Shown here in pieces: positions 1 to 64,000 of a stretch of DNA of 64,000 nucleotides. The stretch spans positions 1 through 64,000 of the forward strand of contig JAFEBM010000030.1 of assembly GCA_018242685.1 (NCBI GenBank). The letters run 5' to 3'. The position numbers were made by a program, and so were the translations under genes. This DNA is from Nitrospira sp. GTDB taxonomy: Bacteria; Nitrospirota; Nitrospiria; Nitrospirales; Nitrospiraceae. Numbering within the stretch: position 1 is the first letter of the stretch; each line of letters opens with the position of its first letter. The notes under the pieces are model-generated. The model searched no databases. It saw only the letters and a list, made by a program, of their open reading frames with translations, and was not told the DNA's origin.

Positions 1-1
1 T

Positions 2-82
2 ACCCTGTCCTTCGTGCCCTGTGTTTACGCGATTGTCTATAGCCGGCGAACGGCTGAGCCAAAAGGACTCCCCTCACAATGA
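2..82 (+). CDS. RND efflux pump inner-membrane subunit, C-terminal end only
   Basis: Only the last 26 codons of this gene lie in the window. The translation FVPCVYAIVYSRR matches, almost residue for residue, the C-terminus of the complete RND pump ending at 8145 (FVPCVYAIVYNRR), so this is the tail of a paralogous AcrB-type pump. Its TGA overlaps the ATG of the adaptor gene at 79 as ATGA, exactly the junction seen again at 8142, so pump and adaptor were probably duplicated as a unit. The remainder of the gene lies upstream of the window. Confidence 0.85.
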   Translation, partial: TLSFVPCVYAIVYSRRTAEPKGLPSQ

Positions 83-1353
83 AGAAATTCAGTGGAAAAT
101 ACACGGCGGTAGTCGCGCTCCTGCTCTGCCTGGTCTATCTCGGCTATCGGATTTATGACAGCAGAAGCTATGCCGCGATGCTCCGCGAGACGACGCTCAA
201 CGCCATTGCTCCCCCCGTATCCATTATCTCTCCCAAGCCGGTGTCCGCGACCGAGAGCATCACGCTTCCAGGCACAATTCAAGGCTGGTATGAGGCGACG
301 ACGTATGCCCGAGTCACGGGCTATGTCAAGATGTGGCACAAGAAATACGGAGACTGGGTGAAAAAAGGCGACATCCTCGCCGAAATCAGCACGCCGGATC
401 TCGACGCCGAATATCGACAGGCCGTTAAGAGTCTGGAATCGCAACGCGCCAGGTATCGGCTCGCTGAGGTGACCGCACAGCGTTGGCGCGCCCTCCGCCC
501 CAATCATGCCGTCTCTGAGCAGGCGATCACGGTGAAGGAACAAGAACTGAGAGCTCAGGCGGCGGTGGTCGAGGCGGCGCATCACCAGGTCATGAACATT
601 GAGGCATTCATCGGGTTCAAAACAATCCTCGCTCCCTTTGACGGCGTGGTCATCCAGCGCAACATCAACGTCGGGGATTTGATCAGTAAACAGGGGACTC
701 TCCACACCCCCAATGCGAAAACCAATCTCTATACCGTGGCCGTCATCGATAAATTGCGCCTCTTTATCAAGGTGCCGGCGTACTTCGGGTCCTTCCTTAC
801 CCCAGGCCTGACGGCCGACGTGACGGTGCCGCAATTGCCCAATCGTCATTGGACCGCCAAGTTTCTCACGGTCTCCCGTGGATTCGACGTCGCGACGCGG
901 ACGGCGACTTCGGTCTTCACGATCGATAATGAAGACCGCGCGCTCTGGCCCGGTTCCTACGCCATCGTCCACCTCACGGCGCCGGTTGATCGGCCGGCCG
1001 TTGTCATCCCGACCAGCGCCCTGGTCTATGAAAAGGATGAGGCCTTACAAGCGGCCGTGCTGACGGAGGACAACCGCGTGCACCTGAAGCCGATCACCGT
1101 GAGCAATCTCATGGACAGCTCGGTCGAGGTGTCAGCGGGACTTTCCACGAGCGACCGCCTCATCGATAATCCCCCCCACACGTTGCTCGAAGGCGACCAG
1201 GTGCGCATCGTCACGCCGAGGCCGGGGTATCTCATGACGCCAAAAGAGCCAGAGGAAAAGAGCCCGAGCAAAGACCTCACCATAACGCAGAACGGCCATA
1301 ACGGCGACCATGGCAGACTGACGGCGCTCAGCACGCCGGAGCCGGCAAAATGA
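79..1353 (+). CDS. RND efflux periplasmic adaptor subunit (HlyD/MFP family), copy 1
   Basis: A membrane-fusion protein that would link an RND inner-membrane pump to an outer-membrane channel. It has one N-terminal transmembrane or signal-anchor segment (about residues 8-24), then the split biotinyl-lipoyl domain (GWYEATTYARVTGYV near residue 75; LAPFDGVVIQRNINVGD near 190), a helical hairpin between them, and beta-barrel and membrane-proximal parts ending in a conserved VRIVTPRPGY. The start overlaps the preceding pump's stop as ATGA. It is 424 residues against 399 for the copies at 2400 and 8142: the extra hydrophilic C-terminal tail is read from DNA that is clearly homologous to the untranslated sequence after the 8142 copy. 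The substrate cannot be told from sequence. Confidence 0.9.
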   Translation: MKKFSGKYTAVVALLLCLVYLGYRIYDSRSYAAMLRETTLNAIAPPVSIISPKPVSATESITLPGTIQGWYEATTYARVTGYVKMWHKKYGDWVKKGDILAEISTPDLDAEYRQAVKSLESQRARYRLAEVTAQRWRALRPNHAVSEQAITVKEQELRAQAAVVEAAHHQVMNIEAFIGFKTILAPFDGVVIQRNINVGDLISKQGTLHTPNAKTNLYTVAVIDKLRLFIKVPAYFGSFLTPGLTADVTVPQLPNRHWTAKFLTVSRGFDVATRTATSVFTIDNEDRALWPGSYAIVHLTAPVDRPAVVIPTSALVYEKDEALQAAVLTEDNRVHLKPITVSNLMDSSVEVSAGLSTSDRLIDNPPHTLLEGDQVRIVTPRPGYLMTPKEPEEKSPSKDLTITQNGHNGDHGRLTALSTPEPAK

Positions 1354-1425
1354 CAATGACCCTGATGTGTTCGGAGGTGATTTTCACTGCTGACGTCCGG
1401 CATTTCTGGCCACGAACATTCAGGC

Positions 1426-2183
1426 CTATATTAGGTTCACGCCATCCTTCGCTCGTGCTGTCACCACAATAGCGTGTATCGTTGAGCGATATGGGTTGTC
1501 TCCACCACTCCGAGCTAAGGCTGTCGCCAGTGCATCGGTAATCGCCCCGGACGAACCGCCGCGCCTTCGATCAGCCTAATCGCCAGCGATGCGGCCGTAT
1601 TGCTGTAACACTAACACTCCTTCTGGATTGCCTGAATGTTGATCCGATCGAATCCACTCGCCGTCAGTAAACTACGCAAGACGTCGACATCGTAAAAGCT
1701 GCAAGGCGCTTTGAAGAACTGCAGTGGATTTTCCGGGAAGAATTCTCCGACGGTCTCGTGCGCAATGATGCCCCAAGGGCTATTCTCCATCCGCCCTCAC
1801 ACACTGAAGGCGAGCAAACCATCTGGGATCAGGACTCGGCGCATTTCGCGAAACGCGCGGCCTTTATCCGGCACGAACATTAGTCCGAACTGACACACCG
1901 CCGCGTTGCACGAAACGTCGAGAAACGGCAGGTCCGAAATGTCCGCTTTTTGCCAGTCAATTCCCTTCAGGTTCTTCAGTTGCTTCTGCGCATAGTCAAG
2001 CATGCCTGGATTGATGTCGGTTGCAATAAGGGCCACAGTCGGCTCTAGGTGAGCACGCAGCTGCCGAGTGACAATTCCGGTCCCGCAGGCCATCTCGAGG
2101 ACGGAGCCCCTTGCGCAGTCAGCGGCTGCACGATGCGCGAGATAGATTGCAAGGGCTCGACAAGTCCATCGGGAGGCTGTCAT
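1426..2183 (-). pseudogene. Class I SAM-dependent methyltransferase, decayed
   Basis: Read on the minus strand, a methyltransferase is recognisable in pieces. Frame one carries the SAM-binding motif (VLEMACGTGIVTRQL), then ATDINPGMLDYA and the post-motif region, and halts at a TGA (1797-1799) where the family usually has Trp. The same frame then continues with MENSPWGIIAHETVGEFF and about 40 further residues. The C-terminal end (ARSGGDNPYRSTIHAIVVTA) is in another frame, down to a TAG at 1426. Near 2140-2150 a one-base loss disrupts the expected LVEPLAIYL, and the true N-terminus is not recognisable. At least one nonsense change and two frameshifts make it a pseudogene. It sits between two efflux adaptor genes. 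Confidence 0.85.
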
Positions 2184-2399
2184 GCTGAGGCTGTTCCTTC
2201 ACCCGCCTTATTCTGTCGCGCATTTGATGTGGAGCATGGCAAAATAGAGGAGAAAAATATTGAAAAAGCATCGCTCATGCTGCAACAGACGAATAAGCGC
2301 GACGAGCAAGCCGACGCGACACCGTCGCGGAGCATCGTTGTCTGATTTCAGCACCACCTCCGTGGGTTCTGGAGGCGGTGCGGTGTACCGTTCGAACCG

Positions 2400-3599
2400 A
2401 TGATCGCCAGTCGCCGTGGAAGAGTCATTGCCTCTCTAGTGATTCTGCTGTGCTTGCTGTACCTCGGCTACCGCCTTTCTGACAGCACAAACGACGCTGC
2501 GGCGCTTCACCACGAGACACTTGAAGACCCTCCCCCTGCCGTGACCGTCACCCGTCCCACCGCGGTGCCGTCGACCGAAACGATTACTCTTCCCGGCAAC
2601 ATTGCGGGCTGGTACGAAGCGCCGATCTACGCGCGCGTCACGGGTTATGTGAAGATGTGGTACAAGGACTACGGAGACCACGTGAAGGCAGGTGACATTC
2701 TCGCCGAAATCAGCACGCCGGATCTCGATGCCGACTATCGGCGGGCCAAGGCCGATCTAAAATCGATCCGCGTCAAGTATAAACTCGCCGAAGTGACGGC
2801 GAAACGTTTGATCGCACTGCGCTCAACTTATGCAGTTTCCGAACAGTCGATCACGGTGGAAGAACAACACATGAAAACCCAGGCGGCTCTGGCCAAGGCA
2901 GCCGAGCAAAAGGTCAAGAACATCGAAGCGTTCATTGGGTTCAAAAAGATCCTCGCCCCCTTTGACGGCGTGGTCGTCCAGCGCAACATCAACGTCGGGG
3001 ATTTGGTCAGTAAGAAAGGCAATCTCAGCTCCCCCAACGGAATCACCAATCTCTATACCGTGGCCGTCGTCGATAAATTGCGCCTCTTTGTCAATGTGCC
3101 GTCGCGGTTCGGTCCGTTTCTTCATTCGGGCCTGACGGTCGACGTGACGGTGCCGCAATTCCCCGATCGCCGTTTTATCTTCAGCTTCCTGACTATCGCC
3201 CGTCACTTCGAGCCAGGCACACGCACCGCAATCACGATCTTCATGATCGACAATGAAGACCACACGCTTTGGCCAGGCTCTTACGCACAGGTCCAGATCA
3301 CGGCGCCGGTCAATCGGCAAGCCTTCACGATGCCGTATACCGCGCTGGTGTTTCAGGAACAGAGCGCGCAGGTCGCCGTGCTGACCGAGGACGATCGCGT
3401 CCACTTCAAACGCATCACGATCAGCAAGCTCACCAACCAAATTATCGAAGTGGAAGAGGGACTTTCCGCAAGCGATCGCATCATCAACAATCCGAGTAAT
3501 GCATTGCTCGAAGGCGACAAAGTGCGTGTCGTCACGCTATCCGACGAAGGCCTTCCCAACACACAAGAATCGTCATCAGAGCCATCATCGACAGAGTGA
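2400..3599 (+). CDS. RND efflux periplasmic adaptor subunit (HlyD/MFP family), copy 2
   Basis: A 399-residue paralogue of the adaptors at 79 and 8142, with the same order of parts: N-terminal hydrophobic anchor (about residues 8-24), half-lipoyl motif (GWYEAPIYARVTGYV), alpha-hairpin, second half-lipoyl (LAPFDGVVVQRNINVGD), beta-barrel and membrane-proximal domains. It is the most divergent of the three. Unlike the others it is not preceded by a pump gene; the decayed methyltransferase lies upstream and a minus-strand gene downstream. It may serve the complete pump at 4960 or be an orphan left by a duplication. No convincing Shine-Dalgarno sequence precedes the ATG at 2400, so the start is only probable. 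Confidence 0.85.
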   Translation: MIASRRGRVIASLVILLCLLYLGYRLSDSTNDAAALHHETLEDPPPAVTVTRPTAVPSTETITLPGNIAGWYEAPIYARVTGYVKMWYKDYGDHVKAGDILAEISTPDLDADYRRAKADLKSIRVKYKLAEVTAKRLIALRSTYAVSEQSITVEEQHMKTQAALAKAAEQKVKNIEAFIGFKKILAPFDGVVVQRNINVGDLVSKKGNLSSPNGITNLYTVAVVDKLRLFVNVPSRFGPFLHSGLTVDVTVPQFPDRRFIFSFLTIARHFEPGTRTAITIFMIDNEDHTLWPGSYAQVQITAPVNRQAFTMPYTALVFQEQSAQVAVLTEDDRVHFKRITISKLTNQIIEVEEGLSASDRIINNPSNALLEGDKVRVVTLSDEGLPNTQESSSEPSSTE

Positions 3600-3718
3600 T
3601 GGCGGCCGCCAAAGGATTCTGTTCGCATGGCTGAGTCTGAAGCGGAGCGGTGCGCAACGTCATGTCGATTGAAGTCCGCTCAACAAGACGGGATAAACGC
3701 TCTTCCGCATGCTTGAGC

Positions 3719-4603
3719 TTACCCACTGTCTTCAAGGAGAAATCGCCGTTTGGGTTCACGGTTCAACGGCTTCGGTAGCAGCTCAACAAACGTATAACCC
3801 CAGACTTCGCGCATCGCCGATCTGAGGACGAGCCACCGTTCAGTAGATCGTTCCGTAGACAGTTCCATGATGCCGGAGATCGGGCCGACAGGTTCCGAAG
3901 ACCCGCTGTTCTGTAACCCATAAGCATCACTGGTGTTAGACGCTAGTACACGGCAGGAGTCGTCAGACTCGACTATGCCGACGATCTCTTTCATCGATGC
4001 CCCGGAATGTTCGTCTTCGTCGATCATCATGCCGGATGTGGATTGCCGAATTTCTTCCTGCAGATAATAGACCTTCGCGTTCAACTCTTCAGAAATCAGG
4101 GCTTGAAGCCCCGTGATGACGAAGCCCTTATCCGGCGTCATACAGGAACTGGTCGACTGGTCGCTGCTCATCGCGTCGGACGCTTTCCATTTGAGGAGAG
4201 ATGTGATTCCCTTTCCCACGGCCACCAGAAACTGCGCTTGTGGATCCGATAGTCGACCCTCCGTGAGCCCGTACACATAATGCGGTCGAGGGTGGGCCAT
4301 CGACTGCGGCGTAGTCGTCTTTTGTTGAAGGCGTTTGAGGTGAAGGAGATCATTACGGTGGCTGAGAAGGAGAACCTCTTCGTTGTCCGCAGGCGGCTGA
4401 GTAAATGGAATGAGAATACGGTTACCCTCTCGCTGAGCCGGATAGAGCCGGATTTGGCCGTCAAGAAAGCTCAACGTTTCGGCGTCTGTCATTGGCACAG
4501 CGAGGAGCAACGAAATTATCCACATGAGTAGGATCGAAACCACCAGTCTGAGACAACCCGGAGGATCCGTTCCTTCATCATGAGAGTCTCGTTTGGCTTG
4601 CAT
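3719..4603 (-). CDS. Hypothetical exported protein
   Basis: A 294-residue protein I cannot assign to a family. After a charged N-terminus it has one hydrophobic segment (about residues 18-38) followed by a likely signal-peptide cleavage region, so it is probably secreted or anchored. The body is hydrophilic, with no repeats and no cofactor motif. Its basic C-terminus (EPKRRFLLEDSG) is close to the 3' end of the adaptor gene at 2400, which is convergent. It is flanked by efflux genes on the other strand, and nothing in the sequence ties it to them. The start could be slightly downstream, just before the hydrophobic segment. Confidence 0.55.
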   Translation of the reverse strand: MQAKRDSHDEGTDPPGCLRLVVSILLMWIISLLLAVPMTDAETLSFLDGQIRLYPAQREGNRILIPFTQPPADNEEVLLLSHRNDLLHLKRLQQKTTTPQSMAHPRPHYVYGLTEGRLSDPQAQFLVAVGKGITSLLKWKASDAMSSDQSTSSCMTPDKGFVITGLQALISEELNAKVYYLQEEIRQSTSGMMIDEDEHSGASMKEIVGIVESDDSCRVLASNTSDAYGLQNSGSSEPVGPISGIMELSTERSTERWLVLRSAMREVWGYTFVELLPKPLNREPKRRFLLEDSG

Positions 4604-4763
4604 TGATGTTGTCGGTTCGGTCAGATTGCTCGAAATCGTAACGCAGGCTCTATTGTTCCTATCTCGGTTGTATCGAGGTCACGATCAGCGTCGAAGGGCA
4701 TGACTTTACCGTTCACCGTCATGCTTCGTCACATCACTGTGACTTGCAGAGGTCAGCGCCTCA

Positions 4764-4820
4764 CTAGGAACACTCCTAGCCAAATAGCTAGTTACCGACC
4801 GAGGGTGAAGACTGTATACT
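4764..4820 (+). promoter_or_regulatory. CTAGGA-N4-TCCTAG palindrome with downstream -10 element
   Basis: A perfect 6-4-6 inverted repeat (CTAGGA, ACAC, TCCTAG; 4764-4779) in the 356-bp space before the RND pump gene. A TATACT hexamer follows at 4815-4820, with a weak -35 (TTACCG) 17 bp before it. The gap from palindrome to -10 is 35 bp here rather than the 23 bp found in most related copies (37475, 40716, 43104, 48168, 51115, 61675), so it may act differently. The rest of this space holds no gene that I can see. Confidence 0.5.
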
Positions 4821-4959
4821 ACCGCAGAAATTGCTCTGACCTTCTCTCGTAATATTGCTTGAAAACGTTTGGTCGGACAAGGCCATTCTACGTGATCAAA
4901 GAATTCGCCGTCGGTGAGGGGGCAACCTCCCTCAAACCCGCGGTCGGTGGACTTTATCT

Positions 4960-7900
4960 ATGAACCAGCTTGTCCTCATAGCCCTCCGACGGCCGTACAC
5001 ATTCGTCGTACTGGCCATTCTGATCGTACTGTTCGGGACGCTGACGATCCAAGACATGCCGACGGATGTCTTCCCATACATCAATATTCCCGTGACATCC
5101 GTGGTCTGGATCTACAGCGGGATGTTGCCGCAGAAGGTGGAAGGGCGCATTACGTATATGTTCGAGCGCTTCGTGACCTCGACGGTGGAGGGGATCAAGT
5201 ATCTTCATAGCCACTCCTACTACGGCATCAGCATTACCAATATTTTCCTCCAGGACGGCGTGGATGTGGGTCGGGCTGAAGCGGATATCACGGCGATTGC
5301 GCAGAACGTGGTCAAAGCGCTCCCACCCGATATTTCCCCTCCCATGATCATGCGTCTGGCTCCATCCTCGATCCCGGTGGCGATGCTGCAAGTAGGCTCC
5401 GATACGATGACGCCGGCGGAGCTCTATAACCTCGCCTACATGCGAATCCGCCCCCTGCTCGTGACGGTACCCGGCGTGATCGTGCCGCATCCATACGGGG
5501 GCCAACCCATGCAGGTCATGGTCAACCTCGATCAGCAGCAATTGCTCGCCCGTCATATCGCTCCGGCCGATGTCCACGAGGTGCTCCGGCAACAATACCT
5601 CATCCTGCCGTCCGGAGACGTCAAGATCGAGGAGACCGACTGGATCGTCCAGACCAACGCCTCACCGATGAAGATCGAGGACTTCGAGAATATTCCAATC
5701 AAGCGCGAAGGCAACGCGTTCGTCTACCTGCGCGACCTCGGCACGGTTCGTCTCATGGGACAAGTGCAACAGAATGCGGTGCTGGTGGAGGGCAAACAGA
5801 CGGTTATCATTGTCGTGATGAAGAGCACGGAAGCGTCCACCCTGAGTGTGGTGGATGGGATCAAAAAGATGATCCCGCGCATCCAGAAGATTGTCCCGAA
5901 GGGCGTGAAGATCAGCCTCCTTGATGACGCGTCGGCGTTCGTCAAGGATGCGATTTCGGACGTGCTCCACGAAATGTTGTCCGCCGGCGCGCTGGTCGGC
6001 GTCATCGTGTTGGTGCTCTTGGGATCCTGGAGACCAACGGTCATCATCGCCACATCGATTCCGCTTTCCATCCTGACCTCCATCATCGGCCTTCATTGGC
6101 TTGGTGAGACGATCAATGTGATGACCTTGGGGGGCCTGGCACTTGCCGTGGGCATCCTGGTCGATGATGCCACCGTGATGATCGAGAATATCGATCGCCA
6201 TATGGAAATGGACAAGCCTCTGGAACAGGCGATCATCGATGCCGCCAATGAGATCGTCGTCCCGACGCTCGTCGCCACCCTGGCCATCGCGATCGTCTGG
6301 TTGCCGCTCTTCAGACTCAGCGGCGTGTCCGGCTGGTTGTTCATGCCGATGGCCGAGGCGGTCATCATTGCCATGCTCGCCTCCTTCATCCTGTCACGTA
6401 CGCTGGTGCCGACCATGGCGAAATACTTGCTCGTCAAGGGTCACCGGGCGCCACCGGAGCATCAGGTCAGCCGGCGCCCCAACGTGACGAGACTGATGAG
6501 CTTCTTCACCCGCTTTCAAGTCGGGTTCGATCGCCGCTTTAATCGATTTCGCGAAGGCTATGGAGAGCTGCTCGAATGGGCCGTGGCTCGTCGTCGCATC
6601 TTTGTCGCCATTTCGCTGGCCATTGCGGCGGGCTCCTTTTCTCTCTTTCATTTCCTGGGACGCGACTACTTCCCCGAGATTCGGTCAGGGGTCATTCAGA
6701 TGCATCTGCGCGCACCGCTCGGCACGCGCATCGAAGTTTCGGCACGTATCGCCTCGCTTGTCTCCAAAGACATCTCGTCGTTGCTGCCCGGTCAGGTGGA
6801 CAAGGTCGTCAGTAATTGCGGGTTGCCGGCCGGACCGCATAATCTCGCCTTCATTCCGACACCCACGATCGGCTCTCAGGATTGCGATCTGACGATCCTT
6901 TTGAAGGACGGCAAGTCGCCGGTGTGGGAGTACCGGCGCATTCTCCGCAAGGGCTTGAAAGAGCTCTATCCAGGAATCGAGTTCACCTTTCAGCCTTCCG
7001 ATCTGACGGCGAAAATCCTCAACTTCGGCGAGCCCGCACCGATCGATGTGCAGATCAACGGCCCGGATTACTATCCGAACTATGAGTTCGTCCGCAAATT
7101 GGTGGGTCGGCTGCGCAAAATCCCCGGCTCTGCGGACGTGGTGATTCAGCAGACGATGCGCACGCCGACCATCATGGTCGAAGGCCATCGAACGTTCGGA
7201 CTTGACGTGAAGAAGACCGAGAAGGACATTGCCGACAATCTCCTGATGACGACCGTCGGGAGCCAACAGGTCGACCAGATCTATTGGCTCGATCCCGCAA
7301 CCGGCTTCTCGTATATGATCAACGTCTACATCCCGCAGCCGCAGATCAATAGTATCAATAGTCTCAAGACCATCCCGGTCGGTTCCGCAGGCCATGAGTC
7401 AGATACAAGGGTGGAGCTGCTCGGTAATTTAGCCAGCCTGTCTCCGTTGGGGACACCGGGTGTGGTGACCCACGGGAACATTATGCCATTGTTCGACGTC
7501 TACGTTTCCGCAGAGGGACGTGATCTCGGTGCAGTGCTGGAGGACGTCACGGCGATAACTCATGACATGGAGAAAGAGTTGCCCGACAGCGCGGAGATCC
7601 AAATCCATGGTCAGGCCTCCCTCATGCACGATGCCTATGCTGAACTGGTCTTCGGCCTGCTCGCCGCGATCGTGCTGGTCTATCTACTGATCGTCGTCAA
7701 CTTTCAGTCCTGGCTCGATCCCTTCATTATCATCACGGCTTTGCCCGGCGCACTGGCGGGCATTGCCTGGTCGTTGTTCCTGACCCATACACGACTGTCG
7801 GAACCGGCCCTCACGGGCGCCATCATGTGCATGGGCACGGCGACCGCCAATTCCATCCTGGTCGTTTCCTATGCGCGTGACCAGCTCCAAGAGCACGGTG

Positions 7901-8145
7901 ACGCACTGCGGGCCGCAATTGAAGCCGGGAAAACGCGCTTTCGTCCCGTGCTCATGACGGCTTCGGCCATGATCCTGGGCATGGTCCCCATGGCGACCGG
8001 GTATTCGCAGAATGCGCCGCTGGGTCGGGCCGTCATCGGTGGCTTGCTCATGGCGACTGTCTTCACCCTGTTCTTCGTGCCCTGCGTCTACGCGATTGTC
8101 TACAATCGTCGAATGGTTCAACAAAAGGCAGCGGCCCTGCAATGA
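4960..8145 (+). CDS. RND family multidrug efflux pump, inner-membrane subunit (AcrB type)
   Basis: A full-length 1061-residue proton-driven transporter. The usual plan is present: TM1 near the N-terminus (RRPYTFVVLAILIVLFG), a large periplasmic porter domain, TM2-6 from about residue 340, TM7 near 540, a second porter domain, and TM8-12 at the C-terminus. The TM4 motif LAVGILVDDATVMIENI carries the paired aspartates of the proton relay. It is co-transcribed with the adaptor at 8142, whose ATG overlaps the stop as ATGA. No outer-membrane channel gene is in the window. A palindromic box and -10 element lie 140-200 bp upstream. Family membership is certain; substrate is unknown (drug-type rather than heavy-metal-type is inferred only from general similarity). 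Confidence 0.93.
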   Translation: MNQLVLIALRRPYTFVVLAILIVLFGTLTIQDMPTDVFPYINIPVTSVVWIYSGMLPQKVEGRITYMFERFVTSTVEGIKYLHSHSYYGISITNIFLQDGVDVGRAEADITAIAQNVVKALPPDISPPMIMRLAPSSIPVAMLQVGSDTMTPAELYNLAYMRIRPLLVTVPGVIVPHPYGGQPMQVMVNLDQQQLLARHIAPADVHEVLRQQYLILPSGDVKIEETDWIVQTNASPMKIEDFENIPIKREGNAFVYLRDLGTVRLMGQVQQNAVLVEGKQTVIIVVMKSTEASTLSVVDGIKKMIPRIQKIVPKGVKISLLDDASAFVKDAISDVLHEMLSAGALVGVIVLVLLGSWRPTVIIATSIPLSILTSIIGLHWLGETINVMTLGGLALAVGILVDDATVMIENIDRHMEMDKPLEQAIIDAANEIVVPTLVATLAIAIVWLPLFRLSGVSGWLFMPMAEAVIIAMLASFILSRTLVPTMAKYLLVKGHRAPPEHQVSRRPNVTRLMSFFTRFQVGFDRRFNRFREGYGELLEWAVARRRIFVAISLAIAAGSFSLFHFLGRDYFPEIRSGVIQMHLRAPLGTRIEVSARIASLVSKDISSLLPGQVDKVVSNCGLPAGPHNLAFIPTPTIGSQDCDLTILLKDGKSPVWEYRRILRKGLKELYPGIEFTFQPSDLTAKILNFGEPAPIDVQINGPDYYPNYEFVRKLVGRLRKIPGSADVVIQQTMRTPTIMVEGHRTFGLDVKKTEKDIADNLLMTTVGSQQVDQIYWLDPATGFSYMINVYIPQPQINSINSLKTIPVGSAGHESDTRVELLGNLASLSPLGTPGVVTHGNIMPLFDVYVSAEGRDLGAVLEDVTAITHDMEKELPDSAEIQIHGQASLMHDAYAELVFGLLAAIVLVYLLIVVNFQSWLDPFIIITALPGALAGIAWSLFLTHTRLSEPALTGAIMCMGTATANSILVVSYARDQLQEHGDALRAAIEAGKTRFRPVLMTASAMILGMVPMATGYSQNAPLGRAVIGGLLMATVFTLFFVPCVYAIVYNRRMVQQKAAALQ

Positions 8146-9341
8146 AGCGACTTAACAGAATGCACGTTGCGGTGTTGGCGATCTTATTATGCCTGCTCTA
8201 TCTCGTCCATCGGATTCATGACAGCAGAAACTACGACGCAGGGCTCCGCGAAGCAACGCTCGAAGGCGCCATTGCCACGGTGGCCATTGTCTCTCCCAAG
8301 TCGATGTCGGCGATCGAGAGCATCACGCTTCCCAGCACTCTTGAGGGCTGGTATGAAGCGCCGATCTACGCGCGAGTCACGGGTTATGTGAAGATGTGGT
8401 ATAAGCGCTATGGAGACTGGGTGAAGAAGGGAGACGTCCTTGCCGAAATCAGTACGCCTGATCTCGACGCCGAATATCGGCAGGCCATCAAGGATCTTGA
8501 ATCGGAACGCGCCAAGTATCGGCTCGCCTCTGTGACCGCGGAACGTTGGGTTGCCCTCCACCCAAATCATGCGGTCCCTGAACAGTCGATCACGGTGAAG
8601 ACACAAGAACTGAGAGCCCAGGCTGCGGTTGTCGAGGCCGCAGAGGAACAGGTCAAGAACATCGAGGCGTTCATTGGGTTCAAAACAATCATCGCCCCCT
8701 TTGACGGCGTGGTGATCCAGCGCAACATCAACGTCGGTGATTTGGTCAGTAAGGAAGGCAATCTCAGCACCCCCAATGCCAAAAGTAACCTGTTTACGGT
8801 GGCCGTTGTCGATCAATTGCGTCTCTTTGTCAATGTGCCGGAATTCTTCGGACCCTTCCTTCACCCAGGCTTGACCGCCGACGTCACCGTGCCCCAATTG
8901 CCCAATCGCCGTTGGACCGCCAAGTTCCTCACGGTCGCCCGTGGATTCGAGGTTGCGACGCGGACAGCGACTACGGTCTTCACAATCGACAATGAAGACC
9001 ATGCGCTCTGGCCTGGTTCCTACGCCGCAGTCCACCTCACGGCATCGGTTAATCGGCACGCCTTTGTCATCCCGACCAGCGCCTTGGTCTACCAGGAGCA
9101 GGGCATGCAAGTGGCCGCGGTGACGGAGGACAACCACGTACATTTCAAACCTATCACCGTGACCCAACTCATGGATAACGCGGTCGAGGTGGCAGAGGGG
9201 ATTTCCGCGAGCGACCGTCTCATCAACAATCCCACCGCCACCTTGCTCGAAGGCGACCAGGTACGCATCGTCACGCCGAGGCCGGGGTATGACCTCGTCA
9301 CGACAGAAAAGTTCAAGGCAAAGACACCATCGCCACTGTGA
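8142..9341 (+). CDS. RND efflux periplasmic adaptor subunit (HlyD/MFP family), copy 3
   Basis: The 399-residue adaptor partner of the pump at 4960, joined to it by an ATGA overlap. It is very close to copy 1 at 79: the same N-terminal anchor (residues 8-24), half-lipoyl motifs (GWYEAPIYARVTGYV; IAPFDGVVIQRNINVGD) and C-terminal VRIVTPRPGY. Sequence similarity with copy 1 carries on past this gene's stop (about 9345-9430 against 1315-1400), which shows that the duplicated block included downstream DNA and that the two C-termini diverged by a change of frame or stop. A periplasmic, membrane-tethered location is expected. Confidence 0.92.
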   Translation: MKRLNRMHVAVLAILLCLLYLVHRIHDSRNYDAGLREATLEGAIATVAIVSPKSMSAIESITLPSTLEGWYEAPIYARVTGYVKMWYKRYGDWVKKGDVLAEISTPDLDAEYRQAIKDLESERAKYRLASVTAERWVALHPNHAVPEQSITVKTQELRAQAAVVEAAEEQVKNIEAFIGFKTIIAPFDGVVIQRNINVGDLVSKEGNLSTPNAKSNLFTVAVVDQLRLFVNVPEFFGPFLHPGLTADVTVPQLPNRRWTAKFLTVARGFEVATRTATTVFTIDNEDHALWPGSYAAVHLTASVNRHAFVIPTSALVYQEQGMQVAAVTEDNHVHFKPITVTQLMDNAVEVAEGISASDRLINNPTATLLEGDQVRIVTPRPGYDLVTTEKFKAKTPSPL

Positions 9342-9513
9342 TCACGGCCGACTGACGGCGCTCAACACACCGGAGCCGACGAAGCGACAACAGCCCTGAT
9401 GTGTATGGTGGGGATCACTCACCGCTGCTAGTCGGCCCTTGGGGCCATGAGCAGTAAAGAACTCACACAGTGCCGAGCAAAGTTCTGAGGAACTGGTTGG
9501 TATTATGGTCGTG

Positions 9514-9813
9514 TCAGTCCGAGCCTTCGGCGGGACCTCGACGAAGCTTCTTACGGAGGCGGGCGAATGATTTCGTCAGTGAACCGTAGACAAGAGTTGA
9601 ACCTGAGTGGTCTTCAGAAGGTCTGAGGTCCGCAGCGATCGGGCGCATCAAATTTTTCTTTGCAGAAAACCGGCTCACGTCGATCCAGGCTTCGCATCCG
9701 ATCGAGATTGGTTCCACTTTGAGTGAGTAGGAGAGTTGCTGTTCGCTGGAATAGTTAAAGAGGAAAGCCATCTTGTTCTTCATAAACTTCTGCCCGCCGC
9801 GACTCGCTCTCAT
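9514..9813 (-). CDS. Hypothetical small protein
   Basis: An open frame of about 100 codons with no family I recognise. It contains a stretch resembling a small beta-rich domain (MAFLFNYSSEQQLSYSLKVE) and a very basic C-terminus (ARLRKKLRRGP). The frame can be extended to a TTG at 9843; I prefer the ATG at 9813, and an ATG near 9783 is also possible. No start has a strong ribosome binding site. It stands alone on its strand between the efflux block and the haemoglobin operon, so there is no context to suggest a role. It could be a chance frame. Confidence 0.35.
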   Translation of the reverse strand: MRASRGGQKFMKNKMAFLFNYSSEQQLSYSLKVEPISIGCEAWIDVSRFSAKKNLMRPIAADLRPSEDHSGSTLVYGSLTKSFARLRKKLRRGPAEGSD

Positions 9814-10020
9814 TTTGGGTGGAGCAAGGAGAATGCCACCCAAATGAAGGAACAGTTTGGTCGGTTTTTTCGTTCATCGTGTTGATTTTGAAAGATAACG
9901 GTTTCTCATGCGGATCTCATGAAGATCGAGTCCCTGTATCCGGAAGGATGCAGCGATGTATCCCAACGTACAGGGGAGTAATCCAAATGGAACTGTTCGC
10001 CAGTGCAGGAGGCGTGGGGG

Positions 10021-10440
10021 CTAGAATTCTCCTGCGTTCACTTCTCTGACTCGTTCGGCTGGGATGCTGAGTGCGGCTAAGAGGTAGTCTTTAAATTGGG
10101 TGCTATACGGTTGGACGGCGAGCGCTCGTTGCATACAGAGCAACCAGGCATCGCGCTCTTCGTACCCAATGGGAAACTGCTTGTGGAATGCTGGAATGCT
10201 GATCGGCCCATAGTGCTGCTGAAATAGCTTGGGGCCTCCAAGCCAGCCGCAGAGAAAATAGGTAAGTTTCTTGCGTGATTCGGTTAAATCTGGAGGATGC
10301 ATGCTTCTGATGGTTTCAGCCTCAGGCAGCGTATCCATATTGCTGTAGAACTCGTCCACCAAGCGAGTGATTCCCGCGAGTTCACCTGCTTTTTGATACG
10401 GAGTGGTTTGCACGCTGTCTTCCTGTTTACCAACGGACAT
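10021..10440 (-). CDS. glbO: Group II truncated haemoglobin (TrHbO/GlbO type)
   Basis: A 139-residue 2-on-2 globin. The diagnostic run is present: helix B with Tyr (LVDEFYSNMD), the CD/E region FLCGWLGGPKLF, then HYGPISIPAFHKQFPIG, where the His before KQFPIG is the proximal haem ligand, and ERDAWLLCM with the Trp at G8 typical of group II. Such proteins bind oxygen or nitric oxide and are linked to oxygen supply or NO and peroxide handling; the specific role here is inference. It is the last gene of a minus-strand run (TPR protein, receiver-YgfZ fusion, globin) with 21 bp to the gene before it. Confidence 0.93.
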   Translation of the reverse strand: MSVGKQEDSVQTTPYQKAGELAGITRLVDEFYSNMDTLPEAETIRSMHPPDLTESRKKLTYFLCGWLGGPKLFQQHYGPISIPAFHKQFPIGYEERDAWLLCMQRALAVQPYSTQFKDYLLAALSIPAERVREVNAGEF

Positions 10441-10461
10441 AGGTCTTCGTGGGGCCTGGTG

Positions 10462-11967
10462 TTAAGGTTTGACGTAGAAGGGTAGGATCTGAACGGTGGC
10501 CGGATGTCTGCCGCTCTCGAATTCCACGGTCAGTTCCGTGCCGGGTTTGCTGAAATCGCGCAGAGGAAATCCGAATGCAATGGTTTTGTTGAATTGAGGT
10601 GAACGGACGGCGCTGCTGATCCACCCCACCTCACGATCACCGCTGTACAGTTTGGCGCCATGCGGCGGAACGATTGAATCCTTGAGCGCCAGCCCGACCA
10701 GCTTGCGGCGCACGTTGCCGTAGGTATCCATGCGCGCCACGACTTCTTGTCCCGGATAGCACCCTTTGTTCAGGCTGAAAGCTTTTTCCTCAAGATTCGC
10801 TTCGGGCGGGACAATCTCTTCGTTCAAATCCGACCCGGCCTTCGGGAGGCCCGCTTCAATGCGCAACGCTTCTCGTGCGTGGGTTCCGATTGTCTTCATG
10901 CCGAACTTGTCTCCAGCCTGCATGGCGCTGGTCCAAGCGGTTAGGAGGCTGTCCGTGGAGAGCAGCACTTCAATATCAATTTCTCCCGTTTCTTCGGTGC
11001 GTGACACCAGGGCGTGATGTCCGCCGATCTGCGCTGTGACAAAATCGACAGGCTTCAAGTCCGTGACGTCCACACCGAACGCGGATTGCACCACATGCGG
11101 GGCCTTCGGTCCGCTGATCAACAGCAGTCCCCAACTCTCAGCACAGTTTTCCATCTTGGCTTTGGTCCCGTAGAGCAGGAATTTGCGTAGGGCCTGGAAC
11201 GTGGTGTCCCCGATCTCGCCGACGTCTTCCAGCATGACGGCCTCTGTTTGCATGTACAGGCGGAAGTACGTGAGCATCTTGCCTTTGTGGGTCAAGAAGC
11301 TGGAATAGCGGCCTTGCCCCGGTTGGAGGGGAAGGATGTCGTTGCTGATGACGCTTTGTAGCCACTTCACGCGATCCTCGCCCGTGACTCGGAGCTTGCC
11401 ACGATGGGAGAGATCGGCTATCCCCACCGTCTGGCGGACGGCACGATGTTCGGCCGCAACATCGCCATAGTGGGCCGGTATTTCCCAACCGGTGACTTCC
11501 TCAAACGTCGCTCCAAGTTGGGCATGTTGTCCATGAAGCCGGGATCGTTTCACCGACTTCTCGTTTGGCGTTGCGCTGGGTGGCGATTGCTGAGGCTTGA
11601 CAGCGAGGACTTCTTCCACGAGATCTTTTGTCCGAGCAGAAAACTCGTTGCGGGAGACCACCTTCGTTACGCCAAGCGCTTTGGCACGGTTCCAGGTATC
11701 GACTTCTTCATGATTGGCAAAGGCCAGCGTCGGAATGTTCTTCAACCGCGGATCGGCTTTCAGCTGTTCCAACGACTGAAAGGCGTTAAGGGTCTGGTCG
11801 TTCATGTTGAAGATGATCATCCCTGGGCCGGCAGACAAGGCTTTGTCGACAATATCCTGTTGTGTACGGGCTTTTTCAAGCTGGTATTCCGGTTGGCGTA
11901 ATGCGTCCCGGACTTTGGTGTAGAAAAACAGATCGGTAATGGTGACGAGAATAATTTTTGGACTCAT
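10462..11967 (-). CDS. Receiver-like domain fused to a YgfZ/GcvT-like folate-binding protein
   Basis: A 501-residue two-part protein. Residues 1-125 look like a response-regulator receiver fold, but the usual phospho-acceptor position lies in IIFNMND, with Asn where Asp is expected, so phosphorylation is doubtful. After a linker (about 125-150), the rest is a YgfZ/GcvT-like domain carrying the signature KGCYPGQEVVAR. YgfZ proteins are tetrahydrofolate-dependent helpers in iron-sulfur cluster maintenance. The gene lies 12 bp after the TPR gene and 21 bp before a truncated haemoglobin, which suggests a shared function, perhaps protecting Fe-S enzymes from oxygen or NO. The fusion is unusual. 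The start ATG has a GAGGT just before it. Confidence 0.88.
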   Translation of the reverse strand: MSPKIILVTITDLFFYTKVRDALRQPEYQLEKARTQQDIVDKALSAGPGMIIFNMNDQTLNAFQSLEQLKADPRLKNIPTLAFANHEEVDTWNRAKALGVTKVVSRNEFSARTKDLVEEVLAVKPQQSPPSATPNEKSVKRSRLHGQHAQLGATFEEVTGWEIPAHYGDVAAEHRAVRQTVGIADLSHRGKLRVTGEDRVKWLQSVISNDILPLQPGQGRYSSFLTHKGKMLTYFRLYMQTEAVMLEDVGEIGDTTFQALRKFLLYGTKAKMENCAESWGLLLISGPKAPHVVQSAFGVDVTDLKPVDFVTAQIGGHHALVSRTEETGEIDIEVLLSTDSLLTAWTSAMQAGDKFGMKTIGTHAREALRIEAGLPKAGSDLNEEIVPPEANLEEKAFSLNKGCYPGQEVVARMDTYGNVRRKLVGLALKDSIVPPHGAKLYSGDREVGWISSAVRSPQFNKTIAFGFPLRDFSKPGTELTVEFESGRHPATVQILPFYVKP

Positions 11968-11979
11968 ACCTCAACCTAC

Positions 11980-12495
11980 CTAATTCAGCGAACTGACCAA
12001 CCGTCCGAGCGCCTTCTTGGCCAAAACGTAGTTTGGGTCCAAGGCGAGCGCTCTCTTATACGAATCGATGGCCTCGGTCCAGTTCCCTTTTCGTTCGTAC
12101 ACGCGGCCGAGATTGAGATGCGGAAAGGCCGGGCTCTCGTAGCGTTTGGCCTGTATCGCCTTCTGAAACCAGGGAATGGCTTCGTCGAATTCACCTTTCT
12201 CGATCAGATACGCGCCGATATCATTGTAGGGATTGCCGAAGTCCGGGTCCTGCACGATGGCCTTGTGACATTCCTCGATCGCCTCGTCAATCCGTCCCAT
12301 CCAGCTATAGGTCCACCCCAAAAACGTGTAGGCTTCGGCAGTGGGATAGGTGGCAAGCGATCTCTTGTACAGGTTCACGGCCTCTTCCAGTTCACGCTTC
12401 ATCTGTTGCTCATAGGCTTGCTGAAAGAGGTCCCACGCCTGGCGTTTATCTTCCTCACGCCCTTCGCCTTGGATCAAAAAATCTTGAATATCCAT
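11980..12495 (-). CDS. Tetratricopeptide-repeat protein
   Basis: A soluble 171-residue protein made of about four TPR units from residue 20 to the end (AYTFLGWTYSWMGRIDEAIE, NPYNDIGAYLIEKGEFDEAI and LNLGRVYERKGNWTEAIDSY are repeat cores). TPRs mediate protein-protein contact; no enzymatic domain is present. It leads the minus-strand run TPR, receiver-YgfZ, globin. Its start codon directly abuts the palindromic repeat element at 12496-12621, and no Shine-Dalgarno sequence is visible before the ATG, so the element may have replaced the native leader. Confidence 0.88.
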   Translation of the reverse strand: MDIQDFLIQGEGREEDKRQAWDLFQQAYEQQMKRELEEAVNLYKRSLATYPTAEAYTFLGWTYSWMGRIDEAIEECHKAIVQDPDFGNPYNDIGAYLIEKGEFDEAIPWFQKAIQAKRYESPAFPHLNLGRVYERKGNWTEAIDSYKRALALDPNYVLAKKALGRLVSSLN

Positions 12496-12621
12496 GATCA
12501 GGCTGCTGAAAAAGGTCTCCGGCTTCGTTCTCGATCGTGCGGACTCCTCAACGTACTAAGAAGTACGCCTCCGGGTCCACACTTTCTGCGGCCTTGTCGG
12601 ATGACCTTTTTGATCAGCCTG
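12496..12621. repeat. Palindromic intergenic element (REP/MITE-like)
   Basis: A 126-bp element bounded by imperfect inverted repeats: left arm CAGGCTGCTGAAAAAGGTC (12499-12517), right arm GACCTTTTTGATCAGCCTG (12603-12621), which pair along nearly their whole length. A second perfect hairpin sits inside, CGTACT-AAGA-AGTACG (12552-12567). It fills most of the gap between the thiazole synthase and TPR genes. It encodes nothing. The structure fits a REP-like or non-autonomous mobile element, or a folded RNA that could separate thi operon transcription from the genes behind it. I saw no second copy in the window. Confidence 0.7.
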
Positions 12622-12649
12622 TCGGCCGCTGAGGCGTTACTCTATTTCT

Positions 12650-13450
12650 TTACTCTTGTTTCAGTTTCTTCTTAATCAGCTCCGCTCCATATCGTCCGGA
12701 CAGCAGCATCGAGCCGAAGGCCGGGCCCATTCTTGGGGTGCCGTACACGGCGGCGACGGCCAATCCGATGACGAAACAATGGGGATATACTTCGCCGGTA
12801 CGGTCCATGACCTCTTCTTCGGATCGCGCAACCCACATCGCGCCGTTTCCTGGGACCGTATTATACAGGTTTCGCTTGTGAAGGAGCTCAACCAGAACTG
12901 CGTCGTGGCCGGTGGCGTCAACGACGATTTTGCTCTCAAGGGCGATGGGATCGACGTGGATGAGATCATGACCGGCCATCTCGACGGTGGTGCTGTTGAC
13001 GACGACACCTTCCAATAGGCCGTCATTGCGCAGGATGAGGTCCACCACTCGCGTCAGGTTCATGATCTTCGCGCCGGCATTGTACGCGGCAGCAATCAAG
13101 GCTCCTGTGGCGTGCGGTGGATCGACCATATACATCCCCTCGCACTCTTTGATCTTCTTGCAAGGCACGCCGATCTCTTCGAGGATTTCATTCGCGGGTT
13201 CGCAGATCGTCGCCTTGTTCATGAGATATCCGCCGGACCAAAATCCACCACCGAGCGCCAGGCTTTGCTCGATGAGGACTGTGCGAAATCCCATCGCGGC
13301 CAAATCATGCGCGCAAATAAGTCCGGATGGTCCCGCACCGACGATGATGACGTCGCTTTCGATCAGCTGATCAAATTCTTTATAGTACTCCCGGGCGATG
13401 TGCCGGGTGATATCTCGTTCACGTAACGGGGCAGGTTTCGGTTTGGCCAT
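12650..13450 (-). CDS. thi4: Thiazole synthase, Thi4 family (ADP-thiazole synthase)
   Basis: A 266-residue FAD/NAD-fold protein of the Thi4 family, making the thiazole half of thiamine from NAD and glycine. Seen: the dinucleotide-binding motif SDVIIVGAGPSGLICAHDLA near residue 32, GGGFWSGGYLMNKATI, and the C-terminal GMYMVDPPHATGALI and PRMGPAFGSMLLSG. In the segment DATGHDAVLVELLHKRN the position that in suicide-type (yeast) Thi4 is the sulfur-donating Cys appears to be His, as in archaeal sulfide-using enzymes; this alignment is by eye. Ten bp after thiC in one transcript controlled by the TPP riboswitch. AGGAG precedes the ATG. Confidence 0.9.
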   Translation of the reverse strand: MAKPKPAPLRERDITRHIAREYYKEFDQLIESDVIIVGAGPSGLICAHDLAAMGFRTVLIEQSLALGGGFWSGGYLMNKATICEPANEILEEIGVPCKKIKECEGMYMVDPPHATGALIAAAYNAGAKIMNLTRVVDLILRNDGLLEGVVVNSTTVEMAGHDLIHVDPIALESKIVVDATGHDAVLVELLHKRNLYNTVPGNGAMWVARSEEEVMDRTGEVYPHCFVIGLAVAAVYGTPRMGPAFGSMLLSGRYGAELIKKKLKQE

Positions 13451-13459
13451 GTGGTGCTC

Positions 13460-15376
<1,917 letters not shown>

Positions 15377-15426
15377 TCATGGTTGATCGATAGGCGGAGC
15401 CAAAAGTTGACGTGGCATTCCGGCAA

Positions 15427-15463
15427 TAAAAAAGCCGCTTTCCCAGGGTTAGGGAACGCGGCT
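15427..15463 (-). terminator. Rho-independent terminator of the thiC leader
   Basis: On the minus strand AGCCGCGTTCCC (15452-15463) pairs with GGGAAAGCGGCT (15433-15444) and is followed by six T (15427-15432). It lies between the TPP riboswitch and thiC, so it is the expression platform. Immediately before it, GTGAGGGTC (15464-15472) is exactly complementary to GACCCTCAC within the aptamer (15523-15531), a plausible alternative pairing that would form when TPP is absent. Confidence 0.88.
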
Positions 15464-15484
15464 GACCCTCACGAGATCCGCTTT

Positions 15485-15570
15485 CGTCCGGCTTCCCTAC
15501 GCTGGTATTACCCAGGTCAGGTTGTGAGGGTCGTCCGATCATTCGGACTCTCAGCCTCAAGGCCCCCCTA
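15485..15570 (-). promoter_or_regulatory. TPP riboswitch (THI element)
   Basis: Read on the minus strand, the leader shows the conserved thi-box parts in order: GGGGGGCC, GGCTGAGAG, then ACCCTCACAACCTGA, CTGGGTAATACCAGCG and TAGGGAAGC. These are the pyrimidine- and pyrophosphate-binding arms of the TPP aptamer. A terminator follows before thiC, so control is by transcription attenuation: bound TPP should end transcription of thiC-thi4. Confidence 0.95.
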
Positions 15571-15691
15571 GCTCTAGCTATTGACGCTGATCGTATTCCT
15601 CGGAGATGAGCCAAGTCAATCGGTTATTAGACCCATTCCGCCTACCATCCTTTGGGTGACTGACTAGGACTTTTCCTCATAGGGCCATTCG

Positions 15692-15720
15692 TTGATTGTG
15701 AGGGGAGGCTATCGTAGAAT
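15692..15720 (+). promoter_or_regulatory. Sigma-70-type promoter for nadA
   Basis: TTGATT (15692-15697) and TAGAAT (15715-15720) are 17 bp apart, with the expected start of transcription about 20 bp before the chosen GTG of nadA. A partial copy of the CTAGGA-N4-TCCT box (15664-15679) lies 35 bp before the -10, the same distance as in front of the RND pump, but its second half-site is poor. Confidence 0.45.
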
Positions 15721-15748
15721 GAATTCCCTTACGGTTGGAGGAATTATT

Positions 15749-16852
15749 GTGACGGCTACTGCGACAGTATCGAGGCCAATCACCGAGTACCAGACGCAGC
15801 CGGCGGAGGAATTATATCGCCGGACGGCAGCGGCGAAGAGTACGCTTGGTGAGCGAGTGATGATTCTGGGCCACAATTACCAGCGGGATGAAGTCATTCA
15901 GCATGCCGATTTTCGCGGTGACTCGCTTATGTTGTCGAAATTGGCCGCCGAACGCTCGGAACGCCCCCACATCGTCTTTTGTGGCGTGCACTTTATGGCC
16001 GAGACGGCGGACATCCTCAGCCGTTCTCAACAAACAGTGATCCTGCCGGACATGGCTGCTGGTTGCTCGATGGCTGATATGGCGGCGATCGAACAGGTTG
16101 ACCAGTGTTGGGAAGCATTGGGACGTGTGGTTCCCGTGGAAGACACCGTGATGCCGGCGGTCTATGTCAACTCCGCGGCGGTGCTCAAGGCGTTTTGTGG
16201 CGAGCATGGAGGAATCACCTGCACGTCATCCAATGCGAAAGCGGTGATTGAATGGTGCTGGGCCAGGCGAGAAAAAATCCTCTTCTTTCCTGATGAACAC
16301 TTGGGCCGTAATACGGCGAACAAAATGGGCGTTCCCCGCGAACAGATGATCGTGTGGGACCCCTACCAACCCAACGGCGGGAATACCAAGGAGGCTATCA
16401 AACGAGCCACACTGATCTTATGGAAAGGTCATTGCAGCGTCCATCAAATGTTTCAACCGGTCCATGTGGATCATTTCCGCAAGCAGTATCCGGACGGCAA
16501 CGTCATTGTGCATCCAGAATGCCACGAAAACGTGGTCAATAAGGCGGATCTCATCGGATCGACCGAGTTCATCATTCGTACGGTGACCGCCGCGCCGGCC
16601 GGCACGGCGTGGGCAATTGGGACGGAACTGAATCTCGTCAATCGACTGAAGCATGAACTCACCGATAAAAAAGTGTTCTTCCTGTCATCCACGGTCTGTC
16701 AGTGCGCCACCATGTTCCGAATCGATGCAGCACACCTCTGCTGGGCCATGGAGAATCTGGCCGAAGGCCAGGTCGTCAACCGCATCGTGGTACCGGAAGA
16801 CGACAAGCGCTGGGCGAAGGTTGCATTGGACCGCATGATGGCCATCAGTTAG
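15749..16852 (+). CDS. nadA: Quinolinate synthase
   Basis: Condenses iminoaspartate with dihydroxyacetone phosphate to quinolinate in NAD synthesis, using a [4Fe-4S] cluster. All landmarks are present: ILGHNYQRDEVIQ, DSLMLSK, FCGVHFMAETADIL, GCSMADMA, ITCTSSNA, HPECHENV and STVCQCATMFRID, including three conserved cysteines (CTSS, PECH, TVCQ). I chose the GTG at 15749 because GGAGG stands about 7 bp before it, giving 367 residues; an ATG at 15692 is in frame but has no such signal and overlaps the promoter. No nadB or nadC is adjacent. Confidence 0.95.
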   Translation: MTATATVSRPITEYQTQPAEELYRRTAAAKSTLGERVMILGHNYQRDEVIQHADFRGDSLMLSKLAAERSERPHIVFCGVHFMAETADILSRSQQTVILPDMAAGCSMADMAAIEQVDQCWEALGRVVPVEDTVMPAVYVNSAAVLKAFCGEHGGITCTSSNAKAVIEWCWARREKILFFPDEHLGRNTANKMGVPREQMIVWDPYQPNGGNTKEAIKRATLILWKGHCSVHQMFQPVHVDHFRKQYPDGNVIVHPECHENVVNKADLIGSTEFIIRTVTAAPAGTAWAIGTELNLVNRLKHELTDKKVFFLSSTVCQCATMFRIDAAHLCWAMENLAEGQVVNRIVVPEDDKRWAKVALDRMMAIS

Positions 16853-16941
16853 GGCTGGTGCCTCCCCCCTTCCTTCCGGTATAGTCCTTTGATCCCGTAA
16901 GATCATTAGATCATTCGGTGAATACTCGGGTCCCATTGTCT

Positions 16942-19755
16942 ATGGATTACAAATCAACGCTCAATCTTCCCAAAACCGATTTCCCGATGAAGGCCAATCT
17001 GCCGCAGCGCGAGCCGGAGATGCTGACCTGGTGGGAACAACAAAAGCTCTATGAGCAGATTCAGACGATGGGGCATGGACGGCCTCGGTATGTGCTCCAC
17101 GATGGCCCTCCCTATGCCAACGGACGTATTCACATCGGTCATGGGTTGAACTACGTCCTAAAGGACATCATCGTCAAGTCGAAGACAATGTCAGGTTATC
17201 AAACCCCTTTTGTGCCGGGTTGGGATTGTCACGGCCTGCCGATTGAACACCAAGTGATGAAGGACCTCGGGGAGAAGAAACGGGATCTGGATGCTCTTGC
17301 CATCCGCAAACTCTGCAAAGAATACGCGGGAAAACATGTCACTCTCCAGGGAGAAGAATTTAAGCGACTGGGAGTGCTGGGTGACTGGCAGCAGCCCTAC
17401 TTGACGATGACGCCGAGCTATGAAGCCACGATCATTCGTGAGTTTGGAAAATTCGTTGAGCGGGGCGGAGTCTACAAGGGCCTCAAGCCGGTTCTCTGGT
17501 GCACGCAGGACCAGACGGCATTGGCGGAAGCGGAAGTGGAGTATGGCGACCACACGTCGCCATCAATCTATGTGAGGTTCCCGGTCGTCACCTCACCGCC
17601 GGTTCTCGGTCAGACTTTCCCTGGCATTTCCTTTCCCGAAGGACTGAAGCTGGTTTCCGTCGTTATCTGGACGACGACACCCTGGACTCTTCCGGCGAAT
17701 CAAGCCGTCTGTCTTCATCGTGACATCGACTATGCATTTGTGCAGGTGGGAGATGAACTTCTCGTTATGGCCGAGAAGTTGATCGAGAGCGTGGCCAACG
17801 CTTGCAAGTTCGAAGACTATCGGGTGTTGGGGGTGAAGAAGGGCGGTGAGGGGTTCGAGGGGTTGGAGACCCAACGTCCGTTGTCTACCGGCTTGTCGCC
17901 GATTCTGCTCGGTGATTTTGTGACTCTCGATCAAGGGACCGGCTGTGTCCACATTGCGCCAGGACATGGTATGGAGGACTATCTCCTCGTGCTTGAGTAC
18001 AACGCCAAGGCTTCATCCGGTGAACGGCTCGAAATCCTGGCACCGGTCGACAATGCTGGACGGTTCACGCAGGTCGTGAAGGAATTCGCCGGCCAACATG
18101 TGTTGAAGGCCAATCCGAAAATCGTGGACTACCTGCAGGCGAATGGACGTTTGCTCGGGCACGGATCGTTGAACCATTCATATCCCCACTGTTGGCGGTG
18201 CAAGAGCCCGGTGATCTTTCGTGCGACCGAGCAGTGGTTCGTGTCCATGGAGACAAACGATTTGCGGAGGGAAGCTCTGGCCGAGATCGAACGGGTTGAA
18301 TGGATTCCGAGTTACGGCCGTGACCGGATTTTCGGCATGATTGAAAACCGGCCGGATTGGTGTCTGTCACGTCAGCGTGTGTGGGGCGTACCGATCCCGG
18401 GGTTCACCTGTAAGACCTGTCGTCATGTGCTCGCAGACCCAGTCGTTATCGAACACATCGCGGTCTTAATGGAAGCTAAGGGGGCAGACCTCTGGTTTGA
18501 ACGATCTGCCGGTGAGCTGTTGCCGGCCGGCACGAAGTGTCCGCAGTGTGGCGGAGATCAATTGGAGAAAGAGCAGGATATTCTCGATGTCTGGTTCGAA
18601 TCGGGCGTGAGCTATGCCGCTGTATTGAAGCCGAGGAAGTGGTGGCCGGCCGATCTGTATCTCGAAGGGTCCGATCAGCATCGCGGCTGGTTTCATAGTG
18701 CCTTGCTGGCAGGGGTAGTCACAGACCGACGGGCACCCTACAAGACAGTGGTCACGCATGGTTTCGTCGTTGACGATCATGGCAAGAAGATGTCGAAATC
18801 GGCTTGGAACGGCGTGGCACCCCATGAAATCATCAAGCAGCACGGGGCGGAAATCTTTCGGCTATGGGTCGCTGCCCAGAATTATCAAGACGATATACGC
18901 ATCTCTACCACCATCATGGCGCAACTCATCGAAGCCTATCGGAAGATCCGTAACACCTGCCGGTTTCTCTTGAGTAATCTGTACGATTTCGATCCGGCGA
19001 CACATCGTGTCCCCTATGAAAAACTGCCGGAGCTGGATCGATGGGCGTTGCTACGTCTCGGTGAACTGATCACGAAAGTGCGGCGAGCCTATGAAGACTT
19101 TGAGTTTCACACGATCTTTCATGCATTGAACAACTTCTGCTCCGTCGATTTGAGCGCCGTCTATCTCGATATTTTGAAAGACCGGCTCTATACGTTTCGC
19201 AAGGACGCACATGAGCGTCGCAGCTCCCAGACCGTCCTGTACGACATCGTTGTGGCTATGGCAAAACTTATGGCGCCGGTGTTGAGTTTTACGGCGGAGG
19301 AGATCTGGCGAACGCTGGCTGCGCAGGTACCGGGCAGTCTAGGAACGGCCAGTGTGCATCTCGCCTCGTTTCCCGATCTCGATCCGGCTTGGGCCGATGC
19401 GAAGCTGGCCGAGCGTTGGGAGCGATTGTTGAAGTATCGTACCCAGGCGCAGGGGGTGCTGGAAGAGAGCCGCCGAGAGAAGACGATCGGTTCTTCTTTG
19501 GAAGCTCATGTGCGCATCGAAGCCAATGCCGATAATTTCCGATTTTTAAAGCCGTACGAACAAGACCTCAGCGCCCTGTTCATCGTCTCGAAAGTGATGT
19601 TAACGCAAAGCCCGGAAGGTGGAGAACCGCTTCGTGTGACGGTGTCGAAATCACAAGCGGGGAAGTGCGAACGTTGCTGGAACTATCGAGAAGCGGTCGG
19701 CAAGGACGCCGCCCATCCAACATTGTGCGATCGATGTGTGGAGGCGATCCGTTGA
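16942..19755 (+). CDS. ileS: Isoleucyl-tRNA synthetase
   Basis: Class I aminoacyl-tRNA synthetase, 937 residues from the ATG at 16942 (a GTG at 16918 is in frame). The HIGH motif is in YANGRIHIGHGLNYV, the KMSKS motif in HGKKMSKSAWNG; the CP1 editing domain shows TTTPWTLPANQAV and GTGCVHIAPGHGMEDY; a C-terminal zinc finger (CERCWNYR and CDRC) closes the protein as in bacterial-type IleRS. The next gene, lspA, starts inside its stop codon; ileS-lspA is a common bacterial pairing. I saw no T-box or other leader. Confidence 0.97.
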   Translation: MDYKSTLNLPKTDFPMKANLPQREPEMLTWWEQQKLYEQIQTMGHGRPRYVLHDGPPYANGRIHIGHGLNYVLKDIIVKSKTMSGYQTPFVPGWDCHGLPIEHQVMKDLGEKKRDLDALAIRKLCKEYAGKHVTLQGEEFKRLGVLGDWQQPYLTMTPSYEATIIREFGKFVERGGVYKGLKPVLWCTQDQTALAEAEVEYGDHTSPSIYVRFPVVTSPPVLGQTFPGISFPEGLKLVSVVIWTTTPWTLPANQAVCLHRDIDYAFVQVGDELLVMAEKLIESVANACKFEDYRVLGVKKGGEGFEGLETQRPLSTGLSPILLGDFVTLDQGTGCVHIAPGHGMEDYLLVLEYNAKASSGERLEILAPVDNAGRFTQVVKEFAGQHVLKANPKIVDYLQANGRLLGHGSLNHSYPHCWRCKSPVIFRATEQWFVSMETNDLRREALAEIERVEWIPSYGRDRIFGMIENRPDWCLSRQRVWGVPIPGFTCKTCRHVLADPVVIEHIAVLMEAKGADLWFERSAGELLPAGTKCPQCGGDQLEKEQDILDVWFESGVSYAAVLKPRKWWPADLYLEGSDQHRGWFHSALLAGVVTDRRAPYKTVVTHGFVVDDHGKKMSKSAWNGVAPHEIIKQHGAEIFRLWVAAQNYQDDIRISTTIMAQLIEAYRKIRNTCRFLLSNLYDFDPATHRVPYEKLPELDRWALLRLGELITKVRRAYEDFEFHTIFHALNNFCSVDLSAVYLDILKDRLYTFRKDAHERRSSQTVLYDIVVAMAKLMAPVLSFTAEEIWRTLAAQVPGSLGTASVHLASFPDLDPAWADAKLAERWERLLKYRTQAQGVLEESRREKTIGSSLEAHVRIEANADNFRFLKPYEQDLSALFIVSKVMLTQSPEGGEPLRVTVSKSQAGKCERCWNYREAVGKDAAHPTLCDRCVEAIR

Positions 19756-20285
19756 GTGCGTCAGGCCTTCGCAATCTGGCGCTCGCGTCGGTGACCGGCA
19801 GCATCATTTTTCTGGATCAGCTGACCAAACAGCAGATCATGCAAACCATGCGGCTTCATGAATCGATCTCCGTCATTCCCAATCTCCTCAGTTTGACCTA
19901 TATCCGAAATCCCGGGGCGGCATTCGGTCTGCTGGCCGGAAGCAGTAACGCGTTTCGGATGGTCTTTTTCGGGTTGACGTCGCTGTTTGCCCTTGGGTTG
20001 CTTGGGACGATTTTGTTACGGATGCCGGAAGAAGATTGGATGGGTCGTGTCAGTGTGGCGGCAATTCTCGGCGGCGCAATCGGCAACCTCATCGATCGGC
20101 TGCGATTTGGAGAAGTGATCGACTTTTTGGATGTCTATGTCGACAACTATCACTGGCCTGCGTTCAATATTGCGGACTCTGCGATCACCGTCGGAGTGAT
20201 CTTCCTGATCATTCACTTTGCCTTTGAGAAACGAACCGATCCTCCTCCTGCTTCGGAAACTTCTTCCGTCCCTCAAGACCGGTAG
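19752..20285 (+). CDS. lspA: Lipoprotein signal peptidase (signal peptidase II)
   Basis: Membrane aspartyl protease that removes signal peptides from prolipoproteins. It has four hydrophobic segments, the N-terminal DQLTK motif (FLDQLTKQQI), RNPGAAFG, and the two catalytic aspartates in GNLIDRLRFGEVIDFLDVY and FNIADSAITVGV. I place the start at TTG 19752, where GGAGG lies 7 bp upstream and the start overlaps the ileS stop, giving 177 residues, the family's usual size. It would serve the several small lipoproteins in this window. Confidence 0.95.
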   Translation: MSASGLRNLALASVTGSIIFLDQLTKQQIMQTMRLHESISVIPNLLSLTYIRNPGAAFGLLAGSSNAFRMVFFGLTSLFALGLLGTILLRMPEEDWMGRVSVAAILGGAIGNLIDRLRFGEVIDFLDVYVDNYHWPAFNIADSAITVGVIFLIIHFAFEKRTDPPPASETSSVPQDR

Positions 20286-20322
20286 CCTGATCCCCGTGCG
20301 ATGAGCCTGCGCTCTTGAATGA

Positions 20323-20350
20323 TTCGTGTTGAACTTGCGCCCAACACGAA
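20323..20350. terminator. Hairpin between convergent lspA and DUF2024 genes
   Basis: TTCGTGTTG (20323-20331) and CAACACGAA (20342-20350) form a perfect 9-bp stem with a 10-nt loop, placed between two convergent genes. There is no T-run on either side, so it is at best a weak or factor-assisted terminator. Confidence 0.4.
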
Positions 20351-20366
20351 CCAGTTATCCTCACGG

Positions 20367-20627
20367 TTAAGCCGGCATTGGGACGATAAATCCGCCTTTT
20401 TCTTTGGCTTGCTTCTGTTGCTCCGCCGAGAACATGAACAGCGGTTCGCTGTGACAGAATTGGCATTCTTTCGTTGTCACCGGCGCATTCGGTTCCCCGA
20501 TGCCGGCGAGGTATTCCTTGGCGAGTTTGAGGGCGGTGGCTTCGTCCGTCGTCATCACATCGAAGTGAATGCGACCGCTCTTCCCGTTGACCCACGTATC
20601 GTAGACATGAATCGTATCCGAAGACAT
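20367..20627 (-). CDS. DUF2024 family protein
   Basis: A small protein of 86 residues matching the DUF2024 pattern by eye: an opening IHVYDTWVNGKSGRIHFDVM followed by a helix and a CxxC-like pair (ECQFCHSE) that could hold a metal. Function is unknown for the family. The ATG at 20627 has AGGAG about 6 bp before it; a TTG two codons earlier is not needed. It follows uppP by 12 bp on the same strand, so the two are probably co-transcribed. Confidence 0.75.
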   Translation of the reverse strand: MSSDTIHVYDTWVNGKSGRIHFDVMTTDEATALKLAKEYLAGIGEPNAPVTTKECQFCHSEPLFMFSAEQQKQAKEKGGFIVPMPA

Positions 20628-20639
20628 GAACAACTCCTT

Positions 20640-21515
20640 TCAGCGGATGATCAATATGACCAAAATCCCAAGAATAATACGATAGTACGCAAAGACGCGC
20701 AAGGTGTGTCGTTGGACATAGGTCAAAAAGGCGGCGATGACGGCCCAGGCCACCAGGAACGAGACGAGCATGCCGAGGCCGAGCGCCAAAAAATCCTGAT
20801 CGGTAAACGTCCCTCGCGCTTTCCATGTTTCGTAAACCGTTGCGGCAATGATGGTCGGAAGGGCGAGAAAAAACGAATATTCCGTGGCCACTTTGCGATC
20901 CAGCCCGGCGAGCAGGCCTCCGATGATGGTTGAGCCGGATCGAGACATTCCGGGAATCAGAGAGGCGCATTGTGCCAGCCCGATCCAGAAGGCATGAACC
21001 GCCGACACCTGATCCAGACTCATCGCCTGACTGGTTCGTTTCGTGGCTTCAACGATGAGGATGATGATACCTCCGAGGATCGATGTCGCCGCTACGGTTT
21101 GGGGAGTGAATAAATAGGATTTGATCCACCCATGGGCCAACAGGCCGAGTATGGCCGCCGGCAGGAATGCGATCCCGAGCCCCAGCAAGAACCATAAGTT
21201 GGGATGACTGCGCATGGAGGTCTTGAGGCGATCGGCCCATGCCGCAGATGGCTCGTTTGCGGAGGCCGAGCGCAGAACTTTTTGTTCCCGCCAGGCGCCG
21301 GACAGCAGCCGTCCGATTTTCTCCCGTTCAAAGACGATGACGGCAAGTATCGCACCCAGCTGTATGGAGATTTCCGCATTGGCGGCGACGTCGCCGGTGA
21401 AGCCGAGGGCATGGCCGACCAGAATAAGATGTCCCGTGGACGAGACAGGCAGAAACTCAGTGAGTCCTTCGACGATCCCTAGTATTATTGCGAGCGTTGG
21501 GCCCCATTCGTTCAT
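20640..21515 (-). CDS. uppP: Undecaprenyl-diphosphatase
   Basis: A 291-residue polytopic membrane protein that dephosphorylates undecaprenyl pyrophosphate to recycle the lipid carrier of cell-wall synthesis (bacitracin resistance protein BacA). The catalytic motifs are clear: GIVEGLTEFLPVSSTGHLIL near the N-terminus, and PGMSRSGSTI in the second half. About seven to eight hydrophobic segments follow the family pattern. The gene after it encodes a DUF2024 protein. Confidence 0.95.
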   Translation of the reverse strand: MNEWGPTLAIILGIVEGLTEFLPVSSTGHLILVGHALGFTGDVAANAEISIQLGAILAVIVFEREKIGRLLSGAWREQKVLRSASANEPSAAWADRLKTSMRSHPNLWFLLGLGIAFLPAAILGLLAHGWIKSYLFTPQTVAATSILGGIIILIVEATKRTSQAMSLDQVSAVHAFWIGLAQCASLIPGMSRSGSTIIGGLLAGLDRKVATEYSFFLALPTIIAATVYETWKARGTFTDQDFLALGLGMLVSFLVAWAVIAAFLTYVQRHTLRVFAYYRIILGILVILIIR

Positions 21516-21829
21516 GCGTACACCATGTCAGGATTGAAGATCGTGAGGGAGAGGATTCAACCTTCACGGCCGTTTCTGATAGAATGGGGGCGATGATCAC
21601 AGAGCGACGGCAATTCGTCAAGCACAGATGAGTTGTCAGGGTTCGTCGCGTCAGAATGGGACCGATTCCCACAAGAGCAAATTTCCACAAAAGCAAATAA
21701 GTTGACAACGTCCGGATGTTGGCTTACACACAAAGAACCGAGTCGGAAGAGCCATGGTCGCAGCCGAGTGGAAGTGATGTTCTACCTGATACACAGGCGA
21801 ACCGTAGGATTTGATGGAGGGAGGATCGC
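21516..21829. promoter_or_regulatory. Intergenic space with sigma-70-type promoter for the coiled-coil lipoprotein
   Basis: This 314-bp space between divergent genes holds no gene that I can see. On the plus strand TTGACA (21702-21707) and TACACA (21725-21730) are 17 bp apart, a reasonable promoter for the gene at 21830 with a leader of about 95 nt. Confidence 0.5.
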
Positions 21830-22516
21830 ATGAGACGCGAGTGGACGGTGATAGTGCTGGTTGGGGCGGTGTTGACCACGGGGTGTGTATCCAACAAGAA
21901 ATATCAAGAGGCGTTGGCCGAGGCAGACAACGTCAAGATGGAGCTGGATAAGACCCGCCAACAGAAGAGCGCCATGGAGCAACAGGTCCGAACCCTCAAA
22001 GAAGTGAATGCGAAGTTCGGTAATGAGGCGCAAGCGGCTCGTGATGAACTCCAGCGCATTGAGCACGGACGTGACGCCGAGCGAGGCGCGATCGAAGGAC
22101 GAACCAAGGAACTCGAGGATAAAGTCAAGGCGTTATCGGCACAAAATAAGAACGTGCGACAGGAATATCAAGACGTGAAACGCCATAACGACACGCTGAA
22201 ATCGCTGGTCGCCCGCTATCAAAAGGAGCTCAAGGATCGCTCCAATGCCGGGACGTCGCCTCAAAGCGCTACGCTGGCCCCAAGCCAGGCTCCAGCCGGA
22301 ACCGCGACGGCTCCTCCGGCAGCTGCTTCGGCGGCGATGAACATCAATAAGGTTTCAGCGAACGACATGATCCTCTTCCTCGGACTGAAGCAAGAGGAGG
22401 CGGATCGCATCGTGAGCAATCGCCCCTATCGTGTGAAGGGTGAATTGGTGGCGAAAAACGTGGTTCCAAAAGAAACTTTCGACCTGATCAAAGATAGGAT
22501 CTCAGTCAGCCCATAA
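21830..22516 (+). CDS. Coiled-coil lipoprotein with C-terminal helix-hairpin-helix-like segment
   Basis: A 228-residue protein. The N-terminus is a lipoprotein signal with lipobox TTGC, so Cys19 should be lipidated. Residues about 25-140 are a long charged coiled coil, followed by an Ala/Pro-rich linker (about 143-170). The last 60 residues (MNINKVSANDMILFLGLKQE onward, to the C-terminus) resemble the helix-hairpin-helix fold of ComEA-like proteins. A strong GGAGG-type ribosome binding site precedes the ATG, and a terminator follows. Periplasmic structural or DNA-binding roles are both possible; I know no specific function. Confidence 0.8.
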   Translation: MRREWTVIVLVGAVLTTGCVSNKKYQEALAEADNVKMELDKTRQQKSAMEQQVRTLKEVNAKFGNEAQAARDELQRIEHGRDAERGAIEGRTKELEDKVKALSAQNKNVRQEYQDVKRHNDTLKSLVARYQKELKDRSNAGTSPQSATLAPSQAPAGTATAPPAAASAAMNINKVSANDMILFLGLKQEEADRIVSNRPYRVKGELVAKNVVPKETFDLIKDRISVSP

Positions 22517-22542
22517 GCCGAACTGAACGTTTTTGCGATATC

Positions 22543-22578
22543 AAGGGCCGCCCTTCCATGAAGGGACGGCCCTTTTTG
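22543..22578 (+). terminator. Rho-independent terminator
   Basis: AAGGGCCGCCCTTC and GAAGGGACGGCCCTT (22543-22575) form a long GC-rich stem followed by a T-run, 26 bp after the lipoprotein gene's stop. The next gene is convergent. Confidence 0.88.
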
Positions 22579-22616
22579 TTTATTAAGTAAACATCAACTT
22601 ACTCTTATTCATCACT

Positions 22617-23612
22617 TCACGACCCTTCACTGGTCATCTTTACGAGTTGCTGGGCCTCAAGCAGATCTCCGAGTGACCGAAAGCCAAGATTGAGTCCTTT
22701 ACAGACTTCGACCTGTCGATCGAACCGGTTCTTTGTACGAATCATGTTCCACAACTTGCCAAAACCTACGCGGCCCCAGGCCGCCATGTGGAAGACCGAC
22801 AGTGGATAGTCTGTTCCAAACAGAAGGCGGGATTGAAGTTCGGGGTGGTGCCTGAGATGCAACAGCATTTTCAACCGATGTGGCTGAGTGAGAGCGGAAA
22901 TGTCGGCATAGAAGTGTGGATAACGCTTACACAGTTCCCTGAAAGTTGGAATGAATTTTTCATAGAACATGAGACCATAGCTGCAGGCGTGGGCGGCGAT
23001 GACCGTCACTCCTTCTTCCAACGCCAGGCGGAGCCGGTCTGGATCGCCGAGGGATTGGTCTTTGCCGATCAAGCTAAATTCGTAGCCGACATGGCTCAAG
23101 AACGGCAATTTCCGTTGGGCCAGTGTTCGATAAAACGGTCTGTATTTCCGATCGGCCGGGTTGAAGTGCTGGGCGTTCGGTAAGACTTTGATCAGGACGG
23201 CTCCCGAATCGGCGCAGCGGTGAACTTCATCGATGGCGTCTTCACGCTGCGGATTGATTGACGGACCGGCTAGAAATATATCCGGATAAGCTCGGACGGT
23301 CTGGAAGACGTAGTCGTTGCTGACGAGAAAGTTCGTATGCTGCCGATTGAGCAGGCCGGTCTGGTCGTAGAATCCGTCCATGCCGAGCAGCACCGCTTTC
23401 GAAACATGTCGTGAGGCGCGCAGCTCCGCCAGCAGATGGTCGAGATACTTCTGATTGGTTTCGTACGGATGGGCCGGTGAGAGATCGTGTTTCCACAGGA
23501 GAAAACGAAAGAGCGGACTTCGAAGGAGTTTCGGCGAGATGAAGCAACCGTTGTCTCTATCCGGCAGTGCTGCGAGATGCACATGGCAGTCGATCAACGA
23601 TTTCTCGGCCAT
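22617..23612 (-). CDS. Amidohydrolase family protein (amidohydrolase-2 type)
   Basis: A 331-residue TIM-barrel metal-dependent hydrolase. The metal-binding HxH is in LIDCHVHLA at the N-terminus; further ligands are likely the His in LSHVGYEF, the His in VIAAHACSYG, and the Asp in LLFGTDYPLSVF. This arrangement is that of the ACMSD-like amidohydrolase group, which includes decarboxylases and hydrolases, and substrate cannot be predicted. It follows the large acyltransferase gene by 73 bp on the same strand and may share its transcript. Confidence 0.85.
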   Translation of the reverse strand: MAEKSLIDCHVHLAALPDRDNGCFISPKLLRSPLFRFLLWKHDLSPAHPYETNQKYLDHLLAELRASRHVSKAVLLGMDGFYDQTGLLNRQHTNFLVSNDYVFQTVRAYPDIFLAGPSINPQREDAIDEVHRCADSGAVLIKVLPNAQHFNPADRKYRPFYRTLAQRKLPFLSHVGYEFSLIGKDQSLGDPDRLRLALEEGVTVIAAHACSYGLMFYEKFIPTFRELCKRYPHFYADISALTQPHRLKMLLHLRHHPELQSRLLFGTDYPLSVFHMAAWGRVGFGKLWNMIRTKNRFDRQVEVCKGLNLGFRSLGDLLEAQQLVKMTSEGS

Positions 23613-23685
23613 TTGTCAATCGTCATGCGTAGTAGGCGCAGTATCGGCGTTCGACCGGCAGTCGCCAGATCTCAGCACCCAGCAT

Positions 23686-26600
23686 TTAGGACTCAGCACT
23701 TCCCTTCAGTCGTTCCATCGCCAAGCGCTTCACACCTCGTAAATCCAGCTTGCCGGTCCCGAGGACCGGTAACGATTCGACCTTGACGAATTGGCTCCGC
23801 GTCGGAATGAAGAGATTCGGGAGGCCGGAGCCGGACAATTTTGCCAAGATGTCAGGAATAAGGCTCTCATCAAGGGTATGAATGACGGCCAGCCGCTCTC
23901 CCTTTTTCTCGTCTGGTAGACCGGTCACGGCAAAGACCTGTGTGTCGGCTCCGGCTGCTTGCTGCAACGCTTCTTCAACCTTGCCGTGAGGGACCATCTC
24001 TCCGCCGATTTTTGAGAACCGCGAAAGCCGGTCGGTGATGGTCAGGAATCCGTCATCATCCAAGGAGGCGATGTCTCCAGTGATGTACCAGCCGTCACGC
24101 ATGACCTGGGCGGTAAGATCTTCTCGCCCAAGATAGCCATGCATCACATTTGGTCCCTTCACGAGCAACATTCCCGCTGTGCCGGCTGGGAGCGGTGCAT
24201 AACTATCAGGGTCGACAATCTGCACCGACACACCGGGAAGTGGTTGACCGACCGTGCCTCGGCGAGATGCCGGTTGGTAGTAGCCGGCTGCGCGGAAGTC
24301 CGGACAGTTGACGGCAATGACCGGAGAACACTCCGTGACTCCATAGCCCTCGATCGGTCCGATCCCAAAGGTGTCTTCGACGGCCTGGGCGAGTCGCGCC
24401 GGCAGTTTTTCCGCGCCGGTGAGGATCACCCGGACCGAACTGAATTGTTCCGGCGTACAGCGGCGAGAATAGAGTTGTAGGAATGTCGGCGTGGTGACGA
24501 GAAAGGTGATTCGATATCGTCGGATGAGTTCGCCGATGGCCGTCACGTCGAGTGGGGACGGGTGAAAGATCATCGCGGCATTGTTGGACATCACGAACCA
24601 GAACACCATGTACCCGAACGAGTGGAAGAACGGTAGAACGCCGAGGACGCATTCGTTCTGATAGAAATGGAGCACTTGTGTGGCGCCCTGACTGTTGGCA
24701 TCGATGTTGAAATGCGAAAGCATGACGCCTTTAGGTTCTCCTGTGCTGCCGCTGCTGAAAATGATCGTGGCCATGCTGTCGGGAGTGAGCGGAGTCATTT
24801 GCCCGCAGGTGCGTTCGATGAAGCGGCATGGAGCGAACAACGCCAGCAGGGCAGCCAGCACCTTCTGGCCCTTGCTAATCGTCGCAGCCACGTCTTCCAG
24901 CCAAACGATCGACGGTCCATCCGGCAGCTCAAGTTTGGCCTTTTCAATGAAGACACGGCTCGTCACGATTGTGCGTAGGCCTGCCTGTTCGACGGCGGCC
25001 TCTAGCCCGGATTTCCCGACCGTGTAGTTCAAGTTCACGATGGTCTTCCCGCAGAGGGGGGCGGCGACATTCACCAGTGCTGTGGCGACCGTTGGTGGCA
25101 AGAAGGCGCCCACTCGTTGTTGGTCCTTCCAATACGGCCGAAGCGTTCTCGCGAGGACGATTGATCCGATGAGGGCTTGCAAGGATGAGACGCGGGGACG
25201 GTTCTGGTCGGCCATGGCCAGACGGAAAGGATAGCGACGCATGGATCGGATGAATTGGCGATGGAGTGGTTGGCGATTCGGTTTTCTGAACTGCCAGGCT
25301 GCTTCGCCGAGTTCGCGAACCTTCCCGCGCAGTTCGTGCGCCGATGTACCCGGCGGTAGCGGTGCGCCGAACGAGACGGTCACGGGATACGGAAGTTGTT
25401 CCGGAAATTTCCACAGAAAGCGGCCGTGATTGAAGCTGAAGATGCTGCCCCACACACGGTCGAGATGAACCGGGATGATGGGAACTATCCGCCCTTTCAC
25501 AACCCGTTCGAACCCTCGCCGGAACGGCAACAACGTGCCGGTTCGAGTGATCTGGCCTTCAGGGAAGATGCAAACGAGTTCTCCCTTGTCGATGGCCGCA
25601 CCGGCATCGCGGAGCGCTTTTAAAATGACCCGCAAGCCTCCGTGAGAGGAAATGGGGATGACTCCGAGCGTCTTCATAAAAGGTTTGAAGATCGGCTGTT
25701 CGGCATATTGCGAATCAACGACAAAGCGCACGGGTCGATCCAAGCTGGCGATCAGGAGAAAGCCGTCGATGAAAGAGACATGATTGGGGACGAGGAGCGC
25801 TCCACCGGAGGGCGGCACATGAGACTGGCCGACGATGCGGAGCCGATAGAGGGAGTTGGTGAGAATGACCAGCACCAGCCGAATAAACGTGTCAGGCAAA
25901 AACCACAGCGCCCATCCGATGCCGCCCAGGGTCATTGCGGCAGCAGCCAAGAAAATGCCGGTTGTCGAGAGGCCGGCGTTGGCCAAGGAACCGCCGGCCA
26001 GTGATCCCAACAAAATGCCGGTGAAGACGCACGTGTTGGAGAACGAAATGACGGCGCCCCTCCGGTCGGACGGGGATTTCCATTGGAGGATGGCGTTCAA
26101 CGGAACAAAGATGAATGAACTGGCAATGCCCAGCACTCCCATCATGAGGAACGTTCCTGTCAACGGTGGGGCTATGACGCCGAGCGACAGCAAGGTGAGA
26201 AACACACCGATGGCGCCGACCGGAATCAGTCCGTACTCGACCCGGTTCCTGGAGATTCGTCCAACCAGCATCGCGCCGATTCCGATGCCCACAGACAGGA
26301 TGGTGAGTGGAAGGCCCGACATGGCATCAGACAGATGCAAGACGGCTTTGGCATAGACAAGCACGTTCTGTCCGAACAGGCTTGCAATCGTCCAGAACAT
26401 GATGTCCATGGGAATGGCCATGCGCAACATCCGTTCGGATTGAATCGCTGCCCACGCGCCCTGAAGGGTAGCTCCCACCCCTCCGGCAGCACGGGCGGGC
26501 GACACTCGTGGAATCCTAAAGGCGGTTGTGAGACCGATGCCCGACAGCCCGGTCAATACGAGCGGAGCCAACCAGGTGTGGTCTCCGGACATCTGTAATA

Positions 26601-27132
26601 GAAAACCTCCGGCAGCGGTTCCCGTCAGAATTGCCGCAAAGGTCCACATTTCCAACAGACCATTACCGACGGCGAGTCGTTCATGCGGGATCAATTCGGG
26701 GAGTATCCCGTACTTCGAAGGACTAAACAGGGCGCTATGCACGCCCATGCCGCATAAAACGACCAGAGGCAGGACGCCTCCGGCTGGATTCAGCCAGAGC
26801 GCAACCGTGCCGGCGGCCATCAGGAAAACCTCGATGACTTTGATCGAGATGATGACCGTCCGCTTACTCACGCGGTCGGCCAATGTGCCTCCGACGAGAG
26901 AGAGGAACACCAACGGCAGCGTGAAAATGACAAATGCCATTGCGGTCTGCGTCTGGGCGACTGTCTCCAATGCGGGACCCGATGCCATACCTGCCGTGGC
27001 TTGCCGAATGGCGAGCAACGCGACCATCAGTTTCCACGCATTATCGTTGAAGGCGCCGCAGAATTGGGCGATCAAGAGACCCCGAAGGGGATGTGACAGA
27101 GAGTGAGTTTCAGAACCGGCCGAGGTGGTCAT
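23686..27132 (-). CDS. aas: LplT-PlsC-AMP-ligase fusion (acyl-ACP/lysophospholipid acyltransferase)
   Basis: A 1148-residue three-domain protein. Residues about 10-420 are an MFS/LplT-like transporter; 430-620 a PlsC acyltransferase with NHVSFIDG (HX4D) and FPEGQITRTG; 640-1148 an AMP-forming ligase with IIFSSGSTGEPKGVMLSHFN, GYGVTECSPV and YITGDIASLDDDG. Fused proteins of this type take in lysophospholipid, activate fatty acid and re-acylate it in the inner membrane; E. coli uses separate LplT and Aas. It overlaps the MutS-like gene by ATGA and is followed by the amidohydrolase. Domain calls are firm; the exact acyl acceptor is inferred. Confidence 0.93.
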   Translation of the reverse strand: MTTSAGSETHSLSHPLRGLLIAQFCGAFNDNAWKLMVALLAIRQATAGMASGPALETVAQTQTAMAFVIFTLPLVFLSLVGGTLADRVSKRTVIISIKVIEVFLMAAGTVALWLNPAGGVLPLVVLCGMGVHSALFSPSKYGILPELIPHERLAVGNGLLEMWTFAAILTGTAAGGFLLQMSGDHTWLAPLVLTGLSGIGLTTAFRIPRVSPARAAGGVGATLQGAWAAIQSERMLRMAIPMDIMFWTIASLFGQNVLVYAKAVLHLSDAMSGLPLTILSVGIGIGAMLVGRISRNRVEYGLIPVGAIGVFLTLLSLGVIAPPLTGTFLMMGVLGIASSFIFVPLNAILQWKSPSDRRGAVISFSNTCVFTGILLGSLAGGSLANAGLSTTGIFLAAAAMTLGGIGWALWFLPDTFIRLVLVILTNSLYRLRIVGQSHVPPSGGALLVPNHVSFIDGFLLIASLDRPVRFVVDSQYAEQPIFKPFMKTLGVIPISSHGGLRVILKALRDAGAAIDKGELVCIFPEGQITRTGTLLPFRRGFERVVKGRIVPIIPVHLDRVWGSIFSFNHGRFLWKFPEQLPYPVTVSFGAPLPPGTSAHELRGKVRELGEAAWQFRKPNRQPLHRQFIRSMRRYPFRLAMADQNRPRVSSLQALIGSIVLARTLRPYWKDQQRVGAFLPPTVATALVNVAAPLCGKTIVNLNYTVGKSGLEAAVEQAGLRTIVTSRVFIEKAKLELPDGPSIVWLEDVAATISKGQKVLAALLALFAPCRFIERTCGQMTPLTPDSMATIIFSSGSTGEPKGVMLSHFNIDANSQGATQVLHFYQNECVLGVLPFFHSFGYMVFWFVMSNNAAMIFHPSPLDVTAIGELIRRYRITFLVTTPTFLQLYSRRCTPEQFSSVRVILTGAEKLPARLAQAVEDTFGIGPIEGYGVTECSPVIAVNCPDFRAAGYYQPASRRGTVGQPLPGVSVQIVDPDSYAPLPAGTAGMLLVKGPNVMHGYLGREDLTAQVMRDGWYITGDIASLDDDGFLTITDRLSRFSKIGGEMVPHGKVEEALQQAAGADTQVFAVTGLPDEKKGERLAVIHTLDESLIPDILAKLSGSGLPNLFIPTRSQFVKVESLPVLGTGKLDLRGVKRLAMERLKGSAES

Positions 27133-28988
27133 CCGTGAGGGTCATTCTGCCTGATATTCGGTACTGGGGAAATAGGCAGACCTTCCAACTCCATAATTCT
27201 CAGCGCGTTCGTCGTGGGGCAAGGACCTGGTCGGAGCCGATAATCAAACTCGAGTGCGCCGGCCGACACGGTTTCCTGAAAGTGCGCATTGATGAGTCTC
27301 GGCACGGCGGGCTCCAGCTCCGCCAACTCCAGATCATGAGTGCTCACGAGGCCGAAGCCGTTTCCTTGCGACAGTTCGGTAATGTAGGCCCGGCTGCCGA
27401 TGAGCCGCTCTCGGTTGTTGGTGCCTTTGAAGATCTCATCGATCAGGAACAGCACGGGTGGTGCGGTTATGTCGTTGGTGGCATCGAGGATCGTCTTGAG
27501 CCGTTTGACCTCGGCATAGAAGAACGACAGACCGGCGTCGAGCGAATCATCGACGCGAATGCAACAGGCCAGCCGGCTCCAAGTCCACTCAAAAGAATGC
27601 GCGCAGACAGGGGCGCCGGCTTGCGCCAGACAGAGATTGATGCCGATCGTTCGCAGGAAGGTGCTTTTGCCGGACATATTGGAGCCGGTAATCAGGTGAA
27701 TGGAGCCCAATTCATTCAGATGAACGTCGTTGGCGACACGGGTTTTAACCGGCAGTAATGGGTGGCCGAGTTGGCCAGCGTGGAGAGCAGGAGGGGCGCC
27801 GTTCCGTTCGCCGGCTGCGACGAGGGGAGTCGGCCATGTGTAATTGGGATGGAGATAGGCAAAGGTGGCCAGTGCCGATGCCGCTTCGATTTCCGCCAAA
27901 CAGTCGAGCCAGCGAGGGAGGGCATGTTGGATCTCGCGCTGGATGTGAATCAGTCGTCGAGTGAACCACAGATCCCATGGGCACAGCGCGTTGACCGCCA
28001 GATGAACGAGCGGGTGGGCCTTGATGCTGATCGCATGGAGCGCGCGCGCAGCGCGGTTGAGGTGCAGCGTGGGACTGGCCGTACGGATCAGGTTCGCCCA
28101 GGCGGAAGCGAGCGCCGTGTCCCGTCGTCTTGCATGCCGTTCAATGTAGCCGAGGACCGTGGCAAGCCGCTCAGTTTCATGATGAAGGCCGACGGCATGC
28201 TCCAACAATTCTTCCCCTTGATCCGTCATGAAATAGATCAGCACATAGGCTGCGAACGAAAACATCCAATAACCGGGGAGCTGACCGAACATTGTGGCTA
28301 AGACGAGGCCTATTGTTGCAAGGGCGAGGAGACTTTGGACGACAAGGAGGGTGTCTAAATGAGGGAGACCAATCGGATGTTCCAACACGGCGGCCAACCG
28401 TCTGCCGTTGATTTCTTGGTCTCCCGTCAGTTTGGCCACGAGCGCTAAGCGGTCACGAAACAAGGAGTGAGATGCCAGTTCTTTCACCAAGGATTGCCGT
28501 GCGTACCAATGAGAGGGGGTAGGGGGTTGCTCCAGCAGCCAGCTCTGCAAACGCTCGCGGCCATGGTCCGATACGGTGGTGTCGAGGAGATGTGTCAGGG
28601 AGTGTGCGCCGAAGAGATCCAAGTCAGTAGCGTACGGGTGAGATTTCGGAGCTTCACCGGGTCTTGGCGCAATTGCGGCCCAATCCAGCGCCATCCGAGC
28701 CAGATGAGCCAGCTTGAGCTGCTTCCATTGACGGAGCCGGTGAATCCTGGTTTCCACCCTGTTATGATAGGCGGCCACAGTGATGAAGACGGCAAGGAAT
28801 ACTCCGAGGGCCAGGTTGCCGCTCTGATACCAATCGAGTTTGTAGAGGGTAATCGTGCTGACAAGGCCGATGAGGAAAATAGCCAACCGCCATCGCGTGA
28901 ATGTTGCGCTGGTCTTGGTTCCCCTGGCAATAAGATGATCCGTCCGCCGAACGATCGTTTCGAACAAAGCGATACGCGAGTGTGCCAT
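27129..28988 (-). CDS. Membrane-anchored MutS-like ATPase
   Basis: A 619-residue protein whose C-terminal third is a MutS-family ATPase: Walker A in TGSNMSGKSTFLRT (about residue 435), Walker B in VLFLIDEIFKGTNNRER (about 513) and the LVSTHDLELAELE segment. It lacks the mismatch-recognition domain. The N-terminal half carries two pairs of hydrophobic helices (about 30-75 and 220-265) with a helical lever-like region (HLLDTTVSDHGRERL) between them, so it is predicted to sit in the membrane. It is therefore not a normal repair MutS. It overlaps the lipid acyltransferase gene by 4 bp, hinting at a link with the envelope. Confidence 0.85.
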   Translation of the reverse strand: MAHSRIALFETIVRRTDHLIARGTKTSATFTRWRLAIFLIGLVSTITLYKLDWYQSGNLALGVFLAVFITVAAYHNRVETRIHRLRQWKQLKLAHLARMALDWAAIAPRPGEAPKSHPYATDLDLFGAHSLTHLLDTTVSDHGRERLQSWLLEQPPTPSHWYARQSLVKELASHSLFRDRLALVAKLTGDQEINGRRLAAVLEHPIGLPHLDTLLVVQSLLALATIGLVLATMFGQLPGYWMFSFAAYVLIYFMTDQGEELLEHAVGLHHETERLATVLGYIERHARRRDTALASAWANLIRTASPTLHLNRAARALHAISIKAHPLVHLAVNALCPWDLWFTRRLIHIQREIQHALPRWLDCLAEIEAASALATFAYLHPNYTWPTPLVAAGERNGAPPALHAGQLGHPLLPVKTRVANDVHLNELGSIHLITGSNMSGKSTFLRTIGINLCLAQAGAPVCAHSFEWTWSRLACCIRVDDSLDAGLSFFYAEVKRLKTILDATNDITAPPVLFLIDEIFKGTNNRERLIGSRAYITELSQGNGFGLVSTHDLELAELEPAVPRLINAHFQETVSAGALEFDYRLRPGPCPTTNALRIMELEGLPISPVPNIRQNDPHG

Positions 28989-29064
28989 GACAGGCGACCT
29001 TACTGGGAACGGACGGGAAGGTCAAATCCTGAAACGGTTCGCGAGCTGTGAATGCTGGATCACG

Positions 29065-29940
29065 ATGTCGAATGACTGGGTTGAAGTCTGTATCAAGGTA
29101 AGCCTCGATGCAGGGGAACTACTGAGCAGGCTCGACGATTCTGCTGTGCAGGGCGCGTGGGAGGATGAGGGAGTCGTTCATTTCTATTGGCGTGATGACC
29201 AGTGGAACGAAACTCGGCTCGCTTCGGTTCGCTTGGTTCTAGCAGATCTCGTACCATTGATCAGGGACATTCCACTCTCGGTACGACCGGTACCGGCGCA
29301 GGATTGGAACGAGGCATGGGCTCGCTCCGTGAGACCGCTTTACATCGGTCGGCTGGTCATTCGTCCGAGTTGGGAACCGGTCGCGCTAGGGCCGAAGGAT
29401 GTCGAGATCGTGCTCGATCCCAAGCAGGCGTTCGGCACCGGCCACCATGCGACCACTCGGATGTTACTCGGGTGGTTGCAGAAGGACATTCATGGCGGAG
29501 AGCGGGTTTTGGATGTGGGCACGGGCAGCGCCATCCTAGCCATGGCAGCGGTCAAGCTGGGCGCCGCATCGGCCATTGGTGTTGAGATTGACTCTGTCGC
29601 GGTGGACTACGCGAAGGAGTACATCGATCAGAATGGGTTGAAGAATCGGATCAATATTGCGTGTGGTACATTAGCTGATCTGCCACCAGAGCGTGTAAAG
29701 CTGGCCGATGTTGTGCTGGCCAATCTCGACCGGCAAACGATCTTGGACCTTGCCGGTGATTTGGTGAGTTCGGCGTCGGAAGGAGCGAGAATCATGGTTT
29801 CCGGCATTTTGGTCGAACAGGAACCAGAGATTGTCGAGCGGTTTTCCAGCCTCGGAATGCTCTGTTCCGAACGCTGTGAGGAAGAAGGTTGGGTGGCGAT
29901 AAAATTACTCCGGCCGGAATCCTGCGACGGAGACGTGTGA
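29065..29940 (+). CDS. prmA: Ribosomal protein L11 methyltransferase
   Basis: Methylates ribosomal protein L11. The PrmA-type methyltransferase domain is clear: FGTGHHATTRMLLGWL, the SAM-binding VLDVGTGSAILAMAAVKLGA, and VVLANLDRQTI in the position of the catalytic NI/NL motif. The N-terminal half is the L11-recognition domain. The frame is open from 28987, but the ATG at 29065 gives 291 residues, the usual size, and avoids overlap with the divergent MutS-like gene. The MOSC-protein gene begins 2 bp after its stop. Confidence 0.92.
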   Translation: MSNDWVEVCIKVSLDAGELLSRLDDSAVQGAWEDEGVVHFYWRDDQWNETRLASVRLVLADLVPLIRDIPLSVRPVPAQDWNEAWARSVRPLYIGRLVIRPSWEPVALGPKDVEIVLDPKQAFGTGHHATTRMLLGWLQKDIHGGERVLDVGTGSAILAMAAVKLGAASAIGVEIDSVAVDYAKEYIDQNGLKNRINIACGTLADLPPERVKLADVVLANLDRQTILDLAGDLVSSASEGARIMVSGILVEQEPEIVERFSSLGMLCSERCEEEGWVAIKLLRPESCDGDV

Positions 29941-29942
29941 CG

Positions 29943-30431
29943 ATGCCAACCAGGCCGCCCTATCCGCATGTGCATCAGATCAATGTCTCCGATGGAGGTG
30001 TTCCGAAGCTTCCGGTTTGGGAGGCCAAGGTGAGCGAACGGGGTTTGGACGGTGATCGGCAACGGAATCTCAAGTTTCACGGAGGTCCTGACCGTGCCGT
30101 CTGTTTGTATTCATTTGAGCTCATCGAACAACTTCAAGACGAAGGCCATCCGATCGGCGCCGGATCATCCGGTGAAAATCTGACCTTGTCTGGATTGGAA
30201 TGGGAGTTGATAAGACCTGGCGTTCAATTGACGATCGGCCCTGAGATCCAACTTGAGGTCACGAGCTATACAACGCCTTGCGTTCACAATAAGCGATGGT
30301 TTCGGGACGAGGACTTCTCGCGCATTTCGCAGAAGCTCAACCCAGGTTGGAGTCGTGTCTATGCAAAAGTGCTGCGTGGTGGAGTTGTGCGGCCTGGAGA
30401 CGAAGTCGCAGTAAGTGAAGGTTTAGGTTGA
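29943..30431 (+). CDS. MOSC domain-containing protein
   Basis: A 162-residue MOSC (molybdenum cofactor sulfurase C-terminal) protein of the YiiM kind. Conserved blocks are GLDGDRQRNLKFHGGPDRAVCLYS, split here as GLDGDRQRNLKFHGG and PDRAVCLYS, then GSSGENLTLSGLEW and the Cys in SYTTPCVHNK that would carry sulfur or contact a molybdenum centre. The ATG at 29943 has GGAG upstream and sits 2 bp after the prmA stop, so the two are translated together. The true substrate is unknown; YiiM-like proteins reduce hydroxylated compounds. Confidence 0.88.
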   Translation: MPTRPPYPHVHQINVSDGGVPKLPVWEAKVSERGLDGDRQRNLKFHGGPDRAVCLYSFELIEQLQDEGHPIGAGSSGENLTLSGLEWELIRPGVQLTIGPEIQLEVTSYTTPCVHNKRWFRDEDFSRISQKLNPGWSRVYAKVLRGGVVRPGDEVAVSEGLG

Positions 30432-30509
30432 GGCTAAGGCCGAGAGTGAAAGCTCCGGTGCGGACGCAACCTTCTTCACCTCAACCGTAGCCTTCTTATA
30501 GGTGGTCAG

Positions 30510-31169
30510 ATGGACCGAGTGCTTGAACCAGAATTGATGGACGATTTGAAACAGGCCGACGCCTACGCGCGTGCTGATTTTGCCGAGGAGAATCAGGGAT
30601 TTGTCGATCGGTTCAAGGAATATTTTCCGGAGTTTTCGCAGGGAAAGGTATTGGATCTCGGCTGCGGCCCGGCCGATATTCCGATTCGATTCGCCACACT
30701 GTATCCGGCCTGCCAAGTCATCGGCATCGACGCCTCGGTCCCGATGATTGAGTTAGGAGAGCGAGCAATCAAGCAAGCTGGACTGACTGATCGCATTACT
30801 CTGCGATGTGAACGGTACGAAGAGGTCGCGGGTGCAAGAATTGTTGATGCCGTGATTTCCAACAGCCTGCTTCATCATCTGCCGAATCCATTGCAGTTTT
30901 GGCAGAAGCTTCGCCAGCTCGTGAAGCCTGGCGCGCCGGTGCTCGTGATGGACCTGCTGCGCCCGGAATCCCCGGAAGCGGCACAAGCTATCGTCGATCA
31001 ATACGCAGCCAATGAGCCGGACATTTTGCGCCGTGATTTCTATAATTCCCTGCTTGCTGCCTTCACTGAGGACGAAATCGGTTCGCAACTGGCCCGCATG
31101 AATCTCACCAGGTTGTTGATCGACATCCCTGATGATCGGCACTGGGTCGTCGGGGGGATCATTTATTGA
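30510..31169 (+). CDS. Class I SAM-dependent methyltransferase
   Basis: A 219-residue methyltransferase. Motif I is VLDLGCGPADIPIRFA (about residue 45), followed by the acidic loop VIGIDASVPMIELGERA, and the post-motif SNSLLHHLPNPLQFWQKL and KPGAPVLVMDLLRPES. It resembles UbiE/methyltransferase-11 proteins but has no feature that names its substrate. GGTGG lies 6 bp before the ATG. A small lipoprotein gene follows 19 bp later on the same strand. Confidence 0.85.
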   Translation: MDRVLEPELMDDLKQADAYARADFAEENQGFVDRFKEYFPEFSQGKVLDLGCGPADIPIRFATLYPACQVIGIDASVPMIELGERAIKQAGLTDRITLRCERYEEVAGARIVDAVISNSLLHHLPNPLQFWQKLRQLVKPGAPVLVMDLLRPESPEAAQAIVDQYAANEPDILRRDFYNSLLAAFTEDEIGSQLARMNLTRLLIDIPDDRHWVVGGIIY

Positions 31170-31188
31170 GGATTCTGCGAGAGAAGGT

Positions 31189-31533
31189 ATGTGGTTGAAC
31201 GCTGTTGTGAGAGGGGTCCGAGATCACCTCACGGTGGTTGTCCTAGTGATCCTGTGTGCTGCAATCCCCGTTGGATGCGACAATCGCGAGACGATCCTCG
31301 TGATTGAACAGCCGACGGAGGTTCATAGCATAGCTCAATCACCGTCTTTCCCTGCATCTACAAGTACCGGTCTAGAACCAGGCAAGGTCATCGCGACCCT
31401 GAAGGTCGGGGAGACGGTAAAAGCCACCGGTGTCTACCACGGTCAGGATTATGACGGTTTCAAGGTCAAGCTTGCCGACGGCGCCGAGGGGCTCATCATC
31501 GCCGGCGATACCTTCAAAGTCGTGTCGCGATGA
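31189..31533 (+). CDS. SH3-like-domain lipoprotein
   Basis: From the ATG at 31189 (preceded by GAGAAGG) this is 114 residues: a signal peptide (VVVLVILCAAIPVGC) with a likely lipobox Cys, a linker, and a C-terminal SH3-like fold (KVIATLKVGETVKATGVYH, ending LIIAGDTFKVVSR). SH3b-like modules in the periplasm often bind cell-wall material, but the function here is not known. The frame is open upstream into the methyltransferase gene, which is unlikely to be used. Confidence 0.7.
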   Translation: MWLNAVVRGVRDHLTVVVLVILCAAIPVGCDNRETILVIEQPTEVHSIAQSPSFPASTSTGLEPGKVIATLKVGETVKATGVYHGQDYDGFKVKLADGAEGLIIAGDTFKVVSR

Positions 31534-31757
31534 GACAGACGATGGAAAAACGCTTTCGTGCCCGTTTCCTTTCCAGCTTGTTGGAGTTCGGTCGAGTGGT
31601 GGGTATGAACTATCCGGTAACTAGTCGCGTCATAAACTCCTACGAGAGTGAGGATGCACAGAGCAAGATCTGACCGCAAATTCATGAATCGATCGAGTGG
31701 CGCAGAGAAATTATGTGCCGTCATCGCATTACAAGCACAGCCAAGAAGGAGGCCACC

Positions 31758-32189
31758 ATGTCGTATCGGAGAGGGTCGATTGTCGCGCTTATGCTCACGG
31801 CATTCCTGTGGTCCGGATGCGCGGAATTGCAGTCTATGGGAGGCACGAGCGCGCTCATGAGCCTGCTTAGCCAGCAACTGGGTTTGACCACAAATCAGGC
31901 CACCGGCGGAACCGGCTCCGTGCTGTCGTTGGCCAAGGAGAAGTTACCCAGTGACGATTTCTCCTCATTGAGCAAATTGATTCCCGGATCAGACTCCCTC
32001 ATGCAAAGCGCGAAGGATCTCGGGGCCGTGACCGGTCCGGTCAAAGACAAAGCGGGATTGGAAGCAGCGTTTTCTCGTCTCGGAATGGGCAACGAGATGG
32101 TGCCGAAGTTCTTGCAGATCATGGGTGACTTTGTCGGCAAGGCCGGCGGCGAGCCGGCAAAGAATCTCCTGGCGATGGTGATGCAATAG
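31758..32189 (+). CDS. DUF2780-like lipoprotein
   Basis: A 143-residue protein with a lipoprotein signal (ALMLTAFLWSGC, lipobox Cys) and a body resembling DUF2780/VcgC-VcgE proteins: ALMSLLSQQLGLTTNQATGG, a Gly-rich turn, and helices up to the end (GGEPAKNLLAMVMQ). Family function is unknown. A very strong AAGGAGG stands before the ATG at 31758; an upstream in-frame start at 31713 lacks one. It lies between two other small lipoprotein genes. Confidence 0.75.
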   Translation: MSYRRGSIVALMLTAFLWSGCAELQSMGGTSALMSLLSQQLGLTTNQATGGTGSVLSLAKEKLPSDDFSSLSKLIPGSDSLMQSAKDLGAVTGPVKDKAGLEAAFSRLGMGNEMVPKFLQIMGDFVGKAGGEPAKNLLAMVMQ

Positions 32190-32256
32190 GCGCATCGAAT
32201 TCGGGCAGGGGAATGAGCAGAACTCTTTCCTCCGCCGTCATCGAAGGGGGTCGCAC

Positions 32257-32754
32257 ATGCAGACTTGCCCATACCGCAAGAGACTCGTCCCTACGACGCG
32301 GGCGGTGCTTCTCGCTCTCGCCGTCACGGCCTGCTCCACGATGCCGCGGGACTTCGAGACGCCGAAGTTCGGCATTGCCAACATCGCGCCAAAGGACGTG
32401 GCCATCTTCGAGCAGCGTTTCGACATCCAACTTCGCATCCAGAACCCGAATAACTTCGATCTCGGCATCAACGGCATGCGTTTCGAGATCGACCTCAATG
32501 AGAAAGCGTTCGGCAACGGAATGTCCGGTCAGGCCTTGACCGTTCCACGATTCGGCTCCGAAGTCCTCACCGCCGAGGTGATTACAGACATCGGCAGTTT
32601 CCTACGCCAGATGCAAGGGGGCGGTTCCGGCATCACCAACGTCCGCTATCGTCTCAAGGGCAAGGCCTTCGCCCAAGCACCCAGTAGCTTCACCATTTCC
32701 TTCGATCAAAGCGGGGAGGTCGATCTCAATCTCGCGCCTACGGCTGAAAAGTAG
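32257..32754 (+). CDS. LEA type 2 (LEA14-like) lipoprotein
   Basis: 165 residues: a lipoprotein signal ending in ALAVTAC, then a WHy/LEA14-like beta-sandwich (FDIQLRIQNPNNFDLGINGM is the characteristic NPNxxxL core) to the C-terminus. Such domains occur in desiccation- and stress-linked proteins and in periplasmic proteins of unknown role. It is the third small lipoprotein in a row on this strand. GGGGG precedes the ATG. Confidence 0.82.
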   Translation: MQTCPYRKRLVPTTRAVLLALAVTACSTMPRDFETPKFGIANIAPKDVAIFEQRFDIQLRIQNPNNFDLGINGMRFEIDLNEKAFGNGMSGQALTVPRFGSEVLTAEVITDIGSFLRQMQGGGSGITNVRYRLKGKAFAQAPSSFTISFDQSGEVDLNLAPTAEK

Positions 32755-32760
32755 CGCGAA

Positions 32761-33525
32761 TCACCTTAGGTGTTCTGCCAGCCAATCGGCGATGAGCTGT
32801 GTCATCTGCGTGAAGTCTTCGACTTTCGTAAACTGATGGTTCGCTCCTGGTAGCATCTCAAGGTGCTTTTTGACTCGGAGTGCTTCATAAAGCTGGCGGC
32901 TTTGATGAAGCGAGACATGCTCGTCCTTGTCGCCTTGCACAATGATGGTCGGTGCTGTGATCGATTGCGCGGGGGCGTAGGCGATCTGCCGGAGAGCGTC
33001 TTCATAAAAGGTGTAGTGGAGCGTGATTCGGACGGGGCCGCCCATGATGTTCGGAATCGTGTCGGTGGCTTTCCAGTGAGCCATCCCATCATCACCAAAT
33101 TCGAGTCGTAGCTCCTCGGCGAAGTCGACGACGGGGCATTTCAAAGCGAGGCAAGCCAAGTCTTTCCGCTGCGAAGCAGCCAAAATCGAGACCAGACCGC
33201 CGAAACTTGATCCCATCAGGCCGATGTGCCGATACCCGCGATCTCTCATGAGATCGACCGCTCTCTGTGCTTGTTCAACTGCCAAACTGACGGTGATCTG
33301 CTCGAACGGGCCCTCGCTTTCCCCTTGGCCGAAGAAGTCGAAGCGAAAGGTGGCGATGCCTTGGCCGACCAGCATGCGGGTCAGTGCATTGTTCGTCGAG
33401 CTGGTTTTTGATGAAAGAAACCCGTGACAGAGGATGGAGATCTTATCCGTCCATCCGTTGGGGACGGTCAGGATGGCGGCTACTCGATGGCCGTGAGGAT
33501 CGAGGAATGAGAACCGTTCTTCCAC
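32761..33525 (-). CDS. Alpha/beta hydrolase
   Basis: A 254-residue serine hydrolase. The nucleophile elbow is GSSFGG (residues near 105), the catalytic His is in LPGANHQFTK near the C-terminus, and the acid is probably Asp in VQGDKDEHVS. The N-terminus has the oxyanion-hole region ILCHGFLSSKTS. The start is a GTG at 33525 without a clear ribosome binding site. Closest in style to the YfbR/acylglycerol-lipase-like 'alpha/beta superfamily hydrolase' group; the substrate is unknown. It is convergent with the LEA2 lipoprotein gene. Confidence 0.87.
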   Translation of the reverse strand: MEERFSFLDPHGHRVAAILTVPNGWTDKISILCHGFLSSKTSSTNNALTRMLVGQGIATFRFDFFGQGESEGPFEQITVSLAVEQAQRAVDLMRDRGYRHIGLMGSSFGGLVSILAASQRKDLACLALKCPVVDFAEELRLEFGDDGMAHWKATDTIPNIMGGPVRITLHYTFYEDALRQIAYAPAQSITAPTIIVQGDKDEHVSLHQSRQLYEALRVKKHLEMLPGANHQFTKVEDFTQMTQLIADWLAEHLR

Positions 33526-33585
33526 TGAAGGATTGTATCAGAGTCGGTGTCTGAGGTCAGGATGAGAGTCGAACCAGTCGGACGT

Positions 33586-34911
33586 TCAGGCTGTGAGCTT
33601 CAGTTCGTTGGTGGAGATCTGTCCTGTCCGAAGCTGGTCCGGCTTCTGGGCGATAATCGAGGTCAGCTTGACTGAAAAGAGGACCAAGCCGGTCATGAGG
33701 AGGCTAAGGCTAATCCAGCTTGCGACCAAGATGTAGACTGAGGTCAGCGGCACATTCCAGGTCAGTGCCGCCAAGATGCCGAGTCCCATGGTTCCTAGGT
33801 TGAGGGTAGCGATTTGAACGGTACTCCATCGGTTCATGATGGTCGTGAGCTGGTCAAGATAGGATCCCCGTTGCTTATGACTCGAAATGCGGGCGGTCGC
33901 GAGGGCGATCGGAAACAGGTAGGAGAATGCGCCCATGATGGCATTCATGATGAAGCCGATGAATGCCATGTGCGTGTAGGCCACAAGGTGGAGTCTGCCA
34001 TACGGTAATACCGAGGGGCTGGAGAGATTATTTGTTCCGACAAGCAAGCCGAGAATGACGGTAAAGACGAGAAAGAAAGCGCTGACGAAGAGATGGTCCG
34101 AGGCGGCGTTGCCGGTGTGGGTTGAGGAGAGCCACGTTCGCAACAGGCTGCCGGTCCAGAGGATCCCACCGATGAAAAGAATGGTGCCGCCGGCCAGTTC
34201 AATCGGGACTGATGAGTTCAAGAATCCACCGATTAAGACGGCCATGCCTATCGGCATCGCGATCATTCCTATCCGGGCAAGCGTGCCGTTCACGAGTGGA
34301 CGGTTCCAGACCGTCGGTAAGACATGATGCACCATCCCGATGATGGCCAAGACCACAAAGCCGAACACCACCAGGTGAATGTGCGCAAGCCGCACGTAGC
34401 CATGGGATTCCGGAATGAGCCCGAATGCCATGATTTCTCCGCAGCCCGACCCGGCCACAAGGCAGAAGAGTGAGAGCGCGTAATACCAAGACTGTTTGAT
34501 GGAGAACTTCCAAGTCCGGCTTGCACGAATCCAAACGGTGTAGATGACGGAAAGAAACGCGGCCATCACCACCAAGCCGGCCACACCCACGATCACGTCC
34601 CAGTGCAGCCAGAATCCCACGAGCATTCCAATCAAGCCGCCGTTTATCACCCAGAATGTGAAGGGATGGGAATCCGCTTCCTTTCGGTTTACTGGGCTCA
34701 GTGGAGGGATGAGCAGGTGAAATCCACCGAGGATGATCTGCGCTACACCGCCGACCAGGACCGCATGGACATGGAGCGCTCGGACCCACGACGGCAAGGG
34801 GGTGCCGTGAACCAGCTCGACCAGGGTCGCCATACCCAGAATCGACGCCAGCACCAGCCAGCTGAAACCTGTGACGCACAATGTGAGCGGTGATGTGCTT
34901 CGCATGAACAT
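33586..34911 (-). CDS. Haem-copper oxidase subunit I-like membrane protein
   Basis: A 441-residue protein with about twelve hydrophobic segments. Histidine-rich helices resemble subunit I of cbb3/NorB-like oxidases: LHVHAVLVGGVAQIILGGFH, RLAHIHLVVFGFVVLAIIG, GMVHHVLP and RLHLVAYTHMAFIGFIMNA. These could bind haem. I do not see a full copper-ligand set and no other oxidase subunit is nearby, so it is a divergent or stand-alone relative. It is the gene after thiD on the minus strand, 7 bp apart, which is probably only shared transcription. Confidence 0.72.
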   Translation of the reverse strand: MFMRSTSPLTLCVTGFSWLVLASILGMATLVELVHGTPLPSWVRALHVHAVLVGGVAQIILGGFHLLIPPLSPVNRKEADSHPFTFWVINGGLIGMLVGFWLHWDVIVGVAGLVVMAAFLSVIYTVWIRASRTWKFSIKQSWYYALSLFCLVAGSGCGEIMAFGLIPESHGYVRLAHIHLVVFGFVVLAIIGMVHHVLPTVWNRPLVNGTLARIGMIAMPIGMAVLIGGFLNSSVPIELAGGTILFIGGILWTGSLLRTWLSSTHTGNAASDHLFVSAFFLVFTVILGLLVGTNNLSSPSVLPYGRLHLVAYTHMAFIGFIMNAIMGAFSYLFPIALATARISSHKQRGSYLDQLTTIMNRWSTVQIATLNLGTMGLGILAALTWNVPLTSVYILVASWISLSLLMTGLVLFSVKLTSIIAQKPDQLRTGQISTNELKLTA

Positions 34912-34918
34912 CGGTGTA

Positions 34919-35719
34919 TTACCGCTCCAAGAAATAGAAATGATCGGTCGGGCCTTGCCCGTGGCCGATCGCTAAGCCATGTCGGATTGCTTCCGTGACA
35001 TAGGACTTGGCGGCTTGCGCGGAATCTAAGACGGATCTCCCTCGTGCAAGATGAGCCGCCAATGCGGAGGCGAACGTACAGCCGGTGCCATGCGTATGGC
35101 GGGTCTCGATGAACTCTCCCTTCAACACGTTGAAAAACCGTCCGTCATAGAGCAGGTCGGTCGCCCGTTCATTGAGCAGGTGTCCGCCTTTGATCAGGAC
35201 ATGCTTGCACCCGAAGCCATGAATCACTTTGGCCGCTCGTCGGGCATCGGCCAACGAGGCGATTTCAATCCCTGACAGCTGCTGCGCTTCATGCACGTTC
35301 GGTGTCACGACCAAGGCGAGGGGGAGCAATTTCATCTTGACGGACTCGATGGCGTCCGGCTGCAAGAGGGAATGACCGCTCTTGGAGATCATCACGGGGT
35401 CCACGACCAGATTGACGACGTGTTGAGGTTTCACCATCTTTACGACCACCTCGACGATGGCCGCCGACGACAGCATGCCGGTCTTGACGGCGGCGACGTC
35501 GAAGTCGTCGAAGATTGCGTCGATCTGCGATGCAATGATGGCCGGTGGCAATTCAAAGACATCCGCCACTTCTTCGGTATTTTGAGCCGTGATGGCCGTG
35601 ATGACGGACATGGCGAACACACCGTTGGCGGACATGGCTTTGATGTCCGCCTGGATACCTGCGCCTCCGCCGGAATCCGAGCCGGCGATCGTGAGCACCT
35701 GTTTCACCGTATTCGACAT
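34919..35719 (-). CDS. thiD: Hydroxymethylpyrimidine/phosphomethylpyrimidine kinase
   Basis: A 266-residue ribokinase-fold kinase that phosphorylates the pyrimidine precursor of thiamine twice. Family motifs are [20 protein letters not shown] at the N-terminus, [15 protein letters not shown], and the anion-hole motif [18 protein letters not shown] with the catalytic Asp region. It is 20 kb from thiC and I see no TPP riboswitch before it. The haem-copper-like gene follows closely. Confidence 0.96.
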
Positions 35720-36053
35720 GAAAGATCCTTTACGGAGTTGTCTGCAGAGACGAGCAGTGCCAGAAGTCCGATCATACGCATGAACTGAATGTCATTATAC
35801 TCAGCGAAGGTCTGCTGTCTAGCGGGCCGCAAATAATGGTGCGATAAAGCAGGTGCTGAAGGTGGCAGGGAATAGGGTGGTCGCCGTCTGGGTGAACTTC
35901 GACGTGGACTGTATGGATGCGGCCTTAGATTTCAGTTGAGAAACCGTACTTTGCTTGGTTTATCGACGGCTTTGCTGCCGTTTCCTGTTCCCTGCTGACT
36001 GATTGAGACTGCTATCGGGATCATCGCCCCTGCGAGTAAGCCTTAGGTGGGGT

Positions 36054-36084
36054 TTGACAAGGGCGCTTGCTAGTGGAGTACACT
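36054..36084 (+). promoter_or_regulatory. Possible sigma-70 promoter for the Rh transporter
   Basis: A consensus TTGACA (36054-36059) and a TACACT (36079-36084) lie 19 bp apart, about 48 bp before the ATG of the transporter gene. The spacing is longer than ideal. The rest of the 412-bp space between thiD and this gene shows no gene or repeat. Confidence 0.4.
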
Positions 36085-36131
36085 GCCACCCCGTAGCCCC
36101 CCATTCACTCCTACTGTCCAAGGAGGACTCA

Positions 36132-37436
36132 ATGCAGAACAGCTTCTGGTTGAAGATGCTCAGCGCAGCAAGTCTGTTTCTCTTGTGCGTCACGAGTTGG
36201 GTCGGTGCCGAGGAGCCGGCGGGCGCCGTCAATGAGGCACGCCTGGTCGCACAATACAATTACTCGATTCACATCCTGGCCATGTTGCTGGTCGGCTTCG
36301 GATTTCTCATGGTGTTCGTCCGACGGTATGGCTTCGGGGCAACGACCGGGACCTATCTCGTCGTGGCAACCGGATTGCCCTTGTATATGTTGTTGCGTGC
36401 CAACGGGATGGTGGGGCATGCGATACAGGCCCAGTCGGTCGAGACGCTGATGCTGGCTGAGTTTTCGGTGGCGACGGTGTTGATCGCGATGGGGGCGGTG
36501 CTCGGGCGATTACGCGTGTTTCAATACGCGGTACTCACGCTGTTGTTGGTGCCGCTCTATGCGCTGAACGAATACTTGGTGTTGGATAATGGCTCGGGGC
36601 TGACGAAAGGGTTTCAGGACTCGGCGGGATCGATCATCATCCACGCATTCGGCGCCTATTTCGGATTGGCTGCGTCGCTGGTTCTGACGACCGCGCAGCA
36701 GCGCAGTCAGCCGATCGAATCCGATCCGACGTCCGATCGGTTCGCGATGCTCGGTTCCATGGTTCTGTGGCTGTTTTGGCCGAGTTTTGCAACCGCGATT
36801 GTGCCGTTTGAGCAAATGCCTCAAACCATCGTAAATACGATTCTTGCTTTGAGCGGGGCCACGCTTGCCACCTATTTCCTCAGCACATATTTTCATCATG
36901 GGAAGACCTCGATGGTGGATATGGCCAATGCCGCGCTGGCGGGTGGGGTCTCCATCGGCGCGACCTGTAACCTCGTGGGTCCCACCGGTGCGTTTGGTAT
37001 CGGATTGCTTTCAGGCGTGCTCTCGGTAATAGGGTTCGTCTTTATTCAGCCCATGCTGGAATCGAAAATCAAATTGATCGATACCTGCGGCGTGCACAAT
37101 CTGCACGGGATGCCCGGCCTTTTGGGCGGACTCTGCGCGATCGCTGTCGTTCCAAGTGTGGTCGGAGTCCAACTCATCGGCATCGCGATGACGCTTGCCA
37201 TCGCCATTGGCGGAGGAATCATTGCCGGCATGGTGATCAGGGCCACGGGCACGACGGAACAGGCGTATGAAGACTGTCATGAGTTTTCGCATGTGCCCGG
37301 GCCGGAGAGTGAGCGCAAGGTTGAGGAGCTCGCGTTAGGCGCAAAGGCCGATATCGAAGCCTTGCAAAAGGAACTGCTTGTTCGGACAGGGGCGCATATT
37401 CGTCCCACGCGCGAGGAGCCGAGACCGATCGCGTAA
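36132..37436 (+). CDS. Rh-type (Rh50-like) ammonium/ammonia transporter
   Basis: A 434-residue Amt/Rh/Mep family channel from the ATG at 36132, which has AGGAGGA 6 bp upstream (the frame is open further upstream but unlikely used). A signal-like first helix is followed by about eleven membrane helices. The two pore histidines are in DSAGSIIIHAFGAYFG (near 170) and CGVHNLHGMPG (near 320). The AFGAYFG and DTCGVHNLHG versions are those of the Rh branch rather than AmtB. No glnK gene accompanies it. In Nitrospira, Rh-type carriers are mostly known from comammox members, but that alone does not prove ammonia oxidation. Confidence 0.92.
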   Translation: MQNSFWLKMLSAASLFLLCVTSWVGAEEPAGAVNEARLVAQYNYSIHILAMLLVGFGFLMVFVRRYGFGATTGTYLVVATGLPLYMLLRANGMVGHAIQAQSVETLMLAEFSVATVLIAMGAVLGRLRVFQYAVLTLLLVPLYALNEYLVLDNGSGLTKGFQDSAGSIIIHAFGAYFGLAASLVLTTAQQRSQPIESDPTSDRFAMLGSMVLWLFWPSFATAIVPFEQMPQTIVNTILALSGATLATYFLSTYFHHGKTSMVDMANAALAGGVSIGATCNLVGPTGAFGIGLLSGVLSVIGFVFIQPMLESKIKLIDTCGVHNLHGMPGLLGGLCAIAVVPSVVGVQLIGIAMTLAIAIGGGIIAGMVIRATGTTEQAYEDCHEFSHVPGPESERKVEELALGAKADIEALQKELLVRTGAHIRPTREEPRPIA

Positions 37437-37474
37437 CCAAGCTGCCGAGCCAGTGCGCTTATGAATCAGTGGAG

Positions 37475-37519
37475 CTAGGGAATCCCCTAGTCGAATGGTT
37501 CTGTCGCACCTGCCATGAT
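37475..37519 (+). promoter_or_regulatory. CTAGGG-N4-CCCTAG box and -10 of the response-regulator gene
   Basis: The best copy of the recurrent palindrome: CTAGGG, AATC, CCCTAG (37475-37490). Exactly 23 bp later is CATGAT (37514-37519), a 4/6 match to TATAAT, with no -35 consensus between them. The downstream gene (37644) is a LuxR-type regulator, so autoregulation is possible. Confidence 0.65.
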
Positions 37520-37643
37520 GAGAGAGGGTTCTACAGTTCAGGTTCGCGTTCGGTTCTATAGAGTTCTTTGGGTAGAGTGAATGATTGCACGGAGCGAGAT
37601 GTGATGCAGAAACGGGTTGGCTGTATGACGCAGAGGATCTGTG

Positions 37644-38285
37644 ATGTATAGTGCGCGAATTTTGCTCGCTGACGACCACCCATTGGTTTTAGAGAGCGTC
37701 AAGCAATTACTCGAACCGGACTTTTTAGTCGTAGGGACCGCACAGACGGGGCAGCAAGTACTGGAAGAAGCTCAGAAGTTGCAGCCGGATATCGTGTTGC
37801 TTGACGCCAGCATGCCGGGGATGAGCGGATTTGAAGCGGCTCGAAGGCTGAAAACCCTCTTGCCTACGATCAAAATCATCTTTGTCACGATGCTGACTGA
37901 AGCGATTGCAGTCAGCGAAGGATTTCGTGCGGGAGCGATGGGGTATGTCTTGAAGCAAGACGCTTCCGACGAGCTCCATGCCGCGGTCAAGAGTGTCATG
38001 GCAAATCAAAGATTTGTGTCTTCCAAACTCGATATGGAAGTTCGCGAAGCCATGGAATGCCAATGGTCGCGACCAGAAGGCTATACGACCGACTTGACCG
38101 AGCGACAGCGTCAAATCCTTTCGATGCTTGCCAACGGATCTTCCACCAAGAACATCGCCAAGGAACTCAGTATTTCGATGAAGACCGTTGAATTTCACAA
38201 AGCCAACATTACCCGCAAGCTCGGTGTCCGTACCACTTCCGATTTGATTCGCGTTGCGCTTGCTGCTGGTATGACAGCCCTGTAA
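37644..38285 (+). CDS. LuxR-family response regulator
   Basis: A 213-residue two-domain regulator. The receiver (residues 1-120) opens ILLADDHPLV, with the phospho-acceptor in VLLDASMPGMSGFEAAR and the Lys in YVLKQDASDE. The C-terminal NarL/LuxR-type helix-turn-helix is LTERQRQILSMLANGSS through KTVEFHKANITRKLGV. AGAGG stands before the ATG. No cognate kinase is directly adjacent, but a PAS histidine kinase lies 6 kb away. A palindromic box precedes its own promoter. Confidence 0.92.
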   Translation: MYSARILLADDHPLVLESVKQLLEPDFLVVGTAQTGQQVLEEAQKLQPDIVLLDASMPGMSGFEAARRLKTLLPTIKIIFVTMLTEAIAVSEGFRAGAMGYVLKQDASDELHAAVKSVMANQRFVSSKLDMEVREAMECQWSRPEGYTTDLTERQRQILSMLANGSSTKNIAKELSISMKTVEFHKANITRKLGVRTTSDLIRVALAAGMTAL

Positions 38286-38322
38286 GTGGACACCGACCGA
38301 CCGTTCAGTATATCGAGTCGGT

Positions 38323-38976
38323 CTAGTGAATGGTGATGAGGCCGTTCGCGATCGCGTATTTTGTCAGCTGAGCCGCCGACCGCATGCCGAGCTGCCGCAT
38401 AATCCTTGTTTTATGAAACTCGACGGTTTTGATCGACACGTTCAAGACGGCCGCCACTTCTTTGATGGATTTTCCTTCAGCCACGAGCTGCAGCACTTCC
38501 CGCTGTCGCAAACTGAGTGTGTGAGCGAATCCTTTGGGGGCTGCTTCCGTGTCCTCATCAGGGTGGAGATGGACCCTCTGGTCGGCAACAATAGGAGAAA
38601 CGAACGTGTTGCCGCTCAAGACTTCTTTGAGAGCCTGCACCAATTCTGACCCTACAGACTGCTTCAGCACATAGCCCGACACGCCTATGCGGAGCGCTTC
38701 AGTCACGAAACTCGGTTCCGAGTGCATCGTCAGGATAATAACTTTGATGGCCGGGTTCTGCTTCAAAATTTGACGAGACGCATCCAACCCGTTGAGCAGC
38801 GGGAGAGAAATATCGACGATGACCACATCCGGCGAACATTCTTCGACGGCTGTGAGCAAGGCGCGGCCGTCCGGGACAATCCTCAGCAGTTCGAATTCCG
38901 GCTCCAACAGTTTTTGAATGCCTTGAGCGACCAGAACATGATCATCAGCCAGCAAGATGGTAGGTTGGATGTTCAT
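38323..38976 (-). CDS. LuxR-family response regulator
   Basis: A 217-residue NarL/FixJ-type regulator, convergent with the one at 37644. Receiver: ILLADDHVLVAQGIQ, phospho-acceptor in VVIVDISLPLLNGLDA, Lys in GYVLKQSVGSE. The DNA-binding part is LSLRQREVLQLVAEGKS through KTVEFHKTRIMRQLGM. I take the ATG at 38976, which has AGAGG upstream; the longer frame to 39045 lacks one. Partner kinase unknown. Confidence 0.9.
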   Translation of the reverse strand: MNIQPTILLADDHVLVAQGIQKLLEPEFELLRIVPDGRALLTAVEECSPDVVIVDISLPLLNGLDASRQILKQNPAIKVIILTMHSEPSFVTEALRIGVSGYVLKQSVGSELVQALKEVLSGNTFVSPIVADQRVHLHPDEDTEAAPKGFAHTLSLRQREVLQLVAEGKSIKEVAAVLNVSIKTVEFHKTRIMRQLGMRSAAQLTKYAIANGLITIH

Positions 38977-39391
38977 GGGCGAACCTCTTTCTTTATTTGC
39001 CACAAGTCGAACGTAGAGCCCTTCTCCCACCACCACATCATACAATATGTTGCTGTACTCGGTGCATCGGTCTGGGCTGCCTTCATAAACTAACGTGATC
39101 TACTGCATGCAGCTCTCAAGAGAGCCTCCTAGCCTGCGAAGTAGAGCTTCGTTGCCGGACTGCAATCATGATGGATGATGGTTGATTGCCGGAGGATAAA
39201 CAAGGGGCGGTAGCTTCATAAGCCATGTCCGGACTCTGATCTTGACCCCTTTCGTAAGCCAACTCGGAGGCGAGAAACGTATCCTCGTATCGTGAAGAGC
39301 CGTCCTTATCTACTCACATAACAGGGATATATCATGCGTTATTTCATTCATCTGGCTATTGGGCGTGCCGGTTAGCCTGCTTGTCTGAACG
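38977..39391. other. Intergenic space
   Basis: This 415-bp stretch contains no gene that I can support. It holds one weak relative of the regulatory palindrome (CAAGAG-AGCC-TCCTAG, 39117-39132) that could act on the regulator at 38976, but no good -10 lies at the usual distance. Confidence 0.4.
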
Positions 39392-39841
39392 TCATGGTCT
39401 TGTCGCGAGGGCATTGTGAATCATGTCGTACAATTGGTCGGCTGCGGCTTCCTTCGGCAACAGGGCAGACGCGCCGGCTTGAATCATGGCCGCTTGATTA
39501 TCATCACCGGCGTTCACGGACAACCCCAGGACGATGATTTCGGGGTAGCGGGACTTGATGATCGTCGTGGCGTCGATGCCGTTCATCCTCGGCATATTGA
39601 GATCCATGACGATGACTGAAGGCCGCATGCGCTCGGCAGAGGCGAGCGATTCTTTTCCATCGGCGACTTCACCTATGATGTCGATATCGGGATAGCTTTC
39701 CAGAATGCTGCGCAATCCGTGTCGCACGATCGCGTGATCGTCCGCTAACAAGACTCGAATACGCGGTTTCTCGTGGAGCTCATTCGTCCGTGCCCGCAAC
39801 TGTTCCTGGGATTGCACAAGGTCCATGGTCTTGAGGTTCAC
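39392..39841 (-). CDS. Single-domain receiver protein
   Basis: A 149-residue protein consisting of a receiver domain (about residues 27-147) after a short helical lead: VLLADDHAIVRHGLRSIL, phospho-acceptor in VIVMDLNMPRMNGIDATTI. It has no DNA-binding or other output domain. Its sequence is closely similar to the C-terminal receiver of the hybrid protein at 45703, which suggests it arose from, or competes with, that domain. It begins with GTG at 39841 (ATG at 39826 also possible). It follows haem oxygenase by about 110 bp on the same strand, perhaps as an operon. Confidence 0.82.
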   Translation of the reverse strand: MNLKTMDLVQSQEQLRARTNELHEKPRIRVLLADDHAIVRHGLRSILESYPDIDIIGEVADGKESLASAERMRPSVIVMDLNMPRMNGIDATTIIKSRYPEIIVLGLSVNAGDDNQAAMIQAGASALLPKEAAADQLYDMIHNALATRP

Positions 39842-39949
39842 AGCCTACCCCTCTAACTCACATTTCCCGGCGGTCGGGCCGCACAATCCGCTCTTCAGTG
39901 CCGTCGAAACCGTCTCCTGAGGGGGCTGCCGATCGCTCGATGGCGGCAA

Positions 39950-40642
39950 TTACGCTACTTTCTCGATATCAGTACAGAATAGCTCAAATTCCCATTGAGA
40001 ACTCCATCGCATCGAATTCGTAGAGTTCGTCAGGGGAGATTGCTTCCGGTGGTCTAGCCATCTCTCGAAGCAGTCTAAGGTATCCATGGCTGATTGGATC
40101 ACCATGTCCTGGAAGTCCGGATCTTTCACCGCCTCAGTCATAGCGATGAGGTCTTGCCACCAAGTATCGAAGAGTGGGTCATAGGATGCGTGTAAACTGG
40201 AGAAGAATGATCCACCTTGCGATGGACTGATCCCTAGTTTGTCTCCCCCTGAATGTGTCGCCACGATTCGTTCACCCAGAGCAGCCCCGTCGATGACGTA
40301 CAGTACGCCGAAAACCTGCGGAAGAGTTGGAGTCGCCGGCAGACGTCCACATAGCGGCAGCGCTGCAATATCAGTCTCGGTTACGCCCAGCGACAGCAGA
40401 TCTTGCTTCAACCGGGGGGCCTTGCACTGTCGTTGTGAATACGATGAAGGAAGATTGTGGTCCGCGAGGACGGCGAGCTTCCGCTCCAGCGGTTGATAAA
40501 CCCCCCAAAAGCCTTGGAGCAGCCGTCGATAATGGTGGACATCGAAGTTCGGACGATAGACATCCACTCGACGTTCAAGTCGCCGATGAGCCAAGCGGGT
40601 TACCTCGTGCAATCTCTCAAACACAGGGTTGTCCAACAGCAT
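39950..40642 (-). CDS. Biliverdin-producing haem oxygenase
   Basis: A 230-residue all-helical protein of the bacterial haem oxygenase (BphO/HO) family, which opens haem to biliverdin, CO and iron. The proximal His is probably in TRLAHRRLERR near residue 20; the distal helix shows VFGVLYVIDGAALGERIV with the Gly-rich bend. GGAGG precedes the ATG. A palindromic box and -10 element lie upstream. The presence of haem oxygenase within a signalling region recalls bacteriophytochrome operons, but no chromophore-binding GAF-PHY protein is in the window. Confidence 0.85.
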   Translation of the reverse strand: MLLDNPVFERLHEVTRLAHRRLERRVDVYRPNFDVHHYRRLLQGFWGVYQPLERKLAVLADHNLPSSYSQRQCKAPRLKQDLLSLGVTETDIAALPLCGRLPATPTLPQVFGVLYVIDGAALGERIVATHSGGDKLGISPSQGGSFFSSLHASYDPLFDTWWQDLIAMTEAVKDPDFQDMVIQSAMDTLDCFERWLDHRKQSPLTNSTNSMRWSSQWEFELFCTDIEKVA

Positions 40643-40686
40643 GGTGTCCTCCGCCGCAGAATGATGACACTCTAGGAATGCAGCTC

Positions 40687-40731
40687 ACTCTACGGATTTT
40701 CACCGTTGTATAGACCTCGGCAGATCCCTAG
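40687..40731 (-). promoter_or_regulatory. CTAGGG-N4-GCCGAG box and -10 of the haem oxygenase gene
   Basis: On the minus strand CTAGGG, ATCT, GCCGAG (40731 down to 40716) is followed after exactly 23 bp by TAGAGT (40692-40687), a 4/6 -10 match. Transcription would start about 40 bp before the haem oxygenase ATG. The glgC gene diverges from the other side; no equally spaced -10 faces it. Confidence 0.6.
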
Positions 40732-40981
40732 ATCTGAGTAGAAACATCATAGTATGGCCAAATAGCCTGGTATGGGATGCGGTGCAATCTGAGCCCTTCG
40801 ACTGCCCAGGACAGGCTCGTCGAAGCACATAAGCGAGGTTCAGCGGTCCGCCGACCTGCACCATCAACGCGTGATATACCATCATCTTTTGAGGAGCGAA
40901 GACGCAGGCCTTCTCATAGCCGCTTCGAGCGAGGGGTTTTCCGAGTATCGAAAGAGCCGGCTGGAACATACATTGGCGATC

Positions 40982-42220
40982 ATGAAATCTGTGCGGGTTT
41001 TGGCCATGATTATGGCGGGAGGAAAAGGCGAGCGGCTCATGCCGCTCACGGCGGTGCGCAGCAAGCCGGCCGTGCCGTTCGGCGGCAAGTATCGCATCGT
41101 CGATTTTGTCCTCAGCAACATGCTCAATTCCGGCATCACCGCCAACTATGTGCTGGTGCAATACCAATCGCAATCGTTGATCGAGCATGTGCGGGAATCG
41201 TGGAGCATTGCAGGCCGGCTCAAAGATCAGTTCATTACGGTCGTGCCCCCGCAGATGCGGGCGGGCGGGGGATGGTACGAGGGGACCGCGGATGCGGTCT
41301 ATCACAATCTCAACTTGATTGCAGACTTTCGCCCCGATGTCGTGGCGGTCTTTGGAGCCGACCATATCTATCGAATGGATGTTTCGCAAATGATCCAATT
41401 TCATCAGGACAGCGGAGCTGAAGCGACGGTGGCGGCATTGCCTGTGTCGATCGAGCAATCGTCCCAGTTCGGTATTCTCGAAGTTGATGCCGATGATCGG
41501 TTGGTCGGATTCGAAGAAAAACCAGCCAGGGCTAGGGCCATGCCGGGACGTCCCACCATGGCTCTGTCCTCCATGGGGAACTATATCTTCGATACCTCCG
41601 TGTTGTTGCGCATATTGGAACGGGATGCCGCCCGTCCAGGCAGCCACGATTTCGGCCGTAATATCATTCCGGACCTCATCGGCGGGAGGAAGGTCTTCGC
41701 GTATGATTTTCTGCGGAACGATGTGCCCGGCCTGCGGTCGTACGAAGAAAAGGGGTATTGGCGGGATGTCGGCACACTAGATGCCTATTGGCAGGCGAAT
41801 ATGGATCTGTTGGGCGAGACACCGTCGTTCGATCTCCGGAACAATCAGTGGCAGATCGTCTCGGCTGGATACGAGAGCCCCATGGCGTCTATCGTGCGAA
41901 CCTACACGGATCAATCCATGATCGGTCAAGGCAGTCATATCGTGGATGCGGAAATCCGAAATTCCGTGATCGGGCGTGATGTCCACATCGAGCCCGGCGC
42001 GTACCTTGAAGAGTGCATCATCATGGACGGCGTGCGCATCGGGGCCCATGCGCGGCTGCATCGCATGATCGCCGACCGATTCAGCAGCATTCCCGCTGGG
42101 AGCGATATCGGTTTCCAGGAATCGCCTCAACTGCCCCGGTGCCATATCTCGCCGACAGGCCTGGTCGTCATTCCGCGCGATACCAAAGTGCCGATGACTC
42201 TGATGCAATCCGTCTCCTGA
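40982..42220 (+). CDS. glgC: Glucose-1-phosphate adenylyltransferase
   Basis: Makes ADP-glucose for glycogen synthesis. The ATG at 40982 gives 412 residues. Seen: the nucleotide-binding start MIMAGGKGERLMPLT, SKPAVPFGGKYRIVDFVLSN, GTADAVYHNL, the Asp-containing FGADHIYRMD, and the C-terminal left-handed beta-helix (IVDAEIRNSVIGRDVHIEPG). The frame is open back to 40871, but the family start is at the later ATG. Together with glgX at 52599 it points to glycogen storage; other glg genes are not here. Confidence 0.95.
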   Translation: MKSVRVLAMIMAGGKGERLMPLTAVRSKPAVPFGGKYRIVDFVLSNMLNSGITANYVLVQYQSQSLIEHVRESWSIAGRLKDQFITVVPPQMRAGGGWYEGTADAVYHNLNLIADFRPDVVAVFGADHIYRMDVSQMIQFHQDSGAEATVAALPVSIEQSSQFGILEVDADDRLVGFEEKPARARAMPGRPTMALSSMGNYIFDTSVLLRILERDAARPGSHDFGRNIIPDLIGGRKVFAYDFLRNDVPGLRSYEEKGYWRDVGTLDAYWQANMDLLGETPSFDLRNNQWQIVSAGYESPMASIVRTYTDQSMIGQGSHIVDAEIRNSVIGRDVHIEPGAYLEECIIMDGVRIGAHARLHRMIADRFSSIPAGSDIGFQESPQLPRCHISPTGLVVIPRDTKVPMTLMQSVS

Positions 42221-42543
42221 TTGAAGGAATCGAAGATACCGCCGCGCATTCGCGCGTCTTCATGGTACGACCATGATCATGACGACTGTGCCGCTGCTTA
42301 TTGCCGTGCGCTCGGTGAAAGCAATGGGCTCGATCTGAGATGAGACGTTGGTCGCGGTGCCGCCGGAATGGCGGGCGTTGAGCTCCAGGATATTCTTACC
42401 GGACATTCGATCGTTCCCGATCGCAAAGGAAAGCGTATGTGGTGTGAGGCTCGGAAGTCTTTGGCGCCTGCTCCGTGGGGTTGCTCGTAGGAAACTGACG
42501 GCATCCGCGATTGCGGCAGAAACGTTCGTGAATAATGCGAGGC

Positions 42544-42587
42544 TAGGGCGTTACCGAGTAGTTCGTTGGAGTCGTCATGCTACGATC
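42544..42587 (+). promoter_or_regulatory. CTAGGG-N4-ACCGAG box, looser copy
   Basis: CTAGGG, CGTT, ACCGAG (42544-42559) with TACGAT 22 bp later (42582-42587). Any transcript would begin near 42595, close to a possible ATG of an unassigned frame. Confidence 0.4.
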
Positions 42588-42594
42588 GAAATGG

Positions 42595-42894
42595 ATGAAT
42601 AAGGAAATAAACACGCAGAATCTCCTGAAAGCGAGCAACGATGAAAATGGGGATCGTCTAACGCTCGGTTTGTGTCCACCGTTCGTGAATGACCAGGCGG
42701 TTCGTTCCAATATGCTCGATCGGACGAGGTGGCTTCACGATATCGGTCGAGACGTGATGAGATGGAGGCTCCAACGTCGCATCACCGTCGTCAGACTGGC
42801 CGGTCAACTCAGCGCAGCCGGAAGTTGGAACAAGAGGACGCGACATTTCTGGTGCCGAATTCTCTATTGGTTGCCGATACGATTACGCTGCTGA
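42595..42894 (+). CDS. Unassigned small ORF
   Basis: A 99-codon frame (MNKEINTQNLL at the start) directly after the looser regulatory box. It is basic, with no recognisable domain, and ends at TGA 42894. No good ribosome binding site is seen and a competing frame overlaps it from 42729 to 43046. Treat it as a candidate only. Confidence 0.2.
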   Translation: MNKEINTQNLLKASNDENGDRLTLGLCPPFVNDQAVRSNMLDRTRWLHDIGRDVMRWRLQRRITVVRLAGQLSAAGSWNKRTRHFWCRILYWLPIRLRC

Positions 42895-43103
42895 ACCTTT
42901 TGTTACGGTTGGGCGAGACGATACGTGCGACGACCCTTCTGACAAGGGCATTTGCCGCGTCTCATAACGGCTCCGCGCAAGCGCTTCGTTTCCCCATATT
43001 CAGCACGATACCTGGCACATACGGTAAATTACCTAAAGTGGTGTGAGCAGACCCAAGCCCATCGACCCTCCATGAATACAGGTGCGGTTCGGCAGTTGAG
43101 GCG

Positions 43104-43148
43104 CTAGGGGTTAGTCTAGTACCATTCCACCATTCAAATGCCTATAAG
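43104..43148 (+). promoter_or_regulatory. CTAGGG-N4-GTCTAG box and -10 of the histidine-kinase operon
   Basis: CTAGGG, GTTA, GTCTAG (43104-43119), then TATAAG (43143-43148; 5/6) after exactly 23 bp. No -35 consensus intervenes. The histidine-kinase gene starts about 200 bp downstream. Confidence 0.62.
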
Positions 43149-43350
43149 GCAAGCGCCTGTAAGACAAACCTGCATGTGGACGGCAGAAATATGATCGGCT
43201 CAATAGCGGTTGTCGTCCAGGATGCCTCTGATGTTTGGGAATTGAAAACCGAAGTAATCAAAGGCGTATCGACGATCTTCTGCGTCCCATGAATGAAATG
43301 GCCTGCGTGATTGGGGAACACGACAGTGCGAACGTAGGGCAAATGAATCC

Positions 43351-45267
43351 ATGAACAACGGGTCGGAAGCTTCTCGTTCGGCATACAGGCGTCTCACCTC
43401 GGCCATAGAGTCGCTCTCTGCGCCCAGCGGAGCCTCAAATCCAGGCCGGAATGATACGTGGAACAGTGGTTCGGCCGTAGAGCGGCTCTTTGTTACGGCT
43501 CTTATCGTCGGAGGCGTGGCCGGCATCTTTATGCTGGATGTCTTTACGCCGGCTGGATTCGTCGTCTGGATGCTCTACCTCCTGCCTCTGTGGCTCACTG
43601 CCCGTCTTGCGGAGCGCCGACCATCTTCAGTGTCGTTGGTGGGCGTGGTAAGCGTGATATTAGTGGTGGCGGGCTTCTGGCTGTCTCCACCGGACATAGA
43701 TCCCTGGATTTCAGTTGCGAATCGAGCGACTGGGATCATCGTGATCGGACTCAACACGGTACTGTTGCAGCGCCTGATCAGGCAACGAGAAACGATCCTT
43801 CGAAACGAGGAAGAGCTGCGCGATTTCGTCGAAGGGGCGTCGGTGGGACTTCATTGGGTAGAGCTGGACGGCACCATTCTGTGGGCCAATCAAGCCGCGC
43901 TGAATCTACTGGGCTATGCTGCTGAGGAATATATCGGCCATTCGATTCGTGAATTTCATGCCGATCTCGACATTGCTGACGATCTTGTACAACGCCTGGG
44001 AAAGGGTGAAACGCTCTACAATTATGAAGCGCGTCTACGGTGCAAGAGCGGGGTGGTCCGGCACGTCTCGATTGCGGCCAACGCCTCGTGGCGAGGCAAG
44101 CGCTTCTCCCATTCCCGCTGTTTTATCCGTGATATCTCTGCCCAGAAGGAGGCCGAAGTCTTACAGGCACGGCTGGCTGCCATTGTGACGCACTCAGAAG
44201 ACGCGATTATCTCATTTGCGCCGGATGGTGTCATCGACATCTGGAATAAGGCAGCTGAGCGGCTTTTGTGGTGGACGGAAATGGAATCCGTTGGCCGATC
44301 CCAGTCGATGTTCGTGCCGGATGACCGTCTCCCGGAGTCCCAGGAGTTGATCAGAACAGTGCTGCTGGGACAGCCGGTTCGAGAATTCGACACGCAGCGC
44401 AAACGAAAAGACGGGAGTTTGGTGGATGTGTCCATCACCATGTCTCCCGTCCTGGTGGAGAATCGGTTGTTGTCTATCTGCGAAATCATTCATGATAATA
44501 CCAAACGCAAAAGGAACGAGCGCGCGTTGCGGGAGGCCAACAAGGAACTGGAGGCGTTCAGCTATTCCGTCTCGCATGACCTGCGCGCGCCGCTACGGGC
44601 AATCAACGGTTTCGCGAAAGTGCTGTCGGAGGATTTCGGTTCGTCGTTGCCTCCGGAGGCCAAGCGACATCTGCACGTCATCCAAAAAGGCGCCGGGCGC
44701 ATGGGCGAACTGATCGACGACCTGCTGGAATTTTCGCGGCTCTCCCGCTCAACACTTGATCGTCAAGTTGTGGATCTCCAACGTGTCATTCGAGAAGTAT
44801 GGGGCGAACTGCGGCGACAGGATCAAGTACAAACAGCGGAATTGGCGGTAGAGGATTTGCCGAGATGCCGGGCGGATCGGCTGTTGATCAAGCAGGTGTG
44901 GATGAATCTCCTCTCCAATGCGTTGAAATATTCCCGCCCGCGCCATGAGCCCCGGATCGAGATCGGGTGGCGCGAGGACGAGCAGCAGCCGGGCAACGTG
45001 GTGTATTGGATTCGAGACAACGGAGTGGGATTCGATCAACAGTATGTGAGCAAACTATTCGGCGTCTTCCAGCGGCTGCATCGAGCGGAGGACTTCGAGG
45101 GGACCGGCGTGGGCCTTGCGCTGGTGCATCGGATCGTCCACCGTCACGGCGGCCGGGTGTGGGCCGAGGGACGGTTGGACGAAGGCGCGACATTTTATTT
45201 CACGCTGGAGAGGGTTCATGAACAAGACGGCGCCGGACAACATCTCGGTCTTGTTGGTCGAGGATAA
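43351..45267 (+). CDS. Membrane-bound PAS sensor histidine kinase
   Basis: A 638-residue kinase. Residues about 45-130 form three or four membrane helices (MASE-like); two PAS domains follow (about 150-270, starting LRDFVEGASVGLHWVELDG, and 285-400, DAIISFAPDGVIDIWNKAAE). The HisKA helix is FSYSVSHDLRAPLRAINGF, with the phospho-acceptor His, of the kind found in phytochrome-like kinases; the ATPase domain has NLLSNALKYS, DNGVGFD and GTGVGLALVHRIV. Its 3' end overlaps the response-regulator gene at 45218 by 50 bp, so the two are co-expressed. Ligand unknown. Confidence 0.93.
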   Translation: MNNGSEASRSAYRRLTSAIESLSAPSGASNPGRNDTWNSGSAVERLFVTALIVGGVAGIFMLDVFTPAGFVVWMLYLLPLWLTARLAERRPSSVSLVGVVSVILVVAGFWLSPPDIDPWISVANRATGIIVIGLNTVLLQRLIRQRETILRNEEELRDFVEGASVGLHWVELDGTILWANQAALNLLGYAAEEYIGHSIREFHADLDIADDLVQRLGKGETLYNYEARLRCKSGVVRHVSIAANASWRGKRFSHSRCFIRDISAQKEAEVLQARLAAIVTHSEDAIISFAPDGVIDIWNKAAERLLWWTEMESVGRSQSMFVPDDRLPESQELIRTVLLGQPVREFDTQRKRKDGSLVDVSITMSPVLVENRLLSICEIIHDNTKRKRNERALREANKELEAFSYSVSHDLRAPLRAINGFAKVLSEDFGSSLPPEAKRHLHVIQKGAGRMGELIDDLLEFSRLSRSTLDRQVVDLQRVIREVWGELRRQDQVQTAELAVEDLPRCRADRLLIKQVWMNLLSNALKYSRPRHEPRIEIGWREDEQQPGNVVYWIRDNGVGFDQQYVSKLFGVFQRLHRAEDFEGTGVGLALVHRIVHRHGGRVWAEGRLDEGATFYFTLERVHEQDGAGQHLGLVGRG

Positions 45268-45667
45268 TGAGGACGACGCGGAGCTGACGCTGCGGGTGTT
45301 CCGACAGTATCATTTTGCGAATCATATTCATGTGGCGCGGGACGGCGCGGAAGCGTTGGATTGTTTGTTCGGCACGGGGGCCTACGCGAAGCGGAGCCCG
45401 TGCGAACAAACGAAATTGATTCTCTTGGACCTCAAACTGCCGAAAGTCGACGGACTGGAAGTCCTTCGCCGCTGCAAGAGCGACGAGCGGACGAAGGCCA
45501 TTCCCGTCGTCATGTTGACCTCGTCGCGTGAGGAGCAGGACGTGATCGAGAGTTATAAGTTGGGCGTCAACAGCTATCTCGTGAAGCCGGTGGATTTTCA
45601 CCAATTCGTCGAAGCCGTGAAACAGCTGAATGTGTACTGGTTGATGCTCAATCAGAGGCCGGAGTGA
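45218..45667 (+). CDS. Single-domain response regulator (Rcp1-like)
   Basis: A 149-residue receiver-only protein from the ATG at 45218, which is preceded by GGAGAGG and lies inside the 3' end of the kinase gene. It opens ISVLLVEDNEDDAELTLRVF, with the phospho-acceptor in ILLDLKLPKVDGLEVLRR and Lys in YLVKPVDFHQF. This is the type of regulator that pairs with phytochrome-like kinases. It should take phosphate from the kinase at 43351 and may pass it to the hybrid protein encoded next. Confidence 0.92.
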   Translation: MNKTAPDNISVLLVEDNEDDAELTLRVFRQYHFANHIHVARDGAEALDCLFGTGAYAKRSPCEQTKLILLDLKLPKVDGLEVLRRCKSDERTKAIPVVMLTSSREEQDVIESYKLGVNSYLVKPVDFHQFVEAVKQLNVYWLMLNQRPE

Positions 45668-45702
45668 TCAACCCTTTGAATGTGCCGCATGGGGGAGGTC
45701 GT

Positions 45703-47301
45703 ATGGTTCAACCGTTGCGTGTGTTGCTGCTGGAAGATCTCGACACGGATGCTGAATTGATGGTGCACGAGTTGAAACGCGCCGGGTTCGATCTTGTCTG
45801 GGATCGTATCGATACGGAAGAAGCCTTGGTGGAGTATCTTGATCGGCCATATGACCTGATTCTTTCAGACAATTCGATGCCGTCCTTCGACGCGATGCGG
45901 GCCCTCGCGTGTTTGCGACAACGTCGGCTCGATATTCCTTTCGTCATTGTGTCGGGCTCGATCGGTGAAGAGCAAGCCGTGGCCTTGTTGCGCCATGGCG
46001 CGGCGGATTACATCATGAAGGATCGCATCGATCGACTGGGACCAGCTGTAGGGCAAGTGCTCGAGAAGAAGCGGTTGCGCGACGACAATCAGGCCGCCCA
46101 TGCCGCCCTGCAGGCGAGGACCGAGGAGCTCATCCGGTCTCAAGAACGATTGCGTGCGCTCGCCAGCGACTTGACGTTGACGGAGCAGCGGGAGCGGCGC
46201 AAGCTCGCCGGCGACCTCCACGACTATTTGGCTCAATTGCTCGTGGCGGGACGCATGAAGCTGCGACAAGCCGTGGCCCGCATCGTCAAGGAGCCCGGAA
46301 CGCCCCTGCTCGCTGAATTGGACCAGATTTTCGACGAATCCTTACGGTATACCAGGACTCTCATTGCCGACCTGGCTCCACCCTCATTGCAAGAATTCGG
46401 GTTGTCTCATGCCTTTCAATGGTTGTCCGAACACATGCGCACCCATGGATTGACCGTGGATGTGCAGGTCGGATCAGACCGAATCAACATCCCGGACGAT
46501 CAAGCGATTTTGGTCTTTCAGTCCGTTCGCGAATTGCTGCTCAACATCGTGAAGCATGCGGAGACGAATCGCGCGAGTGTGGCGGTGTCCACCACTCCCA
46601 CCGAACTGCACATTACGGTCACGGACGGCGGACAAGGGTTCGATCATGCGGCGGTAGCTGGTCCTGAGCCGAGATCATCCAGATTCGGACTGTTCAGCAT
46701 CGATGAACGGATGCGGGCGATGGGGGGACGGTTTGAGATCAATTCCACGCCCGGCCGCGGAACGCGGGCCTCCATGATTCTGCCCTATTGGCCCGCCCCC
46801 GTCGCACCGGAACTGTGCGAAGTCGCCAAAGATGACCAACCCTCGGGTCTCACCACGCAGCCCTCGTCGGAACAGCCGATGGTTCGCGTGCTCCTTGTCG
46901 ATGACCATGTCATGGTCCGGCGCGGGATCAAAAGCCTGCTGGACGGGCATGAGAACTTGCGGGTGATCGGAGAGGCATCCGACGGACAGCAGGCCGTCAA
47001 GCTGACGGCGGAGCTGCGGCCCGATGTCGTGCTCATGGACGTGAATCTTCCCGTGATGGACGGGGTGACGGCGACGAGCCGGATCCACCAGGATTATCCC
47101 GAAACCATCACCGTTGGACTGTCCGTCCATGACGATCGCCAGATCATCAATGCGATGACGAAGGCCGGCGCGGCGGCCTTCGTGTCGAAGGGATCCGTGA
47201 CGGAAGAATTGTACGAGGCGATCAGCCGCGCGTTGCTTTCCAAAGGCAAGCTGCCCGGAGCTCCTCAAACAGGCAAGTTGCCGCTGTCCAGCGGGGTGTA
47301 A
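45703..47301 (+). CDS. Hybrid receiver - HisKA_3 kinase - receiver protein
   Basis: From the ATG at 45703 (GGGGGAGG 5 bp upstream) a 532-residue soluble protein: an N-terminal receiver (residues 5-125; acceptor in LILSDNSMPSFDAMRA), a NarX-like HisKA_3 dimerisation helix (RRKLAGDLHDYLAQLL) with ATPase domain (SVRELLLNIVKHAE, TDGGQGFD), and a C-terminal receiver (385-505; VVLMDVNLPVMDGVTATS) with no DNA-binding part. A GTG at 45664 is an alternative start. It is the third gene of the kinase operon and could run a phosphorelay to the LuxR-type regulators nearby. Confidence 0.9.
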   Translation: MVQPLRVLLLEDLDTDAELMVHELKRAGFDLVWDRIDTEEALVEYLDRPYDLILSDNSMPSFDAMRALACLRQRRLDIPFVIVSGSIGEEQAVALLRHGAADYIMKDRIDRLGPAVGQVLEKKRLRDDNQAAHAALQARTEELIRSQERLRALASDLTLTEQRERRKLAGDLHDYLAQLLVAGRMKLRQAVARIVKEPGTPLLAELDQIFDESLRYTRTLIADLAPPSLQEFGLSHAFQWLSEHMRTHGLTVDVQVGSDRINIPDDQAILVFQSVRELLLNIVKHAETNRASVAVSTTPTELHITVTDGGQGFDHAAVAGPEPRSSRFGLFSIDERMRAMGGRFEINSTPGRGTRASMILPYWPAPVAPELCEVAKDDQPSGLTTQPSSEQPMVRVLLVDDHVMVRRGIKSLLDGHENLRVIGEASDGQQAVKLTAELRPDVVLMDVNLPVMDGVTATSRIHQDYPETITVGLSVHDDRQIINAMTKAGAAAFVSKGSVTEELYEAISRALLSKGKLPGAPQTGKLPLSSGV

Positions 47302-47410
47302 CCCACATCATTCATGCATGAGCACTTCTGCTGCAATTCGATCATGCTCTGCCCGAACTCCAGGCTTGATGCATCGTTGTTCCTGAATGGCGATCGCCAT
47401 CAGGACTCCT

Positions 47411-48025
47411 TCAATCCGTCATTTTGCCGTCATCTTGGAAGCAGGGCCGCTCTCCGGTCGCAATCAAGTCGGTGAACGCGATGAGTCGGGCGGCTTCGAA
47501 TACCTCATCGGCAATGAGGTTAGGCCAACGCAAAGACGTGAGATGCCATTCGGTTTCATGACCGTTCGTGAGTAAGATGGTGCGGCACCCGGCTGCCCGG
47601 CCGGCTTCAACGTCGTGCAGGATATCGCCGATCATCCATGACTGTGTCAGATCCATATGGAGTTCACTGGCGGCATGAATCAGCAGACCCGGATTGGGTT
47701 TTCGACAATAACAGTCCACGTTGAACAAGGGTACGGTGCCCTCCGGATGATGAGGACAGTAGTAATAGCCTGCAAGAGGGACTTCGAACTTCGCGAGCTC
47801 GGCACGAAGCGCGAGCTCCTCGCGCAGCAGATCTTCCAGCGTGACGCGACCGTGGGCGATCTCTTCCTGATTGGACACCACGATCAGGGCATAGCCGGAG
47901 CGGTGTAACAAACGCAATCCTTCAATCGTTCCAGGCAGCCATTCGATGTATTCGGGGCTGTGATCAAATGGACGGTTCTCGATCAATGTCCCGTCTTTAT
48001 CTAAAAACACGGCTTTTGGGCTCAT
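47411..48025 (-). CDS. HAD-IIIA phosphatase (D,D-heptose 1,7-bisphosphate phosphatase-like)
   Basis: A 204-residue HAD hydrolase related to GmhB and histidinol phosphatase: the nucleophile motif is VFLDKDGTLIENRPF, motif II VVSNQEEIAHG, and the zinc-binding loop has YYCPHHPEG and CYCRKPNPGLL. Motif IV is MIGDILHDVEAG. GmhB acts in ADP-heptose synthesis for lipopolysaccharide; other sugar phosphates are possible for such proteins. The ATG at 48025 is preferred over the longer frame to 48049. It stands alone. Confidence 0.88.
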   Translation of the reverse strand: MSPKAVFLDKDGTLIENRPFDHSPEYIEWLPGTIEGLRLLHRSGYALIVVSNQEEIAHGRVTLEDLLREELALRAELAKFEVPLAGYYYCPHHPEGTVPLFNVDCYCRKPNPGLLIHAASELHMDLTQSWMIGDILHDVEAGRAAGCRTILLTNGHETEWHLTSLRWPNLIADEVFEAARLIAFTDLIATGERPCFQDDGKMTD

Positions 48026-48167
48026 GACCGCGAGGTCTCCTCGAAACAAATGGTGAACAAAGCGAGTGCGGCTACCTTCCTTCGGTTACACCGGATCAGA
48101 TCATGCCCGAGGGTCGTGCGTTGGTCGGCACACTGAGCACCTTATCGTCTCTCGCGTCACACAGGTA

Positions 48168-48212
48168 CTAGGTAACCCCCCGGAACATTCCTGACCAGGG
48201 AAAGTCCAAGAT
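48168..48212 (+). promoter_or_regulatory. CTAGGT-N4-CCCCGG box, looser copy, upstream of the PAS/cfa genes
   Basis: CTAGGT, AACC, CCCCGG (48168-48183) followed after 23 bp by CAAGAT (48207-48212; 3/6). It is weaker in both half-sites but keeps the common geometry. It lies about 120 bp before the PAS-protein gene, in the 307-bp space after the HAD phosphatase, which otherwise holds no gene. Confidence 0.4.
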
Positions 48213-48332
48213 CAAGACACTGGTCGCCGATCTTATGTGTAAGAGGGATGTTATGTGTTCGCACACCTCATTTGTCCTCAACCTCTGGTATCTCCGAGTT
48301 CCTTTCCAAGAATGTTCTGATAACGTCCGGGA

Positions 48333-49460
48333 ATGGACGTGGCTCGAACAGATTTCAAATACACTTGGTCGGGGGGGCGTTTGAATGGATTGGGATTCCT
48401 GATAACCCTGGCCCTGCTCGGCACCTTCATTATCGACATCGGATTGCCTGCTGGAGTCGCCGCCTGGGCTCCCTATTCAATAGCCATAGTCCTTGCCCTG
48501 TTGTGGTCTGGTGGGCCTGCTATTACCTTCGTCACGGCAACGGCGGTGGCGCTCATGCTGGTAGGATTATGGATCGGCCCGCTTGGAGATTTCGAGACAG
48601 GAGCCGTTAATCGCGCGATCGGTGCCGTGACAATCACAGGTCTGGGTTTGACGTGCCTGTACGTGGATCGAACGAGACGACAACTGTTCCCATCTTGGGA
48701 TGGGCTTGCCGCAAGCCCGCAGCAACTTGATTCGTTCGTCGATGAGATGGCCAACACCGGTGTTGTGTTGTGTGATCTCCGTGGACGTGTGACTGAATGC
48801 AATCAGGCCGCTCAACTTCTCACCGGCTATACGGACGACGACCTGAAGGGTCGTCTGCTCTATCGTGTGTTTTCGAGACGGATGAATCCAGTTAGCCGTT
48901 GGGGGCAGATCTTTCACTGGGTTCGCTATAAGGGCGAAGTGGCATGGGAGGAAGTCTTTCGACGACGTGACGGCTCATGGTGCTTGATGCATCTGACGGT
49001 CAAACCCTTGCAAAACCGGTTTAGGCATCATCACGGATATTCGATCGTGATGCGCAACCTCGCCAAGTCAAACCCGATGAGAAAGGGGAGCAGTTCGAGG
49101 AGTCGACCGGTGAGTTCCGTATTGAGGGATAACAGAGGTGTCCTGTTGTACAGATGTCACTTTGAACCACGTCGGACATTGGACTATATCGATGCGAAAA
49201 GCACCCAGCTGCTTGATGATTCAGGCGGCGGATTTCCGTCGGCGCCGGGCCAAACGCTTGGTGACTGGATCCATCCGCTCGATCGCGAGCGAGCGTGGAA
49301 TACCATTGAGGCGGCGGTCTGCGCGCAACGTTCCTATGTGCTGGTGTATCGGTTCATCGGTGCCGAAGGCAAAGGCAAATGGGTATGGGACGAAGGCGAA
49401 GCTTTTAAAACCGACGACGGACGTATTGCCGGTTTGGAAGGATTTCTCGCCGGTATTTGA
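48333..49460 (+). CDS. Membrane PAS-domain protein without an output domain
   Basis: A 375-residue protein. Residues about 18-110 hold three to four membrane helices resembling those of the kinase at 43351 (WIGPLGDFETGAVNRAIGAV against similar text there). A PAS domain follows (about 130-245; MANTGVVLCDLRGRVTECNQ). A second PAS-like region closes the protein (ending KGKWVWDEGEAFKTDDGRIAG, split in the family as a PAC motif). There is no kinase, cyclase or other output domain, so it must signal by contact or be a degenerate sensor. The cfa gene follows 56 bp later. Confidence 0.8.
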   Translation: MDVARTDFKYTWSGGRLNGLGFLITLALLGTFIIDIGLPAGVAAWAPYSIAIVLALLWSGGPAITFVTATAVALMLVGLWIGPLGDFETGAVNRAIGAVTITGLGLTCLYVDRTRRQLFPSWDGLAASPQQLDSFVDEMANTGVVLCDLRGRVTECNQAAQLLTGYTDDDLKGRLLYRVFSRRMNPVSRWGQIFHWVRYKGEVAWEEVFRRRDGSWCLMHLTVKPLQNRFRHHHGYSIVMRNLAKSNPMRKGSSSRSRPVSSVLRDNRGVLLYRCHFEPRRTLDYIDAKSTQLLDDSGGGFPSAPGQTLGDWIHPLDRERAWNTIEAAVCAQRSYVLVYRFIGAEGKGKWVWDEGEAFKTDDGRIAGLEGFLAGI

Positions 49461-49516
49461 TGACGCTTTTTTTTCGTCGCGTAGAACCATCTCCGGATTC
49501 TCGACAGGGGGTGAAC

Positions 49517-50872
49517 ATGAGCCTCTCGCGCATACAAGGGACAAGCAGGAAATTCGTGACGATACAAGCGTCTCAAGATCGAATGGTACAGTCCACGGCG
49601 GACTGGGTTGCACAGCGGTTGCAGGAATATGGCCGGCCGGTGAGGATCCGGTTGCATGATGGGACAAGGGTGGAATCCGAAAATGGTCATGCCCCAGACA
49701 TGACCATCATGGTGAGAACACGAGAAGCCTTAGCGAGTCTGTTTCGTCCACCGTTGGAGTGCTCTCTTGGCGAATCCTACATTTTGGGAGACGTGGATGT
49801 CGTGGGAAATTTCCAGGACGTGTTCCCGCTCGCGGAGTATCTTCTCGCGCAGAGATGGACGCTCTCGGATCGTCTGAGATTCATGTGGCGTCACGTCATC
49901 GCCCCGTACTCCCAAGCGAAGCGGCTTTCTGCCGATCGAACTGGCGCAAGACACAGTCCTGCTCGTGATTTTAGCGCCGTTCAGTTTCATTACAACCTGC
50001 CCACCGAATTTTACCGGCTGTGGTTGGACCGCCGCATGGTCTATTCCTGCGCGTACTTTACGCGGAGCGACGATGATCTGGACGAAGCGCAAGTCGATAC
50101 ATTGGACTACATGTGCCGGAAGTTGCGCTTGCAACCCGGAGACCGGGTGCTCGATATCGGATGTGGATGGGGCGGGTTTGCACTGTATGCCGCGCAGTAC
50201 TACGGCGCGTCGGTGGTCGGCATCACGTTGAGCCTCCGTCAAGCTGAGGTAGCTCGCAAGCGGATTGCGGGGGCCGGTTTGACTCAACAATGTACGATCG
50301 GCGTAGCGGACTACCGTGATCTGGCGGACCAAGAGGTGTTCGACAAAATCGTCAGTACCGAGATGGTCAAGCATGTGGGACGCTCGCAGCTTCACAAGTA
50401 CTTTCACCAGATACATCGTCTATTGAAGCCGGGCGGAGTCTTTCTGAATCATGGGATTGCGAGCCATGACGGCGATGGTCGTTTGGGTCCCCTTGTTGAT
50501 CGATATGTCTTTCCGGATGCAGAGGTGGTTCCTCTCCATCAGGTCGTGACAGCGGCCGAAGCACAAGAATGGGAAGTGCGCGATGTCGAGAGCCTCCGAG
50601 AGCAGTATGCTCTCACGCTGGACCATTGGGTCAGCCGGCTGGAAAAGGAACATGGGCGTGCGGTGGACCTCGTGGGAGAAACGACGTATCGAGTGTGGCG
50701 GCTGTATCTGGCTGCGTCCGCCTATTGGTTTCGAAAGGGGCGTCTGAACGTGTACCAAGTGTTATGTGCAAAACCGTCCGGTGGCCGGTCGAGCCTGCCT
50801 CTCACGCGAGAAGATTGGTACAGTCATTCGGCTTCAGGCAAAGCCCATAAGCCCATGTCGGCGGCGTCATAG
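49517..50872 (+). CDS. cfa: Cyclopropane-fatty-acyl-phospholipid synthase family protein
   Basis: A 451-residue SAM-dependent enzyme expected to add a methylene bridge to unsaturated acyl chains in phospholipids. Seen: QFHYNLPTEFYRLWLD, YSCAYF (a Cys of the bicarbonate site), the SAM motif VLDIGCGWGGFALYAA and FLNHGIASHDG. In place of the E. coli SVGMFEHVG segment it has STEMVKHVG, so the bicarbonate-binding Glu is Lys (codon 50369-50371). The ATG at 49517 has AGGGGG upstream. It follows the PAS protein and probably shares its promoter. Activity may differ from the standard reaction. Confidence 0.88.
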   Translation: MSLSRIQGTSRKFVTIQASQDRMVQSTADWVAQRLQEYGRPVRIRLHDGTRVESENGHAPDMTIMVRTREALASLFRPPLECSLGESYILGDVDVVGNFQDVFPLAEYLLAQRWTLSDRLRFMWRHVIAPYSQAKRLSADRTGARHSPARDFSAVQFHYNLPTEFYRLWLDRRMVYSCAYFTRSDDDLDEAQVDTLDYMCRKLRLQPGDRVLDIGCGWGGFALYAAQYYGASVVGITLSLRQAEVARKRIAGAGLTQQCTIGVADYRDLADQEVFDKIVSTEMVKHVGRSQLHKYFHQIHRLLKPGGVFLNHGIASHDGDGRLGPLVDRYVFPDAEVVPLHQVVTAAEAQEWEVRDVESLREQYALTLDHWVSRLEKEHGRAVDLVGETTYRVWRLYLAASAYWFRKGRLNVYQVLCAKPSGGRSSLPLTREDWYSHSASGKAHKPMSAAS

Positions 50873-51114
50873 ATTCGATCCGTAGGCTCTCCCGCGCAAT
50901 TCGTCCTTCAATAGACAGGTTGTCCGCAACAGCGTTGTTGAGTCTGGTCACGAGCATGTCGCAGACAGCTGTGTCGACGGCGCCGTGACGGTCGACACAA
51001 TCCGTTCGAGCTCGAGCAGGCGGCGGTGCGAATCTTGTCGGCGTGTCAGGCTGAGGAACCGGCCAAGGTTGCAATCTTACCTGGTGTCTTTTTTTGCCGT
51101 ATGAGGTGGTCATT

Positions 51115-51159
51115 CTCGGGGATCTTCTAGTCGTCAGCCGTTCCCATAGGCAGTAGAAA
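51115..51159 (+). promoter_or_regulatory. CTCGGG-N4-TTCTAG box and -10 of the DUF4142 gene
   Basis: CTCGGG, GATC, TTCTAG (51115-51130), then TAGAAA (51154-51159; 4/6) after exactly 23 bp. It precedes the DUF4142 gene by about 145 bp. The remaining part of the 430-bp space from 50873 to 51302 shows no gene that I can support. Confidence 0.55.
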
Positions 51160-51302
51160 GAGAAGATGACGTTACACAACATCGGGGGGCTGATGCGACG
51201 ACCGATGAGAGCGCTCAGGACGAAGCGTACCGATCGAACCGCCGCGGGAGTAGTCGAATTGAACCACATGTGCGGTACGTCACAATTCGGAAGGAGAACG
51301 GT

Positions 51303-51818
51303 ATGTCGAGATTTCTCTCGTTCTGCCTGGCGTTGTTCGGAGCCGTAGGCTTCATTCCGTCTGTGTTCGCCCAAGCGGCTACCGACGCTCAATCATTCCT
51401 TGAACAAGCGGCTGAAGGGCAGCAAATCGAAATATCGTTAGGTCAACTTGCCGCGCAACGCGCGGTAAACGAACAAGTGAAGGACTTGGGACAGGAAATG
51501 GCCGAGAACCACAAGAAGGGCAGCCAACAAGTCGAGCAATTGGCCATGAAGGGCGGCGTGCAACTTTCTCCGGGAGTCAGTGAGGAGCGTAAGCAGAAAG
51601 TGAATCAGATTTCACACCTGTCCAGCCATGCATTCGACCACGCCTATATCGACTATATCCTAGAAGACCACGAAGCTATGCTGGAGGAGTTCCAGCGGCG
51701 TGCGAAGACCATGCAGAATGAAGACATCAAACGGTGGATTGCTTTGATCCTGCCGACTCTGCAGACCCATCGGGAAAAGGCGCGCCAAGCGAAATATAGG
51801 CTGCAGACGAATCCTTGA
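51303..51818 (+). CDS. DUF4142 family exported protein
   Basis: A 171-residue protein: a signal peptide (FCLALFGAVGFIPSVFA) and a ferritin-like helical DUF4142 domain, with FLEQAAEGQQIEISLGQLAA near the start and HLSSHAFDHAYIDYILEDHE in the second half. Such proteins are periplasmic and often stress-related; no function is settled. AAGGAGAA precedes the ATG. The gene is behind a copy of the regulatory palindrome. Confidence 0.87.
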   Translation: MSRFLSFCLALFGAVGFIPSVFAQAATDAQSFLEQAAEGQQIEISLGQLAAQRAVNEQVKDLGQEMAENHKKGSQQVEQLAMKGGVQLSPGVSEERKQKVNQISHLSSHAFDHAYIDYILEDHEAMLEEFQRRAKTMQNEDIKRWIALILPTLQTHREKARQAKYRLQTNP

Positions 51819-52143
51819 GAGACGAGGATGTCGAATGGACGGCAAAACAACTGATCCGTCGGACCTCAAGCGTATGGAAAAACTCGTCGGTCGGGGGCAT
51901 GAGATGCGTGTTCTTCAATCGCAAACGACACGTCCAAAATCAATCTTCGTGTGAAATGCGAGCCGCAGGGCGCCGTTGGAAAAATGGACTATGTCGTTGG
52001 CGAGAACTCTCAACGGGTGGCAAGGAGATTTGAAGCGATTTCAAAATTTCATCGAGTCGCGGGGCGAAGAAACCGGAGCCTGGCGAGGAACCGTCAAGTA
52101 GAAGCGGGTTGCGCCTGTGGTCGTCTTGACCGGGAGGTGAAAT
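51819..52143. other. Intergenic space
   Basis: A 325-bp stretch between the DUF4142 and GGTLP-repeat genes. Short frames are present on both strands but none looks real. I see no repeat, promoter of note, or RNA element. Confidence 0.4.
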
Positions 52144-52557
52144 GTGAATCACCGAACAAACACATATCGAAGGATCATTGATGGATGCGTGGGTCTTTGT
52201 CTCTGGATCGGCATGTCCGCTGCATGGGTGGCTGCCCCAGCATGGGGGGCCGAGGAACCATCCTCTGCCCGTGATGGTCGAGCCGGCGATGTGCGATCGG
52301 ACGAAATGGGATTCAAGGGACCTGAGGTGGTTGGGTTGGACAACACGCCGGAGGGCGGCACCTTACCGGGTGGCACTTTGCCGGGCGGCACAGTGCCCGG
52401 TGGTACCTTGCCCGGTGGTACTCTTCCGGGCGGCACAGTTCCGGGCGGGACATTGCCGGGCGGGACCTTCCCAAATGAGACGGTACCGGGCGGCACACTA
52501 CCGGGGGGCACGCTACCAGGCGGCACGCTGCAAAGCAAGAAACTACCCGGCGAATAA
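52144..52557 (+). CDS. Exported GGTLP-pentapeptide-repeat protein
   Basis: A 137-residue protein starting at GTG 52144 (GGGAGG upstream). It has a signal peptide (CVGLCLWIGMSAAWVAAPAWG), a short acidic region, then twelve five-residue units of consensus GGT(L/V)P from residue 71 to 130, one of them changed to NETVP, and a basic end. The repeats would form an extended or beta-type rod outside the membrane. I know no family function. The gene is convergent with glgX. Confidence 0.72.
   Translation: MNHRTNTYRRIIDGCVGLCLWIGMSAAWVAAPAWGAEEPSSARDGRAGDVRSDEMGFKGPEVVGLDNTPEGGTLPGGTLPGGTVPGGTLPGGTLPGGTVPGGTLPGGTFPNETVPGGTLPGGTLPGGTLQSKKLPGE
52354..52533 (+). repeat. Twelve tandem 15-bp repeats
   Basis: Twelve in-frame copies of a 15-bp unit (consensus GGCGGCACNTTGCCG) coding for GGTLP/GGTVP. 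Third-codon positions vary between units, so the array is not freshly expanded. The eighth and ninth units have drifted (GGTFP, NETVP). Confidence 0.9.
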
Positions 52558-52598
52558 CCATGACGCGACAAACAACCGTACCCTATGAAAGTGAGTTT

Positions 52599-54734
52599 CT
52601 AGCGGGTTTTATGCAGTCTCAGCACCGCGGTTGAACGGACGTTGAGCTCATAGGCCGTGCCGCCTCGGAACTGTTTATGGCCTATCGGCTCTTCAGGGTC
52701 GCTGGTGTCGAGGAGTCTTTCCCATCGAACTCCACGCTGATGCGCGGGAAGCGTAAACTGAACAGGTTCGTGATGGGCGCTGAACAACAACAGCAGTGTG
52801 TCGCCGTGAATACGGTGGCCTCTGTAGTCTTTTTCTTGAATGGCGTCACCGGCCAAACGCATGCCCAGTGAGCGGACATGGGCGTCTTGCCAATCCTCGT
52901 CCGTCATCTCATGGCCGTCTGGACGGAACCAGGCGATGTCTTTGATCTCAGATCCACGGATGCGCCGCCCTTGAAAGAATTGACGTCGCCGCAAGACGGG
53001 TTGCTCGCGCCGTAAGTGAATCAATCGCCGCGTAAATGCCAACAGCCGGCGATCATGGTCTTTCAGGTTCCAGTCAAACCAACTGATCTCATTGTCCTGA
53101 CAATAGGCGTTATTGTTGCCTCCCTGAGTGCGGCCGATGGCATCGCCTCCGCAGAGCATGGGCACTCCTTGGGAGAGCAGCAGGATCGTCAAAAAATTGC
53201 GCTTCTGTTGCTCGCGCAAGGCCGTAATCGCCGGATCGTTGGTCGGACCCTCCGCGCCGCAGTTCCAGCTCTGATTGTTGTCGTTGCCGTCTCGATTCTC
53301 TTCTCCGTTCGCTTCATTATGTTTCTCGTTGTAGGAAACCAGATCGTCGAGTGTGAAGCCGTCATGGGCGGTCACGAAGTTGATGCTGGCGTACGGGCGT
53401 TTCCCGCTGCGCTCGTACAGATCACTGCTGCCCGAAAGTCGGTAGCCCAACTCGGACACTTGTCCTCCGTCGCCCTTCACATAGCGGCGGATGGTATCGC
53501 GGTACTTGTCGTTCCATTCGGCCCAGCCCAAGGGAAAGTTGCCGACCTGATAGCCGCCTGAAGCCAAGTCCCACGGCTCAGCGATCAGTTTTACGCGGGA
53601 CAGAACGGGGTCCTGATAAATGATGTCGAAGAAGGCGCCCAGGCGGTTCACATCGTGCAATTCCCGCGCGAGTGTGGAGGCGAGATCGAATCGAAACCCG
53701 TCTACGTGCATTTCTTCGACCCAATAGCGCAAGCTGTCCATGATCAGCTGCAATACGCGAGGATGATTCATGTTGAGCGTGTTGCCGCAGCCGGTGTAGT
53801 CCATGTAGTAGCGTGGATTGTCGTCGACCAAGCGATAATACGCCGCGTTATCGATGCCGCGGAAGCAGAGCGTGGGGCCGAGATGGTTACCCTCAGCGGT
53901 GTGGTTGTAGACTACGTCGAGAATGACTTCGATACCTTCGTTGTGCAACGTCTTTACCAACGTCTTGAATTCCCGCACCTGCTCACCGCGTTTCCGGGAA
54001 TGCGCGTACCCGATGTCGGGCGCGAAATATCCGATCGAATTATAGCCCCAATAGTTCGTAAGTCCGCGATCGTGCAAATATTGATCGCGGACGAAATGAT
54101 GGACGGGCAACAACTCGACGGCGGTCACACCGAGGCTTGTCAAGTGATCCAGAACGGCGGGCGATGTCATGCCTAAGTACGTCCCACGCAAGGCCTCCGG
54201 CACCTCGGGGTGGCGGGCGGTGAGCCCCTTCACGTGCACTTCATAGATCACCGTCTCGTCCCAGGGAGTGCGCAGGGGCTTGTCGGCGCCCCAGGTGAAC
54301 GCAGAATCGACGACGACACTTTTGGGGACGTCGGCGGCATTGTCCCGATCGTCGATCGACAGATCGGCTTGTGGATCGCCGATTCGATAGCCGAACATAC
54401 GCCCATCGGTCCATTGCACATTGCCGGCAACAGCCTTCGCATAAGGGTCTATGAGCAGCTTAGCGGGGTTGAATCGATGACCTTGCGCCGGATCGTGCGG
54501 GCCGTGGACACGGTATCCGTAATGCTGGCCGGGAAAAATTTCCGGCAAATACATGTGCCAGACGTGATTGGTTTGCTCCTCGAGTGGAAGGCATACGGAT
54601 GGTTTTGGATCGTCGGCGCGGTCGAACAAACAAAGTTCCACCTTGGTCGCATTTTCTGAAAATAGCGCGAAATTTACGCCTTGACCGTCCCAGTCGGCAC
54701 CTAACGGGAACGGATGTCCCGGCCATGTACGCAT
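52599..54734 (-). CDS. glgX: Glycogen debranching enzyme (GlgX/TreX type)
   Basis: A 711-residue isoamylase-type enzyme that removes alpha-1,6 branches from glycogen. It starts with a CBM48 domain ([18 protein letters not shown]), then the GH13 barrel: [13 protein letters not shown] (region I), GFRFDLAST with the nucleophile Asp, LIAEPWD with the acid Glu, and [14 protein letters not shown]. The family insert [20 protein letters not shown] is present. With glgC it supports glycogen turnover. It is divergent from the pqq operon. Confidence 0.96.
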
Positions 54735-54982
54735 GCCGCGACCTTAGCAAGAGGGATGGTAAAGATGACACAAGGGAAAACCCTGGAAAATGTGTTTTAC
54801 GGGACAGCTTATACGGGCAGTATCGGTATCGACAATGCAAAGTGTTTCCGGGCAGCACGAAGATAACGCCTACCGGTGTGCGTTCATGGCTGACACCCGT
54901 CGATCGGAAAAGAGAACATTGCAATGCGCACCGAGTTCCGGCGATGATCGGAAGATTGTCGATAACAGAAGGAGGAACGATC

Positions 54983-55120
54983 ATGAATTGGGAAAGGCCT
55001 TCAGTTGTGGAAATAAAAATGGACGCCGAGATCAACTCGTATCAAGATGATTTTCGAGACGTCCCCGACGTGAAGGAACCATCGACGGAGACGCCGATCA
55101 TCACCACTCGTCAAGAATAG
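54983..55120 (+). CDS. pqqA: PQQ precursor peptide PqqA (long form)
   Basis: A 45-residue peptide, too short for a normal gene call. It opens MNWERPSVVEIKMDAEINSY: the Glu16-x3-Tyr20 pair is the pair that PqqE cross-links to build pyrroloquinoline quinone. AGAAGGAGGA stands about 5 bp before the ATG, and pqqB follows within 20 bp. Standard PqqA peptides stop a few residues after the Tyr, while this one carries a further 25 residues rich in Asp, Pro and Thr. The call rests on the motif and its place at the head of pqqBCDE. Confidence 0.9.
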   Translation: MNWERPSVVEIKMDAEINSYQDDFRDVPDVKEPSTETPIITTRQE

Positions 55121-55135
55121 CAATGGATGGATGTG

Positions 55136-56059
55136 ATGTACCTTCGCATTCTAGGGTCGGCGGCCGGGGGCGGATTCCCACAGTGGAACTGCGCCTGTGT
55201 GAATTGCGGAGGCATGCGGAACGGGCTGATCGCCGCGAGTCCTCGGACGCAGGAATCTGTCGGCCTCAGCGCGGACGATGGTAACTGGTTTCTCATCAAC
55301 GCCTCTCCGGACATTCGTGCTCAGATCGAAAGTTTTGGCCCCCTCCATCCTCGTCAATCGCGTTCTACGCCGATCCAAGCCATCTTTTTGACCAACGGAG
55401 ATCTGGACCACTGTTTGGGACTTCTCTCGCTCCGGGAGAATCACCGGCTCGTCCTGTATGCGACCGACTCTGTGCGTCGCGGATTCACCGAAGGCAACGT
55501 CTTGTATCGAACGCTCCAGCGTTTCACCGAACAGGTCACGTGGCGGACACTAAAACTCGATGTTGAGGAACCGGTGTTGCATGCGGACGGAAGACCATCG
55601 GGGTTGACGGTGACAGCTGTGGCCGTTCCGGGCAAGCTCCCGATCCATTTGGAAGGACTCGTATCATCCAGTGAAGCGGACGTGAATGTGGGACTTCGAT
55701 TTCGCCAATCGACCAATGGGGGAGTGCTGGCCTATTTTCCTGCCGTCGGCCGGATCACGTCCTCAGTTCTCAACGCGCTCGAAGGAGCGGGTTGCGTCAT
55801 GTTCGACGGGACGTTTTGGTCGAGCGATGAACTGTCCGCGCCTGGCTTCCTTGCAAAATCGGCGGAAGATCTCGCACATTGCTCTGTCGGTGGATCGGCG
55901 GGAAGCCTTTCGGTGCTTTCGAAGATTGCCGCTCCCCGCCGGGTGTTCATCCACATCAACAACACCAATCCGATGTTACGAGAGGATTCTCACGAACGGA
56001 AGTGCGTTGAGGCGGCAGGATGGGAGGTCGCATGGGACGGAATGGAGATCCGATTGTGA
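55136..56059 (+). CDS. pqqB: PQQ biosynthesis protein PqqB
   Basis: A metallo-beta-lactamase-fold protein of 307 residues (310 from the earlier ATG at 55127). It begins ILGSAAGGGFPQWNCACVNC, the family signature, and has the TNGDLDHCLGLLSLRE segment that replaces the HxHxDH motif. PqqB is thought to oxidise the cross-linked tyrosine intermediate. Its stop overlaps the pqqC start. It lies 15 bp after pqqA. Confidence 0.95.
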   Translation: MYLRILGSAAGGGFPQWNCACVNCGGMRNGLIAASPRTQESVGLSADDGNWFLINASPDIRAQIESFGPLHPRQSRSTPIQAIFLTNGDLDHCLGLLSLRENHRLVLYATDSVRRGFTEGNVLYRTLQRFTEQVTWRTLKLDVEEPVLHADGRPSGLTVTAVAVPGKLPIHLEGLVSSSEADVNVGLRFRQSTNGGVLAYFPAVGRITSSVLNALEGAGCVMFDGTFWSSDELSAPGFLAKSAEDLAHCSVGGSAGSLSVLSKIAAPRRVFIHINNTNPMLREDSHERKCVEAAGWEVAWDGMEIRL

Positions 56060-56826
56060 TGATGAAGGAGGATCACCATCGGGATCGGCTCTCACAGGAT
56101 GCCTTTATCGAATGGCTCAAGCGGGAAGGCTCTCGCCGTTACCATGACCGCCATCCGTTCCATGAGCTCATGCACAATGGGAATTTGACGAAGACACAGC
56201 TCCAACAGTGGGTACTCAACCGCTATTACTATCAAACACGGATTCCCATCAAGGATGCCCTCATTGTGTCGAAATCCGAGGATCCGACTTTTCGGCGGAT
56301 GTGGCTCCGTCGCATCCGGGACCATGACGGTGAACAGGAGGGAGAAGGCGGACTCGCCCTATGGCTCGAGTTGGCGCGAGGCGTCGGTCTCGACGCCGAC
56401 GATGTGAGGAGTTTCCGATACGTCCTCCCGGGAGTCAGGCTCGCGTGCGACGACTATGTCCGATTTGTCCAGGAGGCTCCGCTTCTTGAGGCTGTGGCCT
56501 CCTCGCTCACGGAATTGTTTGCCCCTTCCCTCATGGCGCGGCGTCTCGAAGCGTGGAAGCAACATTATCCCTGGGTGCGTTCGGAGTCTCTGGAGTATTT
56601 TCAGTTGCGTATCGCTCGTGCAACGCTTGATTCGAACCAGGCCGTCGAATTCGTGGTTCGGCACGCGACCAGCTATGCTCATCAAGAAAGCTGTGTGAGG
56701 GCCTTGGCCAAGAAGGCCGACATTTTGTGGACCATGCTCGATCACCTCTCTATGGCGTATGTCGAAACGGGATCAGACCGAAAGCGAACTGCTCATGATT
56801 CTCACCACCGTCAGACCTCGGCTTAG
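56059..56826 (+). CDS. pqqC: Pyrroloquinoline-quinone synthase PqqC
   Basis: A 255-residue cofactorless oxidase that closes the PQQ rings in the last step. Conserved parts: HPFHELMHNGNLTKTQLQQW, NRYYYQTRIPIKDALIVSK, RIRDHDGEQEGEGGLALW and the C-terminal helix QAVEFVVRHATSYAHQESCV. The ATG at 56059 overlaps the pqqB stop (TGATG). The C-terminus overlaps pqqD in another frame. Confidence 0.95.
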   Translation: MMKEDHHRDRLSQDAFIEWLKREGSRRYHDRHPFHELMHNGNLTKTQLQQWVLNRYYYQTRIPIKDALIVSKSEDPTFRRMWLRRIRDHDGEQEGEGGLALWLELARGVGLDADDVRSFRYVLPGVRLACDDYVRFVQEAPLLEAVASSLTELFAPSLMARRLEAWKQHYPWVRSESLEYFQLRIARATLDSNQAVEFVVRHATSYAHQESCVRALAKKADILWTMLDHLSMAYVETGSDRKRTAHDSHHRQTSA

Positions 56827-57076
56827 TCTCAAAGTACGCCTTCGGTTCGATCGGCGTACCGGTCGCCACCTGCTCTTGTACCCTGAAAGGGGACTCGAAC
56901 TGAACGACACGGCCACGGCAATTGCGCGTCTGTGCACGGGTGAATGGACGGTCGATGATATGGTGGATCATCTCACCCGAGTCTATGATGACGTAGCTCC
57001 TGACGAGATCAGACGAGAAGTGTGCGGGTTTCTGGATGTCCTTGCCGATCGCGGCCTGCTTCAAAACATGTCATGA
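56795..57076 (+). CDS. pqqD: PQQ biosynthesis chaperone PqqD
   Basis: A 93-residue peptide chaperone that presents PqqA to PqqE. The family core is visible: RPRLSLKVRLRFDRRTGRHL, LLYPERGLELNDTATAIARL and FLDVLADRGLL. I start at the ATG at 56795; an earlier ATG at 56759 adds twelve residues and deepens the overlap with pqqC, and I cannot choose firmly. Its stop overlaps the pqqE start as ATGA. Confidence 0.92.
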   Translation: MILTTVRPRLSLKVRLRFDRRTGRHLLLYPERGLELNDTATAIARLCTGEWTVDDMVDHLTRVYDDVAPDEIRREVCGFLDVLADRGLLQNMS

Positions 57077-58176
57077 ACAACGAGCATCGCCCGTATACAT
57101 TGATTGCCGAACTCACCTATCGGTGCCCGCTTCGCTGCCCCTACTGTTCGAACCCGTTGGATCTGGCGGAGCGTGGGAACGAAATCGATACCGACACCTG
57201 GCTTCGGGTCTTTCATGAAGCCGAAGCACTCGGCATAGTTCAACTCAACCTCACGGGAGGCGAGCCGTTGTTGAGAGATGATCTGGAACTGCTCATCGAG
57301 GGAGCCGGCAAGCTCGACCTGTATACGAACCTCATCACGAGCGGAATTCCACTCACGTCCGAGCGGCTCTCTCGACTTCGCGCACTGGGGCTGGATAGTG
57401 TGCAAGTATCCATCCAAAGTGCGAGATCGTCCGTTTCGGACCGAATCGCCGGAGCGCCGTCGTTTCACCGCAAGCTCGACGCCATGCAGTGGGTCACATC
57501 GCTCGGAATTCCATTGACCATGAATGTCGTGCTCCATCGAGAGAACATCTCTGAAATCGAAGAATTCATCGCGTTGGCTGAACGTGTTTCCGCCGATCGG
57601 CTTGAGTTGGCGAATACGCAGTATCTTGGATGGGCATTGAAGAATCGCCTCGCGCTTCTACCCACTCTTGAGCAAATCGAGCAGGCGAGAATCGTTGCAG
57701 CTGAGGCCAAGATGCGCCTTCGTGGAAAAATGGAGGTGCTCTTTATCACGCCAGACTATTACTCCGAGTACCCTAAGTCCTGCATGGAAGGGTGGGGGCG
57801 TCGGTTCATCGTGGTCAATCCGGAAGGGCTTGCGTTGCCCTGTCATCTGGCGCATACGATACCGGGATTGCGTTTCGAGCGTGTCACGCAGCGCCGGCTC
57901 GCGGATATCTGGCATCATTCAGAGGGATTCAATCGATTCCGTGGCGACGAATGGCTGCCCGATCCTTGTAGGACCTGTGAGCGCCGGGCCGTGGACTTTG
58001 GAGGCTGTCGCTGTCAAGCATTTCATGTCATGGGAGATGCCGGTATGACCGACCCCGCCTGCTCTCTTGCTCCCGGTCATGGCCACATTGAGTCGGCAAG
58101 AGCTCAGGCCGGTCGCTTGGCTGGAACCCTGATTTTCTTCGATTATCGGACCAGTCGAGGCTGTTTTTCGCGATGA
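57073..58176 (+). CDS. pqqE: PqqA peptide cyclase PqqE (radical SAM)
   Basis: A 367-residue radical-SAM SPASM enzyme that joins Glu16 and Tyr20 of PqqA. The radical-SAM cluster motif is CPLRCPYC near residue 18 (C-x3-C-x2-C), with LNLTGGEPLLRDD following. The auxiliary-cluster region at the C-terminus has CHLAHTIPGLRF, DPCRTCERRAVDFGGCRCQA and DPACSLAPGH. The start overlaps the pqqD stop; the stop overlaps the permease start (ATGA both times). Confidence 0.97.
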   Translation: MNNEHRPYTLIAELTYRCPLRCPYCSNPLDLAERGNEIDTDTWLRVFHEAEALGIVQLNLTGGEPLLRDDLELLIEGAGKLDLYTNLITSGIPLTSERLSRLRALGLDSVQVSIQSARSSVSDRIAGAPSFHRKLDAMQWVTSLGIPLTMNVVLHRENISEIEEFIALAERVSADRLELANTQYLGWALKNRLALLPTLEQIEQARIVAAEAKMRLRGKMEVLFITPDYYSEYPKSCMEGWGRRFIVVNPEGLALPCHLAHTIPGLRFERVTQRRLADIWHHSEGFNRFRGDEWLPDPCRTCERRAVDFGGCRCQAFHVMGDAGMTDPACSLAPGHGHIESARAQAGRLAGTLIFFDYRTSRGCFSR

Positions 58177-58694
58177 CCCGGCGTATGAATGCCAATGTGA
58201 TCATTTTGCTTGTGCTGTCCGTGTCTATCGGCCTGTTCGCGTTTGCAAGAGATCGTTCGTTGCCGTTGCAGGGACTCTATGCGAGCGGCCGGCTATTCGA
58301 AAGCGTCTGGATCGAATTGCTGTTGGGCTTCCTTCTTGCGGGGTTTGTCGATGTGCTTATTTCTCCGGCTCAGATCACCGCATGGCTGGGAACTGAGTCC
58401 TCGACACGCGGGATCCTTGTGGCGTGGATGGCCGGCTTAGTGATTCCTGGAGGACCCTATCTCTTGTTTCCCCTGGCAGCGAGTCTCTGGAAAACCGGGG
58501 TGCCGCCCGGCGCCTTGATCGCGTTGATTACCGCCAAAACCTTAGTCAGCCCCATTAGAATCCTGACCTATGAAGCTCCTCTGTTAGGGTGGCGGTTGAC
58601 CATTGCTCGGTGTGTGCCTGCTCTCTTGGTTCCTCCGATTATGGGGATACTGGGACAGTGGATTTTCAATCTATTCGTGAGGAAGTCATCATGA
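58173..58694 (+). CDS. Small membrane permease-like protein (UPF0718/DUF318-like)
   Basis: A 173-residue integral membrane protein with about five hydrophobic segments. The stretch WIELLLGFLLAGFVDVLIS and IPGGPYLLFPLAASLWKTG resemble one half of the permease family that includes ArsP, in which two such halves make a full transporter. It is translationally coupled to pqqE and to the dehydrogenase gene by ATGA overlaps, so it is part of the PQQ operon. It might export or take up PQQ or its precursor; this is inference from position alone. Confidence 0.65.
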   Translation: MTRRMNANVIILLVLSVSIGLFAFARDRSLPLQGLYASGRLFESVWIELLLGFLLAGFVDVLISPAQITAWLGTESSTRGILVAWMAGLVIPGGPYLLFPLAASLWKTGVPPGALIALITAKTLVSPIRILTYEAPLLGWRLTIARCVPALLVPPIMGILGQWIFNLFVRKSS

Positions 58695-59836
58695 GCACCA
58701 ACCGCGTGAGAAAAAGCACAGTTAGGAATCGCATTGTCGGGGTGGTCTGCGCTTCGCTGATGCTGTTCCTTTTCTGGAATCGGAGCGAAGCCCGCCCAAT
58801 TCTTCTCGATACGATCAAACTTCCTCCTGGTTTTACCATCGCCGTCTATGCGGACAATGTTCCGAATGCGCGGGGTATGGCGCTAGGGCAAGACGGCACC
58901 CTCTTTGTCGGGACAAGGGACAAAGGCGATGTCTATGCCGTGCTGGACAAGGACGGCGATCAGCGCGCCGACGAAGTGCTGACGATTGCTCGCGGGTTGC
59001 ATATGCCGGTGGGCGTGGCCTATCGAAACGGCTCGCTCTACGTGTCCGCCGTCGATCGGATCTTACGGTTCGACGACATCGACGGACAATTGCAAGATGT
59101 GCCGCCACCGGTGATCGTCGCGGACCACTTTCCCAAAGAGACGAGTCACGGATGGAAGTTTATCGCCTTCGGTCCCGATGGGAAACTCTATGTGCCGGTG
59201 GGAGCGCCCTGCAATATCTGTGAACCCGATCCCGATCGCTATGCGCTCATCGGCCGTCTCAACCCGGACGGGAGCGGATACGAGATCGTCGCGCGTGGGG
59301 TCCGAAATTCTGTCGGTTTCGATTGGGACCCGAATACCCGTGACTTATGGTTCACCGACAATGGAAGGGATCATCTCGGCGACAATCAACCACCGGACGA
59401 ACTCAACCATGCGGCAAAGCCGGGGCTGCACTTTGGTTATCCCTATTGCCATGGGAGAGCGATCTCGGATCCTCAGTACGGCCGCAAACATGCTTGCCAA
59501 GAATTCACGGCGCCTGCCGCCAATCTGGGCCCTCACGTCGCCTCCCTGGGCATGCGTTTTTACACCGGCACCATGTTCCCGAAGGAATATCGGAATCAAA
59601 TTTTTATCGCGGAACATGGATCCTGGAATCGGAGCGAGAAAAACGGATATCGGATCACACTTGTGTCGCGAGATGAGCAAGGACGAACGCGATATTCGGT
59701 CTTTGCAGCAGGATGGCTTCAAGGCCAACGGGCATGGGGCCGCCCTGCCGATGTTCTCGTCATGCCGGACGGCGCCCTGCTGGTCTCAGATGATTCGGCT
59801 GGCGTGATCTATCGAATCACGTATAGCGAACCCTAA
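58691..59836 (+). CDS. PQQ-dependent sugar (sorbosone/aldose-type) dehydrogenase
   Basis: A 381-residue exported six-bladed beta-propeller. After a signal peptide (VCASLMLFLFWNRSEA) come the blades with ARGMALGQDGTLFVGTRDKG, SHGWKFIAFGPDGKLYVPVG, the Cys pair in GAPCNICEPDPD, NSVGFDWDPNTRDLWFTDNG and FIAEHGSWNRSEKNGYRI. The ATG at 58691 overlaps the permease stop and has GAGGAAG upstream. The family oxidises aldoses or other alcohols in the periplasm with PQQ. Being co-transcribed with the synthesis genes strongly suggests that it is the user of the cofactor. Confidence 0.9.
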   Translation: MSTNRVRKSTVRNRIVGVVCASLMLFLFWNRSEARPILLDTIKLPPGFTIAVYADNVPNARGMALGQDGTLFVGTRDKGDVYAVLDKDGDQRADEVLTIARGLHMPVGVAYRNGSLYVSAVDRILRFDDIDGQLQDVPPPVIVADHFPKETSHGWKFIAFGPDGKLYVPVGAPCNICEPDPDRYALIGRLNPDGSGYEIVARGVRNSVGFDWDPNTRDLWFTDNGRDHLGDNQPPDELNHAAKPGLHFGYPYCHGRAISDPQYGRKHACQEFTAPAANLGPHVASLGMRFYTGTMFPKEYRNQIFIAEHGSWNRSEKNGYRITLVSRDEQGRTRYSVFAAGWLQGQRAWGRPADVLVMPDGALLVSDDSAGVIYRITYSEP

Positions 59837-59855
59837 TCGTCATCGCGGCGTGCGT

Positions 59856-60698
59856 TCAGACTCGATAGCGCAGGAACAGATGGCCGCTTTGGGCCTGTTT
59901 CACGGACAGCAACGTTCCCCAGATCGCTTGCTCGGGGGACAATTCGAGCGGGCCGGAAAAGGCCGGTCGCTCTCCCGTCCGGCTTCGTCCGACGATTTGC
60001 GGAGCCATGGTGAGAAACAATTCATCGAGCAGTGATTGTCTCAGGAAAGCTGAAAACAACGTCGGTCCTCCTTCATGGAGGAGAAGCTTCACTCCGTACT
60101 CGGCATGGAGCAGCGCGACCATATTGGATGGATCGAGTGCCGCGTCGCCTGGAAGAGCGTGGACCATAGCCGGTAACGTGGCTCCGTATCTTTGATGCAA
60201 ACGCGCGGCGCCTTGTTCGGTCGTCAGCACGAGGCTCCGGATCTCTTCATGCCTAAACAGTGGTTCGTCCAGGTCGACATGGCCTCTGCCGCTCACGACG
60301 ACGTTTAGAGGATGGAGAGAGTCCTTACCCACATGTTTGCGAAATGCGTGAAACTCCTTCTCGAATGTGGGATGCACGCAGCCCGCAGTCCACACATGCC
60401 CGGGCGCGTTTCGAAACGTGTCCTCTCCGAACATGACCGCATCGGCATAGGCGCGCAACATCCCCATGATGAACGCGTCTTCTTCATTCCTCCCGCTGAT
60501 GTCCGCGCCTCCCGATTTGCCGGGAATCTTCAGTGAGACGATGCCGTCCAATGTCTGGACAAAGTTGCCGACGATCAGCGGCCTGCTCGATGAATCGCTG
60601 AAGAACAGTTCGCCATCATAAGCTTCCCGCAGGATCTTCGTTAGACTAGGAGCGGGTAGAGCTCCGGTTCCATCGTATAGTGTTCTAATTTCCAACAT
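59856..60698 (-). CDS. RibD C-terminal-domain (DHFR-like) reductase
   Basis: A 280-residue NADPH-dependent reductase of the RibD-C family, without the deaminase domain. Seen: the N-terminal FVQTLDGIVSLKIPGKSG and ISGRNEEDAFIMGMLRAYADAV, the VMFGEDTFRNAPGHVW region, and the C-terminal GGPTLFSAFLRQSLLDELFL. Stand-alone family members act in riboflavin-type or other reductions; I cannot say which. GGAGAG precedes the ATG. A box of the recurrent palindrome type lies upstream. Confidence 0.85.
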   Translation of the reverse strand: MLEIRTLYDGTGALPAPSLTKILREAYDGELFFSDSSSRPLIVGNFVQTLDGIVSLKIPGKSGGADISGRNEEDAFIMGMLRAYADAVMFGEDTFRNAPGHVWTAGCVHPTFEKEFHAFRKHVGKDSLHPLNVVVSGRGHVDLDEPLFRHEEIRSLVLTTEQGAARLHQRYGATLPAMVHALPGDAALDPSNMVALLHAEYGVKLLLHEGGPTLFSAFLRQSLLDELFLTMAPQIVGRSRTGERPAFSGPLELSPEQAIWGTLLSVKQAQSGHLFLRYRV

Positions 60699-60737
60699 CT
60701 CTCCAGTGTGAGATCAACTGCCGATATCCATCCCTTT

Positions 60738-60783
60738 ACTAAACCCATGGTGCTGCTGCTATCGGTACTAGGATTTTGCCGAG
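60738..60783 (-). promoter_or_regulatory. CTAGGA-N4-GCCGAG box upstream of the RibD-like gene
   Basis: CTAGGA, TTTT, GCCGAG (60768-60783, plus strand) shares its second half-site with the haem oxygenase box. Facing the minus-strand reductase gene, TTTAGT (60743-60738; 4/6) lies 24 bp away and would give a leader of about 40 nt. Slightly off the common spacing. Confidence 0.4.
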
Positions 60784-60971
60784 CAGGAGAGTCAGCCGAT
60801 AATGGAGGTCATGAGCACTATGTCTTCTGGCTGCCGAGGAACGTCACAACATGGCCTTGCAGCGCGGCGACAAAGCGGTGGAAGGTCAAGTCCGGAAGGG
60901 GTTGTGCGATTTTGGTTTTCGGTGAGTTCGTTGCCATCAAAAAACTCTGGACTGCTGCTTGTAACCGTTTG

Positions 60972-61373
60972 TCAATGTCCAAGCGTCGCCTCCAGCGTGC
61001 CGGCGCTGACTCCATACAGATCCAGCGTTATGTGGGTTGCGCGGGCTTTATCCCGGCGTCGGAAAGCTTCCCGCAGTTCATTGCGCTGTAGTTGTGACAA
61101 ACTCTGAGGAACAGGAACTCGAATTCGGCGTAGATACTGCGCTTGAAACCGCAAATAGCCACCCCGCATGCGAACTCCATAGGATTCGACGAAAAACCGG
61201 CCGATCCGCGACATCAAGAGGCCGCCAAGCACCTCGATGGAGTCAGCAGGGGAAGTTGGATTCCTCCTGGTGCGTCTGGTGAACTCGTTTGTCCAATCGC
61301 CACTGGATCTCCGGCGTGCAAGAAAAATCAGTGGATAGTAGCTTTTCTCCAGCCCTCGTTCAAGCTCATCCAT
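60972..61373 (-). pseudogene. Remnant of an Eco57I-like adenine-specific methyltransferase/restriction protein
   Basis: A 133-codon frame that reads like the C-terminal specificity end of a type IIG or BREX-type N6-adenine methyltransferase: NPTSPADSIEVLGGLLMSRI, YGVRMRGGYLRFQAQYLRRI and VPVPQSLSQLQRNELRE. Such proteins are about 1000 residues long; the catalytic NPPY domain is absent and the frame before 61373 is closed. I judge it the leftover of a deleted restriction-modification gene. Function is unlikely. Confidence 0.6.
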
Positions 61374-61674
61374 TTCTCACTCCGGATCCTGGAGCAGTTG
61401 CACTCGTCTGTTGTTCTGGAAATCATTAGGTGATGATCTGCATAGTAGCGTGAGACCGGGAATATCGGTAGAAATAGAATAGGATTCCCGAAGAGAAATC
61501 GGTCGGCTTCTTGAGAAATTTATGCGTCGAGAACAATGGAAACCGTCTCCTCAAAGCTCATCATATGCGTACTGCCATACGCATACGGACGGCAGGGCTG
61601 TACGGGACAAAAATGTCACCGAAGCACACTAGGGGTTCATACACCCCATATCTACATCAATTATCCAGGTAATA

Positions 61675-61719
61675 CTGGGGGATGCCCCAGTATCATCGCC
61701 ATTCGGTTTGCGATATAAA
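61675..61719 (+). promoter_or_regulatory. CTGGGG-N4-CCCCAG box and -10 of the TPR gene
   Basis: A long perfect inverted repeat, ATACTGGGG-GATG-CCCCAGTAT (61672-61693), whose core has the shared 6-4-6 form. TATAAA (61714-61719; 5/6) follows the core after exactly 23 bp. It precedes the TPR gene. The rest of the 409-bp space from 61374 to 61782 holds no gene that I can see. Confidence 0.62.
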
Positions 61720-61782
61720 ATAGCCTAGATTGGGTGGTTTCCATCATTTGAACGTATCCGCCTTGGTTTAGATTGGTTCAGA

Positions 61783-62838
61783 ATGGCAGATGTACCGACC
61801 ATTGTTCGATCCTGGACAGCTTCTTTCTTCTGCCTCACAGTCCTCGGCACAGGACTGAATTGGTATTTCACGCCATTGATGTCGTTCGCTGCTGTGCCTC
61901 TTCAAGAAAACCATCCCGTGCTTTCTCCTCCAGCGCTGGATAGTGTGTGGACAATCGATATGAAGGGCGACAAGCTCATCGCGTACAGCTCGATGTCTCC
62001 AAGAGGAAAGGATGCGTGCTTTTCAATAGAGGACGGATTGAGCCCGCGAAGATTTGACGGTAAACGCGATTTGCTCTTGCCGTTGACGACAGTGTGCGTC
62101 GGCTTGCCCGCCGCCGTTGATGAAATCGGCTGGTCGGGGTACGAAGCTCAAGGAGACCACGCCAGATCAGTCGGGAACTGGCCGGAGGCGGAAACGGCAT
62201 ACGGGGAGGCGGTCGGGCTGTTGGATCGGATTGCCGACAAGGAAATCAATCAAGACCTGGCGGCTCTTCTCAATAAATTGGGCGCCATGCGGTTCAAGCA
62301 AAACGACTTCACCGGCGCGGAAACGGTCTTTCGTCGGGCACTGACGATCTACACGTCCGCCCGCGGAGCCGATGATCTTCATGTGGCTGATACTTTGGAT
62401 CTGGTCGCGAGCGCATTATTTGAACAGCCGCATGACCGTGCATTAGCCGGTCCATTATTCTATCGCGCCTGGGCGATCCGCGACGGGACGTTGGGGCCGA
62501 ACCATCCCGCCATTGCGGACAGCCTCCACCACTTGGCCGTTAGTTTATACCCCGACAACGTATCACTCGCGATCCCTCTGTTCCTCCGTTCGAAGGAGAT
62601 TCGAGAAAAGGCCTTTGGCCACGACCATCCGTTGGTCGCGAACTCGCTCAACGCGATGGCTCGGCTCTATGAAAGGCATAAGCGTCCGGATCTCGCCATC
62701 CCGCTCTATCAAGCTGCGTTGACGATACAAGAAAGGGTATTCGGACCAAACGCGTCCGAGACGCTGCAGACCCGTTCCAGTTTGGGTATGGTTCACGGAT
62801 GGAAGGACCATCTCCATGAGAATGTGAACAGCCAGTAA
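61783..62838 (+). CDS. Tetratricopeptide-repeat (kinesin-light-chain-like) exported protein
   Basis: A 351-residue protein. It has an N-terminal hydrophobic segment (about residues 10-35), probably a signal or anchor, a middle region without recognisable features, and from about residue 120 a row of TPR units of the 42-residue kinesin-light-chain form (PEAETAYGEAVGLLDRI, GAETVFRRALTIYTSARG, AIPLYQAALTIQERVFGPNA). TPRs mediate protein contacts. No ribosome binding site of note precedes the ATG. It has its own palindrome-type promoter. Confidence 0.8.
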   Translation: MADVPTIVRSWTASFFCLTVLGTGLNWYFTPLMSFAAVPLQENHPVLSPPALDSVWTIDMKGDKLIAYSSMSPRGKDACFSIEDGLSPRRFDGKRDLLLPLTTVCVGLPAAVDEIGWSGYEAQGDHARSVGNWPEAETAYGEAVGLLDRIADKEINQDLAALLNKLGAMRFKQNDFTGAETVFRRALTIYTSARGADDLHVADTLDLVASALFEQPHDRALAGPLFYRAWAIRDGTLGPNHPAIADSLHHLAVSLYPDNVSLAIPLFLRSKEIREKAFGHDHPLVANSLNAMARLYERHKRPDLAIPLYQAALTIQERVFGPNASETLQTRSSLGMVHGWKDHLHENVNSQ

Positions 62839-62951
62839 ATCCTTCTTAGGCTGCCGTCGCCATGGCGATAGCCGACTTCAACTCCACTTTCAGGCAATTG
62901 GAGAGCAGAATGTCGTTCCGGCTGCGCATCGGCTCACCGACAGATGTCGAG

Positions 62952-63170
62952 TCAGTATCGCTCTGGTGCAGGCTCATGCCGATCGGCCTGTTTTTGCGGA
63001 ATCACTCCTCCTTTAGGATCTGTACCAGTCGGCCTGGGGGTCAGGTCTGTCCCCTTGGAGGCCTCCGGTGTCGAGGGATGACCGGGAGTCCAAGCTGAGC
63101 ACCCATGGATGCAAAATGAAAAGATCAGGCCCGCGAGCATGATGCCGCGCCTAGTTGGTAAAGAGATCAT
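62952..63170 (-). CDS. Small lipoprotein
   Basis: A 72-residue protein with a lipoprotein signal (GIMLAGLIFSFCIHGC, lipobox Cys near residue 24) and a Pro/Thr/Lys-rich disordered tail. AAGGAG lies 7 bp before the ATG, which makes it a convincing gene despite its size. No family is recognised. It is convergent with the TPR gene. Confidence 0.6.
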   Translation of the reverse strand: MISLPTRRGIMLAGLIFSFCIHGCSAWTPGHPSTPEASKGTDLTPRPTGTDPKGGVIPQKQADRHEPAPERY

Positions 63171-63772
63171 TATTTCTCCTTGATTTAAACGAAATTAAGC
63201 GGAAACGCACTCTCGCTCCAGGCTATCGCGCTTATCAACGTTGAACCCTATACACCACCTTCAGATCGAGGGCGCTGATGATCCCTATTTACAGCGAGTA
63301 TTGTCAAGGTTGTCAGCATGCATTGCTTTCTCATGACATCTTCCTATCATGAACGACTCTTGTCCACTGGGGGCAGGAAGTCTGTCTATAAATAGATGGA
63401 CCGCCGCTACCTGTCCCTTACATCGTACTCTTCAGACGGATCTCCGGCAAGTCGGAAATTCCTTGGTTCTCATCAAGGAGAACAATAAATGGGTCTGACC
63501 AACGACTTGACGCCCGGTCGGACGGTCCCGACCACGGCGCTTTCTTTTTGTCATCGAGATTCACCTACTTTTATTCGTTGCCTGATCGATGTCACCATCC
63601 ATGAGATAAAGGCTTGATGGTATTGTCGAAGTCCAGTGTGAGCTTGTCAGTCACTCGTACGGGAGCGAAATGCCAGGACGAGCCCTCATGCTAAAGCCCG
63701 ACGATGCCGGCAAAACAACGCGCCGACCTGTCCTTGTCATGCACGGGACGATCGTACGGTTGAGTTCGACGG
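63171..63772. other. Gene-poor stretch
   Basis: About 600 bp with only one candidate short ORF (63489-63617). A GGTCGG/CCGACC hairpin (63516-63533) lies within it. A possible -10 (TATAAA, 63388-63393) has no matching -35 and no copy of the palindrome. I see no RNA gene. Confidence 0.4.
63489..63617 (+). CDS. Possible 42-residue small protein
   Basis: An ATG at 63489 with AAGGAG 8 bp upstream opens a 42-codon frame (MGLTNDLTPGRTVPTTALSF at the start) ending at TGA 63615-63617. It has no signal peptide, membrane helix or known motif. The good ribosome binding site is the only support. Confidence 0.3.
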   Translation: MGLTNDLTPGRTVPTTALSFCHRDSPTFIRCLIDVTIHEIKA

Positions 63773-63994
63773 TCAGGAATGATCTCCATCGGTATTCAAT
63801 GTTCCCTGTCCTATGAATGCTGCCAGTTCCCGCATGCTCTGCTCAAAGCGTGCTTTCCAATCTGACTGGAAGGCAAAATGCGCGGGATTCTCCAGGGACT
63901 GACGATAAATGTGGAGGGTCGACTGTGCCCATGCCTTGGCGGCATCTACGCCATCTCGCGTGCAAAGCATTGTTAACCGCATCTGTTCGCTCAT
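63773..63994 (-). CDS. Hypothetical small protein
   Basis: A 73-residue, probably helical, soluble protein (MSEQMRLTMLCTRDGVDAAK at the start; a Trp-rich middle with SDWKARFEQSMRELAAF). No family recognised. The ATG lies 6 bp from the window edge, so the ribosome binding site cannot be seen and a longer upstream form is possible. The length and clean composition make a real gene likely. Confidence 0.55.
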   Translation of the reverse strand: MSEQMRLTMLCTRDGVDAAKAWAQSTLHIYRQSLENPAHFAFQSDWKARFEQSMRELAAFIGQGTLNTDGDHS

Positions 63995-64000
63995 CGTGCT

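Follow-up and report, generated by a model that had tools for sequence, protein, structure and literature searches.

A YgfZ-like protein with a predicted pseudo-receiver partner in the thiamine operon of Nitrospira and its relatives

What does a YgfZ protein do behind a receiver-like domain, and which enzymes would it serve? The question is raised by a minus-strand locus in the window, by which we mean the whole 64,000-nucleotide stretch of Nitrospira sp. DNA analyzed here (contig JAFEBM010000030.1, positions 1 to 64,000, assembly GCA_018242685.1). A sequence-only reading had described a three-gene operon encoding a truncated haemoglobin, a receiver-like/YgfZ fusion, and a TPR protein, and had suggested that the module protects Fe-S clusters from oxygen or NO. 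All three open reading frames (ORFs) are indeed present on the minus strand, and several Pfam TPR models match the third of them, but a riboswitch, thiC, and thi4 lying upstream had been missed. Counted from the riboswitch, the gene order is thiC-thi4-TPR-receiver/YgfZ-globin, all on the minus strand, as listed below.

15477..15579, minus strand: TPP riboswitch aptamer, 5' of thiC (Rfam RF00059, 72.6 bits, cut-off 54.3)
13460..15364, minus strand: thiC, radical SAM [4Fe-4S] HMP-P synthase (NF006763, 1073 bits, cut-off 650)
12650..13450, minus strand: thi4, of the non-Cys (His-type) sulfide-dependent ADP-thiazole synthase family (TIGR00292, 249.2 bits, cut-off 148.3)
12496..12649, minus strand: dispersed repeat in the spacer between thi4 and the TPR gene, outside the module proper (many diverged copies at related loci)
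11980..12495, minus strand: gene of a small TPR protein of 171 aa with the motif DFGNPYNDIGAYLIE (Pfam TPR_1/TPR_2)
10462..11967, minus strand: fused receiver/YgfZ ORF of 501 residues
11593..11967, minus strand: predicted pseudo-receiver domain, fusion residues 1-125, with N54 at 11806-11808 (model pLDDT 93.3, receiver fold)
11557..11592, minus strand: flexible linker, fusion residues 126-137 (pLDDT <50 at 126-136; homologous in 7 fused species)
10462..11556, minus strand: YgfZ/COG0354 domain, residues 138-501 plus stop, with KGCYPGQEVVAR at 10732-10767 (GCV_T, GCV_T_C, TIGR03317)
10021..10440, minus strand: truncated globin gene (PF01152, 86.8 bits, cut-off 21)

The C-terminal part of the fused protein had been read as YgfZ, and the profile searches bear this out. 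Residues 144-498 match the Pfam families GCV_T and GCV_T_C, the YgfZ signature domain TIGR03317 is matched with 80.6 bits (cut-off 49), and the segment KGCYPGQEVVAR (residues 401-412) fits the pattern KGCY-x-GQE-x3-R/K. KGCYxGQEx3R has been described as almost the sole conserved motif of IBA57/YgfZ (PMC6006212). The window protein reads KGCYPGQE and E. coli YgfZ reads KGCYTGQE; the motif is present in all aligned COG0354 rows, is invariant in our alignment A5, and is missing from E. coli GcvT as well as from the GcvT of the same genome. The domain falls below the cut-off of the E. coli-type YgfZ equivalog NF007110 (64.3 bits, cut-off 219) and below those of all GcvT models, among them TIGR00528 (182 vs 235.85) and NF001567 (214.9 vs 300). 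In the tree, the GcvT rows form a separate group with support of 100/99, and the branch of E. coli YgfZ is very long. These sequence comparisons place the domain in COG0354 as a long form that resembles GcvT and differs from E. coli-type YgfZ. It shares the KGCYxGQEx3R motif and the GcvT-like fold family with E. coli YgfZ, but it is longer (about 363 aa vs 326), is encoded in a thiamine operon, and has a receiver partner that is fused to it in some species.

The ThiC reaction gives off formate and CO, and a GcvT-like folate enzyme acting on a one-carbon product from thiamine synthesis, instead of an Fe-S factor, would have the full-length GcvT-like architecture observed here. With the domain as the phmmer query, GcvT structures also come out on top (1yx2, 1e-50), and the YgfZ structure 1nrk follows far lower at 7e-9. 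We nevertheless consider a folate enzyme very unlikely, given the KGCYxGQEx3R motif and the missed GcvT cut-off of TIGR00528. Because these YgfZ proteins score best against GcvT, they expose an annotation trap.

The N-terminal part reaches only 17.5 bits against Response_reg (PF00072), under the cut-off of 30.2, and its receiver-like character was examined by structure prediction and comparison with known receivers. Residues 1-128, modeled with 39 homologues from the named TPR-family loci, gave a mean pLDDT of 93.3 and a pTM of 0.88, with the secondary structure elements in the order of a receiver. The structure matches (Foldseek, VIA-align) are nearly all receivers, led by KdpE (Z 18.3) and PleD (18.1); one USP11 chain is also among the top matches. 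KdpE, PleD, DivK, and CheY share the (beta-alpha)5 fold with the model at VIA-align Z values of about 17-18, but unlike them the window domain lacks the acceptor Asp, the Thr, and the Lys, and its acid pair is incomplete. In HMMER and MAFFT alignments the acid pair falls on T11-D12, with one acid lost, the Thr position reads A84, and the Lys position is S105 or R106. The acceptor position is Asn (N54), just as the sequence-only reading had proposed. Instead of the phosphorylation residues of known receivers, the window receiver has the stretches TDxFFYTK, ANHEE, and SRNEFS, which are nearly fixed among its relatives. The window protein is thus predicted to fold as a receiver that lacks the residues needed for phosphorylation.

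Relatives of the domain differ at the acceptor position: 44 of 53 Nitrospirales homologues have Asn and 9 have Asp, and Asp is also found in the sister family f7 and at locus L108. The receivers of f7 and L108 pass the Response_reg cut-off, with 33.7 to 42.5 bits at L113, L094, and L090. Together, these observations would favor a genuine phospho-switch, at least in the relatives that carry the acceptor Asp. We regard this as most improbable, since Asn prevails among the homologues and in the window, one acid is lost, and the Thr and Lys positions are substituted. The distribution of Asn and Asp instead indicates that phosphorylation was lost within the lineage, with the other stretches kept nearly fixed.

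The fusion itself is not a frame artifact. Of 79 genus genomes, 71 have the gene and 7 have it as a stop-free fused ORF, and the linkers are homologous across the seven fused species. At the former start of YgfZ the fusions have ATG (three species), GTG (three), or CTG (one), so that a separate YgfZ, or an internal start, is dispensable in at least that last species. The fusion is too rare (7 of 79 genus genomes and 1 of 53 order loci) to be the original or prevailing state, and by the same comparison it arose late from two adjacent genes. A tree of YgfZ genes built from the window sequence and 36 genus loci (37 rows) splits the seven fusions, which requires four changes, and the AU test rejects a single clade (p 0.0154). 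Because the linkers are clearly homologous in spite of this split, we would guess at a single origin followed by exchange between species or by reversion. Two genes that are always adjacent have here become one protein, a Rosetta-stone hint that their products bind each other, and the fusion thus probably marks the receiver and YgfZ as partners. The model of the full fusion (pTM 0.68) is uninformative on how the domains dock, because the linker is disordered (residues 126-136, pLDDT <50) and the underlying alignment contains few receiver rows.

How widely the arrangement is kept was surveyed in 198 genomes of the phylum, the window included. The sample comprised 55 other genomes of the order Nitrospirales, of which 53 have YgfZ, and all 53 loci were examined. 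The order thiC-thi4-TPR-receiver-YgfZ on one strand was found in 53/53, so the gene order is not unique to this genome; the remaining two genomes (G036 and G177) lack YgfZ, TPR, Thi4, and ThiC altogether. The full cluster is also carried by the Nitrospira defluvii genome (FP929003.1, locus L151). Receiver and YgfZ are usually separate, closely spaced genes: among the 52 unfused loci the gap is <=30 nt in 27, and the two genes overlap by 4 nt in 17 (start codons chosen by rule). The gaps between the TPR and receiver genes are mostly short, with exceptions of 913 nt at L078 and 788 nt at L085. thi4 and TPR lie <=30 nt apart in 5 of 53 loci, and in the window and many relatives the stretch between them contains a dispersed repeat of about 150 nt. 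The TPR protein is strongly conserved, 70 of 171 columns being invariant in 54 sequences. A TPP riboswitch precedes thiC in 14 of the 15 loci scanned in families f1 and f2, the window included; at the sole miss, L195, the contig begins in thiC. At L148, whose genome has the TPR-receiver-YgfZ triple and gave no ThiC or Thi4 match, an N-run lies just upstream of the triple.

The conservation of the original three-gene set holds in part: TPR-receiver-YgfZ is kept throughout, while the globin stands beside the module in only 12 of the 53 order loci, all of them from the genus of the window. TPR-fusion-globin as a conserved unit was therefore rejected. Within the genus the globin adjoins YgfZ in 32 of 37 loci, at a distance of <=40 nt in 31, and outside the genus in none of 36. 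From this distribution the globin appears as a late, genus-level addition outside the core of the module, and in some species it could act as a local scavenger of O2 or NO. Guarding Fe-S clusters against these gases is accordingly not upheld as the core function and would at best be an extra of this genus; thiamine synthesis is the theme that stays constant.

That theme recurs beyond the cluster described above. Two loci of family f34, also of the order Nitrospirales, both read TBP, then a TPP riboswitch and thiC-thi4-glycosyltransferase (GT2)-receiver-YgfZ without TPR; two more f34 contigs were too short to judge. TBP denotes a gene matching PF01910 (Pfam Thiamine_BP; NCBIfam 'MTH1187 family thiamine-binding protein') and is named by homology. 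It is present in 73 of 77 Nitrospirales genomes, mostly away from the module, as judged from five loci viewed in families f1, f2, and f33. Outside the order, 29 genomes of the class have a YgfZ relative, and a PF01910 gene lies on the same strand in 20 of them, within 1.4 kb in 19. It is 3' of YgfZ in 14 genomes (families f5, f8, and f38) and 5' of TPR-receiver-YgfZ or TPR-YgfZ in six (f7 and f36); in G163 it is 4 kb away with an insertion between. Three of the remaining nine genomes have the locus at a contig end, and six have no TBP gene beside YgfZ. Left out of these counts were ten of 146 genomes without a match at 1e-60: G036, G177, and G202 from the genus, G304 and G312 from the order, and G119, G260, G262, G265, and G267 from the class. 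G119 has a weaker YgfZ match with no TBP gene beside it, and G312 has a YgfZ at 39%. Modules of the sister families have neither thiC nor thi4 next to them (G258 and G259 carry both elsewhere), and our scan found no TPP riboswitch at the f7 module loci L126 and L115. Taken together, the PF01910 neighbors and the f34 layout indicate that the thiamine link recurs in several arrangements. The receiver adjoins TPR in 49/49 loci titled as Nitrospirota and in 0/31 others among the 80 named TPR-family loci. A weak hint, on which we build nothing, is that an A-type Fe-S carrier or YgfZ was seen within 5 kb in 7 of the 31 TPR loci outside Nitrospirota, in a regular-expression search without a control in which only the L120 carrier was checked with Pfam.

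Which enzyme would such a module serve? E. coli YgfZ is required for MiaB and RimO, which are radical SAM [4Fe-4S] enzymes (PMC10002905), ThiC is itself a radical SAM [4Fe-4S] enzyme (PMC6006212), and COG0354 genes frequently cluster with Fe-S genes (PMC3223725). We thus propose that Nitrospiria possess a thiamine-linked Fe-S helper module whose most likely client would be ThiC, an assignment that we hold tentatively, at somewhat short of an even chance. The receiver would bind YgfZ, as the fusion hints; receiver and TPR protein would together dock YgfZ onto the client; and YgfZ would insert or repair the [4Fe-4S] cluster of ThiC, the role that its E. coli counterpart plays for MiaB and RimO. 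Low TPP would, through the riboswitch, raise the enzyme and its helper together.

Several observations weigh against ThiC as the client. The sister-family modules stand apart from thiC and thi4 and, at L126 and L115, from any detected riboswitch, and the L148 genome with its upstream N-run has the triple without a ThiC or Thi4 match. The TBP association is likewise uneven, with the gene elsewhere in Nitrospirales families f1, f2, and f33 and not adjacent in 6 of the 29 class genomes, and phmmer places GcvT structures far above YgfZ. Moreover, YgfZ acts on many Fe-S proteins, so that a co-regulated YgfZ with no client of its own would give the same picture. On this account the module would perform general Fe-S repair under oxidative stress and be transcribed from the thiamine operon by chance. 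YgfZ/IBA57 serves many [4Fe-4S] enzymes (PMC6006212), and the genome contains no second YgfZ, since PF01571 finds only two proteins, the true GcvT (302.5 bits) and the fused gene. A general function of this kind appears rather doubtful, because thiamine-type neighbors recur in several arrangements and control is by TPP, not by stress.

A further candidate client is Thi4, here a catalytic His-type enzyme of an aerobe: the module might load or shield its metal and sulfide chemistry, and the Nitrospira enzyme would be inactive in its absence. The 'HVDP' stretch of the window Thi4 aligns with 'HIDP' of 4y4m, and its His is assigned by alignment with methanogen Thi4 structures, at a position which we take to be the sulfur-donor site. 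thi4 is always in the cluster (53/53 order loci), and the genome of the aerobe N. defluvii carries the whole cluster. The N. defluvii Thi4 was soluble and is listed among those whose activity in E. coli dthiG was low or undetectable (PMC8454699). In the same study 23 of 26 tested THI4s were well expressed and soluble; seven THI4s failed in the E. coli dthiG assay, for which many causes are possible (PMC8454699). The genomic evidence is mixed: G163 has TPR and receiver genes beside a TBP gene and no Thi4 match, and elsewhere in the class there are genomes beyond the order whose thiC-thi4 pair has no module next to it. As many as 21 of 24 genus genomes encode ThiG as well, among them that of the window, which carries ThiS-ThiG-ThiE, so that Thi4 is not the sole thiazole route in the genus. 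Thi4, furthermore, is not known to need an Fe-S cluster. For these reasons we consider Thi4 the main rival to ThiC but an unlikely client.

Our searches of full-text literature, limited to open-access PMC texts, found no account of the thiC-thi4-TPR-receiver-YgfZ cluster. Joshi et al. (2021) examined neighborhoods of non-Cys THI4s, with which the window shares a His-type Thi4, and included the N. defluvii enzyme; unlike the window, the neighbors named in their passages on gene context are TRASH and cobalt/nickel genes, with no TPR, receiver, or YgfZ among them (PMC8454699). Similarly, the COG0354 passages of a 2011 plant-prokaryote survey describe clusters with Fe-S protein genes and do not name thiamine genes, unlike the arrangement in the window (PMC3223725).

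Taking these results together, the locus suggests a dedicated maturation helper for vitamin B1 synthesis encoded in the thiamine operon of Nitrospira-type bacteria. In its most specific form, which we consider possible but distinctly less than probable, a YgfZ lineage would have specialized in thiamine synthesis: the pseudo-receiver as adaptor and the TPR protein as scaffold would direct it to ThiC or Thi4, and a single riboswitch would place it under the control of TPP. If true, this would constitute a vitamin-regulated cofactor-repair system, and it would explain why the Nitrospira Thi4 fails alone in E. coli. A catalytic Thi4 that works in air is wanted as a replacement for the suicidal plant enzyme (PMC8454699), and helper genes found next to a Thi4 that comes from an aerobe and did not work by itself are a direct lead. 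The precise role of YgfZ/IBA57 has been called uncharacterized (PMC10002905). A YgfZ tied to a single biosynthetic operon, whose partner is pointed out by a natural fusion, makes a compact setting for naming and testing both its client and its partner.

Upstream of thiC in the window, a gene of NAD biosynthesis is read away from the operon on the opposite strand.

15692-16852, + strand, nadA (quinolinate synthase), divergent from thiC

The same divergent pair was found in 39 of the 53 Nitrospirales loci outside the window that carry thiC, thi4, the TPR gene and REC-YgfZ on one strand, and the two start positions lie less than 1 kb apart in 35 of the 53. Quinolinate synthase is a further [4Fe-4S] enzyme and catalyzes a step on the route to NAD, the substrate of Thi4.

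Within the operon, thi4 is separated from the TPR gene by a repeat belonging to a dispersed family, numerous diverged copies of which occur across related Nitrospira loci; in one genome of the class outside the Nitrospirales (G163), the module itself seems to have been interrupted by an insertion.

12496-12649, thi4-TPR intergenic repeat, about 150 nt long
L090:9219-12208 (G163), transposase-like ORF and tRNA between REC and YgfZ

In the model of the fusion protein, confidence within the YgfZ domain was lowest at the KGCYPGQE loop (residues 401-409 and 415-418, about 10714-10767), and this loop is perhaps mobile when neither folate nor a partner is bound.

Outside Nitrospirota, genes of the same TPR family were found beside other genes.

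L120:7938-8824 (a deltaproteobacterium), gene of this TPR family with an A-type Fe-S carrier gene (PF01521 match) immediately after it

Similar carriers are located 0.8 to 4.3 kb from the TPR gene in three acidobacterial loci, and in two Omnitrophota loci (L109 and L134), read by eye, the TPR gene is flanked by an MBL-fold hydrolase gene and, on the other side, by what looks like the beginning of an operon for complex I (nuo).

Two further loci concern thiamine genes.

L106:1083-3485 (genome G185), homologue of the thiamine-binding protein family PF01910, divergent from thiC
L105:4974-6753 (genome of the window), ThiS-ThiG-ThiE set

Because the latter set is present in addition to Thi4, this Nitrospira has two thiazole routes side by side.
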